DNA of 51,546 nt, taken from the NCBI GenBank assembly GCA_000806155.1, contig JWKX01000014.1, positions 1-51,546 of the forward strand, in the 5' to 3' direction. The position numbers and the translations under genes are program-made. Below are positions 1-51,546 of the stretch, one piece after another; positions within the stretch are counted from its first letter, which is position 1; every line of letters starts with the position of its first letter. Source of the stretch: an archaeon GW2011_AR18 (GTDB lineage Archaea > Nanobdellota > Nanobdellia > SCGC-AAA011-G17 > GW2011-AR18). The notes beneath the pieces are model-generated. The model searched no databases. It saw nothing but the letters and a program-made list of their open reading frames with translations, and was not told where the DNA came from.

Positions 1-1297
1 TTAATGTTGTTGTCTGACCGCTATTTACAGTGACCAAAGTATTGTAATCTTGGTATCCTGTTTTTACCAATCTTACTGCACGTTCTCCAGGTGCTAAGTA
101 TGTCACAGTTCTAGGTGTTAGTCCTTTGTATACATTATCAACATATATCTGTGCTCCTGTTGGAGATGATGTAACACTCAAGGATCCTGTTTGTACTAAT
201 GCTACATCTACTATTGTATAATTATACACGATCTGGTTGTTTGCATTAACACTATTAGGGCTTGCTATATCTGTTGTGCTTACATGTTGTACGTATCCTA
301 CCTTTGACACTCTTAATGTGTATGTTCCTAGATCAACTCTATTATTTCCTCCAGCTCCTCCAGCATTTATTATCCCTTGATATCCTGGATGTCCTGTTTT
401 TGTTAATCTCCATGATGCGCCTGGACTTGTTCTAACCCAGAATGCTCCTGTACTATCTACTCTTTTCATTGCAACATGATATACTTTTGTGTCCCCTGCT
501 CTTAATGAGTGGTAGCTTGTATCAGTGAAGTATCCTTGTTTTTCAAGAATTAATCTGTATGTGTAATAGTTTGTATAATCCTGTACTGTCTTGTTCACGT
601 CTATTGGTGTATATCCTGCATATCCAGCGCTCTCTGTTCGTACCATTGCTTCTGTTGGTTCTGATGTTACTACGAATCTTACTTGTGGTACTGGATTTAA
701 TACTACATTTATTACATTATTTGATCCTGCTGGTGTTTCTATGAACTGGTAGTATGGTGCATATCCTTCTTTTTTTATTGTGAGGAAATGTGTTCTCTCA
801 TCATTATATTCTGCGTCAGGGTTTGTGTCTGCCAGGTTTGTTAATGTCACGTTTGTTTTTTCCGGGAATGCCTGGGCGTATTCATCTGGAGTGTATGCCT
901 GCCTGTTTAATCCTTTTATTACTCCTACTACTGTTACATTAGCTCCTTCTGGTATTGTATTCACTGTAAAAGTGTTTGTGAATGTATATGCAGATTCTAA
1001 TGTTATATTTAAGACATTATTTGATCCTGCTGGTGTACTGACATATTCTATTGCTTCTTTATAACCTAATTTATCTATTAATATTGTGTGATAATTATTT
1101 GTCTCTGTATCATACAAATTTGTGATTCTTACTGGAGAATTTCCTTTATATATTCCTCCTGCATAAATTTGAGCTCCTGTAGGAACTGTATCAACCAATA
1201 ATGTGTTTGTATAAGTATAAGCTAATACACTACCTACCATAACTAAAAACAAACTTAAAATTACTAAAGAAATTGTTATTTTTCTTCTTCTATCCAA
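1..1297 (-). CDS. PEGA-domain repeat surface protein with N-terminal signal/TM segment; TTG start; runs off the window edge
   Basis: Open minus frame from TTG at 1295-1297 after GGAGGCGAG: MDRRRKITISLVILSLFLVMVGSVLAYTYTNTLLVDTVPTGAQIYAGGIYKGNSPVRI...; repeated VxSxPxGAxIYVDxxYKGxTP motifs; open to position 2. Not in the ORF track because it has no stop in the window. Confidence 0.85.
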   Translation of the reverse strand, partial: MDRRRKITISLVILSLFLVMVGSVLAYTYTNTLLVDTVPTGAQIYAGGIYKGNSPVRITNLYDTETNNYHTILIDKLGYKEAIEYVSTPAGSNNVLNITLESAYTFTNTFTVNTIPEGANVTVVGVIKGLNRQAYTPDEYAQAFPEKTNVTLTNLADTNPDAEYNDERTHFLTIKKEGYAPYYQFIETPAGSNNVINVVLNPVPQVRFVVTSEPTEAMVRTESAGYAGYTPIDVNKTVQDYTNYYTYRLILEKQGYFTDTSYHSLRAGDTKVYHVAMKRVDSTGAFWVRTSPGASWRLTKTGHPGYQGIINAGGAGGNNRVDLGTYTLRVSKVGYVQHVSTTDIASPNSVNANNQIVYNYTIVDVALVQTGSLSVTSSPTGAQIYVDNVYKGLTPRTVTYLAPGERAVRLVKTGYQDYNTLVTVNSGQTTTL

Positions 1298-1418
1298 TTT
1301 TCTCGCCTCCAATTAAAATATTTTTTATTTAAATCTAGTTCATTATATATTTAAACTTATTACAAAAGGAAAATATATTTCATAATATACACTTTTAACA
1401 ATATTTGCTTATTCTCTT

Positions 1419-1535
1419 TATTTAGGGGCTTTGCCCCATAACTCTTTCATAAGTTAGACTTTTGGGGCAGAATATTCACTTACGAGGCAACCTTGACTTA
1501 TGAGCTACTTATGAGGCAAAGCCTTATTTAGGGAT
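1419..1535. repeat. Intergenic structured element with nested inverted and direct repeats
   Basis: GGGGCtttGCCCC hairpin (1425-1437); ggctttgcc (1427-1435) is complementary to ggcaaagcc (1515-1523); ttatttaggg occurs near both ends; cataagt/acttatg pairs inside. Confidence 0.6.
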
Positions 1536-1575
1536 AAATTTATAAAGTAAAGTCTGTTTTTTATATAAAAGGTGC

Positions 1576-2286
1576 TTGATATTGATTGGAAAAAAAGGTT
1601 ATATTTCCATTGTTCTTTTACTAATTATATTTATCACACTAGGTTTTATTTTGGGTTATACACTTTTTAATGATGATTATAATTCAATAACAGGTGCAGC
1701 AACCTCTACTGTTGGTAACTTAACTGCTAATGTTGTTACAGCTGTTGCTTGTACATGGAGTAATGCTGCCCTGAATGTTAGTTTTGGTGAGGGAATATCT
1801 CAGTCTTTATCTCAGGGTCCTGTATATAATGCTTCTAAAAATTTTGAGGGATATATTGGTGGTGGTGCACAGAATGTTGGTATTAACTGGACTCATTATA
1901 ATATTACTGCAGACATTACTAATACTGACAGTATAAATATTTCAATTAAGGGTCAGCATCTTCTTATAGGTATTAATACTCTTGGTGTTGGTAATATTAC
2001 TTGGATGTCTAATGAATCTAATGGTAATGGTACTGATGCTTCTGGTGTTATTAGGAACTTTACTTATCTTGGTTCTAGTGCTGCTGGTCAAAATTTTGAA
2101 GGTTTTAATCTTACTCTGATTAATGATGGTGATACTAAACTTGCTTCACGTAATAGAAACTTTTCTAATCAATTGACAGCAGGTTCTACTGTCTGGTTTA
2201 GGTTCTGGCTTCATGTTCCAAGAGGTCAGATAGGTGGAAAATACGTAGGAAATTATACGCAGACTTGTACTGCAGCAACAACTTAA
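1576..2286 (+). CDS. Secreted/anchored surface protein, family A
   Basis: N-terminal TM, many N-glycosylation-type sequons, CTWSNAALNVSFG motif and C-terminal Cys; paralogous to 3365-3922. TTG start. Confidence 0.75.
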   Translation: MILIGKKGYISIVLLLIIFITLGFILGYTLFNDDYNSITGAATSTVGNLTANVVTAVACTWSNAALNVSFGEGISQSLSQGPVYNASKNFEGYIGGGAQNVGINWTHYNITADITNTDSINISIKGQHLLIGINTLGVGNITWMSNESNGNGTDASGVIRNFTYLGSSAAGQNFEGFNLTLINDGDTKLASRNRNFSNQLTAGSTVWFRFWLHVPRGQIGGKYVGNYTQTCTAATT

Positions 2287-2289
2287 AAG

Positions 2290-2865
2290 ATGGTGATGAA
2301 TAAAATATTATTGATTGTAGGGATGTTCCTAATTAGCATCTCATTGGTTAGTGCAAGCATTGGTGTAGGTATATCTCCCTCAAAAGTTTCAGATCAGGTT
2401 GTTAGTAAGCAGGAAAAAAATTATACTTTCACTATCTATAATACTGGTGATATTCCTGTTTTGATTAAAATGAGTGCCTCTGATGAATTGGAAGGTAAAG
2501 TAAAATTCTATCCTGAAGAATTATCAATAATTCCTGAACCTGAACCTCATAGGCTTCCTCCTGTTAATGGTAAGGATGTTATTGTAACAGTGAAAGCTCC
2601 TGTATCTCGTGATCTTAAAAAAATAACAGGCCATATTGTTGCCACTGCCGGTGCTGCTCCAGGTTCTAGTTTTGGTGGTTCTGGTGCTGTTGCCTCTAGG
2701 TTTGAATTGCAGATATCTCCTCCTAAACATTTCTGGGATTACATGACTGATAAGCAGATTATATTAGTAAATTTATTGATATTACTAGTTATCATAATAT
2801 TTATTGTAAGATGGTTGATGAAAAAGAAGGGTATACATTTTGCTTTAGTGAAAGAAGAAGAATGA
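2290..2865 (+). CDS. Signal peptide + Ig-like domain + C-terminal TM protein, family B
   Basis: SIGVGISPSKVSDQVVSKQEKNYTFTIYNTGDIPVLIKM...PEPEPHRLPPVNGK, then TM and basic tail; paralogue follows. Confidence 0.75.
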   Translation: MVMNKILLIVGMFLISISLVSASIGVGISPSKVSDQVVSKQEKNYTFTIYNTGDIPVLIKMSASDELEGKVKFYPEELSIIPEPEPHRLPPVNGKDVIVTVKAPVSRDLKKITGHIVATAGAAPGSSFGGSGAVASRFELQISPPKHFWDYMTDKQIILVNLLILLVIIIFIVRWLMKKKGIHFALVKEEE

Positions 2866-3368
2866 AAAAATTAATCTTAATAATAATTTTCTTGATGAAC
2901 TTATCTGTAGTCTCCGCAAGCGTGGGTGTTGGTGTCTCTCCAGCTAAATTATCTGATACAATATTTACTGGTGAAGTTAAGGAATATGATTATATAATTT
3001 ATAATACTGGTGATATTAATATTACAGCTAAGATTAGTATAGAAGGTGAACTTAGTGATTATATTGATATTTCAGAAAAAGAAATTTTTTTATTGCCTGA
3101 ACCTGAACCTCATAGACTTCCTCCTGTTAATGGTAAGATTACAAAAATAAGAATTAAATCTCCTTTGCTATTGCACGAAAAAAATTATACCTCAAAAGTT
3201 GTAGCATCTGTTAATCCTGGTTTTGGCGGATTGATAACAACTGGTGCTGTAGCATCTAATATTTATATTACTGTAAAGCCTAGATATAGTTTTTATTTTA
3301 AATATATTATCTTATTATTTATTATAATTGTTTTTTATTTAGTTATTAAAAAAAGAGGTTCTAGATGA
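2862..3368 (+). CDS. Family B paralogue (signal peptide + Ig-like + TM)
   Basis: Start at ATG 2862 (MKKLILIIIFLMNLSVVSASVGVGVSPAKLSD), overlapping the previous stop; the track start at 2811 is too long. Shares NTGDI and PEPEPHRLPPVNGK. Confidence 0.75.
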   Translation: MKKLILIIIFLMNLSVVSASVGVGVSPAKLSDTIFTGEVKEYDYIIYNTGDINITAKISIEGELSDYIDISEKEIFLLPEPEPHRLPPVNGKITKIRIKSPLLLHEKNYTSKVVASVNPGFGGLITTGAVASNIYITVKPRYSFYFKYIILLFIIIVFYLVIKKRGSR

Positions 3369-3922
3369 AAAAATATTTAATTATAATGATATTATCTGTA
3401 TTGATGTTTATATCATTATTATTCGTTGGCAATAATTTTACAGGTTATGATTCTGCTCAACTATCTAACCTTACAGCTAATATTGTCTCTGCTATTGCCT
3501 GTACTTTCAGCAATGATGCCTTGAATGTTTCTTTTGGTGATGCTATTACTGCAGGTTCTAACTATAATGCTTCTAAGAATTTTGTTGATCTTCACAGTAA
3601 TACTTGGTATAATATTACAATAGACATAACCAGCAGTAGTAATCTTAATGTCTCTATAAAGGGAACTAATTTTATCTCAGGTAGTAATTCTGTTGGTATT
3701 GGTAATGTCTCATGGTCTAGTAATACCACGTCTTCTAATGGTTCTAATATGGTTTTTCCAGGTAATGCTAACATTAGTAATTCATATGATGTAAATAATC
3801 TTATAGCATCAGATGCTGTATCAGGTAGTGTTGCATATTATAGGATGTGGCTTAGACTTCCATCAGGAACATCTGGTGGGCAATATTCTGGCACTTATAC
3901 TTTGAGGTGTACTGAATTATGA
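3365..3922 (+). CDS. Family A paralogue, secreted surface protein
   Basis: LSNLTANIVSAIACTFSNDALNVSFGDAI...YNASKNF parallels the 1576 gene. Confidence 0.75.
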   Translation: MKKYLIIMILSVLMFISLLFVGNNFTGYDSAQLSNLTANIVSAIACTFSNDALNVSFGDAITAGSNYNASKNFVDLHSNTWYNITIDITSSSNLNVSIKGTNFISGSNSVGIGNVSWSSNTTSSNGSNMVFPGNANISNSYDVNNLIASDAVSGSVAYYRMWLRLPSGTSGGQYSGTYTLRCTEL

Positions 3923-4741
3923 AAAAGATTATTATTTTATTATTAATGTTTATAATATCTATTCCTTTTGTCATATCTGTTGATTCAGAAAACAGTGGTA
4001 ATTTATCTTTTGGTGTTGTTAGTGATGTTACTACATCTACTGTTTCTTCTCCAACTGTATCTTCTGGTGGTGGTGCTGCTACCTCAAGTGTGACATCTGA
4101 TTTTAGTGTATCCCCTGAATTACTCTTTTAACAATAGTTTTTCATTAACTCCATCATCATCTAGGAATCTTTCTATATCTTTTAGTCCTGTAAAAGGTAC
4201 TAGTAATGGTGTCTATGTTGGTAAGATAATAGTTAAGTCAGGCGAGAAGTATAAGACTATTTATCTTATTATAAACTTTAGAGAAAGTTCTTTGCTTGAT
4301 ATCAATGTTAAAGTCCTTCCTGAATACAAGTCTGTCTATTCTGGTGATGATATCATCTCTTCAATATTATTGCATAATTATGGTACTGATTCAGGTCTTA
4401 TTCATGCTGATCTTAATTTTTCTGTTATTGATTTTGATAGGAATGTCCTTGTTGAATACTCAAAGGAAGGTATTGATCTTGGTAAAGAATTATTTTTCAC
4501 TAGAGATTTCAATATTCCTAAACATTCAGGTAACGGAAGATATATCCTTGTAGGAACTCTTTCTTATGGTAATTCTTCTGTATTCTCATATGATTATTTT
4601 GATGTTGTCAAGAAACCTGTTATTGAGATTGTGTATGATTATAGTGTACTGCTTATTATTATAACTTTGATGTTAGCTATTGGGATCTATGAATTTGTCT
4701 CATATAGGAATCATTCTAGATTGCTTTCTAAATTGAAATAA
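3919..4741 (+). CDS. Signal peptide + NEW3/Ig-like + C-terminal TM protein, split by a +1 frame change near 4128-4132
   Basis: Track ORFs 3919-4131 and 4106-4741 join as ...SVSPELLF|NNSFSLTPSSSRNLSISFSPVKG... at CTC TTT TAA C. Confidence 0.65.
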
Positions 4742-4878
4742 AATTGGTTTACTTCTCAGAGTTTGTTCATTCAGTCATTATCTCTTATCAGAGTTATATC
4801 ATCATTGAAGTATATTTAGAATAGTTGATAGTTTTATATAATTAACTAAAGTTTTAGAGAAAGATTTATATAGTAATT

Positions 4879-4898
4879 ATACTATAATATTATAGTAT
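4879..4898. promoter_or_regulatory. Perfect 20-bp palindrome overlapping the start codon of the wHTH-MNT gene
   Basis: ATACTATAAT|ATTATAGTAT; ATG at 4897-4899. Confidence 0.7.
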
Positions 4899-5511
4899 GA
4901 AAGATATAATAGTGCTTACAGAATTAGAAATAAAAATATTAATCCATTTTACAGGGGATTATAATCTAAAGATTAGTATATTGCAATTAGCAAAAAGATT
5001 AAAAATTCACTATCCAAATATTTATAATACAATTAAGAGTCTAGAAAAAAGAAATTTAATAATATTAGAAGTTGTTGGCAAGGCTAGTATTTGTTCATTA
5101 AATAAAAAATCACTTGAATTGCCTGTATATTTAGCATATGCAGAAAAAAATCAGGCAAATGAAATAATAAAAAAATTTCCTATTATTGATAGAATAGCAA
5201 GAGAGGCAATAAAAATAGAGCCTAATAGTATACTTGGCATATTCGGAAGCCATGTAACAGGAAATGCAGGAAAGCAATCAGATATTGATATCTTCTTGAT
5301 AACTGATAATAGGAAAGGATTTATTGACCTAATCCCAAGAAACTTTCCTCAATACGAAAAAAAAATAGATTTTAATATTATCTCATTTGAAGAATTCACA
5401 GAATCATTGAATACAAAAAAATTAACAATAAGTTCAGAAATAATAAAAAATAAGATATTAATATATGGTGCAGAAATTTATTATAATATTATGTTGCAGA
5501 AGGAATTATGA
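4897..5511 (+). CDS. Winged-helix + minimal nucleotidyltransferase (MNT) protein
   Basis: N-terminal HTH (ILQLAKRLKIHYPNIYNTIKSLEKRNLI), then GIFGSHVTGNAGKQSDIDIFLI (GS...DxD). Confidence 0.85.
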   Translation: MKDIIVLTELEIKILIHFTGDYNLKISILQLAKRLKIHYPNIYNTIKSLEKRNLIILEVVGKASICSLNKKSLELPVYLAYAEKNQANEIIKKFPIIDRIAREAIKIEPNSILGIFGSHVTGNAGKQSDIDIFLITDNRKGFIDLIPRNFPQYEKKIDFNIISFEEFTESLNTKKLTISSEIIKNKILIYGAEIYYNIMLQKEL

Positions 5512-5651
5512 TAGATATAACAGAGATAAATAGAGAATACAAAAATCTAGTAATTAAAGAATGTATTAAAGAGAAAGATGAACAAGTTTCAGGCAGGATA
5601 AAGCTTATGTTCATAATGGTATATTTCATAAGCTATTTAATTTTTCAATAA
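5508..5651 (+). CDS. Short ORF coupled to MNT; possible truncated HEPN partner
   Basis: ATGA overlap with MNT stop; MIDITEINREYKNLVIKECIKEKDEQVSGRIKLMFIMVYFISYLIFQ (47 aa). Confidence 0.4.
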   Translation: MIDITEINREYKNLVIKECIKEKDEQVSGRIKLMFIMVYFISYLIFQ

Positions 5652-5682
5652 TCTTTTTAAACTATCCTTGAATATTTATACT

Positions 5683-5865
5683 ATGGATTATGAAGAGTTG
5701 AAGGAAGACAAAGTCTATAAGTTAATCACAGAAATATCAAGATTAAAAGACTTATTATTCAAAGATGGAATTAATTTTGAATTTGGGGATGCTGAGTATA
5801 TAAAATATAAAAGATTATGTGAGGAGTTAAGTGCTACAGATACTATTGAAATTAAGATATCATAA
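5683..5865 (+). CDS. Hypothetical small protein
   Basis: MDYEELKEDKVYKLITEISRLKDLLFKDG... Confidence 0.4.
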   Translation: MDYEELKEDKVYKLITEISRLKDLLFKDGINFEFGDAEYIKYKRLCEELSATDTIEIKIS

Positions 5866-5958
5866 GAGTATTATGGATATTATAAAAGAACAAGCCAGAG
5901 TAATTCGTGTTATGGAAGAAGGTGCTAGAAGTGCTATAAAAACTTTAGAAAAACTTGT

Positions 5959-6498
5959 CTAAACAGCTTTCTCATCTATTTTTAACAAATATCCTACATA
6001 TTTAATAAAGAAATGCCCTAAGACCCAGATTATTGTTAAATATACAAATAATCTTATTGATGAATAATATATGGGTAATACTATTATTCCTATTCCTATT
6101 GCTGATCCTATCTGATCTATTATTGGTAATGTCTCTCCTGGTTTTACTCTCATTCTTCTTTTAACAAAACTTCCTAATGCATCCCCAAACATTACAGCAA
6201 TTCCTATTAATATTCCAAATGATATTATATTAATCTCTTTATAATTAATTAAGCTTATTGCATTGAATAAATAATTATCATGTAATATTCCTTGTATTAT
6301 ACCTACTATTATTGCTCCTATTACTGCAAATATTACCCCTCTGAATGTCTTATGATCTCCTAATATTCTTTTTTTATTAAATTTTTTCTTGAAATCTAAC
6401 GGATAATCTAAGAATTTAAAATGGTTTTTTACAAATACTGGCATCATGTTAGATATTGCAGCCGGTATTAAGAAATATATTATTGATACTATATCCAT
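5959..6498 (-). CDS. carS: CDP-archaeol synthase (CarS family)
   Basis: PAAISNMMPVF...ILGDHKTFRGVIFAVIGA...GDALGSFVKRRMRVKPGETLPIIDQIGSAIG. Confidence 0.9.
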   Translation of the reverse strand: MDIVSIIYFLIPAAISNMMPVFVKNHFKFLDYPLDFKKKFNKKRILGDHKTFRGVIFAVIGAIIVGIIQGILHDNYLFNAISLINYKEINIISFGILIGIAVMFGDALGSFVKRRMRVKPGETLPIIDQIGSAIGIGIIVLPIYYSSIRLFVYLTIIWVLGHFFIKYVGYLLKIDEKAV

Positions 6499-7526
6499 TA
6501 TTTTTCACCTAGTTTTTTATCTATTATCTTAAATAATTCATTATTTCCTGGGTTATAGCTTTTTTTCTTATATATCTTAAGATTAATTAAAAATTTTCTT
6601 AGATTCTCTTCAGTTAATTCTTTGTACATATTTCCATAATTATTCTCATTTACATATAATGCATTCAAGTATTGTTCAAATTGTTTTTTTATTGGTATTA
6701 CTAATATTGGTTTTTTTAGATAAATAGCCTCACTTATTAGATTAATTCCCCCAGTTGTGATTACTGCTTTACATTCTTTTATATCTTTATCAAAGTTTTC
6801 TTCTGAAAAGTTCTTAAATGTTATATTATTATCTTTTGATTCTTGATTGAATCCATATACTATAAACTCTTCTGAAAATTTTTTTAATTCTTCCAGTATT
6901 TTCTTATTTTTTGTTATTGATAAATATATTAATACACTATTTTTCACTTTTTTCTTGTTTTCTATCAAGCTTTTTCTTATTACAGGATCTATTCTGATTG
7001 CTTTAGACTTATTTTTTAATTTTTGTCCTGGTAATGTCAATACTATGTTCTCATCTGCTTTATTATATCCTACTACAAATTTAGATGTTAAGTAATCAAA
7101 TATCTGAAATTTAGGTATAGTGTAATTTCCATCTGTGATATAATGTTCATTATCAAATGTTATGCTTTTAATATTGTTTTTTTCTGCATAATATAATGTT
7201 CCTGGTTCGAAGTCAGATATTACTATCTCAGGATTGAATTTATCTATTTGTTTTAATGTTTCATTATCTATATAATCCTTTTTAATAAAGATCTTATAAT
7301 TCTTAAAGAATGTTTTTATTGCTGATACAGAATTGTTATTGTTTAATATCAGTTGTAACCCTTTAGCATAATACACATTATCAAAATCCTTTTTCAAATA
7401 ATCATAAGCAGCTAATCCACCTATTATCATTACTTCATGTTTTTTCTTTAGTAAATACTCAATCAATATCTTGCTTCTTGTGTAATGACCAGCACCTACC
7501 CCGCAGACTCCATATAATATTCTCAT
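6498..7526 (-). CDS. Glycosyltransferase, MJ1255/GT28-like
   Basis: MRILYGVCGVGAGHYTRSKILIEYLLKKKHEVMIIGG...VITTGGINLISEAIYLKKPILVIPIKKQFEQYLNA. Confidence 0.85.
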   Translation of the reverse strand: MRILYGVCGVGAGHYTRSKILIEYLLKKKHEVMIIGGLAAYDYLKKDFDNVYYAKGLQLILNNNNSVSAIKTFFKNYKIFIKKDYIDNETLKQIDKFNPEIVISDFEPGTLYYAEKNNIKSITFDNEHYITDGNYTIPKFQIFDYLTSKFVVGYNKADENIVLTLPGQKLKNKSKAIRIDPVIRKSLIENKKKVKNSVLIYLSITKNKKILEELKKFSEEFIVYGFNQESKDNNITFKNFSEENFDKDIKECKAVITTGGINLISEAIYLKKPILVIPIKKQFEQYLNALYVNENNYGNMYKELTEENLRKFLINLKIYKKKSYNPGNNELFKIIDKKLGEK

Positions 7527-7558
7527 ATACTCTCTTGTTTATTATTTGTTTATATATT

Positions 7559-7606
7559 TTTAGGGGTCTACATTTTGAACAATTTCTACATTTAGGGGTC
7601 TACATT
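7559..7606. repeat. Two direct repeats tttaggggtctacatt in a divergent intergenic region
   Basis: Identical 16-mers at 7559-7574 and 7591-7606. Confidence 0.7.
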
Positions 7607-7651
7607 ATTTTAGTAGAAACATTTATTAAATTCTTTCTTTGAACTATTAGT

Positions 7652-8095
7652 ATGGAACCTTGGTATATCTTTGCAGTTATATGGGTAGCTATGGTTGCTC
7701 ACTCTTTTTGGGAAGCATCTATTGAAGGTTTGAATGCATGGGATAAAAATAAGTATGGTTGGAAATGGCAGATTCGTTATAATATCTCATTAACAAGGTA
7801 TCACTTCTGGTTATTCTTTGTATATCTTCCATTAATTATCATTTTATTGCCTATGGTTGTTGCAGGTTTTTCATTAAAATTATTCGGCATACTATTATCA
7901 GCATATTTGTCTGGTATGGTTATTGAGGATTTCTTCTGGTTTATTGTTAATACAGAGATTAAGTTTAAAGAATCATGGAATCCTAAATTCGCTTCTTATT
8001 ATCCCTGGTTAGTATTAGGAAGGTTCAGGATTCCTATAATTTACATAGCAGGTATTGGTTTATCATTATTAGCATGGTTCTTATTTGTTAGATAA
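7652..8095 (+). CDS. Hypothetical polytopic membrane protein
   Basis: Several hydrophobic helices; MVIEDFFWFIVNTEIKFKESWNPKFA. Confidence 0.65.
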   Translation: MEPWYIFAVIWVAMVAHSFWEASIEGLNAWDKNKYGWKWQIRYNISLTRYHFWLFFVYLPLIIILLPMVVAGFSLKLFGILLSAYLSGMVIEDFFWFIVNTEIKFKESWNPKFASYYPWLVLGRFRIPIIYIAGIGLSLLAWFLFVR

Positions 8096-8745
8096 TTATC
8101 TTATCTTATAGAATCTTTCAGCATATCTGCATTTTGCATGGAATCCAGAAAAGAATGCTCTTATTATTACATGTGTAAATAATAAATAAATATACAATCT
8201 TTGGCTCTTGAACATCTTCATTGCTTTTATTTTTTTCCAGAATGTCTTGCTAACATCTACATATATTCTTGGATGTGTCTCATTTACTACATTCCATATC
8301 TCAAAAGCATACAAGTTGATTGTTTTTTTCTTGTCTATTATATCTAGTGCTTTTACAACAGACTGATGCACTCCTCTATGGTCTGGATGTGGATCTTGAT
8401 TGCTGTGTGTTAGTATTGTTTTTGGCTTGTACTCATTTATTATCTTTGCAATTTGTAATATCACTTTTTTCTTTGCTGCTTGATCAGTAATATTTCCATC
8501 AGGTAATCCTAGGAATAGTGTTGTCTCAACCCCTAAATATCTGTCTATGTTTGTTGATTCTTTTATTCTCTCATCTACTAGAGTATCTTTGTCAAGCCAT
8601 GGTGAGCTTTTATCTCCATTGGCAAATATTACTACTATTACTCTCTTGCCCTCTTCTGCATATCTAGATACAGTCCCGCCACATCCTATTACCTGATCAT
8701 CAGATACTAGGAATGAGCAGCCATCACTAGTATGGTCTCGCTCAT
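8096..8745 (-). pseudogene. PIG-L/LmbE-type deacetylase, frame-disrupted in the catalytic motif
   Basis: SETILVMAAHS in one frame, then SDDQVIGCGGTVSRYAEEGKRVIVVIFANGDKS...HSNQDPHPDHRGVHQSV in another; about 8 extra nt (8702-8709) with an in-frame TAG split AHS/DDQ. Confidence 0.75.
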
Positions 8746-8870
8746 TTTACTCATCACCTCCTTTCATGCCTAAAGCTTTCATTCTTTGAGGCAAAGTTTG
8801 TAATTTATCGAATTTCATCTATTAACTTTATTTCAAAACCTTTATAAATATTCTCTCAAACCAACTTTTT

Positions 8871-9041
8871 ATGACAAAGGAATTAAAGTGCAATTCTTGC
8901 AGTACAAGGCTTACTAACCTTAATGGTTCTGTAGTTTTCAAATGCCCTAAATGTAACGAGCATGATCTTATTAGATGTACTCATTGTAGGAAGATAGTTG
9001 CTAAGTATGAATGTTCTTGCGGTTTCTCAGGACCTAATTAG
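8871..9041 (+). CDS. Small archaeal zinc-ribbon RNA-binding-type protein
   Basis: MTKELKCNSCSTRLTNLNGSVVFKCPKCNEHDLIRCTHCRKIVAKYECSCGFSGPN; four CxxC-type knuckles; upstream of aEF1-beta. Confidence 0.85.
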   Translation: MTKELKCNSCSTRLTNLNGSVVFKCPKCNEHDLIRCTHCRKIVAKYECSCGFSGPN

Positions 9042-9050
9042 GAGTTTAGA

Positions 9051-9323
9051 ATGGCTAAGATGTTTATTACTTTGAAGATTATGCCTGATGATCAGGAGAC
9101 TAATTTAGAATCCGTTAAGACATCTATTGTTAAGATAATTGCTGATTTTGGTGGTTCTTTCAAAGAAGATAGTTTAGAACCTGTTGCTTTTGGTTTGAAA
9201 GCTTTAAAGATTATGTATCTTATTGATGAATCCAAGGGTGTTGATGAACTTTGCGAATTAATATCAGCAGTTGAAGGTGTTGGTAATGTTGAAGCTGTTG
9301 ATATGAGAAGAGCTGTCGGTTAA
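9051..9323 (+). CDS. ef1b: Archaeal elongation factor 1-beta
   Basis: MAKMFITLKIMPDDQETNLESVKTSIVKIIADFGG...PVAFGLKALKIMYLIDE...VEAVDMRRAVG. Confidence 0.9.
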   Translation: MAKMFITLKIMPDDQETNLESVKTSIVKIIADFGGSFKEDSLEPVAFGLKALKIMYLIDESKGVDELCELISAVEGVGNVEAVDMRRAVG

Positions 9324-9399
9324 CTTTTCTGGTATTTACATAGTAATTTTCAAATATTTTTCCATAAAGTTTATTAAAAATAAAATTCAATAAATATAT

Positions 9400-9573
9400 A
9401 TGGTTAAAAAAAAGACTTTCTGGACTGCTATTGGTGTAATGTTATTCACTATAGGATTTTTAATGCTTGTAAATTTTGCTTTAAGACATAGTTCTGCACC
9501 TTATGCGGTATTTTCAGGTATTATAGCCATTTCAGGTATGTTGTTAATAGCATGGTTATGGGATGATGAATAA
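9400..9573 (+). CDS. Small two-TM protein, first gene of a duplicated cassette
   Basis: MVKKKTFWTAIGVMLFTIGFLMLVNFALRHSSAPYAVFSGIIAISGMLLIAWLWDDE; stop overlaps next start. Confidence 0.65.
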   Translation: MVKKKTFWTAIGVMLFTIGFLMLVNFALRHSSAPYAVFSGIIAISGMLLIAWLWDDE

Positions 9574-9836
9574 TGGATGTAACTATAAAGAAGAACATTC
9601 TTGATCTTAATTATCAGAAGTGTTTAGTAATAATTTCAACAACTGTTGTAATACTATTTACTTATATTATTGGTATTATGATTGCATTCTTAAGTGGTGC
9701 TATAAAGACTAATTCTGTAAATATAACTTATCTTATATTATTCACATTCCTTGTTATGTCACCATGTCTCTATTTTTTTATAAACTCATTTAAAAAATTA
9801 AGGAGTATACCTAAAGAGATTGAAGCTCTTAATTAA
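9573..9836 (+). CDS. Small two-TM protein, MDVxIKKNILDLxY family
   Basis: MDVTIKKNILDLNYQKCL...; paralogue at 21265-21528. Confidence 0.7.
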   Translation: MDVTIKKNILDLNYQKCLVIISTTVVILFTYIIGIMIAFLSGAIKTNSVNITYLILFTFLVMSPCLYFFINSFKKLRSIPKEIEALN

Positions 9837-9870
9837 TAATCTTTATTAACCTTTAATTTTAATTATTAGT

Positions 9871-10482
9871 ATGCCTAAACTTTCTAAAGAGGAGATGGAT
9901 CAGATTCAGGCTTACTTGCAGACTCTGCCTGAGAATGAACGTGAAGAGAAACTTAATCAGATTATTGCTACTTATGAGAAATCTCCTGCTCAATGTCCTT
10001 TTTGTCTTATGTCAGAGGGTAAAATTCAGACTACTAAAGTTTATGATGATCCTAACTATATTGCAGTTCTTGAAATAAATCCAGCTAATCCAGGTCACAC
10101 AATTTTATTCCCTAAAGCACACATTTCAAGCATTACAGGTTTATCACACGTTGATACTGAAAATCTTTTTAAAATTTCTAAAATATTATCTACTTCCATT
10201 TTATCTTTCTCTGATGGTGTTTCTTTATATGTTGAGGATGGAAAAATTTTAGGTAAAAGATTTGATCATTTTGTTATTAATATTATTCCCAGATTAAAGG
10301 ATGATGATGTTCATCTTGTTACTAAACCTAAACCTTCTACTCCTGATTCTTTGAAAGAGATGCGTGAAAAGATATTAGCTAATCTTCCTAAAGAAAAGAA
10401 GGAAGAGCCTAAAAAACCTGTTGTTGATGAAACTCCCTTTTTATCTAAAGATTTTTCTCGTATGATCAAAAGAAGACCCTGA
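9871..10482 (+). CDS. HIT-family protein with degenerate His triad
   Basis: CPFC zinc site; YIAVLEINPANPGHTILFPKAH; HxHxH position reads DHFVINIIPR. Confidence 0.8.
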   Translation: MPKLSKEEMDQIQAYLQTLPENEREEKLNQIIATYEKSPAQCPFCLMSEGKIQTTKVYDDPNYIAVLEINPANPGHTILFPKAHISSITGLSHVDTENLFKISKILSTSILSFSDGVSLYVEDGKILGKRFDHFVINIIPRLKDDDVHLVTKPKPSTPDSLKEMREKILANLPKEKKEEPKKPVVDETPFLSKDFSRMIKRRP

Positions 10483-11392
10483 ATACTGCGAATAAGCTTC
10501 CGTATACTAGTGTAAATATAAATCCTATTAAGAATCCTGGAACAAATGGCAGTCCATCTTTTATTATTACAACTTTTATTTTATTATCTTTTAATCTCTT
10601 GATATCATCTTTAGTTAATCCATAATTTATGCTTTTTTCAGCTCTTGTAATTAAAAATTTTAATAAATATTTTTTGAATGGTAAGTATTTTATTTTATTA
10701 AAGAATTTATTTATTTTTTTCTTATTATCATTTATTTCATACTGATTTTTATTCTTTATTGAACTGCAAATTATTTTATTTCCTTTTTTTATATCTTCTG
10801 CTATCCAGTCTCCCTCTGTTAATCTTTCAATATTTACTTTTTTATACATTGATGATTTTTCTACTGATTTGAAGAATATATAAGTTGAAGGAAGTAATGA
10901 TAATGTTATTCCTAGAATAAATATTAAGAACCTAAATTCATTATTTATTATTAAACTTAATATTATAATTATTATTCCTATTATTATTAAATAAATAAAG
11001 TTTTTATGTGTGTTTTCTTTTATGTTTTTTACAAACTCTTTATTATTCATTATTGCTAGATAAGTAGAATAAACTATTCCCCATATTGCTCCTGCAACTA
11101 GTATATTTATTATTAATATTAAAATAAATGGAAGATCAAATACTGGATTAAGATATTTTATTCCTTCATAATTTCCAAACATTGCTCCCATTCCAATTAA
11201 TAATTTAGCATCTCCTCCACCCCATTGTTTTGCATAATACATTATATTAGCTATTATGAAGAATATTCCTAATCCTATTAACCCATATATCAAATAACTT
11301 TTATCCTGTGTTATTATACTATATATTGCTCTTGATCCTAATCCTATTGCTATTAAACTATAATTTAACCAATTAGGAACCTCTCTTGTTTT
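10466..11392 (-). pseudogene. A24 prepilin peptidase, apparently 5'-truncated
   Basis: GGGDAKLLIGMGAMFG (GxGD) and hydrophobic helices; frame extends upstream as KTREVPNWLNYSLIAIGLGSRAIYS... but meets a stop before the first helix/Asp. Track ORF is 10466-11293 (TTG start). Confidence 0.7.
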
Positions 11393-11403
11393 TATTTTAT
11401 TTT

Positions 11404-12498
11404 ATGATATCTATTATTGGTGCTGGTCCTGCTGGTAGCTTTGCTGCTTATTCTTTGGCTAAGAAGAATTTTGATGTTGAAGTTTTTGAAGAACATCCTA
11501 AAGTTGGTATTCCTATTCAGTGCAGTGGTGTTATTACTCCTGCTCTTGATTCTTTGCTTCCTAAGATTCCTAAGTCTATTCTTGTTAATAAGATTAAGAA
11601 AGTTAAGTTCAATTCTCCTGATGGTAATTCTTTTACTGTTAAGATTCCTGTTGATTATGTTTTTGACCGTTCTAAACTTGATCAGTACATTTCTTCTTTA
11701 GCTGAATCTGCTGGTGTTAAGTTTCATTTGAATTCAAGATTTGAGTCTTTAACACGTTCTGATGATAAAATAAAGTTTAAGACAAATAGTGCCTACTACG
11801 AGTCTGATTATCTTGTTGGTGCTGATGGTCCTTACTCTAAAGTTGGTCAGTCTTCAGGTTTGTTGGATATTAGTAAAAGAAAATTCATTACTGGTATGCA
11901 AGCTAGAACTAAGTGTGATATTTATTCTAAGGATACTGTTGAAATTTTCTTAGGTTATGGTGAATTTGCATGGCTTATTCCTGAGAATGATGAATTTGCA
12001 AGAGTTGGTTTAGTCTCTGAATCTAATCCTAAAAATGATTTTGATAAGTTGATGAAAAAGACTAATTCAAAGATTGTTTGTTATCAGAGTGGTATGATTC
12101 CTGTTTATGATAGGAAGTTAAAAACTCAGGACAAGAATATTTATTTGATTGGAGATGCTGCTGGTATGGTTAAAGCAAGTTCTCATGGAGGAATTTTTTA
12201 CAGTATGTCAGCCTCTAAATATTTAGTTGATTCTATAATTAATAATAAGAATTATGATTCTTTATGGAAGAAGAATCTTGGTTTAGATTTATGGCTTCAC
12301 TTACAAATAAGAAACACATTAAAGAAATTCTCTCATAAAAATTACAATGACTTAGTTGATTATTTTTCTCAGGATAAATTAAAGAATATTTTATCAGAGA
12401 ATGTTCGTGAATATCCTTCTAAGTTCGTTGCTAAGATGTTATTGAAGGAACCTAGACTATTAAAATTTGGTTTTAAACTTCTTGAATATTCAAAATAA
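11404..12498 (+). CDS. FAD-dependent geranylgeranyl reductase family oxidoreductase
   Basis: MISIIGAGPAGSFAAYSLAKK; GADGPYSKVG; NIYLIGDAAGMVKASSHGGIFYSMSAS. Confidence 0.88.
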   Translation: MISIIGAGPAGSFAAYSLAKKNFDVEVFEEHPKVGIPIQCSGVITPALDSLLPKIPKSILVNKIKKVKFNSPDGNSFTVKIPVDYVFDRSKLDQYISSLAESAGVKFHLNSRFESLTRSDDKIKFKTNSAYYESDYLVGADGPYSKVGQSSGLLDISKRKFITGMQARTKCDIYSKDTVEIFLGYGEFAWLIPENDEFARVGLVSESNPKNDFDKLMKKTNSKIVCYQSGMIPVYDRKLKTQDKNIYLIGDAAGMVKASSHGGIFYSMSASKYLVDSIINNKNYDSLWKKNLGLDLWLHLQIRNTLKKFSHKNYNDLVDYFSQDKLKNILSENVREYPSKFVAKMLLKEPRLLKFGFKLLEYSK

Positions 12499-12503
12499 TA
12501 GTT

Positions 12504-12665
12504 TCTATTAATAATAGACAAAAGCTTCTATTGGTAGTATAGAGTAACCTGAATTATTTTAGTCTGCTAAGATGTTATTGAAGGAACCAAGATTATTGAA
12601 GTTTTTTTTAAGTTGTTTGATATAGTGTGCATTGCCAGTGCAAAGTAGTGTTCATTAGTAATGAA
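12504..12665. repeat. Series of short palindromes plus a duplicated gene 3' remnant
   Basis: tctattaataataga (12504-12518), tctattggtagtataga (12527-12543), tgcattgccagtgca (12628-12642), ttcattagtaatgaa (12651-12665); 12566-12622 resembles 12430-12491. Confidence 0.6.
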
Positions 12666-12728
12666 TAGATTTTCAGCAGAGTCTTTATATTAGTTATCTT
12701 TTTATATTGCTTTCAATCAGTATATCTT

Positions 12729-15107
12729 ATGAATTTGTTTGAGAAGAGGGAGTTGTTGTGGAAGTTTTCTTTATTAGTCTTGGTTTCTTTAGTTGGATTG
12801 AGTTTATACTCTTATTCTGATGGTATGGCAAGTTTTTCTTCTGAATTAGGTTTTCCATTGCTTAATGAGAATAACCAACAAACTTGTTCTTTTGTTAATG
12901 AATGGATTCCTACATATTTTGATGGTAATGTTCCTAATGCGAAATTGATTGTTTCAGATTTTGCTATGGATACTGCTGGTAATTTTTATATAACTGATAC
13001 TGAGAATGGCTTTGTTCACAAATATAACATAAATGGCAGACATTTAGAAAGTATTGGTCTTAGTTATAATGAGCGTAATGGGTTGCTTGCAGAAATTGCT
13101 GTTGATTCTAATCATTTTGTATATGTTATAGATTCATCCAATAGTAAAATTCGTAAGTACTCTTTTAATAATCCTGGATCAGGAGAAAGAATTGGATGGG
13201 GTTCCCGTGGTTCTGGTAACGGACAATTTAATATTCCTCAAGACATTGCTGTTGATTCTTCTAATAATATTTATATTGCTGATAAAGAGAATATGAGGAT
13301 ACAGAAATTTGATTCTAATGGAAGGTTTTTGATGAAGTTTAGTACTGACACATTTAAACCAACAAGAATTGCTGTAGATCGTTCTGGAAATATTTATATT
13401 GTTCCTGTTCAATCTATTCGATCTGGTAAAATAAAAAAATATAGTTCCAATGGTATTTTTTTGAGTGAGTGGGATGTTTTTAGTCCGCCTAATGATCTCT
13501 TTGTTGATGATAAAGTATATATTGGTGTAAATGGTGGTGTTAAAGTCTACTCACTAGATGGGATGTTTTTATACGATGCTGGTATTGATTTCCCTAACTC
13601 ACTTGGTGGCGGGTCTTTTATAAAACACAATAATAAGTTTTATATTTCTGAAACCCAAACTCTCACTAATGTAAACTCCTCCATTTATTCTAAAATAAAA
13701 AAATTCTCTTGCAATGCTGAATCATCCAATGTAAATTCAAATACCCCTCCAACTTCTTGTTTTTTTGTTAAGGCTTGGGGTTCTCGTGGTTCAGGTAATG
13801 GTCAGTTTAATCTGTCTACTGGTATTGATGTTGATTCTAATCATAATATTTATGTTACAGAATTTAATAATAATCGTGTTCAGAAATTTGATTCTGATGG
13901 TAATTTTTTAAGAAAATGGGGTTCTTCTGGAACAAGAGATGGGCAATTTAATATTCCTACGGGAATAACACTTGATAAAGATGATAATGTTTATGTTGTT
14001 GATACTAGTCGTGTTCAGAAATTTGATTCTAATGGGAGATTTTTACGTAAATATAATATTAATGGGTGGGGGTGGGATGTTGTTTTAGGTTCATCAGATA
14101 ATTTTTTTGTATCTCAGGGCGGTGAAATTAATGAATATAATATTAATACTGGTTATAGGTCCACTCCTACATTTATCGTATTCCCTCCTAGTCTTAGTAA
14201 TTCTCTAGGTCTTGCTTTTGATAGTTCTAATAGGAGGTTATTTGTTGGTTTTGATAGAATTTATAATTTTTATGAGGAAGCAAATAATCAAGATATAGCT
14301 TTTGGTTCTTATGGTTCTGGTAATGGTCAATTAAATTATCCTATGGGACTGGATATTGATTATAATAATAACTATCTTTATGAAGCTGATACTGGTAATG
14401 GGCGTGTACAAATCTTTACATTAGATGGAAGGTATGTTAATAAATTTGGTGATAATGGTCCAAGAAATGGAAAATTAATTAGTCCTAGAGATGTTGCTTA
14501 TGATTATAATAATGGTGAACATTTAGTATATGTGACTGACCCCAACAGGGTTCTTAAATTCAAATGTGATAATATTAATTTAAATAATATTAATCCTTCT
14601 GTTAATGTCCCTATTTCTCCTCCCTCTAATATTCCTTATGTTAATGAGTGCACTCCCGGTGAACAAAGGACTGTGTGTAGGAATTCTGCTGGTGGTAATC
14701 CTAATTTCCCTGGAACTGTTCAGATATGTTGTGGTGATAATTCAAGGTATGATTATTCTGCTGTTTGTTCTGTAAATGATTATGGTACTTGGAAGGACTG
14801 GCAGCCTGTGATTTCATGTGATGAAGAACCTGTTGTTCCTGAAACTCAAATCTCTTGTTCTGATTCTGATGGTTTGTCTCCTTCTATTTATGGTAGGGTT
14901 ACTTCTACTTCTGGTGGTTCTTCTGAATCTTATTCTGATTCTTGTATTAGTAATTCCAATTATCTTTGGGAATATTCATGTGATAGTAATGGTTTATGGA
15001 AACAAAATTGTTATAAATGTGATTTATGTTCTAATGGTAAGTGTGTTAACGCTTACAAGAGGCATGCAGTTGCTGAATGTGAAAATATCGAAAGGAGTGG
15101 TGCTTGA
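12729..15107 (+). CDS. Secreted NHL-repeat beta-propeller protein with Cys-rich C-terminus
   Basis: Repeated WGSRGSGNGQFNxPxxIAVDSxxNIYIxDxxNxRIQKFDSNGxFL; N-terminal TM. Confidence 0.9.
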   Translation: MNLFEKRELLWKFSLLVLVSLVGLSLYSYSDGMASFSSELGFPLLNENNQQTCSFVNEWIPTYFDGNVPNAKLIVSDFAMDTAGNFYITDTENGFVHKYNINGRHLESIGLSYNERNGLLAEIAVDSNHFVYVIDSSNSKIRKYSFNNPGSGERIGWGSRGSGNGQFNIPQDIAVDSSNNIYIADKENMRIQKFDSNGRFLMKFSTDTFKPTRIAVDRSGNIYIVPVQSIRSGKIKKYSSNGIFLSEWDVFSPPNDLFVDDKVYIGVNGGVKVYSLDGMFLYDAGIDFPNSLGGGSFIKHNNKFYISETQTLTNVNSSIYSKIKKFSCNAESSNVNSNTPPTSCFFVKAWGSRGSGNGQFNLSTGIDVDSNHNIYVTEFNNNRVQKFDSDGNFLRKWGSSGTRDGQFNIPTGITLDKDDNVYVVDTSRVQKFDSNGRFLRKYNINGWGWDVVLGSSDNFFVSQGGEINEYNINTGYRSTPTFIVFPPSLSNSLGLAFDSSNRRLFVGFDRIYNFYEEANNQDIAFGSYGSGNGQLNYPMGLDIDYNNNYLYEADTGNGRVQIFTLDGRYVNKFGDNGPRNGKLISPRDVAYDYNNGEHLVYVTDPNRVLKFKCDNINLNNINPSVNVPISPPSNIPYVNECTPGEQRTVCRNSAGGNPNFPGTVQICCGDNSRYDYSAVCSVNDYGTWKDWQPVISCDEEPVVPETQISCSDSDGLSPSIYGRVTSTSGGSSESYSDSCISNSNYLWEYSCDSNGLWKQNCYKCDLCSNGKCVNAYKRHAVAECENIERSGA

Positions 15108-16217
15108 ATGAATAAAATATTTTTAATATTAATAATCTTATTATCTCTTCCTTTTGTTTACTCAGCAGCTTCATCTAGTTTTCCTGATCAGCTCCCGACT
15201 ATTCCTAATGAAGTCTCTATTCAGTCTGGTAAATGTTTTGATTCTGATCGTGGTTTGAATTATAATGTCAAAGGTTATGCTGTTGTTACAAATCCTGTTT
15301 ATGATTCATGTGTTGAATCTTCAGGTTTTGGTTTTAGTAATATTGCTGATTTAGGCAAGAAAAAACCTCAGCAGTTTCCTTTGGTTGGTGAATATTCTGG
15401 TAGTTATCATTCTAAGCTTAATGAAAGATATTGCGGCAAGGATTTTACTCTAAAAGATAAAGTTCAGACTAAACAATTTGATTGTTCTTTGGGAGTTAAT
15501 AAGACCTGTATTGATAGTTCTTGTTATTCTCCAACTTGTCGTAATACTGCTGGTGTGATTGAATATAATGGTGTTGCTATTGATGCTTTGAGTAATGTTG
15601 CTAAAAAACAATCAGCAACTTTCAAGAACAAATGTAAAAATGATAATACATTATTAGAACCTTCATGTTCAATGACTGTTTCAAAATCTAAATCTTATAA
15701 AATATTAGATCCAAAAACTTATGGTTATAAATTTGTTGTTAACTCAGATCAGTCTTATCCAATTTTTAATGAAAGAAGATGCGGTTCTGGGACTGTAAGG
15801 TCTTGTCCTGTTCTTGGTCACATCTTTGAAGCAGAGGTTGATGGTTGTTTATCTGCTCGTGGTTATGCTATATGTGCTGATGATATTCCTAGAATGTCTA
15901 ATGCTGAATTAGATAGATTCTGTAATCCTGATGGTTCTGGAGGATCTAATGATAATCCAGAAGAAGAAAATTCAGGAAACCCTGTTACAACTTCTGGTTC
16001 TGCTTCATGCACAGATTCAGATATTGATAGTTCTTACCCTGATGGTAATAATCCTTCAATGAAAGGGACTTTAACAATTAAACAAGATAATCAGGTTATT
16101 GAAACAAAAGATGATTATTGTATGGGAACAACTAAATTAAAAGAATGGTACTGTCGTGGTGGAGATAAAGGTTTCAAAGAAATTAGTTGCAATTGCAGAT
16201 CAGATCGTTGTCAATAG
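15108..16217 (+). CDS. Secreted Cys-rich protein sharing a C-terminal domain with the NHL protein
   Basis: Signal peptide; CTDSDIDSSYPDGNNPSMKGTL...DDYCMGTTKLKEWYC. Confidence 0.75.
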   Translation: MNKIFLILIILLSLPFVYSAASSSFPDQLPTIPNEVSIQSGKCFDSDRGLNYNVKGYAVVTNPVYDSCVESSGFGFSNIADLGKKKPQQFPLVGEYSGSYHSKLNERYCGKDFTLKDKVQTKQFDCSLGVNKTCIDSSCYSPTCRNTAGVIEYNGVAIDALSNVAKKQSATFKNKCKNDNTLLEPSCSMTVSKSKSYKILDPKTYGYKFVVNSDQSYPIFNERRCGSGTVRSCPVLGHIFEAEVDGCLSARGYAICADDIPRMSNAELDRFCNPDGSGGSNDNPEEENSGNPVTTSGSASCTDSDIDSSYPDGNNPSMKGTLTIKQDNQVIETKDDYCMGTTKLKEWYCRGGDKGFKEISCNCRSDRCQ

Positions 16218-16312
16218 TATTAGCTTATCAAATATAACTTTTATTTACCTTTACTTTAACTTTAGTAAGTTTTATAATAAATTTTTTATACTAGTCTATT
16301 TTTATTATTCTA

Positions 16313-16660
16313 ATGATTTCAGAAAGTGAAATGCTTGAAGGGCTTGATAATTGGAAGAAATTTGTTCCTAGATTTATCAGACTTATGGAGAACGTTCTTG
16401 AAAGAAACTCTTTTTCTTCTAATGATTCAAGAAGGTTGAGGGAGATATTTACTGATATTACAATGACTAAAATATTTTTAACTGCATATAATAGTCCTAA
16501 TAAGAAAAAGGTTTTAGAACAATACTATTTTATATCAAAAACTAACAACCTTCTTAAGGATTACACTTTTGGTAATAATGCTTTATTTGGTAATGGTTCT
16601 GATCATAGAATTTTAATTTTATTATTAAATAAACTTGAATCTTCATTTTATGGTGATTAA
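16313..16660 (+). CDS. Hypothetical protein
   Basis: 115-aa ORF, collinear with neighbours. Confidence 0.55.
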   Translation: MISESEMLEGLDNWKKFVPRFIRLMENVLERNSFSSNDSRRLREIFTDITMTKIFLTAYNSPNKKKVLEQYYFISKTNNLLKDYTFGNNALFGNGSDHRILILLLNKLESSFYGD

Positions 16661-16706
16661 TCATTCTATAAAAACCTTTAAATATTAATAGTCTGTATTT
16701 TATATT

Positions 16707-17888
16707 ATGTTTAATGATAAAAGAGCTGCTGGTGATGGTAGTAATGTTGCTGTTATCATAATTATTATAGCCTTGTTCATGGTTTTATATTTATTATTTG
16801 TCCCTCCTGAAGTTAGGGACGAGCTTTTAGGTGAGAGTTCTACTTCTGGTTCATCAAGTTCAAGCTCTTCTGAAAGAAAAGAATTATTAGCAGAATCTCC
16901 TGGAATTTTATATCCTACTAAGACTCAGGTTGGTGTTCATGATATTGCTAACATGAATCTTTTTCTTAAGACTCAGCCTAAACTTATTGATCTAGCTCAG
17001 AATCTTAATGTTAAAGCTAGTTTGTTCTCAAGATCATCTCCTAGGATCAGATTTTCAATTTCTTCATTGTCAGATACTATCAAAGCTAATCTTTTTTTTA
17101 ATGTTGCAAAATTTGATGGAGAATTAAGGATTAAAGTCAATGGTAATACTATCTATACTGAAGAGATAACCTCTCCTGGTATCAAGATAATTGAGATTCC
17201 TAAATCTTATCTCCAGAACAATAATGAAGTTGAATTCTCTGTATCTTCAGGTTTCTTCTCATCTAATGTTTACGTTCTTGAAAATATTGGTGTCAAGCAG
17301 GAATTCCAGTTCAAGAATTCTGAAGAGTTGAGGACTTTCGTATTGTCTGAATCAGAAAGGAGAAATCTTGAATCAGCAACTATTAGTTACAAGCAGTATT
17401 GTAACGAACCTTTGGAAAATTCTTTGACTAAATTCCAGATTTTCCTGAATCATAAATCAGCTTTCGAAAAACAAGTATCATGTCTTAACATTGATGAATC
17501 TGCTAATATTGATCCTAAACTTTTTGTTGAAGGCTCTAACACTTTATCTTTTAATGTTGGCGATGGTAGTTTTATATTCTCAGATATTGAGTTAAGGACT
17601 AAATCAAAAGAAGCTGATTTCCCATCTTATAGTTTCACTATCTCTCCGGAGACTTATGATAAGATAAAAAATAATGAAATAAAAATAAATCTAAAATTCT
17701 TATTGGATAATAACCAGTTTAACAAGAACGCTAGATTAGAGATTAATAATAATGAATATATTATGAGGACTGATACTAATGAGTTCACTCTTGATTTAAG
17801 GGAATATGTAATTCAGGGCACTAATTTTTTAAAAATAATTCCTTCTAACACTTTCAATCTTGCAGGTTTGAAAGTTGTTCTGGAGTAA
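16707..17888 (+). CDS. Single-TM extracytoplasmic hypothetical protein
   Basis: SNVAVIIIIIALFMVLYLLFVPPEVRDELLGES followed by a beta-rich ectodomain. Confidence 0.7.
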   Translation: MFNDKRAAGDGSNVAVIIIIIALFMVLYLLFVPPEVRDELLGESSTSGSSSSSSSERKELLAESPGILYPTKTQVGVHDIANMNLFLKTQPKLIDLAQNLNVKASLFSRSSPRIRFSISSLSDTIKANLFFNVAKFDGELRIKVNGNTIYTEEITSPGIKIIEIPKSYLQNNNEVEFSVSSGFFSSNVYVLENIGVKQEFQFKNSEELRTFVLSESERRNLESATISYKQYCNEPLENSLTKFQIFLNHKSAFEKQVSCLNIDESANIDPKLFVEGSNTLSFNVGDGSFIFSDIELRTKSKEADFPSYSFTISPETYDKIKNNEIKINLKFLLDNNQFNKNARLEINNNEYIMRTDTNEFTLDLREYVIQGTNFLKIIPSNTFNLAGLKVVLE

Positions 17889-17891
17889 ATA

Positions 17892-19202
17892 ATGGCAAAC
17901 CCTGGAGCTCAAGCTGCTTTGGCACCTGCCCGTGCTGCTTCATGGCCTGTTAGATTTTTAATCAAATTATTTTATGTTATCATAAGTTTTCTTATTGTTG
18001 CTATAGTAATTTATGGTGGATTATATGTGTATGGCAACTATCTTGTAAAGAGTGGTGAAGGTGCATCTGGCATTAAACATCTTGCTGTCACTACAGATAC
18101 TCCTCTTGCTAAAGCAAGCGCATTCTTTGAAAGTATTGGTTTGAATAATATTCTTCATCCTGAAAATCCAACTGCCAGTTTTGAATCTGAAGTTCAGTCT
18201 AGTACTAATAAAAAATTAGGTGTTTACATTTCTGATTTTAAAAGTATTAAACTAGTTAACAATCCTGGTGATGATATTGAAGTTACTGGTACTATTCAGG
18301 CTTCTAGTCTTGAAGATGAGATTAAATTGAAAGTTTTCTGTTCTATGGAAGATTATAATAGTGAAGCATTAGTTCCTGCTGAGATTATTGGTGCCGGTTC
18401 TGATAATGAAGTTTCTGTTTTCAAGAATGAAGATACTAATATTGATTTCAACTGTCTTTTCCCTGGTGGTATTAATAAGGATACTATGAAGACTCCTAAA
18501 GTCACTAAATTTGTCAAGGCTATTGTTACTTATGAATTTGGCAGTAGGGCAACTCAGAAAGTTTATTTTTTGTCCCCTAATATCTTGACATCTTTGGACA
18601 GGACTAATGTTGATCCTTTTGTGCAGTATTCAATTAAGGATTCTTTGCTTAGCAATCGTGAAGTAAAAGCTGTCTCTACTCCAGGCCCTCTGAATATTGG
18701 TGTCAATGTTGGTCGTCAGCCTCTGACTGTTAATTCTAATCCTTACCAATTGTTTGTTCAGTTATCTAGCAATCCTACTTTTAGTGGTAATTTACAAAAG
18801 CTTGATAGTATCCAGTTGCAGGTTCCTGATATTCCTAATGTTGTTAATATTGCATTTCAGGGTGAGCAGGGTTTCAATGGTAGAGCATCTCAATGTGATT
18901 TTGAATATATTGGTCCTGGAGATAATGGTTTCAAGTTATATCAGTTGACTGATGCTGCTCTTGCTCGTGTTAATCGTGACTGTAACTCTAAATCTTTCAA
19001 GGATTTTGCAATTTCAGAATCTCAATGTATTAGTTTATTTAAGTCAACTCCTTTATTCGGTTGCAAGTTCAGTGTTTTGTCTGTTCCTGATTCTGGTCTT
19101 CAGTTTGATACTTTCAGATTAACTTCTAAATATGTTTACAAGGTTGATAAGAGAGCTGCTGTTGACTTGTATAAACTTCCTGGTTTAGAAGCTAATGCAT
19201 GA
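17892..19202 (+). CDS. Single-TM extracytoplasmic hypothetical protein
   Basis: N-terminal TM (PVRFLIKLFYVIISFLIVAIVIYGGLYVYG) and a long ectodomain. Confidence 0.7.
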   Translation: MANPGAQAALAPARAASWPVRFLIKLFYVIISFLIVAIVIYGGLYVYGNYLVKSGEGASGIKHLAVTTDTPLAKASAFFESIGLNNILHPENPTASFESEVQSSTNKKLGVYISDFKSIKLVNNPGDDIEVTGTIQASSLEDEIKLKVFCSMEDYNSEALVPAEIIGAGSDNEVSVFKNEDTNIDFNCLFPGGINKDTMKTPKVTKFVKAIVTYEFGSRATQKVYFLSPNILTSLDRTNVDPFVQYSIKDSLLSNREVKAVSTPGPLNIGVNVGRQPLTVNSNPYQLFVQLSSNPTFSGNLQKLDSIQLQVPDIPNVVNIAFQGEQGFNGRASQCDFEYIGPGDNGFKLYQLTDAALARVNRDCNSKSFKDFAISESQCISLFKSTPLFGCKFSVLSVPDSGLQFDTFRLTSKYVYKVDKRAAVDLYKLPGLEANA

Positions 19203-19400
19203 TTTATTTTTATGTTGCGCAAAATGAATAACATCTTTTTGAGAATTCAATTTTATATTCGCTGTTAATAAGGGCGCAAAAACAAACATTTAATTATGCA
19301 CATAACTAAAGAATTCTTGAAAAATCTCGAAAAGATAATAAATAAGTAATGATTTTATTTTAAGAAAAGTTTTTATAACACTTCTGTAATATATTAATTA

Positions 19401-20324
19401 ATGAAATTTAAAAATTTGGTGATTATACTAGTTTTATCAGTTGTTTTGATATCATGTTCTTCTGGTTCTGGTAGTGGTGGTTCTGCTCGTGGTGTTTCTA
19501 TTAAATTTATTGAACCTTTACCTAGTGAACTCTCAGAGGGAGGAGAATTTTCTACTACAATACAAATTTCTAATGCTGTTGTTAATGCTAATGGTATTAA
19601 TGGTGAATTATGCTTGAGGGATTCTATTAGTGATAATTATGGTGGCTTGAAAGATAGTCCTAGTCCTTGTTATCCTGTTAATCTTCCTTCAGCATCTCAG
19701 ACTAGTAAAGGTGGTATTAATCCTTCCGAAGATGTTTTCACTTTTACCTCTCAGCCTTACTCTAATCTTGATCCTAGTATTACTAATGAAATTTCTATTA
19801 TTGCTGATTTTAAATATTCAGTAGATACTTCAGCAGGTGCTGTTGCTTGTGTTAAAAAACCTGGGGCTAACTCTCCGACTATTCCTTCTAATTGTGGTAC
19901 TGAACAATCTTTATCTGTACAGCAGCCTGATATGCCTCTTAAAGTTGCTAAAATATTAATAAGACCAAGCAGGATTAATTCTAATGATGTTAAATTAAAT
20001 ACTGAAATTACTTTATCAAGAGCTATTCAAGGAGAATTATTGCCTAAGCAAGAATCATTTGAGAAAACAAGTTTTGGCTCTGCTGATATTGATTTCAATG
20101 TTGAGATTAATGGTTATTCAGCTTCTTGCTCAAGTATTAGTTCTGGCAGTAAATTAAATATCAGATCCAATGAAAACGAAAAGGTTATTAAGTGTTCAAC
20201 TCTAATAACTCTGAACCAAGATTACCTTGATGTTCCTGTAAAGATTGATATGGGATACGGTTTCAGGCAGTCTGTTCCAGGTGGAAAAATAAAGCTCATA
20301 AGTAACGAGGTGTTGTCAGCATGA
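19401..20324 (+). CDS. Putative lipoprotein
   Basis: MKFKNLVIILVLSVVLISCSSGSG lipobox-like start. Confidence 0.7.
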   Translation: MKFKNLVIILVLSVVLISCSSGSGSGGSARGVSIKFIEPLPSELSEGGEFSTTIQISNAVVNANGINGELCLRDSISDNYGGLKDSPSPCYPVNLPSASQTSKGGINPSEDVFTFTSQPYSNLDPSITNEISIIADFKYSVDTSAGAVACVKKPGANSPTIPSNCGTEQSLSVQQPDMPLKVAKILIRPSRINSNDVKLNTEITLSRAIQGELLPKQESFEKTSFGSADIDFNVEINGYSASCSSISSGSKLNIRSNENEKVIKCSTLITLNQDYLDVPVKIDMGYGFRQSVPGGKIKLISNEVLSA

Positions 20325-21262
20325 AAAAACTATTATTCATATTATTGATTTCTTTATTATTGGTTGCAGCATGTACTACTGGTACTAAAAAAACTCCTAC
20401 TTCAGGTTTTGTTGGTGGTAAGGATGGTATTGTTTCTAAAATTACTGTTGAATCTTCCAGTGATAATAATCAGGTTTTGGATGATAATAAAGAGACTTTC
20501 AATATTAATGTTAACTTAGAAAATAAGGGTGAATATTCTGTTAAAGAGGGTGAAGCTATGGTTACTCTTGATGGTATTAATTATAATGCTTTCCAGATTC
20601 CTAATCCTACTAAACTTAATGAAGTTCCTTTAGAAAAATTAAGGAAAGAAGCTGATAAAGTTTCTGCTGCATCTCAGACTATTATACAATATGATGCTCG
20701 TTATCTTCCTAATGAAGATGCTGACAGGACTTTGGATTTAGCAGCTAATGTTTGTTACAAATATGAGACTATCTCAAGAGTTAAAGATTTATGTTTAAGA
20801 AAACAGGTTACTGGAGTTCCATCTACTACATGTAAGGTTGATGAGGCTAAAGTTTCTGAGAATTCAGGAGCTCCTTTGCAAGTCACTACATTGGTTCAGA
20901 GACCTGCTGGTGAAAATAAGATCTCAGTTTACATTGAAGCAATGAATAATGGTAAAGGCATTCTTTATTCTAAAGACTATTTAGCTAATGGTAAATGTGT
21001 TGATAATGATAAAGAGAAGAATAAGGTTTATGCTAAAGTTGAATTGACAGAATTCCAGAACAGTGCTTCTTTTATTAAATGCAGTTCAATGACTAATAAT
21101 GAAGGACAATTGAATGTTATACAGAATAAAGTCTCCTTATCATGTACTATTGATACTTCATCTATGCAGGATAATGCTTTTGAGACTCCTTTGAGAGTTA
21201 CATTTAATTATGTCTATAAAGATGGTATAACTACTCAGTTGAAGATAAAGAGTGTAATCTAA
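20321..21262 (+). CDS. Putative lipoprotein
   Basis: MKKLLFILLISLLLVAACTTGTKK lipobox; ATGA overlap with previous gene. Confidence 0.7.
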   Translation: MKKLLFILLISLLLVAACTTGTKKTPTSGFVGGKDGIVSKITVESSSDNNQVLDDNKETFNINVNLENKGEYSVKEGEAMVTLDGINYNAFQIPNPTKLNEVPLEKLRKEADKVSAASQTIIQYDARYLPNEDADRTLDLAANVCYKYETISRVKDLCLRKQVTGVPSTTCKVDEAKVSENSGAPLQVTTLVQRPAGENKISVYIEAMNNGKGILYSKDYLANGKCVDNDKEKNKVYAKVELTEFQNSASFIKCSSMTNNEGQLNVIQNKVSLSCTIDTSSMQDNAFETPLRVTFNYVYKDGITTQLKIKSVI

Positions 21263-21264
21263 AT

Positions 21265-21528
21265 TTATAAATTTTTTATTTCTTCAATTATATTTTTTAA
21301 TCTTTCCCTGAATTTTATAAGTAATGAAATATTTAATATGATGACTAAGGATGTTACAACTCCAAGTATGCTGAACTCTTTTAAGCTTGTATAATCTATC
21401 TGTTTAGTGATTAAGGCAAGTATTATCGCAATTAAATAAGTTGATATTATTACTATAATAGTATTATGATGCTGTAAATTTTTATTGTACTCTAAGTCAA
21501 GTATGTTCTTTTTTATATTAACATCCAT
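21265..21528 (-). CDS. Small two-TM protein, MDVxIKKNILDLxY family (copy 2)
   Basis: MDVNIKKNILDLEYNKNLQHHNTIIVIISTYLIAIILA..., matches 9573-9836. Confidence 0.7.
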   Translation of the reverse strand: MDVNIKKNILDLEYNKNLQHHNTIIVIISTYLIAIILALITKQIDYTSLKEFSILGVVTSLVIILNISLLIKFRERLKNIIEEIKNL

Positions 21529-21699
21529 TTATTCTCCTATAGAATATGCTATTATGATCATTCCGCCTATTATTAATATTGTAGAGACTATTGCAACACC
21601 ATATATCTCTTTTATGAATGAAGGCACTGCAAATGTAATTCCTAATACTGAAGAAGTAACTCCCGCAGCCAGTAATATGTTTTTCGCAGATCTTTTCAT
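21529..21699 (-). CDS. Small two-TM protein upstream of copy 2
   Basis: MKRSAKNILLAAGVTSSVLGITFAVPSFIKEIYGVAIVSTILIIGGMIIIAYSIGE; directly abuts 21528. Confidence 0.6.
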   Translation of the reverse strand: MKRSAKNILLAAGVTSSVLGITFAVPSFIKEIYGVAIVSTILIIGGMIIIAYSIGE

Positions 21700-21849
21700 A
21701 ATATTATTATTCTGATTAAACTTTATTAATCTTGCTGTAATTTTTTCGTAAATCTTTCAGGATTTTTAGAGTTAAAAATATAAATTTTTAATTAATATGG
21801 GTATAGAGAAAACATTTTATATAATAAGATTATACATGATATTATACAA

Positions 21850-22059
21850 ATGGAAATATTAACAAAAACAAGAAGAATTGGGAGATCTTTAGTAGTGACT
21901 ATACCAAAGAATGTTGTAGAAGAACAGAATATCAAAGAGGGACAGGCAATAATAATAGAAATTAAGAATTTTAAAAAAAGTGGTTTTGGAATTTCAAAAT
22001 GTCTAGCCTCATTCTCAAAAGAAGATAAGTTCAGAGGACAATTAGAAAAATTCATTTAG
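21850..22059 (+). CDS. AbrB/SpoVT-type DNA-binding protein
   Basis: MEILTKTRRIGRSLVVTIPKNVVEEQNIKEGQAIIIEI. Confidence 0.8.
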   Translation: MEILTKTRRIGRSLVVTIPKNVVEEQNIKEGQAIIIEIKNFKKSGFGISKCLASFSKEDKFRGQLEKFI

Positions 22060-22102
22060 TTATTATATAAATATTTATAAGCCAAAATGTTTCTTTATTT
22101 TC

Positions 22103-23335
22103 ATGAAATTATTAGGAGACTTCCATATTCACGGTCCTTATGCTAATGCTTGTAGTAAAAATACAACTTTAAAGTTATTAGAAGATAATTCTAAGATTAA
22201 AGGTTTAAATATAATAGGTACAGGAGATTGTTTGCATAATAGATGGTTTAGTTCTATTAAATCAGAATTAAATGAAGATGAGAATGGTGTATTATGGTCT
22301 AAGAATAAATTCCCTTTCTTGTGGACTTCTGAAATTTCTTTGATGTATTCTCACAATAATAAAGGTCGTAGGATTCATCATGTTTTATTATTTCCTAACA
22401 GAGAAGTTGTTCAGCAAGTTACAGATTTGATGCTTACTCGTGGAAGATTAGATTATGATGGCAGGCCAATTTTTGGTATTAATAGTATTGAGTTTGTTGA
22501 TATGATGCGTTCTGTCAGTCATGATATTGAGATTATTCCCGGACATATTTGGACAAGTTTTTTCGGATTATTAGGTTCTAAATCAGGTTTTGATTCTGTT
22601 GAGGAATGTTTTGAAGATAGAAGTAAATATATTCATGCTTTGGAAAGTGGAATTTCTTCAGACCCTTTTATGAATCGTAAAATATCAAGTCTTGATAAGT
22701 ATAATATTGTTTCTTTCTCTGATCCTCATTCATCTCACCCTTCACGTTTAGGAAGAGAAGCAACTATTTTTGATTGTGATTTAAAATACAAGTCGATTCT
22801 TAATTCTATAAGGACAGGTGAAGGATTAAAAGGTACTATTGAAGCATCTCCTGAATATGGCAAATATCACATTGATGGTCACAGGAATTGTAATATTATG
22901 ATGAACTATGAAGAGAGTAAAAAATTAAATAAAATATGTCCTGTATGCAAAAAGGAAATGACTATTGGTGTTGAATATCGTATTGAGGAATTAGCTGATC
23001 GTAAAGAACCTGAGAATGTTCCGTATTATATAAAAATTCTTCCTTTGCATGAATTGATTTCAGCAGTTTATGGTGTTAAACAATTTACATCAAAGAAAGT
23101 TATTGATATATATAATATTTTAATAAAGAATTTCAATACTGAATATAATATATTATTGGAAGTTCCTGAAGAAAAACTTAAGACTGTTATTGATGAGAAA
23201 TTAGCTAGAGTTATAATTTTAAATAGAATGAATAAATTAAAGATAAATCCGGGTTATGATGGTGTTTATGGCGAAATAGTTTTGGATGATAAGGAAAAAT
23301 TTCTTAAGAAAAATAAGTCTTTAGGTGATTTTTGA
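22103..23335 (+). CDS. Endonuclease Q (PHP-like deaminated-base endonuclease)
   Basis: DFHIHGPYANACSKN...GTGDCLHNRW...IIPGHIWTSFFGLLGSKSGFDSVEECF...SDPHSSHPSRLGREATIF...CPVCKKEMTIGVEYRIEELADR. Confidence 0.88.
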   Translation: MKLLGDFHIHGPYANACSKNTTLKLLEDNSKIKGLNIIGTGDCLHNRWFSSIKSELNEDENGVLWSKNKFPFLWTSEISLMYSHNNKGRRIHHVLLFPNREVVQQVTDLMLTRGRLDYDGRPIFGINSIEFVDMMRSVSHDIEIIPGHIWTSFFGLLGSKSGFDSVEECFEDRSKYIHALESGISSDPFMNRKISSLDKYNIVSFSDPHSSHPSRLGREATIFDCDLKYKSILNSIRTGEGLKGTIEASPEYGKYHIDGHRNCNIMMNYEESKKLNKICPVCKKEMTIGVEYRIEELADRKEPENVPYYIKILPLHELISAVYGVKQFTSKKVIDIYNILIKNFNTEYNILLEVPEEKLKTVIDEKLARVIILNRMNKLKINPGYDGVYGEIVLDDKEKFLKKNKSLGDF

Positions 23336-23694
23336 TGGGTCATGAATATATTACATTAGATAAACGTCTTGATGACGATGTTTCTAGATTAAGAGAATTA
23401 GTTGGTCTGTCTTTATCAGTTCCTTGGTTTAAGTGCATACCTTACCCAATTAGTGTTTTAACATTAGATTTATCTGTCAATGGTTATCCCATTTATGGTG
23501 TTGCAGACAGGATTAATGGTCATAGGAGTTGTTTATCTATAGATTATAATCATGGTATATTTGTTTTTTCTCCAAAATCATCTAGAAATGATTTAAAGGA
23601 TTATTTTCGAAAGATTGATCCCAAAATTCATGTTTTTGCTAGGAATATTAAGGAACTTTTTGATATAACAGATTTTAGGTTTGTTAAAAAATAA
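23332..23694 (+). CDS. Hypothetical protein coupled to EndoQ
   Basis: Start overlaps EndoQ stop (TTTTGATGGG). Confidence 0.6.
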   Translation: MMGHEYITLDKRLDDDVSRLRELVGLSLSVPWFKCIPYPISVLTLDLSVNGYPIYGVADRINGHRSCLSIDYNHGIFVFSPKSSRNDLKDYFRKIDPKIHVFARNIKELFDITDFRFVKK

Positions 23695-24462
23695 TCACCC
23701 TATATAATTTATTGATTCTTTCTTTGATTTCTTTGTCTCTTCTTTTATTCCTTCTATGCTATCAATTTTTTTCTTTATCTCTTTATCTAATGAAGTTATC
23801 TCTTTGTTTATATTATTCATGTTCAATCCTAGTTTTAATATTTTATTTAATATTGTCAATAATTCTTTAGCCTCTTTTATTCCCAGGTGTGCTGGGTTTA
23901 TTGATGTTTCTACTAAGAATATTGTTCCATCAATTCCTTTATTTTTTCCTAGTCCTAATAATAATCCGCTCACTCCTAATATCGGTCCTATCAATCCTAA
24001 TGGCTGTTTTACATTTTCTAGTTTGTATTTTTTTATTGAATCTTTGCTAGTACCAGTACAATATACTTTTGGATTTTTTACTAGTTCTTTCATTCCTATC
24101 CCACCTAATGTGATTATCTCTTTTCCTTTATATTTTTGGAACATATCTAATACTGTTTCACAGAATTCATAGCACCCTCTCTCATCTGATGGTTGTATAT
24201 CGCCTGTTAGTAATAATAATTCTTTATTCTTTGTTTTCTTATGATATATCTCTATTTTAGGCAGTTCAGCTATTCCTTCCTCATTCAAGAATACACAGCT
24301 TGGGAATGTATCTGAATATATCTCATATATTTTATCAGCTTCTAATGTTTGTATTATGAAATCAACTGTTATCTTCCCTACATTTCCCATTCCTGGTAGC
24401 CCTTCTAATAATACTGGGTTGTTTATTTTTTTATCTTTGATTTTCTTTATTGTTAATGTCAT
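23695..24462 (-). CDS. PAC2-family (proteasome assembly chaperone-like) protein
   Basis: PVLLEGLPGMGNVGKITVDFIIQTL...GPILGVSGLLLGLGKNKGIDGTIFLVETSINPAHLG. Confidence 0.85.
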   Translation of the reverse strand: MTLTIKKIKDKKINNPVLLEGLPGMGNVGKITVDFIIQTLEADKIYEIYSDTFPSCVFLNEEGIAELPKIEIYHKKTKNKELLLLTGDIQPSDERGCYEFCETVLDMFQKYKGKEIITLGGIGMKELVKNPKVYCTGTSKDSIKKYKLENVKQPLGLIGPILGVSGLLLGLGKNKGIDGTIFLVETSINPAHLGIKEAKELLTILNKILKLGLNMNNINKEITSLDKEIKKKIDSIEGIKEETKKSKKESINYIG

Positions 24463-24484
24463 TAGTTTATTTTCTTTTAATTAT

Positions 24485-24685
24485 TTATATATCTTTGGTA
24501 GTATTGTTCTGTAGTCCCTGTTCTTTTTTCTTATATTCCAGTCTATACTTTGCATATTTATCTTCTGGACTGTATTTTGCAGGTTTTGTTGTTAAGCATT
24601 CAGAATTGCATTTAGTGCATTTTCTTTCTAATGTGTATATCCTGCATTTAGTGCATCTTAGTATTTGTTCAACCATTCTTCGCAT
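24485..24685 (-). CDS. nop10: rRNA pseudouridylation protein Nop10
   Basis: LRCTKCRIYTLERKCTKCNSECLTTKPAKYSPEDKYAKYRLEYKK. Confidence 0.9.
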   Translation of the reverse strand: MRRMVEQILRCTKCRIYTLERKCTKCNSECLTTKPAKYSPEDKYAKYRLEYKKKEQGLQNNTTKDI

Positions 24686-25442
24686 AACTAAATTCTATTG
24701 ATAATCTTTTTGATGATTCCTCTATTTTTTCTATTATCTTTTTCAATAATGTATCTGCTTTTTTTACATCTGTTGATGTTGTTGATATCTTATATTTTGG
24801 AGCCCCTAAGTACATTATCTCTGTTCCCTGTTTTTCTGCATCTGTTAATATATTTCTTACTGTATCTACTCCATTCTCTGCATATGATCTTATATTTAGT
24901 ATATAACTTACTGTTATCTGTATTGGTTTTATTTTTTCTTTTACTACCTTGTATATCTGTTCTGATAGTTTTTCATTTCCTTTCAATTCTGTTACAGCAT
25001 CTTTTCCTTTTTCTAATATTGCATTGAATAGGTTATTTAAGCTTCCATATCTTTCTATTGCTTTTATTCCTATATCTTCATATACTTTTTTTAAATTAAA
25101 ATTTAATTCTTTTCCTATCTGTTCTAGTAACTTTTCTGCCTTTTCCTCTTTCTTATAATCATTTAATTTATTCACCATCTGTGTAGTGCTTACTCTTCTT
25201 AATGATAAGTCTAAATCTCCTTTCTCTGTTATGTTAAGTACTTTGCATACTACTTTTTTCTCCTCTACTACATAATCCCTTATATTCCTTATCCTTCCAG
25301 GAGCTATCTCTGAGATATGTATCATTCCTTCAGCATTCTCATATTCATCTATATTTACAAATACAGAATGGTATAATACCCTCTTTACTGTGCATATGAC
25401 TATCTCATCAATCTCTGGCTTTCCTTTCTTCTTGTAGAACAT
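24669..25442 (-). CDS. eif2a: Translation initiation factor 2 subunit alpha
   Basis: S1-like EIVICTVKRVLYHSVFVNIDEYENAEGMIHISEIAPGRIRNIRDYV...DLSLRRVS. Confidence 0.92.
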   Translation of the reverse strand: MFYKKKGKPEIDEIVICTVKRVLYHSVFVNIDEYENAEGMIHISEIAPGRIRNIRDYVVEEKKVVCKVLNITEKGDLDLSLRRVSTTQMVNKLNDYKKEEKAEKLLEQIGKELNFNLKKVYEDIGIKAIERYGSLNNLFNAILEKGKDAVTELKGNEKLSEQIYKVVKEKIKPIQITVSYILNIRSYAENGVDTVRNILTDAEKQGTEIMYLGAPKYKISTTSTDVKKADTLLKKIIEKIEESSKRLSIEFSYAKNG

Positions 25443-25494
25443 GTTTTATTGTATTTTCACAATCTTTATAAGTTTTTGTAAATTAGCATTTTTC

Positions 25495-25692
25495 ATGGTA
25501 GAATTAACTATTGAACATTATGATATAATAGATGTAACTCCTGTTAGTTATGTAAATTATCAAAGACCATTACCTAAAGAAGTTTACGCTGAACATCCTA
25601 GAGGTGAATTAAGGAGAGAACTTGAAGAGCATGCTGCTCAAGTAATGATTGATTCTATGAGATCCAGATTAAGGTATTTCAGAGATGATTAG
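25495..25692 (+). CDS. Hypothetical small protein
   Basis: MVELTIEHYDIIDVTPVSYVNYQRPLPKEVYAEHPRGELRRELEEHAAQ; overlaps rlmH start. Confidence 0.55.
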   Translation: MVELTIEHYDIIDVTPVSYVNYQRPLPKEVYAEHPRGELRRELEEHAAQVMIDSMRSRLRYFRDD

Positions 25693-26083
25693 AGTATTAT
25701 TTCTTGGAAAGACTAAGGAAAAATTCATTTCTTCTGGTATTGATGAATATTTTAAAAGACTTAAGAGATTTACTAAATTAGAGATTGTTGAAGTCAAATC
25801 TTTAGATATGGATTATAAAGATGATTTTGTTATGGTTTTTGATATTAATGGTAGATTATATTCTTCAGAAGAGTTAGCTTCTACTATAAAAAATATTGAG
25901 AATAAGAATATAACAATTATTTTAGGTGATGAGAGTGGAATTCCTGAATTAGTTAAGAAAAAAGCTGATTTAATAATATCTTTATCTAGAATGACTTTTA
26001 CTCATGAATTAGCTCGTTTATTAATTATGGAACAATTATACAGGTCTTTTACTATTATTAATAATCTGAAATATCATAAATGA
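25685..26083 (+). CDS. rlmH: RlmH-type 23S rRNA methyltransferase
   Basis: SPOUT C-terminus ILGDESGIPELVKKKADLIISLSRMTFTHELARLLIMEQLYRSFTIINNLKYHK. Confidence 0.9.
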   Translation: MIRVLFLGKTKEKFISSGIDEYFKRLKRFTKLEIVEVKSLDMDYKDDFVMVFDINGRLYSSEELASTIKNIENKNITIILGDESGIPELVKKKADLIISLSRMTFTHELARLLIMEQLYRSFTIINNLKYHK

Positions 26084-26683
26084 TTAATGTAATTTTACTA
26101 GTGCTATATCTTCCCATTTTCCTTCAACTCTTTTAGCTAAGTATACTTCATCTGTAACCCATTCTATTCCCTCAAATGGATTGGTTAATATCCCCTCTTT
26201 AACTTGTTTTAGTCTGCATAATGTTATGTGTGGTGCATATAAATCTCCAGAATATTCTGATCCCCATGTCTGGTATACTCTTACTCTATCTCTATTTTCC
26301 CTATATTGTTGTGGTATTAATTCCAGATTATCTAGAATATCTCTGTCCAAGAATTCTCTGAATGTATTTATCAGGCTGAAATGTATTCTTCTTATATATC
26401 CTGCACTATCTTCTAATCTTGCAACTAATGAGTTTTCATCAAATAATTCTAGTTTTTCTATTCTTGTATTTCTTGCTGGTGATGGTATTATATTTTTGAA
26501 TCCTTTAATTATTTTAGGTGCAGTTTTTTTTCCTTTTATCACATTTGCCAGTTGTCCATAGAAAACAGTACAATGTCCTGTATCAAGTAAGTTTTTAGAA
26601 ACATCATCACCTAGATTTTGTACATAATCTCCTGCTTTATTTAAGAATTCTTCACTTGGTTTGATATAAGCCAGATATTTCAT
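26084..26683 (-). CDS. 2H phosphoesterase / 2'-5' RNA ligase-like protein
   Basis: Two HxTx motifs: GHCTVFYG and PHITLCRL. Confidence 0.75.
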   Translation of the reverse strand: MKYLAYIKPSEEFLNKAGDYVQNLGDDVSKNLLDTGHCTVFYGQLANVIKGKKTAPKIIKGFKNIIPSPARNTRIEKLELFDENSLVARLEDSAGYIRRIHFSLINTFREFLDRDILDNLELIPQQYRENRDRVRVYQTWGSEYSGDLYAPHITLCRLKQVKEGILTNPFEGIEWVTDEVYLAKRVEGKWEDIALVKLH

Positions 26684-26692
26684 TTAAAAAAT

Positions 26693-26884
26693 TTATGATT
26701 GCGGAAGAACCTCTACATCCTTTGCATGTACTTTGCTCTTTCCCCCAGTTGGTTCAGCTAATACTTCTTCGCATACTAGACATGTTACTTTGTGTGATAC
26801 TGCAGAATATATATTCTGTTCATTTTTGCATTTATGACATCTTACTTTCAAGAATTTTGTTTTTGTTTCCTTTTTTGCTTTCAT
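26693..26884 (-). CDS. rps27e: 30S ribosomal protein S27e
   Basis: FLKVRCHKCKNEQNIYSAVSHKVTCLVCEEVLAEPTGGKSKV. Confidence 0.93.
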   Translation of the reverse strand: MKAKKETKTKFLKVRCHKCKNEQNIYSAVSHKVTCLVCEEVLAEPTGGKSKVHAKDVEVLPQS

Positions 26885-27195
26885 ACGAACTCCACTTTCT
26901 TTGTTCTAAAACCCTGGCTTTGCTGTGTTGCTTTATTGCATACTTTACATGTATATTTGAATGCTGTTTTCTTGCTGATCTTAGCTCCAGTTCTTTTGAA
27001 TTTTGATATTGCTGGTTTTGATCCCCATTTACCTTTATTACCTGCACCTCTTCCCTGTCCTCTCTTTCTTGCTCTCTGGATTGAACCGTGGCTTAGGCTT
27101 CCTCTCTTTCCTGTTACTTTTGCCATTTCTACTTTTTGTTCTGTATAGTTCTTGCACTTAGGACAGAACCTTCTTTTAGATTTTGGCATTTTCAT
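26881..27195 (-). CDS. rpl44e: 50S ribosomal protein L44e
   Basis: MKMPKSKRRFCPKCKNYTEQKVEMAKVTGKRGSLSHGSIQRARKRGQGRGAGNKG. Confidence 0.93.
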   Translation of the reverse strand: MKMPKSKRRFCPKCKNYTEQKVEMAKVTGKRGSLSHGSIQRARKRGQGRGAGNKGKWGSKPAISKFKRTGAKISKKTAFKYTCKVCNKATQQSQGFRTKKVEFV

Positions 27196-27249
27196 ATATT
27201 TGTGGGAAAGTTAAGGATTTATAAAGGTTTTTAGTGAGATTTTCTAATT

Positions 27250-27291
27250 TTTCTGTAAATCTTTCAACTTTTTCTCATAAAGACTTTTTAA
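27250..27291. repeat. Direct repeat copy 1 flanking the TA module
   Basis: tttctgtaaatctttcaactttttctcataaagactttttaa; two mismatches to copy 2. Confidence 0.8.
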
Positions 27292-27325
27292 TATTAAAAA
27301 TTATTATTATATAGAAAGTGTTAAA

Positions 27326-27350
27326 TATACTAAAGTATACCTAAGTATAC
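27326..27350. promoter_or_regulatory. Candidate TA operator
   Basis: Inverted repeat TATACT-aa-AGTATA (27326-27339); AAGTATAC repeated at 27333 and 27343. Confidence 0.6.
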
Positions 27351-27361
27351 GGAGGTTAAAA

Positions 27362-27598
27362 ATGAACACTACAATAAAAATTTATGAGGACACAAAGATG
27401 CATCTTGATAAATACAGAGAATACAAGAATGAAAGTTATGATGAAGTAATTAAAAAATTGTTATTCATAGTTGAAAAAGTTAAAAAAGAGCCTGAATTAA
27501 GCATTGAAACAATATTGTCTATTGAGAAAGCTAGAGAAAGAATAAAAAAAGGCAGATTCTTAAGTGAAGAAGAAGCAAAAAAGAGGCTTGGTCTGTAA
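27362..27598 (+). CDS. Antitoxin-like protein of a type II TA pair
   Basis: MNTTIKIYEDTKMHLDKYREYKNESYDEVIKKLL...; overlaps toxin start. Confidence 0.75.
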   Translation: MNTTIKIYEDTKMHLDKYREYKNESYDEVIKKLLFIVEKVKKEPELSIETILSIEKARERIKKGRFLSEEEAKKRLGL

Positions 27599-27846
27599 TG
27601 TACTCTCTGATATTAGATGAAGTAGCAATAGATCTAATGAATAAATTAGAAAAACCAATTAAGGAGAGGATATTTAAGAAAATATTAGAAACTAAAGAAA
27701 ATCCCATGCATTATTTTGTAAGATTATCTGGAAGAGATGACTATAAACTTAGGGTAGGCGATTATAGAATAATAGCTGATATAGAAAATAATACTATAAA
27801 GATAACATTTATAGGTCATAGAAAAAATGTTTATAATAAAATATAA
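27598..27846 (+). CDS. RelE/ParE-family toxin
   Basis: HYFVRLSGRDDYKLRVGDYRIIADIENNTIKITFIGHRKNVYNKI. Confidence 0.85.
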   Translation: MYSLILDEVAIDLMNKLEKPIKERIFKKILETKENPMHYFVRLSGRDDYKLRVGDYRIIADIENNTIKITFIGHRKNVYNKI

Positions 27847-27854
27847 TTCTATAA

Positions 27855-27896
27855 TTTCCGTAAATCTTTCAACTTTTTCTCATAAAGGCTTTTTAA
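27855..27896. repeat. Direct repeat copy 2 flanking the TA module
   Basis: tttccgtaaatctttcaactttttctcataaaggctttttaa. Confidence 0.8.
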
Positions 27897-27902
27897 ATTC
27901 AT

Positions 27903-28967
27903 TTGCTTAATCTTATTATGGCTGATGAAAAAGAGTTTTTGCATATTATCTCTATTATTCAGAATGCTAAGGATAGAGCTTTTTATTCTGTTAATAAGGA
28001 ACTTATTGATCTTTACTGGAATATTGGTGAATACATAAGTAAGAAAGTTGATAATTCTGAATGGGGTAAAGGTGTTGTTGAGAATTTAGCTGAATATATT
28101 AAAGATAAAGAACCTGAACTTAAAGGGTTTACTAAGTCTAACTTATTTAGGATGGTACAGTTCTATAAAACTTATAATGATAATACAAAAGTCGTGACAC
28201 TGTTACGACAAATTAGCTGGTCTAATAATATGTTAATCCTAAATAGGACAAAGTCTATTGAAGAGAAAGAATTCTATATTATGTTAAGTATTAAAGAAAG
28301 ATATAGTTTTAGGGAGTTAGAACGACAGATTAGTAGTAGCGTTTTTGAGAGAACAATGATTTCTTCTATTAAAATGTCTAAATTAAGTAATAAAGACAAA
28401 AATCTCGGCAGTGCTGAGACAATTGATACAAAAGTGTCAGCACTGCTGTCACAATCTAAACCTAATCTTTCTGATATTTTCAAAGACACTTATATTCTTG
28501 ACTTTCTTGATCTTCCTAAGGATTATTCTGAAAAAGACTTAAGGTCTTCATTGATTAAGAACTTTAAGAGTTTCATTCTTGAACTTGGTAAGGATTTTGC
28601 TTTTATAGGTGAAGAGTATAAGTTACAGGTTGGTAATAATGATTATTTTATTGATTTATTGTTTTATCATAGGTCTCTGCAGTGTCTTGTTGTTTTTGAG
28701 CTGAAGATTGATGATTTCAAGCCTGAGTTTTTAGGTAAGCTTAATTTCTATCTTGAAGCTCTTGATAGGGATGTTAGGAAGTCTTTTGAGAATCCTTCTG
28801 TTGGTGTTATTCTTTGTAAAAGTAAGGACGATGAGGTTGTTGAATATGCTCTTAATAGGAATCTATCTCCTGCTATGATTTCTGAATATAATACTAAGCT
28901 TATTGATAAGAAGATATTATGTAAGAAACTGAGAGAGATATTTAGGATAATTGGTGGTTATGATTAG
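27903..28967 (+). CDS. YhcG/DUF1016 PDDEXK nuclease-domain protein
   Basis: ELIDLYWNIGEYISKKV...GKGVVENLA...FIDLLFYHRSLQCLVVFELKIDDFKPEFLGKLNFYLEALD. Confidence 0.88.
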   Translation: MLNLIMADEKEFLHIISIIQNAKDRAFYSVNKELIDLYWNIGEYISKKVDNSEWGKGVVENLAEYIKDKEPELKGFTKSNLFRMVQFYKTYNDNTKVVTLLRQISWSNNMLILNRTKSIEEKEFYIMLSIKERYSFRELERQISSSVFERTMISSIKMSKLSNKDKNLGSAETIDTKVSALLSQSKPNLSDIFKDTYILDFLDLPKDYSEKDLRSSLIKNFKSFILELGKDFAFIGEEYKLQVGNNDYFIDLLFYHRSLQCLVVFELKIDDFKPEFLGKLNFYLEALDRDVRKSFENPSVGVILCKSKDDEVVEYALNRNLSPAMISEYNTKLIDKKILCKKLREIFRIIGGYD

Positions 28968-29229
28968 ATATTCTTATGATATTAATTGAGTATTAAAGAA
29001 ATATTAATTTTAATTAATTATTTTTGAATATTTCAGGCACAAACCTAAGGTTTTTGCATTTTCCTGACTTTGATGAAAACTTTTCTAAAAAACTTATAGA
29101 AAGACAAAAATCTGGAAAAGGATTTACTAGATATAACATTGTATATATACATCTTCTATATAAAAAATACCGAAAAAGTCAGACACTGTCTAACCAATCC
29201 TCATTTTTAATGTTTAAGACACTTCTATT

Positions 29230-30111
29230 TTATTTCAACCCCAACTTATCTAATATCTTAAATGCTTCCTTATCAAATTTTGAGAATGCAAACCATTTTT
29301 TGCCTAAGTCTTTTAATGATGCTCCAATATGATAAACTTCCTTATTATCAATTATTAGAAACCTATCATGTGATTGATTAAATTCTTTCAATATTATTGG
29401 ATTATATTGTGTATTGTACTTTTCAACATCTAATATTAATTGTTTTGAAATATTATTTGTATAAATTATAACATTCACATTTTTTTGGCATTTAGATAGA
29501 AGAGTTAAAACTGAATCATCAACATAATTATCAATAATAGATATGGAATATTTTGCTTCTCTTAGTAAATCAGAAACAAATTTATGAGCATCAAATACCT
29601 GACCATTAAAAAATATCCCTTGTTTTGGCTTGATGTCTTTACTTTGTATTGCGTCAAATATTTCATCAAACTTATCATCATGCTCAATTTGTTTTCTTTC
29701 AACTCTGTCCAAACGATGAAAAACTTCTGCATTTTTAGATATAAAATTTCTCATAGAGACAAATGCACTCATTATCTGAATACTCATTTTTACAGCAGTA
29801 TCACTTTTCAAAACTCCAGATAGCATAGCTACTCCTTGTTCAGTAAATACATAAGGTAAATACTTTTTATGAGTTCCACGTCCATTTTTTATGGTCACAA
29901 TTTGTGACCTTAAGTTATCAAACTCGTTATTTGTTATTTGAAACATAAAGTTCTCAGGAAATCTTTCACTATTTCTCTTAACAGCTTGATTTAATGCTTT
30001 TGTCTTAACATTATAAATCTCTGCAAGATCAGAATCAAGCATTACTTGTGTATTTCTTATTGTATAAATTCTGCTTTTTATATTATCTGTGTTTAATGTT
30101 AAATTTGCCAT
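29230..30111 (-). CDS. ORF6N-domain protein with PLD-like C-terminal segment
   Basis: IYTIRNTQVMLDSDLAEIYNVKTKALNQAVKRNSERFPENFMFQIT...; C-terminal HDRFLIIDNKEVYHIGASLKDLGKKWFAFSK. Confidence 0.85.
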   Translation of the reverse strand: MANLTLNTDNIKSRIYTIRNTQVMLDSDLAEIYNVKTKALNQAVKRNSERFPENFMFQITNNEFDNLRSQIVTIKNGRGTHKKYLPYVFTEQGVAMLSGVLKSDTAVKMSIQIMSAFVSMRNFISKNAEVFHRLDRVERKQIEHDDKFDEIFDAIQSKDIKPKQGIFFNGQVFDAHKFVSDLLREAKYSISIIDNYVDDSVLTLLSKCQKNVNVIIYTNNISKQLILDVEKYNTQYNPIILKEFNQSHDRFLIIDNKEVYHIGASLKDLGKKWFAFSKFDKEAFKILDKLGLK

Positions 30112-30248
30112 ATTTTTATTTATTATATTAAATTAATTTTAAAGTTTAAATTAGTTTCTGAGAAAAAATGGAAGATATTTCAGAAATTCTAAAAATCCTT
30201 CCGAAATTTTGCCTAAAGACTTTTGAACTTTAAATATTTAATGTTATA

Positions 30249-30911
30249 ATGAAAATTAATGACATTCCTTTCTATAGTCGTCCTGATTATAAGTTAATAA
30301 ATAAGGGTTCTTTGTATCTTGATGATGCTGAACTATTGGCTATTCTTTTTGGTAATGGTAATAAAAATGAAAGTTCTATAGAACTTGCTAATAGACTGTT
30401 AAATACTTATAATCTTGATAAATTAGATAATTTAAGCTATAATGAACTTAAGGAAGAGTGTAATGATAAGATAAAGCCTTTGAAGATTTTAAGTTTTATA
30501 GAATTAAGTAAAAGATATTCTAGATTGATTAAGAATGGTTATTCTAAAAAAATTAATTCTGCTGAAGATGTTTTTAATATGTTTCATGATAGGTTAGTTA
30601 ATGAGAAAAAAGAACATTTTATTGTTTTGATGTTAGATATTAAGAATCAGATTATTAAAGAAGAGACTATATCTATAGGTACTTTAGGAAATTCATTGAT
30701 ACACCCTAGAGAAGTTTTTAAATCTGCTATTAAAAATAGTGCATATTCTATAATTTTAGTTCATAATCATCCTTCTGGTGATTGTAATCCTTCTAAAGAA
30801 GATGTTGATATTACTGAAAGATTGATTGAAGTTGGTAAGATGGTTGATATTAAGGTTTTAGATCATATTATTATTGGAAGAGAAGAGTGGAAGAGTTGGA
30901 AAGAAATATAA
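30249..30911 (+). CDS. radC: RadC/JAB-domain protein
   Basis: EHFIVLMLDIKNQIIKEETISIGTLGNSLIHPREVFKSAIKNSAYSIILVHNHPSGDCNPSKEDVDIT. Confidence 0.88.
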   Translation: MKINDIPFYSRPDYKLINKGSLYLDDAELLAILFGNGNKNESSIELANRLLNTYNLDKLDNLSYNELKEECNDKIKPLKILSFIELSKRYSRLIKNGYSKKINSAEDVFNMFHDRLVNEKKEHFIVLMLDIKNQIIKEETISIGTLGNSLIHPREVFKSAIKNSAYSIILVHNHPSGDCNPSKEDVDITERLIEVGKMVDIKVLDHIIIGREEWKSWKEI

Positions 30912-30913
30912 GA

Positions 30914-33900
30914 TTATTTATTTTCAGAAATATCAAAGAACCTTTCAAAGAATCTAGTGAATTTTTCAATAATAGTTTCACGTTTTTTAGTACGTTCTCC
31001 TGCCTTAGAAAAACGAGATATAGGAGGTAAAACTTTAGTTATTGCTGTTCCTGTTGTTGATATACAACCATCTCTGAATGCATTCTCGATAAATCTATAT
31101 GTTTCATAGTGATTAAGGTTTTCATCTTTAATTATTCTTTCTAATTCTTCAATTTTCTTTTTCTCTACGAAGTTTTGCCAATCTTCATCTACCACTGATT
31201 TTATATTAAGAGATGCAATAAATTGTTCAATAAGATCCTTTTTATTTCGTAATTCTACACTCGAATCTATTGCTTTATTAATATCTATTAAAATTTCTTT
31301 ATCTTTTATATTTTCTTCATGATATTTCTTGATGAGTTTTAGAATGTAATCAATATTAATTTCTATTTGCTTAATAAGTTCCATTTCAAAAACAATATCA
31401 TCATTAATATTTTCTTTTTCTGTATCTTTACTTTTTCTAAATTCATTATAAAGGTCTATGTATAAACTGTGGTAATCTTGAACATCTCGCTCAGTTAATA
31501 TCTCATTACCATCAAATTCATCAAAAGTTGTAAGAATATTACGAACTCTTAAAATGCCACCATAAAGTTTAATGAAATCTTTTTGATTCTGTTCCCCAAG
31601 TATCCTCTCACCTATGGGAAATTTTTCTTGTAATTCTTCAATTAAACTTTTATATCCTCTTATTGTTTTTCCATCTTTCTCATAACCATTATAATATTCT
31701 CTGTAAGTTTTTAATAAAACAATTCCACTTGCTTCTTTATCTCCAAAAAGTGAGATAGATTCATTAGTTGCTTTTTCTAGGTTACGGAAACAAATAATGT
31801 TTCCAAAAGTTTTTATACTATTTAATATACGGTTAGTACGAGAATATGCTTGAAGTAAACCATGCAATCTTAAATTTTTATCTATCCATATAGTGTTTAA
31901 TGTAGTGGCATCAAATCCTGTCAAAAACATGTTCACTACTATTAAAATATCTATTTCCCTATTTTTTACACGCTCACTAATATCTTTATAATAATTCTGA
32001 AACTTATCAGAGGAGGTATTGTATGAGGTGCCAAACATTTTATTATAATCTTTAATAGCACTTTCTAAAAATTCTCTCGAACTTTCATCAAGTCCGCTTG
32101 TGTCTTCAGAATTTTCATCAATTACTCCATCTATTTCTTCTTTATTTACACCAAAACTATATATTGTTGCTATTTTGAGTTTTTTATCACTAGGTAAATC
32201 TTTGATTTGTTTCTTAAATTCAGAGTAATATTTTTTAGCAACATCAATAGAAGAAACGGCAAAAATAGAATTAAACCCGACTAATCGACGGTCTTTTAAT
32301 TTGTAAAAAATGTTTCTCTTTGTTTTTTGATCAAAATGTTCAAAAATATACTTAACAATATTGTTTATTCTTTTGGGTGCAGAAAGTGCAGCTTCTCTAT
32401 CAATATTATTAACTTTTTTATCTTCGATATTCTCTGCTTCTTTAAGTGTCGAAATATAATCTACCTTAAAAGGTAAAACATTTTTATCAGCAATAGCATT
32501 TACAATTGTATAAGTATGTAATTTATCGCCAAAAGCTTGTTCTGTTGTTTTTAAGTCCACTCTTCCGCCAGAAGATGAATTAACAGCAAAAATTGGCGTT
32601 CCTGTAAACCCAAAAAGATTATAGTTGTTAAATGCTTTTGTGATTGCTGTATGCATATCTCCAAATTGTGAACGATGACATTCATCAAATATCAGTACAA
32701 TATGTCCATCAAAAATATTATGTCCTTTATTTTTTGCTATGAATCTATCCAGTTTTTGGATTGTAGTTATAATTATCCGAGCATTAGGATCTTCAAGTTG
32801 CTTTTTTAAAATTGATGTGCTTGTATTGCTATTTGCAGCACCTTTTTCAAATTTATCGTATTCCTTCATTGTTTGATAGTCTAAGTCTTTTCTATCAACA
32901 ACAAATAAAACTTTATCAATAAAGTCTAGTCTGCTTGTTAATTGTGCGGTTTTAAAACTCGTTAATGTTTTTCCTGAACCTGTAGTGTGCCAAATATAAC
33001 CTCCTGCTTTTACAGTTCCAAGTTGTTTATAATTTGTACTTACTTCAATTTTGTTTAAGATTTTTTCAGTTGCAACGATTTGGTAAGGTCGCATAACTAA
33101 AAGTTGTTTATCTGTAGTAAATACACAATATTTTGTTAGGATGTTTAGAATGGAGTGTTTTGCAAAAAATGTTTTTGTGAAGTCAACTAAGTCTGTAATT
33201 GGTCTATTTGTAGAATCTGCCCACCAACTAGTAAATTCATAACTATTACTTGATTTTTTACCTTTTTTTTGTATTCCTTTAGCCTCTTTGATGTGTTCAA
33301 AACGAGTTGTATTACTATAATATTTTGTATGTGTTCCGTTAGAAATAACAAAAATCTGAATATATTCATATAAACCGCTTGATGCCCAGAAGCTTTCTCT
33401 TTGATAACGATTTATTTGATTAAATGCTTCTTGTATTGCTACTCCTCGTTTTTTAAGTTCAATATGTACTAAAGGCAAACCATTTATTAAAATAGTTACA
33501 TCATAACGATTTTTATATTTTCCATCTTCCGTTTCATATTGATTAATTACTTGTAAAGAATTGCTGTGAATATTATCTTTTTTTAGTAGATAAATATTTT
33601 TACTTGTACCATCATCACACTTTAAAATTTTAATATAGTCTTCTTGTATTGTAGCTGTTTTTTCTGCAATACTTTGGTTTGGATTTGCTAATTCACTATT
33701 AAAAAAATGTTTCCACTCTTTATCACTAAAAGTATAATTGTTTAATTTTTCTAATTGCTTTCTTAAATTTAATATTAAATCCTCTTCCTTTGTTATTTTA
33801 ATATATTCGTAAGCTTGAGTTTGTAATTGTTTGATGAAAAATTTTTCTAACTCTGCTTCGCTTTGATAACTTTCTGCTCTTTTTCCATAAGGATGAGAAT

Positions 33901-33964
33901 ATTCTGCTACAACAGTGCTTTCAGGATTTTGTGCTACAAGATTGTAATTTTTATTATTTGGCAT
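30914..33964 (-). CDS. hsdR: Type I restriction enzyme HsdR
   Basis: VHIELKKRG nuclease motif, GYIWHTTGSGKTLTS Walker A, LIFDECHRSQFGDM, GFTGTPIF. Confidence 0.95.
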   Translation of the reverse strand: MPNNKNYNLVAQNPESTVVAEYSHPYGKRAESYQSEAELEKFFIKQLQTQAYEYIKITKEEDLILNLRKQLEKLNNYTFSDKEWKHFFNSELANPNQSIAEKTATIQEDYIKILKCDDGTSKNIYLLKKDNIHSNSLQVINQYETEDGKYKNRYDVTILINGLPLVHIELKKRGVAIQEAFNQINRYQRESFWASSGLYEYIQIFVISNGTHTKYYSNTTRFEHIKEAKGIQKKGKKSSNSYEFTSWWADSTNRPITDLVDFTKTFFAKHSILNILTKYCVFTTDKQLLVMRPYQIVATEKILNKIEVSTNYKQLGTVKAGGYIWHTTGSGKTLTSFKTAQLTSRLDFIDKVLFVVDRKDLDYQTMKEYDKFEKGAANSNTSTSILKKQLEDPNARIIITTIQKLDRFIAKNKGHNIFDGHIVLIFDECHRSQFGDMHTAITKAFNNYNLFGFTGTPIFAVNSSSGGRVDLKTTEQAFGDKLHTYTIVNAIADKNVLPFKVDYISTLKEAENIEDKKVNNIDREAALSAPKRINNIVKYIFEHFDQKTKRNIFYKLKDRRLVGFNSIFAVSSIDVAKKYYSEFKKQIKDLPSDKKLKIATIYSFGVNKEEIDGVIDENSEDTSGLDESSREFLESAIKDYNKMFGTSYNTSSDKFQNYYKDISERVKNREIDILIVVNMFLTGFDATTLNTIWIDKNLRLHGLLQAYSRTNRILNSIKTFGNIICFRNLEKATNESISLFGDKEASGIVLLKTYREYYNGYEKDGKTIRGYKSLIEELQEKFPIGERILGEQNQKDFIKLYGGILRVRNILTTFDEFDGNEILTERDVQDYHSLYIDLYNEFRKSKDTEKENINDDIVFEMELIKQIEINIDYILKLIKKYHEENIKDKEILIDINKAIDSSVELRNKKDLIEQFIASLNIKSVVDEDWQNFVEKKKIEELERIIKDENLNHYETYRFIENAFRDGCISTTGTAITKVLPPISRFSKAGERTKKRETIIEKFTRFFERFFDISENK

Positions 33965-35062
33965 TTATTTTACCTTCCATCTGAATTCTTTAACAAAATT
34001 ATCGAATGTTTCTTGAAATAAATTTTTTTCATCATTAGATAATTCTTTGTATTCTAAATCTGATAATTTGCCATGGCTATTTAAATTTATAAGTTTTATG
34101 CATTCTTGGTTATTATCGCCTAAGACACAATTTTGCCACTCATCATATCCTAAAAAATTAGCAGTTTTTTCTAATAAATTTCTAAAAAGATTAAAATGGT
34201 ATTTCTGAATATTATTATTGTTAATGGCTTTTTGAATCTCAGCCATCACCACAAAATGATAGCCAAATGGAGAATCATCTTTAGTTTCAAGTTTTAATTT
34301 TGTGTCATATTTTGATAAAATATATTTGTACTCAGTTTTCTTAAAGGAATTGAATAAAACGTTATAAAATAAAGCATGATGGGTTGTTATAAGAAATTTT
34401 AACTTTTTGTTATTAGATCCTTTTATTACTTTAATCAATTCTAGGGTCATCATAATTAGTTTATTGTCATCTACAGACGAAACCGGATCATCAATAATAA
34501 CATATTCTAATTCATTAAATATCTCTGTTGATCTATTACATTCTTCAGTAAGATTTAATTCTTCAATAGCTGTTTCCAAAATAGTATAAAAAACGGACCA
34601 AATAAGAACACTTTCTTCGCCTCTAGAAATTTTTATATTTGGGGCAATTTCTTCATTTCCCAAAGGTGTATTAAAGGTTACTTTGCCCTTAGTTAAGTCG
34701 AAAGATGGTTCTATTTTAGTGTTAAGAATATTTTTGAAATTATTTATGATTTTTTTATCCATTCCCTCATCTTTAATTATTTTCGCTTCCCAAGAATTTG
34801 AATTAAACTCCAAAATAAATTCATCATTATTCCATTTAAATAAATCTTCTAAAAGAGCATTGTAACATAATACTTTAATATTTGTTGATTCATTTTTATC
34901 ATCTAATTTAATGAATTCATTTGATAATCTTGTTTTTCCTGTAGAATTGAAAGCGTACACTATCGCAATTTGTTTCTTATCTGTGCGTGTATCAAGATTA
35001 CTTTTTATCTCTATGGCAACTTCTTCAATTGAATCAAATTCAGCCACTTGATTTGACCTCAT
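33965..35062 (-). CDS. prrC: PrrC-type anticodon nuclease (ABC-ATPase + ACNase) homologue
   Basis: IVYAFNSTGKTRLSNEF, ISRGEESVLIWSVFYTIL, VIIDDPVSSVDDNKLI, LITTHHALFYNVLFNS, HFNLFRNLLEKTANFLGYDEW...NLNSHG; lies between hsdS and hsdR. Confidence 0.9.
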   Translation of the reverse strand: MRSNQVAEFDSIEEVAIEIKSNLDTRTDKKQIAIVYAFNSTGKTRLSNEFIKLDDKNESTNIKVLCYNALLEDLFKWNNDEFILEFNSNSWEAKIIKDEGMDKKIINNFKNILNTKIEPSFDLTKGKVTFNTPLGNEEIAPNIKISRGEESVLIWSVFYTILETAIEELNLTEECNRSTEIFNELEYVIIDDPVSSVDDNKLIMMTLELIKVIKGSNNKKLKFLITTHHALFYNVLFNSFKKTEYKYILSKYDTKLKLETKDDSPFGYHFVVMAEIQKAINNNNIQKYHFNLFRNLLEKTANFLGYDEWQNCVLGDNNQECIKLINLNSHGKLSDLEYKELSNDEKNLFQETFDNFVKEFRWKVK

Positions 35063-36179
35063 TAAAGCTTAACAATTTATTTCTGTAATATTCATATTGT
35101 TGCCGTCTTGCTTTTAATTCTGTTGGAAGACCAATTGAAATATCATTAACAAGAGCATCGAATTTATCAAGGATTTTAACTATTCGTTCTTGTTCAGGTA
35201 AATATGGAATTGGGATTTTTATTTTTTTAACATTTGGGACTGTTAATTGTGGGATACTTCCACCACTATGACCAATTTTAGTAATATCAAGTATATAGTT
35301 AAGAAATTTAGAGGTGATAATTTCAGTTTTAGGAATAAGTATTATTAAACGTACAATGGGTGTAAATTTTGGATTACGAACAGCATGATATCCAATTGTT
35401 CCGCGTGCAGATATTGTTACAGCTTCATTATCAATACTATATTCATCAGTATAACCATATAATGCGTTTTCTTCTGTGCCGTTAGAATAAATAGGAAATG
35501 GAAATGCGGACGTAGACACTTTTTGACCTTTTAAATATCTCTTTGGTAAATCTCCTCCTGCATTTATAGATAAACATGCTTCATCTAAATTCATCCACTC
35601 AATACCATCTCCAAAAGTCAATAATTCTTCTCTATAATATTCATATTGTTTCTTTCTTGCTTCCAGCTCCGCTTCCAGCTCCGCTTCCAGCTCCGTAAAA
35701 TTATCAAGAATTTTAACAATTTCTTCTTGGATTAGAAGAGGGGGACGAGGGATTTTAAATTTTTCAATCATTGGTTTTCTTATTGAAGAGACTGTTGCAG
35801 TTACTGCATGTTTTAATATGTATGTTTTGAATTTCTCAAATAAGTAGTAATAAGCATATTTTACATTTATCTCATCAGTAGTAAAGTGAATCCTATATGC
35901 ACGTTGATGCAATGCATATTTCCCCTTTATGTAGTGAAATATTTCGCCAATACCTCCCTCACCAGGAATGATTATTGATTCTTCATCAAATTCAAAAGTA
36001 TTTATAAATTTAACATGTTTAGATCGAACAAATAAAGGATATTTTCCGTTTTCAATTGCTTCATTTCCATTACTACTCCCAGTGCCTACTTCAGCAACTT
36101 CCCATAACTCTTTAAACTCAACACCATCGGGACAAAGTTCATTAATTAATTTATCAATTTTATTCATATTGTTAACCAT
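35040..36179 (-). CDS. hsdS: Type I restriction specificity subunit HsdS
   Basis: Two TRD halves, each followed by a related coil (ELEARKKQYEYYREELLTF / ELKARRQQYEYYRNKLLSF). Confidence 0.93.
   Translation of the reverse strand: MVNNMNKIDKLINELCPDGVEFKELWEVAEVGTGSSNGNEAIENGKYPLFVRSKHVKFINTFEFDEESIIIPGEGGIGEIFHYIKGKYALHQRAYRIHFTTDEINVKYAYYYLFEKFKTYILKHAVTATVSSIRKPMIEKFKIPRPPLLIQEEIVKILDNFTELEAELEAELEARKKQYEYYREELLTFGDGIEWMNLDEACLSINAGGDLPKRYLKGQKVSTSAFPFPIYSNGTEENALYGYTDEYSIDNEAVTISARGTIGYHAVRNPKFTPIVRLIILIPKTEIITSKFLNYILDITKIGHSGGSIPQLTVPNVKKIKIPIPYLPEQERIVKILDKFDALVNDISIGLPTELKARRQQYEYYRNKLLSFNEVKSSG
35659..35694. repeat. 3 x 12-bp perfect tandem repeat in the hsdS linker
   Basis: gcttccagctcc three times; encodes ELEAELEAELEA. 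Confidence 0.95.
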
Positions 36180-36181
36180 CT

Positions 36182-37759
36182 TTATTTTCCACTTTCAAGT
36201 TCTTCTACAATTTTATCAATTGCGGTTCTAAGTTCACTTTGTCTTTTAACGATTTCAGAAATTTTATTATTTAAATCTTTAATATCTGTAATTTCTCTAG
36301 TATCTTCTGCTACGACATAGCTTGAAACTGCAATATTATAATCATTTTCAGAAATTTTTTCGTTATCAACTAATTTTGTAAAATATTCTATATTTTCACG
36401 ATTCTTGAAAGCATCTAAAATCCTATTACGATTAGCATCACTTAATTTATTTTTATTTCCTCCACGAACAAACTCGGCAGAAGCATCAATGAATAAAGTT
36501 TTATTATCTTTTTTACTTTTTTTAAGTACAATTATACAAGTTCCAATAGTTGTTCCAAAAAATAAATCAGGTGGTAACTGGATAACACAATCAATATAAT
36601 TGTTATCTATAAGATATTTTCTAATCTTTTGCTCTGCTCCACCACGATAAAGAACGCCTGGAAATTCAACAATTGCAGCAGTTCCGCTTGTAGAAAGCCA
36701 TGAAAGCATATGCATAGTGAAAGCTAAATCTGCTTTACTTTTCGGTGCTAAAACTCCTGCTGGAGAGAAACGAGGATCATTAATCAGTAATGGATTCGCA
36801 TCTCCTTCCCATTGGATTGAATAGGGTGGATTTGAAACGATAGCATCAAATGGCTCATCATCCCAATGTTTTGGGTCTGTAAGTGTGTTGCCATGAGCAA
36901 TATCAAAATTATTATAATTAATATCATGTAAGAACATATTGATACGACAAAGATTGTAAGTTGTTAAATTAATTTCTTGACCAAAAAAACCTTGACGTAC
37001 ATTTTCTTTACCAAGAACTTTAGCAAATTTAAGAAGCAAAGAACCAGAGCCACAAGCAGGATCATATACTTTATTAACATTCTTTTTGTCAACAATAGTA
37101 ATTTCAGCTAAAAGTTCGCTAACTTCTTGAGGAGTGTAAAATTCTCCTCCTGATTTTCCAGCACTACTTGCATACATAGTCATTAAAAATTCATAAGCAT
37201 CACCAAAAGCATCAATAGTATTATCTGAATAATTTCCAAGACGAAGTTCACTTATAGATTCTAAAAGCTTAACAAGTTGTTTGTTTCTTTGTTCTACTGT
37301 ATTTCCTAACTTATTTGAATTTACATCTAAATCATCAAACAATCCTTTTAACTCATCTTCACTTTCTGTTCCTTTAGCAGAATTTTCAATATTTTTAAAA
37401 ACAGCAGATAAAGTTTCATTTAGATTAGAATCGTTACGAGCATTTTTTGTAACGTTCTTAAATAACTCACTTGGTAAAACATAAAAGCCTTTTTCTTTAA
37501 CAGTATCAGCTCGACCAAATTCTGCTTCTTTATCAGACAATTTAGAAAAATCAAAATCCTTTTTCCCAGCACGTCGTTCATCATCATTAATATAATTAGT
37601 TAAATTTTCACTAATAAAACGATAAAAAAGCATGCCTAAAACATATTGTTTAAAGTCCCAACCATCGACACTACCTCTTAAATTATTTGCAATTTGCCAA
37701 ATAGTTCGATGCAGTTCTGATCGTTCTTGTTCTTTTGTTACCATTTTAATCTTCTCCAA
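36182..37759 (-). CDS. hsdM: Type I methyltransferase HsdM
   Basis: SAGKSGGEFYTPQEVSELLAEI, VYDPACGSGSLLLKFAK, DAIVSNPPYSIQW. Confidence 0.95.
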   Translation of the reverse strand: MEKIKMVTKEQERSELHRTIWQIANNLRGSVDGWDFKQYVLGMLFYRFISENLTNYINDDERRAGKKDFDFSKLSDKEAEFGRADTVKEKGFYVLPSELFKNVTKNARNDSNLNETLSAVFKNIENSAKGTESEDELKGLFDDLDVNSNKLGNTVEQRNKQLVKLLESISELRLGNYSDNTIDAFGDAYEFLMTMYASSAGKSGGEFYTPQEVSELLAEITIVDKKNVNKVYDPACGSGSLLLKFAKVLGKENVRQGFFGQEINLTTYNLCRINMFLHDINYNNFDIAHGNTLTDPKHWDDEPFDAIVSNPPYSIQWEGDANPLLINDPRFSPAGVLAPKSKADLAFTMHMLSWLSTSGTAAIVEFPGVLYRGGAEQKIRKYLIDNNYIDCVIQLPPDLFFGTTIGTCIIVLKKSKKDNKTLFIDASAEFVRGGNKNKLSDANRNRILDAFKNRENIEYFTKLVDNEKISENDYNIAVSSYVVAEDTREITDIKDLNNKISEIVKRQSELRTAIDKIVEELESGK

Positions 37760-37946
37760 TATCCTTCCTATTACTCAAACTAACCTTATAATCCTTGTTA
37801 ATCTTAACTAAATTAACAATACTATTATCAATTTCTTTTTAATTATTTAATCTCCAATAATATGCTTGCCTCATTCTTAAAAATTTGTTCAAACATTTTC
37901 TTCAATATTTTAGAATTAAAAGAAGTTTATATCCTTTATTATCTAC

Positions 37947-38942
37947 CTATATAACCTCAACCCTTTTATTCTTCACAAGTATCTCTACTATCTTCACAGG
38001 CAAGTTAGCCATATCTTCTGCTTCATATGGTCCATAGATATTCAAATCATCCCCTAAGAACTTAGGAACAGGTTCTACAAACCTTACTGTCTGATTCTTC
38101 TTCTCTTCAACTTTAGATTCTCCTTTAATTATGACTTTATCAGGCTCTTTTCCATCTAATAGATTATATAATACATTCTTCCTATAATTATTAAATAAGT
38201 TTACTAGTGCATTATACATCTCTCTCTCATCTTCTAGTAATGCATCTGCATCCTGTACTGTTCCTGATGCTCTTGAGCTTGATAATGCTAAATCTATTAT
38301 TTTTGTCTCTCTTTTCTCATATAATTCTTTCAATAACATCTTACTATTATCTAATTGTCTTTTAGTCTTACTTATACTATCATTTGCAAATACACTATCT
38401 TTTGATTCTTGACTCTTTAATATTGCCTTCTTCTCCTCTAGATACCTTAATAACTTTTTATAGAAGCTCTTATCAATTTTCTGTAACTCTGTTTTATACT
38501 TTTCTAACCTTAATGTTTCATACAAATTATCAAATGTGATTACTCCATCTTCCATTATACTAATCTCTGGTATCTCTGTTAATGCCTTTTCTACTGTCTC
38601 TATTGCTATTGATTTACCATAATAGTTAGTGCTGTTCCTTAATTGCCTGTACCTGTCAAATTTTATTGATAATTCATTCTCTTTTAATATATCTTTTAAA
38701 AAGTATGTTATTGACTCATGTGATTCAAATTTATATCCTTGCATATATCCTATTGCCTCACAATACTGTCTTAGTGCTTCATATAACTCTCTTAATATGC
38801 TTACATAGTTATGTTCTAATACTCTTAATTCTTTTGCTGATAATATTGCATTCTCTGCTGCTTTTATGAGGCTTTTTGCTCTTGTATTGTCTTTTATCAC
38901 AATTTTTGCATATCCCTGTTCTATACTGTTTTTGAATTCCAT
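37947..38942 (-). CDS. Apparent HEPN-GINS fusion: residues ~1-129 HEPN-like, ~130-331 archaeal GINS
   Basis: N-terminus AKSLIKAAENAILSAKELRVLEHNYVSILRELYEALRQYCEAIGY...YRQLRNSTNYYGKSI; C-terminus ITFDNLYETLRLEKYKTELQKIDKSFYKKLLRYLEEKK...TVRFVEPVPKFLGDDLNIYGPYEAEDMANLPVKIVEILVKNKRVEVI. Internal ATG at 38555. Confidence 0.8.
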   Translation of the reverse strand: MEFKNSIEQGYAKIVIKDNTRAKSLIKAAENAILSAKELRVLEHNYVSILRELYEALRQYCEAIGYMQGYKFESHESITYFLKDILKENELSIKFDRYRQLRNSTNYYGKSIAIETVEKALTEIPEISIMEDGVITFDNLYETLRLEKYKTELQKIDKSFYKKLLRYLEEKKAILKSQESKDSVFANDSISKTKRQLDNSKMLLKELYEKRETKIIDLALSSSRASGTVQDADALLEDEREMYNALVNLFNNYRKNVLYNLLDGKEPDKVIIKGESKVEEKKNQTVRFVEPVPKFLGDDLNIYGPYEAEDMANLPVKIVEILVKNKRVEVI

Positions 38943-39475
38943 TATACAACCTCTAATTTTCCTGCTAATGTTATCCCGTTTATTATGTTATTTACTAATT
39001 CAGGATTCTTTATTTTCATATTATTGAATTCTTTTTCTGTTAATCTGTGTATGCTTATTTTTCTTTTCAGTATTTTTTCGTATTTTTCTTTATTGAACTC
39101 TTTTTGTATATTTGTTAATATGAATATGTCTATATCACTGTTTTTTGTGTTTGTTGCTGTTGCATAGCTTCCAAATAATATTATTGTAGGGTAATCATAA
39201 TATTCTTCAAGTTCTTCTATTATTCCTGATTCTCTTAGTTTATCAAGATTATAATATAATTTATTGTTGATGAATTTTTTATTTTTTGTGTTTGCTATAT
39301 AAGTTTCATACAATTTTGTATCTTTTTTTTCTAATAACCCATCTTTTACAAGATTATTTAAATATTTTCTTGCTGTCATATGATTTATCTTTGCTAGTCT
39401 TGCTATCTCTCTTATGTGATACTCTCCTAATGGGTCTTCGAAAAAATATTGTAATATTAATAATTCTTTATCCAT
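38942..39475 (-). CDS. Winged-helix + MNT nucleotidyltransferase protein
   Basis: HIREIARLAKINHMTARKYLNNLVKDGLLEKK, then ILFGSYATATNTKNSDIDIFIL; TAATG junction with the HEPN-GINS ORF. Confidence 0.88.
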   Translation of the reverse strand: MDKELLILQYFFEDPLGEYHIREIARLAKINHMTARKYLNNLVKDGLLEKKDTKLYETYIANTKNKKFINNKLYYNLDKLRESGIIEELEEYYDYPTIILFGSYATATNTKNSDIDIFILTNIQKEFNKEKYEKILKRKISIHRLTEKEFNNMKIKNPELVNNIINGITLAGKLEVV

Positions 39476-39486
39476 GTGTATAATAA

Positions 39487-39504
39487 TATATACAGTTGTA
39501 TATA
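39487..39504. promoter_or_regulatory. Candidate operator upstream of wHTH-MNT
   Basis: TATATACA-gt-TGTATATA, 12 bp upstream of the start codon. Confidence 0.65.
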
Positions 39505-39578
39505 AATATTTCTATTTACTTTTAATTTGTATTTTCAAACACTAATAACTTTAAAATCTGGTTCTTTTCACTATTTCT

Positions 39579-40247
39579 ATGGTTTTATCACTTAATGCCT
39601 TTGGAATTCCTGATTATCCTTATTCTGAATGGATTTTATTGTCTCATAGGACTATGTTTTCTGAATCTTTAGTAATTTATGATAATAATGAGTCTATGTC
39701 TTCTAAACCTAAGGATGTTGATCTATGGATTCGTTGTATAAAGAGCTTAGCTTTCCCTAAAACTAATAATGAACCTAAAAGAGCTAAATCAACAGAAAGT
39801 CCTGTACGTTTCAATCTTTACAATGGTTGGGATGAGGATTTAATGAATTCTAGGACTTATGATGGAATGTTTTCTGTTCTTGAAAAACTTAATGCATCTT
39901 ATATGCCTGTTCTCTGTCGTCCATCTGAAGCTCCTTTTAATCCCTATTCTCTTCCTGGAGCTTTTCCTGATATTGTTTATAGTTCTGATATTAGGTCTAG
40001 ATTTATAAGTTCTGTAAAAGATACTATTAAGAAAATTGGGGGTAGTGATGCCTGTATTAATCATGAGATGGATTATTATCATCAGTTTCCTGAAAGGCTT
40101 CGTTCTCTTCAACTTCTAGATGATTTAGTTTCAAAGAATCCACCAAGTAGTTTAAGATCAAGTGGCTGGGATGCTGATCGTGTTGCATATCCTTATTATA
40201 TCAGTTTAAAGAGAGAACATGATGTAAGTCGTGCTTATCTGTTTTAA
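39579..40247 (+). CDS. Hypothetical protein
   Basis: 222-aa ORF with no recognised motif. Confidence 0.6.
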   Translation: MVLSLNAFGIPDYPYSEWILLSHRTMFSESLVIYDNNESMSSKPKDVDLWIRCIKSLAFPKTNNEPKRAKSTESPVRFNLYNGWDEDLMNSRTYDGMFSVLEKLNASYMPVLCRPSEAPFNPYSLPGAFPDIVYSSDIRSRFISSVKDTIKKIGGSDACINHEMDYYHQFPERLRSLQLLDDLVSKNPPSSLRSSGWDADRVAYPYYISLKREHDVSRAYLF

Positions 40248-40282
40248 TTTATTGATTTAAAATAAAGTCACATGATTCAAAT

Positions 40283-41349
40283 TCAATGCTCTTGTTCAGT
40301 AATACTATTCTCAAATCCTAGTTTTCTTAATACATCTTTTCCATATAATTGTTTATAATATCCATCTTCTGCTTCGCTCTCATTGAATCTTCTCATTGTA
40401 TCTCTCTTTTTCTTAAATATCCAAAGAACTCTTTATCTATTAATTCTATCATTTTTTTCTTTTCTATTGGGTTGTTATCATGTCCCATTACATCTAGTTC
40501 TTTGAAATGTATAAAATATTTACTTAAATTACCTTTTTTGATCATTATCTTGCTATATGCTAGTGTTTCATTTAATCCTTTATACAGGTTATCTAATAAT
40601 CCTTTATTTGTTGTTTCTGGATAATCAAACTTTAATACTTTCATTCCTGATAATTTAGCTATTCCTACCTCTAATGGCATTGATACAACTGCTCCCCATC
40701 CTGTTTTCTTTGGCAGTTCTGGCAGTATTATTCCTGCATCTCTTACTAGTATTGCATTTGCTTTCAATAAATATTTTTTATTTCTCTGATTATTTACTGG
40801 ATGATTCTTTAATATTTCATGGCATTGTTTTACAAAACTGTTTACTACATTTGCACTCACTTTTGTTTTTCTTTCAGGATCTAATGCTCTGCACTCTTCT
40901 ATATTATTTATATTATTGTTTACTGCAACTCCGAATCTCCCAACTCTTTTATATGCTGGATCTACATTTGATATATTATCTGAGAAATCTCCCCCTTTGA
41001 TTACTAATACTCCTCTGTGTCCTACTGTTGCTCTGAATTCGAAATCATAATCTAGTTTTACTTTTTCATTTATTGTTTTCTCTAATTCTTTAGCCTCTTT
41101 TGTTGTTAATGTCCTTCCTACTCTTCTGTCTAATATTAATCTGTTATCAACTGTTGCGAAATTTGTTCTTAATGCTAGATTTCCATTCTTGGCTAATTGT
41201 TCATTTACTGTATATACATATCCGCCATTCCCTCTACTAGCGAAATAATCTAAATTAGGAGTTTTAGCTGCTTCTAGTGGTGTTAATCCATCTAATAATT
41301 TACATGCTCTGTCTCCCACTCCATCTAGAATTATGAATATCTTCACCAT
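40283..41349 (-). pseudogene. apgM: Archaeal-type phosphoglycerate mutase (ApgM) with two missing blocks
   Basis: MVKIFIILDGVGDRACK...TPLEAAKTPNLDYFASRG...LALRTNFATVD...GHRGVLVIKGGDFSDNISNVDPAY; main ORF 40393-41349, C-terminal fragment MRRFNESEAEDGYYKQLYGKDVLRKLGF at 40283-40396 in another frame. Confidence 0.75.
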
Positions 41350-41383
41350 CTTATTTTTTCATGATTAATTTTAGTATTTAATG

Positions 41384-41659
41384 TTATCGTTGCCCAACAA
41401 TGATATTCGTGTTATAGAGGTAATCATTATATGCTTCTTTGTATTCCTTATACTTTAATATTATCTTTCTTGCCTCTTCTGTATCATCTATTGGTATTCT
41501 TGGAAGGCTTCCATATGAATTATTGAATATTCTATCTGCAAGCCCAGTTACTGCAAATAATCTCAATTCCTCTAATGGTGCTGTTTTTACTAACAATTCT
41601 ATTCCTGCATTTGTATCATTCTGATTTATACTTCCTTTTTTCATAGTGATTTTATCCAA
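41384..41659 (-). CDS. Hypothetical protein
   Basis: 91-aa ORF. Confidence 0.5.
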   Translation of the reverse strand: MDKITMKKGSINQNDTNAGIELLVKTAPLEELRLFAVTGLADRIFNNSYGSLPRIPIDDTEEARKIILKYKEYKEAYNDYLYNTNIIVGQR

Positions 41660-41725
41660 TTTCTTCTTTCAATTATATTATATTAACATCATAACTTTTA
41701 TATCCATTTCTGTAATCTTTTATAT

Positions 41726-42706
41726 ATGAAAATCAAGCAGGTTCCTGAAGATTTCATTGTTGATGAAGTTATTCAGTTGAAATTAGTTAAAGATAGGACT
41801 AATTATATTATCTTTAAATTAACTAAGACTAATTGGGATTCTTTTAAAGTTATTAATAATCTTTCTAAAGCTTTGAATATTAAAAATAAGTTGATTGGTT
41901 ATGCTGGCAATAAAGATAAGTTAGCTATTACTTCTCAGTATGTCTCTTTCTATAAAATTCCTAAAGAACGTATCGAAAGAGTTAAGATGCATGATGTTAA
42001 ATTGGAATTTGTTGGTTATGCTGTTGACAGGATTAATCTTGGAGACTTAGAAGGTAATAATTTTATTATAGCTGTTAGGGATTTATCTAAAAAAGTAATT
42101 CTTCCTAAAGATTTACAGTTAGAAAACTATTTTGGCGATCAGAGATTTGGTAATAAAGCTAATACTCATCTAGTTGGTAAGGCTATTATTAAGAAAGATT
42201 TCAAATTAGCTTGTGAATTATTGAATATTCCTATGAGTAATAATGATTTTATTTTTGAATTAAGAAAGCAGCCTAGAAGATTATTAAGATTTTATATCTC
42301 AAGTTATCAGGCTTTTATCTGGAATAAACTTTTAAGTAATCATTTAAAAAAACAAAAAGATAGTTTAATAATAAAGTCCAATTCAGGTGATTTATACATC
42401 TCTAAATCTAACATTGAAGATTTTAAAATTCCTTTGATTAGTTTTGATGCCGAAATGTCTGATGAGTTAAAATCTATTTTAGAAGAGGAGAATATCCAAT
42501 TAAAAGATTTTATTATTCCTCAGATGCCTGAATTAACAACTGAAACAGTTTATAGAAATGCTTTCATTGATGTTAAAAATATCTCTTTTGAATATTCTGA
42601 TGATGAATTAAATAAAAATAAATTAAAAGTAGTCATTAAATTCTTCCTTCCTAAGGGTTGTTATGCTACGATGTTGATCTCTAAATTAGAGAATATTCTT
42701 AAATAA
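41726..42706 (+). CDS. truD: tRNA pseudouridine synthase TruD
   Basis: PEDFIVDEV...LIGYAGNKDKLAITSQYVS...ENYFGDQRFGNKANTHLVGKAI. Confidence 0.92.
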   Translation: MKIKQVPEDFIVDEVIQLKLVKDRTNYIIFKLTKTNWDSFKVINNLSKALNIKNKLIGYAGNKDKLAITSQYVSFYKIPKERIERVKMHDVKLEFVGYAVDRINLGDLEGNNFIIAVRDLSKKVILPKDLQLENYFGDQRFGNKANTHLVGKAIIKKDFKLACELLNIPMSNNDFIFELRKQPRRLLRFYISSYQAFIWNKLLSNHLKKQKDSLIIKSNSGDLYISKSNIEDFKIPLISFDAEMSDELKSILEEENIQLKDFIIPQMPELTTETVYRNAFIDVKNISFEYSDDELNKNKLKVVIKFFLPKGCYATMLISKLENILK

Positions 42707-42768
42707 TGAGATAAGACCAAAATAAAGGCTAGAGAAATATTTATAAATCTAATAATCTTATAAAAATT

Positions 42769-43194
42769 ATGAGGCCAACAAATGTTTGTAACTCCAGGGG
42801 TCAGTTAGAGGTATTTAATATAAAGTCGGATGATTTTGAAAAAAATAATGAAATAATTAAGTCTTTCTTAGGGTTTCTTAAATATTTCAGACTAAAAGAG
42901 CAATACAAGGATGCTGCTAAACTTTTAAAAATGAAGGGAGAAATTAGTACTTATCCTGCTATAGTCTGGTCGTATAAATTATCTAGTGATCCTACTGATA
43001 AATCTATGCCATCTCAGGACGGATTTATTCTTAAATTTGAATGCAAAATTTATGAGACCTTTAGGTTAGAAAATGGGATCATTAAGAAGCTCGAACCTAA
43101 ATCAATAAAGCTACTAAAGGAGATTTCAAATACTATAAGTGTTAGGTGGGCGGACTATGATAGCTTATCACTACTTGAAAGAATTCTTGATTAG
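42769..43194 (+). CDS. Hypothetical protein
   Basis: 141-aa ORF with promoter-like AT-rich upstream. Confidence 0.55.
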   Translation: MRPTNVCNSRGQLEVFNIKSDDFEKNNEIIKSFLGFLKYFRLKEQYKDAAKLLKMKGEISTYPAIVWSYKLSSDPTDKSMPSQDGFILKFECKIYETFRLENGIIKKLEPKSIKLLKEISNTISVRWADYDSLSLLERILD

Positions 43195-43229
43195 AAAGTT
43201 ATTTAAACGAAAATTAAGAATATAAGTTT

Positions 43230-45263
43230 ATGCTTGAGCTTTTAGATAAGAGGGTTAGGGAATTTAACAAACTTCTTAGGACTAGTCATGATTTTATTAA
43301 AGAAAATAAATTCTCTGAAGCTTTAGAATATTATAACTTATTGAATAAACATTTTAATCATATCCCTAAAAGAAATCGTACTAAAGAGATGAGCAATGGT
43401 TTGAATCTTGTTTATGAAGAATTAAGATTATACATGAGGATCAATGAAGCTTACTCTCTAGCTAAGGATGGTAATTTTTCTAAGATGAATGAAGAGTTAA
43501 CTATTATTAATGATATTGTTCATGATCTTAAATCTGAAAGATCTTCTGAAATTCCTCCTTTATTGGAATCTACTGAAAAATATTTCTCTTTCCTTAAAGA
43601 AGTTTATAATTTTAACATATCTAAAAAATCTTTTATTGAACATTACAATAATATTAACTCTGATATTAAAAGTATGGATATTGCTAAGGCTAATTCTGAA
43701 ATTCCTAAACTATTTTATTTATACAATAAATTATCTCCTTTCATCTCTCGTAAGGAAAAGTTTGAATTATATGATATGCTTAAATCAACTTACAAGGAAT
43801 TATCTATCAAGAATCTTATGAAGAAAGCTCATATGAGAAGTTTCTCTATTCTATATGCTCCTGAGAAGATTGAAAGACCTAAACATGAATCAAATATTGA
43901 AATTCCTGTACTGAATATAAGATCTAATGTAAAGTTTGATAAGGTTTATAGGGATATAAGGTCTTTAATTAAAAAAGATGATTATTTTGATTCTTTTGTC
44001 AGATATGAAGAACAGCTGATGGATAATTATCTTGTTCGCGAATTATTCTCTGAATTCAAAAGACCTGTCATAGAAATCCCTCATCATGATAAATTATTAA
44101 GAATTCCAAAGTTTAAATTGACTGATGTTGTATTCTACTCAAAGAAGTATGACAATATTCACAAGCTTATACGTAAAGGTAAATATGTTGACGCTGTTAA
44201 TTTCTACGAGAATGAGATTGTCCATAACGCTTTTCCTAAACTATTATTGGATGAGAAATTTAGTTTAGATAAGATTAATAATCCTAGACATGAGAAATCT
44301 TTAGTTTTGCCTGATTTTAAAGGGACAGAGAGTGTTGATTATGATAGTGCCTACCACAAAGTTCATAGTTCTGTTTCAAGAAAAAACTATCATAAAGCTG
44401 TTGAATTTTACGAAAAAGAGATTAACAATAATAAATTCTTTAAAGACTTAGCTGATGATTTTAATCTTCCTAAAGTATCTAATCCTAAGCATGATAAGTT
44501 TGTTGTCCTTCCAGAGTTCAATAAAATAAAAACAGCAGATTATTCTGAAGATTATGAAAAAGTACACGAATATTTAGATGATGAGGGTTATGCTAAAGCA
44601 TTAAGATTATATGAATCTAAGATTAATCATAACTCTTTTAAGAATATTTTAAAGAATAAATTTATAATTCCTAAAATTAAAACTCCTAATAATAAACTTG
44701 AACATCACCATTTCAAACCTCAAGATTTAGCTGATATTCCTAAGGATTTAGAAAAACTTCATAATAAACTAGAAAAAGAAATTCCTAAAGCAGAACTTCA
44801 AATTCCTAAAATAATAGCTAATCACAAACCTCAATCTAGAGATTTCAAAGTTCCAGAATCAGTTTCTTACTCTAAAGAGTTTAGTTTAGTTCATAATAAA
44901 TTAAAAAATAATACATATTTTCCTAAATCTAGTATAGAGATTACTAATATTAAACTAAATAATTATAAAGTTTCTAAACGTGAAATTAAGACTCAGGATG
45001 TTGTTCATTATTCTAAAGACTTTGATAAAATTCATGATGATATTGATTCTGGTGATTATGATAAAGCTTTATCTATGTTAGAAAATAGAAAAGTAACTCA
45101 TAAAGCTGTTGAAATTAAAAAAGTTAAACTTAATGCTAAAGCTCCTGTCATTCTTGATAAGATTCCTAAACAAATTCATTACAGTAAGAACTATTCAAAA
45201 ATAAACTCCTTATTAAAGAAGGGTAATTATGAAGATGCTTTAAAATTGTATGAAAAGATATAA
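43230..45263 (+). CDS. Tandem helical-repeat protein
   Basis: Repeated VxYSxxYxKIHxxLxxGxYxxALxxYExxI units separated by NPxHxKxxxLPxF linkers. Confidence 0.75.
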   Translation: MLELLDKRVREFNKLLRTSHDFIKENKFSEALEYYNLLNKHFNHIPKRNRTKEMSNGLNLVYEELRLYMRINEAYSLAKDGNFSKMNEELTIINDIVHDLKSERSSEIPPLLESTEKYFSFLKEVYNFNISKKSFIEHYNNINSDIKSMDIAKANSEIPKLFYLYNKLSPFISRKEKFELYDMLKSTYKELSIKNLMKKAHMRSFSILYAPEKIERPKHESNIEIPVLNIRSNVKFDKVYRDIRSLIKKDDYFDSFVRYEEQLMDNYLVRELFSEFKRPVIEIPHHDKLLRIPKFKLTDVVFYSKKYDNIHKLIRKGKYVDAVNFYENEIVHNAFPKLLLDEKFSLDKINNPRHEKSLVLPDFKGTESVDYDSAYHKVHSSVSRKNYHKAVEFYEKEINNNKFFKDLADDFNLPKVSNPKHDKFVVLPEFNKIKTADYSEDYEKVHEYLDDEGYAKALRLYESKINHNSFKNILKNKFIIPKIKTPNNKLEHHHFKPQDLADIPKDLEKLHNKLEKEIPKAELQIPKIIANHKPQSRDFKVPESVSYSKEFSLVHNKLKNNTYFPKSSIEITNIKLNNYKVSKREIKTQDVVHYSKDFDKIHDDIDSGDYDKALSMLENRKVTHKAVEIKKVKLNAKAPVILDKIPKQIHYSKNYSKINSLLKKGNYEDALKLYEKI

Positions 45264-45302
45264 TAAAAAGCTTTAAATCTCTTTTATTCTGGTATTAATT
45301 CT

Positions 45303-46619
45303 ATGTTTGGATTTTTAAAAGATAAACTGAAGGGAGCTATCAGTAAGTTCTCTAAAAGTGTAGAAGAATCTAAAGAAGAATTTACACCAGTTGAAGAATC
45401 AAAGCCTAAGAAAGAAATAAAGAAACATGAAGAAAAGAAAGAAGTAAAAAATAAAGAAGTTAAGAAAAAAGAAAAATCTAAGGATCATAAGGTTAAAGAA
45501 AAAACAAAAAAAGTTCTTGAAGAAAAAGAAGTAGAAATCCCAGAAGTTATTGAAGAAGAAATAAAAATTGAAAATAAAGTTGATGAAGTTGTTATTAAAG
45601 AAGATGTTGAAGTCAAACAAGAATCTAAAGGTTTCTTCTCTAAATTAAAAGATAAATTTACTTCTAAAGAAGAGAAAGTTGAAGTTAAACCAGTTGAAGA
45701 ATTTAAAGAAACTGAAATAAAGTCGGAAGTCAAGGAAGAAAAAAGTTTCTTTGGTTCTATTAAGGAAAAGATTACAACAACTAAAATCTCTAATGATAAA
45801 TTCGAAGAATTATTCTCTGAATTAGAGATTGGTTTATTAGAAAGTAATGTTGCTTTAGAAGTTATTGATAAGATTAAAGATGATCTTAAAAGTAATATTG
45901 TTGATAAGCCTATCAAGAGAGGTTCTGTTGAGGATGAGATTAAGAACGGTTTAAAATCCAGTATTGAAGATCTTTTCTTAGTTCCAAACATTAATTTATT
46001 AGATAATATTAAAAATAAATCTACAAAACCTTATGTTATATGTTTTGTTGGTATTAATGGTTCTGGTAAAACTACTTCTATATCTAAAATAGCTAATTTG
46101 CTTAAAAAAAATAAATTGTCAGTTGTTCTTGCAGCTTCAGACACTTTCAGAGCAGCTGCTATTCAACAATTAAAGGAATGGGGAGAAAAACTTAATCTGA
46201 AAGTTATTGCTCATGATTATGGTTCTGATCCTGCAGCAGTTGCTTTTGATGCTATATCTTATGCTAAAGCTCACAATATTGATGTTGTTTTAATAGACAC
46301 AGCAGGAAGATTACATTCTAATAAAGATTTGATTCGCGAGATGGAAAAAATAGTTAGAGTTTCAAAACCTGACTTAAAATTATTTGTTGGTGAATCTATT
46401 ACTGGTAATGATTGTACTGAACAGGCTAAAGAATTCAATAGTGCAATTAATATTGATGGTATTATCTTATCTAAAGCTGATATTGATGAGAAAGGTGGCA
46501 CTATGGTTTCTGTCTCTTATATCACTAAAAAACCTATTTTATATTTAGGAACTGGACAGTCTGTTAATGATATTAAAGAATTCAATAAAGATGAAATTAT
46601 TAAGAATTTAGGACTTTAA
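45303..46619 (+). CDS. ftsY: SRP receptor FtsY
   Basis: GINGSGKTTSISKIANLL, AASDTFRAAAIQQLKEW, LIDTAGRLHSNKDLIREMEKI, LSKADIDEKGGTMVSVSYITKKPILYLGTGQ. Confidence 0.95.
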   Translation: MFGFLKDKLKGAISKFSKSVEESKEEFTPVEESKPKKEIKKHEEKKEVKNKEVKKKEKSKDHKVKEKTKKVLEEKEVEIPEVIEEEIKIENKVDEVVIKEDVEVKQESKGFFSKLKDKFTSKEEKVEVKPVEEFKETEIKSEVKEEKSFFGSIKEKITTTKISNDKFEELFSELEIGLLESNVALEVIDKIKDDLKSNIVDKPIKRGSVEDEIKNGLKSSIEDLFLVPNINLLDNIKNKSTKPYVICFVGINGSGKTTSISKIANLLKKNKLSVVLAASDTFRAAAIQQLKEWGEKLNLKVIAHDYGSDPAAVAFDAISYAKAHNIDVVLIDTAGRLHSNKDLIREMEKIVRVSKPDLKLFVGESITGNDCTEQAKEFNSAINIDGIILSKADIDEKGGTMVSVSYITKKPILYLGTGQSVNDIKEFNKDEIIKNLGL

Positions 46620-47329
46620 ACAACAACTCCATTTAATCCAAATATTATCTTTAGTAATAATCCTACTCCATATCCTATTATCGCAGATACTATTCCTATC
46701 AACATTAATTCTGTTCCACTTCTTTTCCAGTTTCCTATGCTTAATTTAGCTTTTAATGCTCCAACTATGAATAATACTATTGCAGAAAATATTAATGATG
46801 TTATTATCCCATTTTTTATATTTAATACTAAGAATGGTATTATTGGTACTATTGAACCTATAACTGTTGCTAATCCAACAACTGCTGCTACACTTAATGG
46901 TTTTTCATATTCTTCAGGGCTTAGATTATGTTCTTCCTGCATTATTGTTTTTGCCCATGTTTTCTTGTTTGAAATTATTTTATTTACTATTGAATTTAAT
47001 AAATTTCCTCTAAATCCTTTATTATAATATAAATCTCTTATTTGTTTTATCTCTGCTTTCGGTTGTTCTTTTATCTCTTCTTCCTCTTCTTTTAATCTGC
47101 TCTCATAGTATTCTTTTGCTGCTTTGCTTGAAGTATAAGCTACTGCTCCCATTGATATTGATTCAGCTACTAACGATACTAATCCTGCTATTATCACTAT
47201 TTTCTTATCAGCTGTTGCACTTGCAACTCCTAATACTAATCCTAAAACATTTACTATACCATCCTGTCCTCCTAGAATTAAGTTTTTGAAATTAAATTTA
47301 CTTGACTTATGACTCATATCTTTTTTCAT
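46616..47329 (-). CDS. VIT1/CCC1-family transporter
   Basis: LILGGQDGIVNVLGLVLGVASAT...LVAESISMGAVAYTSSKAAKEYYES. Confidence 0.88.
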   Translation of the reverse strand: MKKDMSHKSSKFNFKNLILGGQDGIVNVLGLVLGVASATADKKIVIIAGLVSLVAESISMGAVAYTSSKAAKEYYESRLKEEEEEIKEQPKAEIKQIRDLYYNKGFRGNLLNSIVNKIISNKKTWAKTIMQEEHNLSPEEYEKPLSVAAVVGLATVIGSIVPIIPFLVLNIKNGIITSLIFSAIVLFIVGALKAKLSIGNWKRSGTELMLIGIVSAIIGYGVGLLLKIIFGLNGVVV

Positions 47330-47407
47330 TAATAGAATTATTTTATTAGTTTATTATAAAGATTTCTAATTGAAAGATTTTTATATTAGTTACAATTAAA
47401 TTATAAT

Positions 47408-47641
47408 ATGCAGTTCAGAAGGCATACAGGCGGAAATGTAGAATTTAGTGATAAAAAGGATGATAGTCTAGGTTATGCGGCTGAATATGATAAACTTGTC
47501 AAAAAGAGATTAAAAAAAGAATATGAAAATAATTTAATAATCTACGCAGAAGATTTAAAAAAGTGGAATGAAAAGAATAAACTTTTAAAAATATTTAGCT
47601 TTTACAAAAAACCCAAAAAACCTGAATTAGTAAATTTTTAA
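47408..47641 (+). CDS. Hypothetical protein
   Basis: 77-aa charged ORF. Confidence 0.5.
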   Translation: MQFRRHTGGNVEFSDKKDDSLGYAAEYDKLVKKRLKKEYENNLIIYAEDLKKWNEKNKLLKIFSFYKKPKKPELVNF

Positions 47642-47724
47642 CCAAATAACTTTTAAACTATTCTTTATTTTATAGAATCATTCTAAATCACAGGTTTTAT
47701 ATCTTTTTCATTTTTATTATTTAT

Positions 47725-48807
47725 ATGGTGTTTATTCATGATACTGGTTATAGTTCTTTTAATACTGGTATTCTCTCTGATGGTTGTAAAATGTGTGTTG
47801 TTGGTAAAAAATTAGTTCTTTTTATTACTGGCGCCTGTCCTAGAAAATGTTGGTATTGCCCTGTTTCTGATAATAAGATTCAGCATGATGTTATTTATGC
47901 TAATGAGTCTAACATATCTGATATTGATGAAGCTGTTAATGAGGCTAAACTTTGTAATTCTAAGGGTATGGGTATTACTGGCGGTGATCCTCTTACAAGG
48001 ATTAATAGAGTTTATGATTATATTAAAGCTTTCAAAAAAGAATTTGGAAAAAAGTTTCATGTTCATTTATACACTTCATTTGATCTTGTTAATGATAAAA
48101 ATCTTGAAATTCTTTACTCTGCTGGTTTGGATGAGATTAGATTTCATCCTGATTTAAATGATGATTCTAAATGGAATAAGATTTTATTAGTTAAAAAGTT
48201 TGATTGGGATATTGGTATTGAAATTCCCTGCATTCCAGATATGGTTAAAGAAACTATTAATGTTATTGAATATTTCAAGGATAAGGTTGATTTTTTTAAT
48301 CTTAATGAATTAGAAGCTGCTGACTCATCAAGGAATCTTGTTTTTGATAAAGGTTATAGATCTAAAGATTTTCTCTCGTATGGTATTAAAGGTTCTGAAG
48401 AGCTTGCTTTTTTTATTATGAAAAGATTTAATGGTCTGAATATTCATTTTTGCACTTCTAGGTTAAAGAATATTGAACAATTAGGTAATAGGATTAAATT
48501 AAGGGCTAAGAATATCAAAAAACAATATGATATTTTAACTAAAGGCGGGTCTTTGATAAGGGGAGCCATTTATATTAACAAACCTGGAAGTAAAGGTAGA
48601 AAAAATATAGATTTAGAAATTCTAAAGGATAAAATAAGTTCTGAACTAAAGATTAATATTTTAGAGGTAGATAAGAATAGAATATTAACTTCAAAAACAA
48701 TAGCTAAAAAATATAAAAATTATTTCAAAGATATGAATCTTTATCCTGCAATTGTTGAGGAACTTGCTACTTCAGATTTATTTGAAATTGAGATAGAATT
48801 TTTGTAA
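47725..48807 (+). CDS. Radical SAM protein
   Basis: FITGACPRKCWYCPVS (CxxxCxxC), GMGITGGDPL. Confidence 0.9.
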   Translation: MVFIHDTGYSSFNTGILSDGCKMCVVGKKLVLFITGACPRKCWYCPVSDNKIQHDVIYANESNISDIDEAVNEAKLCNSKGMGITGGDPLTRINRVYDYIKAFKKEFGKKFHVHLYTSFDLVNDKNLEILYSAGLDEIRFHPDLNDDSKWNKILLVKKFDWDIGIEIPCIPDMVKETINVIEYFKDKVDFFNLNELEAADSSRNLVFDKGYRSKDFLSYGIKGSEELAFFIMKRFNGLNIHFCTSRLKNIEQLGNRIKLRAKNIKKQYDILTKGGSLIRGAIYINKPGSKGRKNIDLEILKDKISSELKINILEVDKNRILTSKTIAKKYKNYFKDMNLYPAIVEELATSDLFEIEIEFL

Positions 48808-48910
48808 ACTTTTCTTATTTCTTTACAAAACTATAAAAAATTTAGTTATAAATATCAGGTTATCAAAGATCATACGCAAGTAAAAACTAATAAATATTAT
48901 GCATTTAGAA

Positions 48911-49177
48911 TTAAGGCCAACACCTACCCACCATACCTGGGTTTTTGAAACACATATCATTACATAATTCTCGTTGTTCTGATTGGTATTTTTGTACCTC
49001 AGCATAACACAGATGGTCTTTAGAATATTTCACATTTAAAAGACATTCTTCCATTTTTTGAGTTTGGGGGTTATATGCATATACCTTTGTTTTATATATT
49101 CCAGCACAGGATAATGTTGCTGATAATAAAATTCCAGCTAATCCTAATCTAATTTCGTTTAACCTATTATTTATCAT
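48911..49177 (-). CDS. Small secreted or lipoprotein-like Cys-containing protein
   Basis: LGLAGILLSATLSCAGIYKTKVYAYNPQTQKMEECLLNVKYSKDHLCY. Confidence 0.5.
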   Translation of the reverse strand: MINNRLNEIRLGLAGILLSATLSCAGIYKTKVYAYNPQTQKMEECLLNVKYSKDHLCYAEVQKYQSEQRELCNDMCFKNPGMVGRCWP

Positions 49178-49231
49178 AGTATTTCATTGATAGTACTCAA
49201 ATATAAACTTTTTTATTATATTATATAATTA

Positions 49232-49786
49232 TTAGTTCATAGTTTTATACAAATATTCTTTTAAACTCTGTTCTTTAGGTTTATCAAATTTATTCACATT
49301 TCTTATATCTAATCCTGGATATTCAGGACAATTTATGTTTAAAATGTCATAAATTTCCTTTGAAATTACTTCAACCCATGTTTCTCTCTCTTTGTCTGTA
49401 ACAGAGTTTTGCAAATTTTCTGGAACATTTCTGTGAATAAGTTCATGAATCAAAACCAAGTGCATACATTCTCTATTTTCCTGATATTTTAGAGTTAAAG
49501 GATCTTCGTAAGAATTTGGTACAGTATCACTAATATACACAATTATTTTATCTTCTTTCCAATAAAAACCACTTTTATTTGCAATTAATTTTAGTATTTT
49601 TTCAGAATTCGAATTGAAATAATCAATAAATAATTTACTTTTTTTCAATAATTCTGTTCCTTCTTTCGGAGAATACTTAGGTTTTTTTCTTTCTTGTTTG
49701 TTTATATATCTATTTTCATCAAACATCAAATTATGAACCCAACTAACTTTGAATATTATTTTTGGAATCATAGTATTTTTGTACAA
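49232..49786 (-). CDS. Putative HExxH metallopeptidase-like protein
   Basis: MHLVLIHELIHRNVPENLQNSVTDKERETWVEVISKEI. Confidence 0.6.
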   Translation of the reverse strand: MYKNTMIPKIIFKVSWVHNLMFDENRYINKQERKKPKYSPKEGTELLKKSKLFIDYFNSNSEKILKLIANKSGFYWKEDKIIVYISDTVPNSYEDPLTLKYQENRECMHLVLIHELIHRNVPENLQNSVTDKERETWVEVISKEIYDILNINCPEYPGLDIRNVNKFDKPKEQSLKEYLYKTMN

Positions 49787-49823
49787 CCAAATAACTTTTA
49801 AAGCTTTATACTATTAGATCATT

Positions 49824-51185
49824 ATGGTTTTAGACAAGTTAGGTAGCTCATTGAAAGAAACTTTATCAAAGATAGCTAAATCTATGTTTGTTGATGAAAA
49901 GTTAATAGATGAACTAGTTAAAGATATCCAGAGAGCTTTGCTTTCTTCAGATGTTAATGTTCGTTTAGTATTGGATTTATCTAAATCTATTAAAGAGAGA
50001 GCTTTGAAAGAAAAACCCCCTTCAGGTATTACTCAGAAAGAATACTTAGTGACTATTGTTTATGAAGAATTAGTAAAATTCATGGGTGGTGAAGGTTCTA
50101 AGATTGAAATTAATAAGAAACCTTTCAAGATCATGATGGTTGGTTTATTTGGTTCTGGTAAAACAACTTCTATTGGTAAATTATCTAAATATTATTCTAA
50201 GAAAGGTTACAAAGTATGTGCTCTTGGTTTAGATGTTTACAGACCAGCAGCTATGGATCAATTAGAACAAGTATGTAAATCAATCAACATTCCAGTTTTT
50301 ATTGATAAGAAAGAAAAGAATCCTATTAAAATATATAAGAACTTTGAAAATGAATTAAACAAATTTGATATTATTATTGTTGATACTTCTGGTAGGGACG
50401 CTTTATCTAAAGATTTAATTAAAGAAATTGAAGATCTAAATAATACAATCAATCCTGATGAAAATTTATTAGTTATCTCTGCAGATATTGGTCAGGCAGC
50501 TCAATCTCAAGCTAAGGCTTTCCATGATGCTTGTAATATTACTGGCGTCTTAGTTACTAAATTAGATGGTACTGCTAAGGGTGGTGGAGCTATTAGTGCT
50601 TGTTCAGTTTCTGGTGCTAATATTAAATTTATTGGATTAGGAGAAAAAGTTGATGATTTAGAGACTTTCAATCCTAAAGGTTTCGTATCAAGACTTTTGG
50701 GTATGGGTGATATTGAATTATTATTAGAGAAAACTAAAGATATCATGTCTGAGAAAGAAGCTAAGGAGATGTCTAAGAAACTTATCAAAGGTGAATTTAA
50801 TTTTATTGATTTGTATGAGCAGATGGAAGCTATGTCTAAGATGGGTTCTCTATCTAAGATTATGGAATTGATTCCTGGTTTAGGTAATGCTAAGATCCCT
50901 AAAGATATGCTTGATGTTCAACAAGAAAAATTAAAGAAATGGAAATTTATTTTGCAATCAATGACTAAATCAGAACTTGAAGATCCTGAAATTATTGATC
51001 CTTCACGTATTGAGAGAATAGCTAAAGGTTCAGGTGTTTCTGTTTCTGATGTTCGTGAATTATTAAAACAATATCGTCAATCTAAGAAGATGATGAAGAT
51101 GATGAAAGGTATGGAATCTGAACAGGACGTAACAAAGTTAATGAAAAAATTTAAAGGCAAGATGCCTAAAGGTATTGGTTTCTAG
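49824..51185 (+). CDS. srp54: Signal recognition particle protein Srp54
   Basis: GLFGSGKTTSIGKLSKYYSKKG, GLDVYRPAAMDQLEQV, DTSGRD, TKLDGTAKGGGAIS, Met-rich M domain. Confidence 0.96.
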   Translation: MVLDKLGSSLKETLSKIAKSMFVDEKLIDELVKDIQRALLSSDVNVRLVLDLSKSIKERALKEKPPSGITQKEYLVTIVYEELVKFMGGEGSKIEINKKPFKIMMVGLFGSGKTTSIGKLSKYYSKKGYKVCALGLDVYRPAAMDQLEQVCKSINIPVFIDKKEKNPIKIYKNFENELNKFDIIIVDTSGRDALSKDLIKEIEDLNNTINPDENLLVISADIGQAAQSQAKAFHDACNITGVLVTKLDGTAKGGGAISACSVSGANIKFIGLGEKVDDLETFNPKGFVSRLLGMGDIELLLEKTKDIMSEKEAKEMSKKLIKGEFNFIDLYEQMEAMSKMGSLSKIMELIPGLGNAKIPKDMLDVQQEKLKKWKFILQSMTKSELEDPEIIDPSRIERIAKGSGVSVSDVRELLKQYRQSKKMMKMMKGMESEQDVTKLMKKFKGKMPKGIGF

Positions 51186-51508
51186 TGTAGTGTAATTTCA
51201 AAGTCTTTTAATATATCACTTTCAGGTTTATTATACCACTCCCCGCAGAGATCTAAAACTCTCATTTCTACAACATGTTTTGTTCCTCTAATTGTTTTAT
51301 AAGGAAGCACTCTTGTATATTCAGGTTTATAGTCTATATTCAGAATTTCATCATCTATCACGCACTGGTATATATCTGCTTTATATCTTCCGCTTCTTAA
51401 TTCTTTTAATAGGAATATTAATCCTGTCACACTTCCTGTTTTTCTTACGAATGTTATGTGTGTTTTATCATCACTTGACTGATATTCAACTCTAAGTCCA
51501 TCTATCAT
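51182..51508 (-). CDS. Hypothetical protein
   Basis: 108-aa ORF convergent with srp54. Confidence 0.55.
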   Translation of the reverse strand: MIDGLRVEYQSSDDKTHITFVRKTGSVTGLIFLLKELRSGRYKADIYQCVIDDEILNIDYKPEYTRVLPYKTIRGTKHVVEMRVLDLCGEWYNKPESDILKDFEITLH

Positions 51509-51546
51509 GTTTTTAGGATTTTAACAAATCTTATAAATTTAATTAT

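Follow-up and report, generated by a model that had tools for sequence, protein, structure and literature searches.

PrrC is the textbook second line of defence: set off by viral inactivation of a restriction enzyme, the known members of the family cut a tRNA and thereby halt protein synthesis. In E. coli, the Hsd complex of the EcoprrI locus, bound to DNA, keeps PrrC latent until it is released by the T4 protein Stp, or by dTTP together with GTP hydrolysis; the freed enzyme cleaves tRNA-Lys at its anticodon, and the cut ends bear a 2',3'-cyclic phosphate and a 5'-OH (PMC3014915). The activity and regulation of PrrC, the mutagenesis of its nuclease triad (R320/E324/H356 in E. coli) and the contact made by D287 have all been described (PMC3014915, PMC2610378); the known PrrC genes are linked to type IC systems (PMC3014915) and encode proteins of 341-416 aa (PMC2610378). 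Another anticodon nuclease, RloC, is alike in joining an ABC ATPase to an R-x3-E...H nuclease, but it is twice the size, contains a zinc-hook coiled coil, cuts out the wobble nucleotide and is rarely linked to restriction-modification (R-M) genes (PMC2610378). Reviews record PrrC orthologues in bacteria only, plus one archaeal RloC (PMC2610378, PMC3014915), and earlier surveys likewise list PrrC as bacterial, one of them with 19 bacteria (PMC3014915) and another with PrrC and RloC under Bacteria (PMC3710099). Among the open papers searched, none pairs PrrC with DPANN, and PrrC goes unmentioned in a survey of archaeal restriction systems. PrrC is rarely seen in archaea; since our literature search was limited to open papers, we make no claim of priority.

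Here we describe a prrC gene from the archaeon GW2011_AR18, carried on a stretch of 51,546 nucleotides (contig JWKX01000014.1) that we refer to as the window. The gene (33965..35062, minus strand) is an open reading frame of 365 codons with an ATG start and no internal stop, and no second copy was found in the host genome. Its product matched the PADLOC PrrC profile PDLC02360 across residues 10-363 (E=1.3e-105) and Pfam AAA_13 (E=3.2e-11); a search against NCBIfam gave no match. In alignment the protein is 39-46% identical to bacterial PrrC proteins, ~41% in the case of E. coli PrrC, and its length falls inside the PrrC size range, with no zinc-hook insert. A translated search of plasmid records with the window protein returned 113 relatives, 105 of them covering at least 80% of its length and several annotated as 'anticodon nuclease'. 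For numbering we relied on an E. coli plasmid protein (L007) of 396 aa, the length of E. coli PrrC; as it has Asp at 287, Arg at 320, Glu at 324 and His at 356, the published PrrC numbering can be transferred to the window protein. The first-pass annotation of this DNA had named the gene a PrrC homologue on the strength of motifs spread along the protein, and with the profile match in hand and every quoted motif found again in the window protein, the gene is a correct and well-supported addition to the already known PrrC family.

As at EcoprrI, the gene lies among type IC hsd genes in the order M-S-C-R, a placement inside a type I operon that had been read from the sequence and that proved exact, both by coordinates and by the profile matches of the subunits. 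On the same minus strand, hsdM (36182..37759) encodes a type I N6-adenine methyltransferase subunit of 525 aa (TIGR00497, E=1.4e-229; PF02384), hsdS (35040..36179) a specificity subunit of 379 aa (PF01420, E=1.1e-48) and hsdR (30914..33964) a restriction subunit of 1016 aa (TIGR00348, E=1.3e-170; PF12008 EcoR124_C, E=4.6e-67), the EcoR124_C match being consistent with a type IC character of the operon. The four genes are uninterrupted and all full length, with 2 nt between hsdM and hsdS, an overlap of 23 nt between hsdS and prrC, and no gap between prrC and hsdR, such that the ATG of hsdR directly follows the prrC stop. Nearly all related loci for which neighbours were available share the M-S-C-R order; the exceptions include a Paceibacterota cassette (L013), which unlike the window has the order M-C-S-R, and the two most divergent loci, L111 and L113.

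Conservation of the ATPase and nuclease residues was read from a family alignment of 111 homologues, and all the features that follow lie on the minus strand. The Walker A/P-loop YAFNSTGKTRLS (residues 36-47, 34922..34957) holds N39, G42, K43 and T44, invariant in 111/111; the alanine at position 37 is off the textbook Walker A but is the norm of the family (108/111). Invariant in the same number are S146, E149 and E150 of the degenerate ABC signature SRGEES (residues 146-151, 34610..34627), D191, D192, P193 and D198 of the Walker B/D-loop IIDDPVSSVDDN (residues 189-200, 34463..34498), and the linchpin (switch) histidine H228 (34379..34381). The longer motifs of the protein are RGEESVLIWSVFYT at 147-160, IDDPVSSVDDN at 190-200, TTHHALFYNVLFN at 226-238 and HFNLFRNLLEKTANFLGY at 289-306. 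A strongly conserved block, CYNALLEDLFKWNND, is present as well and may correspond to the PrrC box, a 15-residue motif of the N-domain. The nuclease triad consists of R294 (34181..34183), E298 (34169..34171) and H330 (34073..34075), all three invariant in 111/111. The RxxxE pair with a His 32 residues after the Glu, noticed at first reading, is exact (R294-x3-E298, with H330 at E+32), and so is the spacing claimed from E. coli, R-x3-E-x31-H, the equivalents in L007 standing at 320, 324 and 356 with the His likewise at +32. Alignment of these residues with the PrrC triad had been set beforehand as a test, and R294, E298 and H330 fell on R320, E324 and H356 of L007. Going by the profile E-values and by the invariance of the triad in 111/111 homologues, the agreement in identity and motifs is far above chance. 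Our reading, to which we give a probability of about 0.85, is that this archaeal gene is an intact PrrC-family member whose product is a latent anticodon nuclease, restrained by the type IC R-M enzyme of its own operon.

Which RNA such a nuclease would cut bears on the segment DSPFGYH (residues 263-269, 34256..34276, minus strand), which aligns with the tRNA-recognition peptide of E. coli PrrC and places D263 at D287, the residue that contacts the wobble base (PMC3014915). The first-pass annotation had found this segment (KDDSPFGYHF) to look different and had suggested that the tRNA target may differ. The difference from the E. coli peptide, DSNKSFSYH, stands, but the segment is not unusual: DSPFxYH is the commonest form of the peptide in the family alignment (n=111), the residue after Asp-Ser being Pro, as in the window, in 77/111 and the E. 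coli-like Ser in 33/111, and the position of D287 is Asp in 106/111. Since the wobble-contact Asp is kept and the peptide is of the majority form, it gives no particular grounds for expecting another tRNA, and the suggestion is weakened. A PrrC-family protein that is still guarded by the Hsd complex and yet cuts another tRNA, or another RNA, would accord with the difference between the two peptides and with the view, expressed in a review, that substrates may vary with the recognition segment (PMC3014915). Besides D263 and the frequency of the Pro form, it has against it that this form also occurs in Streptococcus and Pasteurellaceae relatives (L023, L043) and that the PrrC proteins of S. mutans and H. 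influenzae, which themselves lie outside the alignment, are reported to have similar activity (unpublished, cited in PMC2610378), and we consider such a change of target rather unlikely. The only tRNA-Lys gene recognised in the host genome is the CUU isoacceptor, with introns and an anticodon loop of CUCUUAA; a tRNA-Lys(UUU) gene was looked for in the host genome and not found. The anticodon loop of E. coli tRNA-Lys is CUUUUAA, to which that of the host tRNA is close.

Because these conserved parts match, the E. coli scheme is the best explanation for the archaeal operon, and it is from E. coli PrrC that we infer the steps beyond gene identity. The Hsd complex would hold the window PrrC inactive on DNA, and it would be released by a viral anti-restriction factor or by a change in the nucleotide pool, which the ABC-type N-domain would sense while hydrolysing NTP. 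The C-terminal site formed by R294, E298 and H330 would then cut a tRNA, in all likelihood tRNA-Lys, in its anticodon loop, with 2',3'-cyclic phosphate and 5'-OH ends left behind, and translation would stop. The setting is unlike that of E. coli in that the host is archaeal, has RtcB and intron-bearing tRNAs, and comes without a known activator; we know of no Stp-like activator for archaeal viruses.

RtcB is the standard archaeal tRNA ligase, and an intact archaeal cassette raises the question of how PrrC works where that ligase seals exactly the ends that it makes. It is this question, together with the archaeal host, that gives the finding moderate interest, the family itself being known. 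The host genome encodes RtcB (C16:488-1798; E=4e-167), and no ATP-dependent RNA ligase (PF09414) was found in it; as many host tRNAs carry introns, the cell presumably must rely on RtcB. Members of the RtcB family join 2',3'-cyclic phosphate and 5'-OH ends (PMC3400036), and the host enzyme could reseal the cuts made by PrrC, which may make the arrest of translation leaky or reversible. That archaeal RtcB might neutralise the window PrrC was counted against the reading of a latent nuclease guarded by its operon, as were the weak Foldseek support for a HEPN fold and the recognition of tRNA-Lys(CUU) alone. Carried further, the argument would make PrrC, working against the resident RtcB, a tunable and reversible brake on translation and not a suicide device. 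We regard this as doubtful; if true, archaeal viruses or hosts could defeat PrrC without dedicated phage-type repair enzymes.

The tRNA genes of this host have D-loop and anticodon introns, and some are interrupted in the T-loop too, at C16 ~6838-7018 (L216), C7 ~75105 (L205), C11 ~5700-5880 (L210) and C12:66564 (L125). A near-identical insert of ~53 nt follows TTCRA in tRNA-Lys(CTT), tRNA-Leu(TAG) and a probable tRNA-Cys(GCA), and tRNA-Ala(TGC) has a different insert of ~21 nt. The insert sequence common to several host tRNAs suggests a spreading intron. Standard tools detect only 12-17 tRNAs in the host genome.

The operon might also be an inactive or degenerating passenger, acquired horizontally. 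PrrC is rare in archaea, and in the cassette of Methanoflexus mossambicus (L017), which like that of the window is archaeal, ordered M-S-C-R and in possession of the triad, hsdM is split into two frames (L017:3010-4590), with prrC and hsdR intact. In the window, however, the four genes are tightly packed and full length, every examined catalytic and ATPase residue that is invariant in the family is kept in PrrC, and the GC content of the operon (0.286) matches that of its contig (0.290 for the window); a passenger on its way to decay therefore seems improbable. A pseudogene was rejected on the intact reading frames and the family-invariant residues kept. That the host is archaeal, as had been claimed, follows from the company of the operon on its contig, L44e on one flank and a Gins51 C-terminal domain protein, SRP54 and FtsY on the other, in an assembly of 0.82 Mb (17 contigs, 90% complete), a small size that suggests a DPANN lineage. 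The closest operons are found in MAGs mostly labelled bacterial, and a mis-binned or chimeric contig would turn the cassette into a bacterial one, but with archaeal markers on both flanks and even GC we rejected this as very improbable. Pfam AAA_13, which the window protein matched, covers both PrrC and RloC. That the protein is an RloC-type, wobble-nucleotide-excising, zinc-hook nuclease and not PrrC, for which it could be said that RloC also has an ABC ATPase and an R-x3-E...H triad, was rejected as scarcely conceivable on size, 365 aa against the 658-897 aa of RloC (PMC2610378) leaving no room for a coiled-coil/CxxC insert, and on a Glu-to-His spacing of 32, which is PrrC-like and not the x36-52 of RloC (PMC2610378), the gene being moreover embedded in a type IC operon.

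Strong PrrC matches were found in one of the 371 genomes sampled from the host phylum (one of 103 in the host order), in one of 152 from the phylum of Methanoflexus and in one of 394 from that of the Methanosarcinaceae MAG L010. Weaker matches to the PrrC profile elsewhere in archaea had E-values from 1e-13 to 1e-3 and fell mostly in long frames (450-1918 aa); going by length, we took them for RloC-like proteins or unrelated long ATPases and left them out of these counts. A scan of 84,980 species yielded 521 relatives, the best 80 of which are overwhelmingly bacterial. No PrrC was found in annotated phage records; 24 viral contigs have relatives, mostly alongside hsd genes. In the PrrC tree the window protein groups with L010, L011, Moranbacteria, Paceibacterota, Arcobacter and a gastranaerophilale (support 99) and the Methanoflexus protein with Bacillota, and the HsdR and HsdM trees gave the same grouping as that of PrrC, all three being quick trees with some long branches in which the order within groups is unsure. 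As the trees of PrrC, HsdM and HsdR all place the operon with bacterial ones, the whole M-S-C-R cassette probably reached this archaeon from bacteria by horizontal transfer, and the separate Bacillota branch of the Methanoflexus PrrC probably marks a second entry into archaea. The pattern fits transfers of whole cassettes, with at least two entries into archaea. This adds a case of bacteria-archaea transfer of an entire guarded defence module, with relatives in other small-genome lineages.

Four cassettes, those of Moranbacteria (L012) and Paceibacterota (L013) and those of L010 and L011, fall in the same clade as the window for PrrC, HsdM and HsdR alike; the host labels of L010 and L011 (Methanosarcinaceae and Flavobacteriaceae), both short MAG contigs of 5 kb, are uncheckable. 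Their PrrC proteins are 48-65% identical to that of the window, and the window HsdR is 83% identical to that of L011 and its HsdM 87% to that of L010. Unlike the window, L010, the closest cassette, has a RhuM-family gene (L010:1907-2995) between hsdM and hsdS, and L012 has in that place two genes, one for an AAA_15 ATPase and one for a protein of 180 aa (L012:2801-4853), possibly a further guard module with an ATPase resembling PARIS.

No solved PrrC structure was found by sequence search of the PDB. An AlphaFold2 model of the full-length window PrrC, built on an alignment of 73 sequences (mean pLDDT 87, pTM 0.74), predicts a Rad50/SMC-like ATPase head and an all-helical C-domain. The N-domain of the model matched Rad50/SMC heads in Foldseek (best E 5.8e-5). 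In the model, R294 and E298 share a long helix (287-304), and H330 comes directly after the helix at 318-329. The C-domain modelled alone was all-helical too (pLDDT 87); a search of a viral-structure library with it gave nothing, and Foldseek gave no match below E=0.001, with HEPN structures among the weak matches (best E=2.2, 8yuf; best TM 0.56, 4nqf). Membership in HEPN has been proposed for the PrrC family (PMC3710099), and for the window C-domain the model supports a HEPN fold weakly.

Downstream of hsdR, at 27903-30911, lie genes for a YhcG-type PDDEXK nuclease, an ORF6N/PDC-S05 protein and RadC, which suggest a small defence or mobile island. Immediately upstream of hsdM, at 37947-38942 and 38942-39475 on the minus strand, a 331-aa open reading frame follows a winged-helix/nucleotidyltransferase gene (PDC-M05A). 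Residues 9-120 of this frame match PDC-M05B, a HEPN-like part by eye with an RNSTNYYG motif, and towards the C terminus the frame encodes the replication factor Gins51. It resembles a toxin-antitoxin-type HEPN partner fused in frame to Gins51, whose original start could have been the internal Met at residue 130.

Follow-up and report, generated by a model that had tools for sequence, protein, structure and literature searches.

An in-frame HEPN-GINS51 fusion at the native gins locus of a DPANN archaeon

In the DPANN archaeon GW2011_AR18, GINS51, which belongs to the core of the DNA-replication helicase, is encoded as the in-frame continuation of a HEPN domain, directly downstream of an MNT nucleotidyltransferase gene. 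Within the window, the 51,546-nucleotide stretch of contig JWKX01000014.1 analysed here, the fused ORF (331 codons, 331 aa) lies at 37947-38942 on the minus strand, and its HEPN part runs stop-free into GINS with the coordinates and frame of the original prediction. The fusion is real, and we think it probable that an insertion and a deletion put gins51, presumably single-copy and essential here, both under and inside a class II-type MNT-HEPN module, an accident that the cell tolerated and that later became locked in. The evidence read from the DNA consists of the fusion, its native locus, the loss of a promoter, intact motifs and a conserved dyad; the features are collected in Table 1.

Table 1. 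Features of the MNT-HEPN-GINS51 locus, in window coordinates
Feature	Position	Strand	Evidence
MNT promoter TATA element AATATTTATATACA, 31 nt upstream of the ATG	39497..39510	-	matrix score 12.9, reached by 0/2242 coding positions
18-bp dyad TGTATA-TATTAT-TATACA (TGTATA-N6-TATACA), ending 1 nt upstream of the MNT start; probable operator	39477..39494	-	co-varying half-sites
wHTH-MNT nucleotidyltransferase (antitoxin type), 177 aa, motif GSYATATNTKNSDID = GSX10DXD	38942..39475	-	Polbeta, NTP_transf_2, PDC-M05A
Shine-Dalgarno GAGGT before the HEPN ATG	38949..38953	-	sequence
HEPN part of the fusion (residues 1-129)	38556..38942	-	pLDDT 96.2 model, Foldseek 2hsb and HepT, PDC-M05B 5e-9, 21/21 conserved columns, L034 comparison
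Gins51 part of the fusion (residues 130-331)	37947..38555	-	PF22090 1.6e-13, 3anw, alignment with 10 stand-alone Gins51

The C-terminal part, which had been read as a full archaeal GINS protein, is a complete Gins51. Its own C-terminal portion matches the Pfam family Gins51_C with 50.7 bits against a cut-off of 27, and T. kodakarensis GINS51 (3anw) is both a sequence match (E=1.6e-6) and the top fold match, 5ghr being a further fold match. An A domain followed by a B domain (Gins51_C) is present, as in other archaeal Gins51, whose native gene neighbours are also retained, and identity to stand-alone Gins51 of the same family is ~56% over the whole length. At 5 of the 42 columns that are invariant in 10 relatives the fused GINS differs, more than any other row of the alignment, and all of the changes are conservative. 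A search of its own genome (822 kb, 90% complete) found neither a second GINS51 nor a Gins23, although the missing part could hold another gins, and archaea with Gins51 alone have been described as forming homotetramers (PMC3114041).

The N-terminal part has a HEPN fold, as predicted. Residues 1-128 are well folded in the AlphaFold model, and the closest solved structure is the HEPN protein 2hsb (Foldseek probability 1.00, TM 0.74, with modest E-values, the best of them 2.8e-3), followed by HepT/MntA structures. The fused HEPN sequence alone has no significant Pfam HEPN match; PF05168 is matched by four of its relatives, at best with 1.1e-4, and PADLOC PDC-M05B matches the fused copy itself. 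Pfam matches to ERF and DUF1980 were sub-threshold, and both were rejected as the identity of this part. Where class I HepT has RX4HXY, the fused HEPN reads RNSTNYYG. The predicted change of His to Tyr is therefore real, and in an alignment of 29 relatives the His is missing there too and Tyr107 is nearly invariant, so that by this comparison the change is a trait of the whole family, stand-alone members included, and not decay of the fused copy. All of the conserved columns are kept, and relative to the nearest stand-alone MNT-HEPN locus (L034, in genome G002 of the same family) there is no acceleration of rate and dN/dS is about 0.12 for HEPN and 0.18 for MNT, tests that mostly cover the time before the fusion, with dS near saturation.

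The preceding gene encodes, as had been proposed, a wHTH-MNT protein that meets HEPN-GINS51 in a TAATG junction, and its GSX10DXD motif is intact; LFGS and SD.D are invariant in the MNT of 17 loci. Its Pfam matches are Polbeta (2.7e-11) and NTP_transf_2 (PF01909, 4.4e-11), PADLOC PDC-M05A matches at 5.6e-17, and NCBIfam MntA matches at 6e-8, which is under its cut-off. As neighbouring genes, both proteins match PDC-M05A/B, a candidate defence system only, of which a GINS fusion is no part. With type VII (class I) HepT/MntA the pair shares the HEPN fold and the GSX10DXD motif, but RX4HXY is absent, the MNT has an extra wHTH, and a toxin role here is by analogy. A HEPN with Tyr for His beside an MNT fits class II HEPN/MNT (PF05168/PF01909), and is thus not special to the fusion: class II pairs, which are common in archaea, likewise join a GSX10DXD MNT to an adjoining HEPN that has no RNase motif (no RX4H) and keeps a conserved Tyr that may accept AMP, and toxicity of class II HEPN was not demonstrated in the study that describes them (PMC7641770). 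In stand-alone relatives the two genes abut or overlap, whereas in the window no stop closes the HEPN gene, which runs on into Gins51. DPANN proteins of cls.004259 also appear to tie MNT and HEPN to house-keeping contexts, but in those proteins the partner of HEPN is MNT, and in the fusion it is a replication protein (PMC6393860). Two more MNT-HEPN pairs that stand alone and belong to this broad family occur in the genome of the fusion, L002 (G000:C9) and L003 (G000:C4), and the window contains a second MNT-type nucleotidyltransferase gene at 4897-5511 (+).

The surroundings of the fused gene are those of gins51 in its relatives, where the order is truD, apgM, gins51, eL42, eIF2alpha; in the window apgM, truD and ftsY lie upstream of the fusion and eL42 and eIF2alpha downstream. 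Because the flanking genes are the same, the fused gene is, on gene order, the native gins and not a transferred extra copy. The order in relatives is part of a known clustering of archaeal gins with translation genes (PMC2643942). Compared with the archaeal gins-eL42-eIF2alpha locus, the one in the window has an N-terminal HEPN extension, has lost its promoter (see below) and carries a restriction-modification island of ~10 kb (window 27200-37760) between gins51 and eL42, two genes that adjoin each other in relatives. The genes of the island are those of a type I R-M system (HsdM, HsdS, an AAA_13 ATPase, HsdR), RadC, an ORF6N protein and a YhcG-type PDDEXK protein. On the other side, apgM and gins are separated by MNT-HEPN and by an ORF of 222 aa at 39579-40247 (+), located between apgM and MNT, which has no Pfam or PADLOC match and no counterpart in the gins loci of relatives.

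The join itself falls at the old gins start. Met130 of the fusion aligns with the start codon of the 10 stand-alone gins genes, in which a Met stands a few residues before ITYE, the equivalent in the fusion being M130-EDGVITFD. In L034 the stand-alone HEPN closes with EIPDIIKKLKKHIKL-stop, whereas the fusion reads EIPEISI and then M130, and ~10 C-terminal residues of the stand-alone protein are absent. By this comparison, the join cost the HEPN gene its stop and ~10 C-terminal codons and cost gins its upstream region; the start codon of gins stayed in frame. The model of the fusion shows the last HEPN helix stopping at 128, low confidence for residues 129-155 and GINS helices from 137 onwards, so the predicted structure is that of two domains with a low-confidence linker starting at residue 129. 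An 11-nt string, GTATAATGGAA, is common to the HEPN start codon (38942) and the GINS start codon (38555), possibly by chance and possibly as a trace of recombination.

Among the matches in 103 genomes of the order we found no HEPN in the frame of any other gins51, and among the matches listed from 378 genomes of the class and 371 of the phylum HEPN-GINS is absent; among these matches the fusion was seen in this genome alone, and in the others examined gins and MNT-HEPN are separate genes. Several long gins51 frames were considered as fusions and rejected: in G023 (324 aa) the upstream part is nothing but an unrelated open stretch opposite truD, those of G411, G410 and G382 have long A-B linkers and no HEPN, and those of G420 and G409 have an unrelated upstream stretch and no HEPN. 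A contig scan for gins gave only two stand-alone gins loci, phage records yielded no relative, a full-text literature search on HEPN-GINS fusion found nothing relevant, and a 2013 survey of HEPN proteins makes no mention of GINS (PMC3710099). Between this genome and G002, HEPN and MNT of L034 are 71% and 75% identical to those of the window and Gins51 is 51% identical; the greater likeness of the module suggests that it probably moved horizontally.

From these observations a simple course of events can be proposed. A mobile class II-type MNT-HEPN module, toxin-antitoxin-like, would have landed directly upstream of the native gins51, and a deletion would then have removed the HEPN stop, the ~10 last HEPN residues and the gins promoter, joining the frames at the gins start codon. 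An alternative is that the HEPN domain was recruited by selection as a signal-receiver or tether of the replisome, where nucleotidylation of HEPN-GINS by MNT would hold back or halt replication when the cell is stressed or attacked by a virus. In favour of such a regulator are the intact state of both domains and of the MNT active site, the conserved Tyr that class II HEPN proteins keep and that may accept AMP (PMC7641770), and the type I R-M genes that adjoin the fusion; however, a fusion found in one genome only shows no trace of long selection, insertion and deletion at the native gins locus explain the join, and no sign of a signal was seen. We regard this reading as unlikely, and slightly more doubtful is the specific proposal that the operon's MNT sets replication by nucleotidylating the HEPN of HEPN-GINS51, the module acting as a replication switch, for example a stop in virus attack. 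Of the predicted coupling of an MNT-HEPN module to GINS, the in-frame join, the intact catalytic motif and the folding of both domains stand, and the recruitment as a regulatory or tethering domain is not supported. The more likely origin is a tolerated accident that became locked in.

Of 13 relatives, 9 have a clear TATA element ~30 nt ahead of the ATG of gins, a spacing expected of leaderless mRNAs, and the other 4 have no good score at -30. At the internal ATG at 38555, which exists as predicted, the best TATA score near -30 is -2.5, a value reached by 79% of coding positions, and no Shine-Dalgarno precedes it. On this comparison the gins promoter of most relatives is lost in the fusion genome, and the strong promoter that is left is that of the MNT gene, over the 18-bp dyad. 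The HEPN start has its own GAGGT, and a similar GAGGT precedes several stand-alone HEPN genes. The promoter loss, the bare internal ATG and the MNT promoter with its co-varying dyad are new here. A rival reading is that free Gins51 is made from 38555 and that the fusion is a minor product or has no effect. In its favour, the original start Met is precisely retained, and archaeal initiation is possible without a Shine-Dalgarno, as at many archaeal starts; against this, 38555 has neither TATA nor Shine-Dalgarno, most relatives do have a gins TATA, and it is the HEPN start that has GAGGT. Translation of free GINS from this codon is, we judge, improbable. That two loci were wrongly joined in assembly is highly improbable: the evidence for the fusion does come from one MAG (17 contigs, 90% complete), the sole genome of its genus in the collection and so the only one for comparison, but gene order is native on both sides, the two frames meet without a shift and precisely at the start codon of gins, exact matches of the junction region to other parts of the genome do not exceed 16 bp, and neither a second gins51 nor a near-identical HEPN copy was found there.

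The dyad is found at the same position, with co-varying half-sites, in most of 20 MNT-HEPN loci (besides the window, L002, L034-L038, L041, L063-L065, L067, L068, L070-L072, L074, L075, L078 and L079). In an in-register test its half-sites formed on average 5.25 of 6 pairs, and 2000 shuffles gave a mean of 3.68 and never more than 4.3; when inverted repeats ahead of MNT were sought without a fixed register, most loci gave no significant result. The pattern of the dyad suggests an operator, which the wHTH of MNT would bind, and the dyads before the MNT genes of MNT-HEPN pairs probably form a family of autoregulatory operators.

Following the tolerated accident, GINS51 would be made as HEPN-GINS51 from the MNT promoter, under the wHTH-MNT operator, with MNT repressing the promoter of the module. 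The GINS part presumably still forms a homotetramer that serves the replicative helicase and would bind MCM and GAN, and the HEPN domains are predicted to hang on a short flexible linker, able to pair. MntA nucleotidylates HepT, and by analogy MNT presumably still binds the HEPN part and may nucleotidylate it, so that modification of the fusion is plausible. Because homotetramers are described for Gins51 alone (PMC3114041) and HEPN proteins pair (PMC11586414), the four tethered HEPN domains could form two pairs per tetramer. The module would become undeletable because it carries an essential gene.

The locus thus offers a natural case in which a mobile module of toxin-antitoxin type is joined to a single-copy replication gene and apparently controls its transcription. 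Addiction could hardly be more direct, since loss of the module would be loss of GINS. An active RNase held in fixed ratio on the replisome would be hard to tolerate, and the fusion makes it testable whether class II HEPN is toxic at all, whether MNT modifies it, and how the helicase accommodates HEPN domains on all of its GINS subunits. The 18-bp dyad in turn gives a testable model of autoregulation for archaeal MNT-HEPN modules generally.
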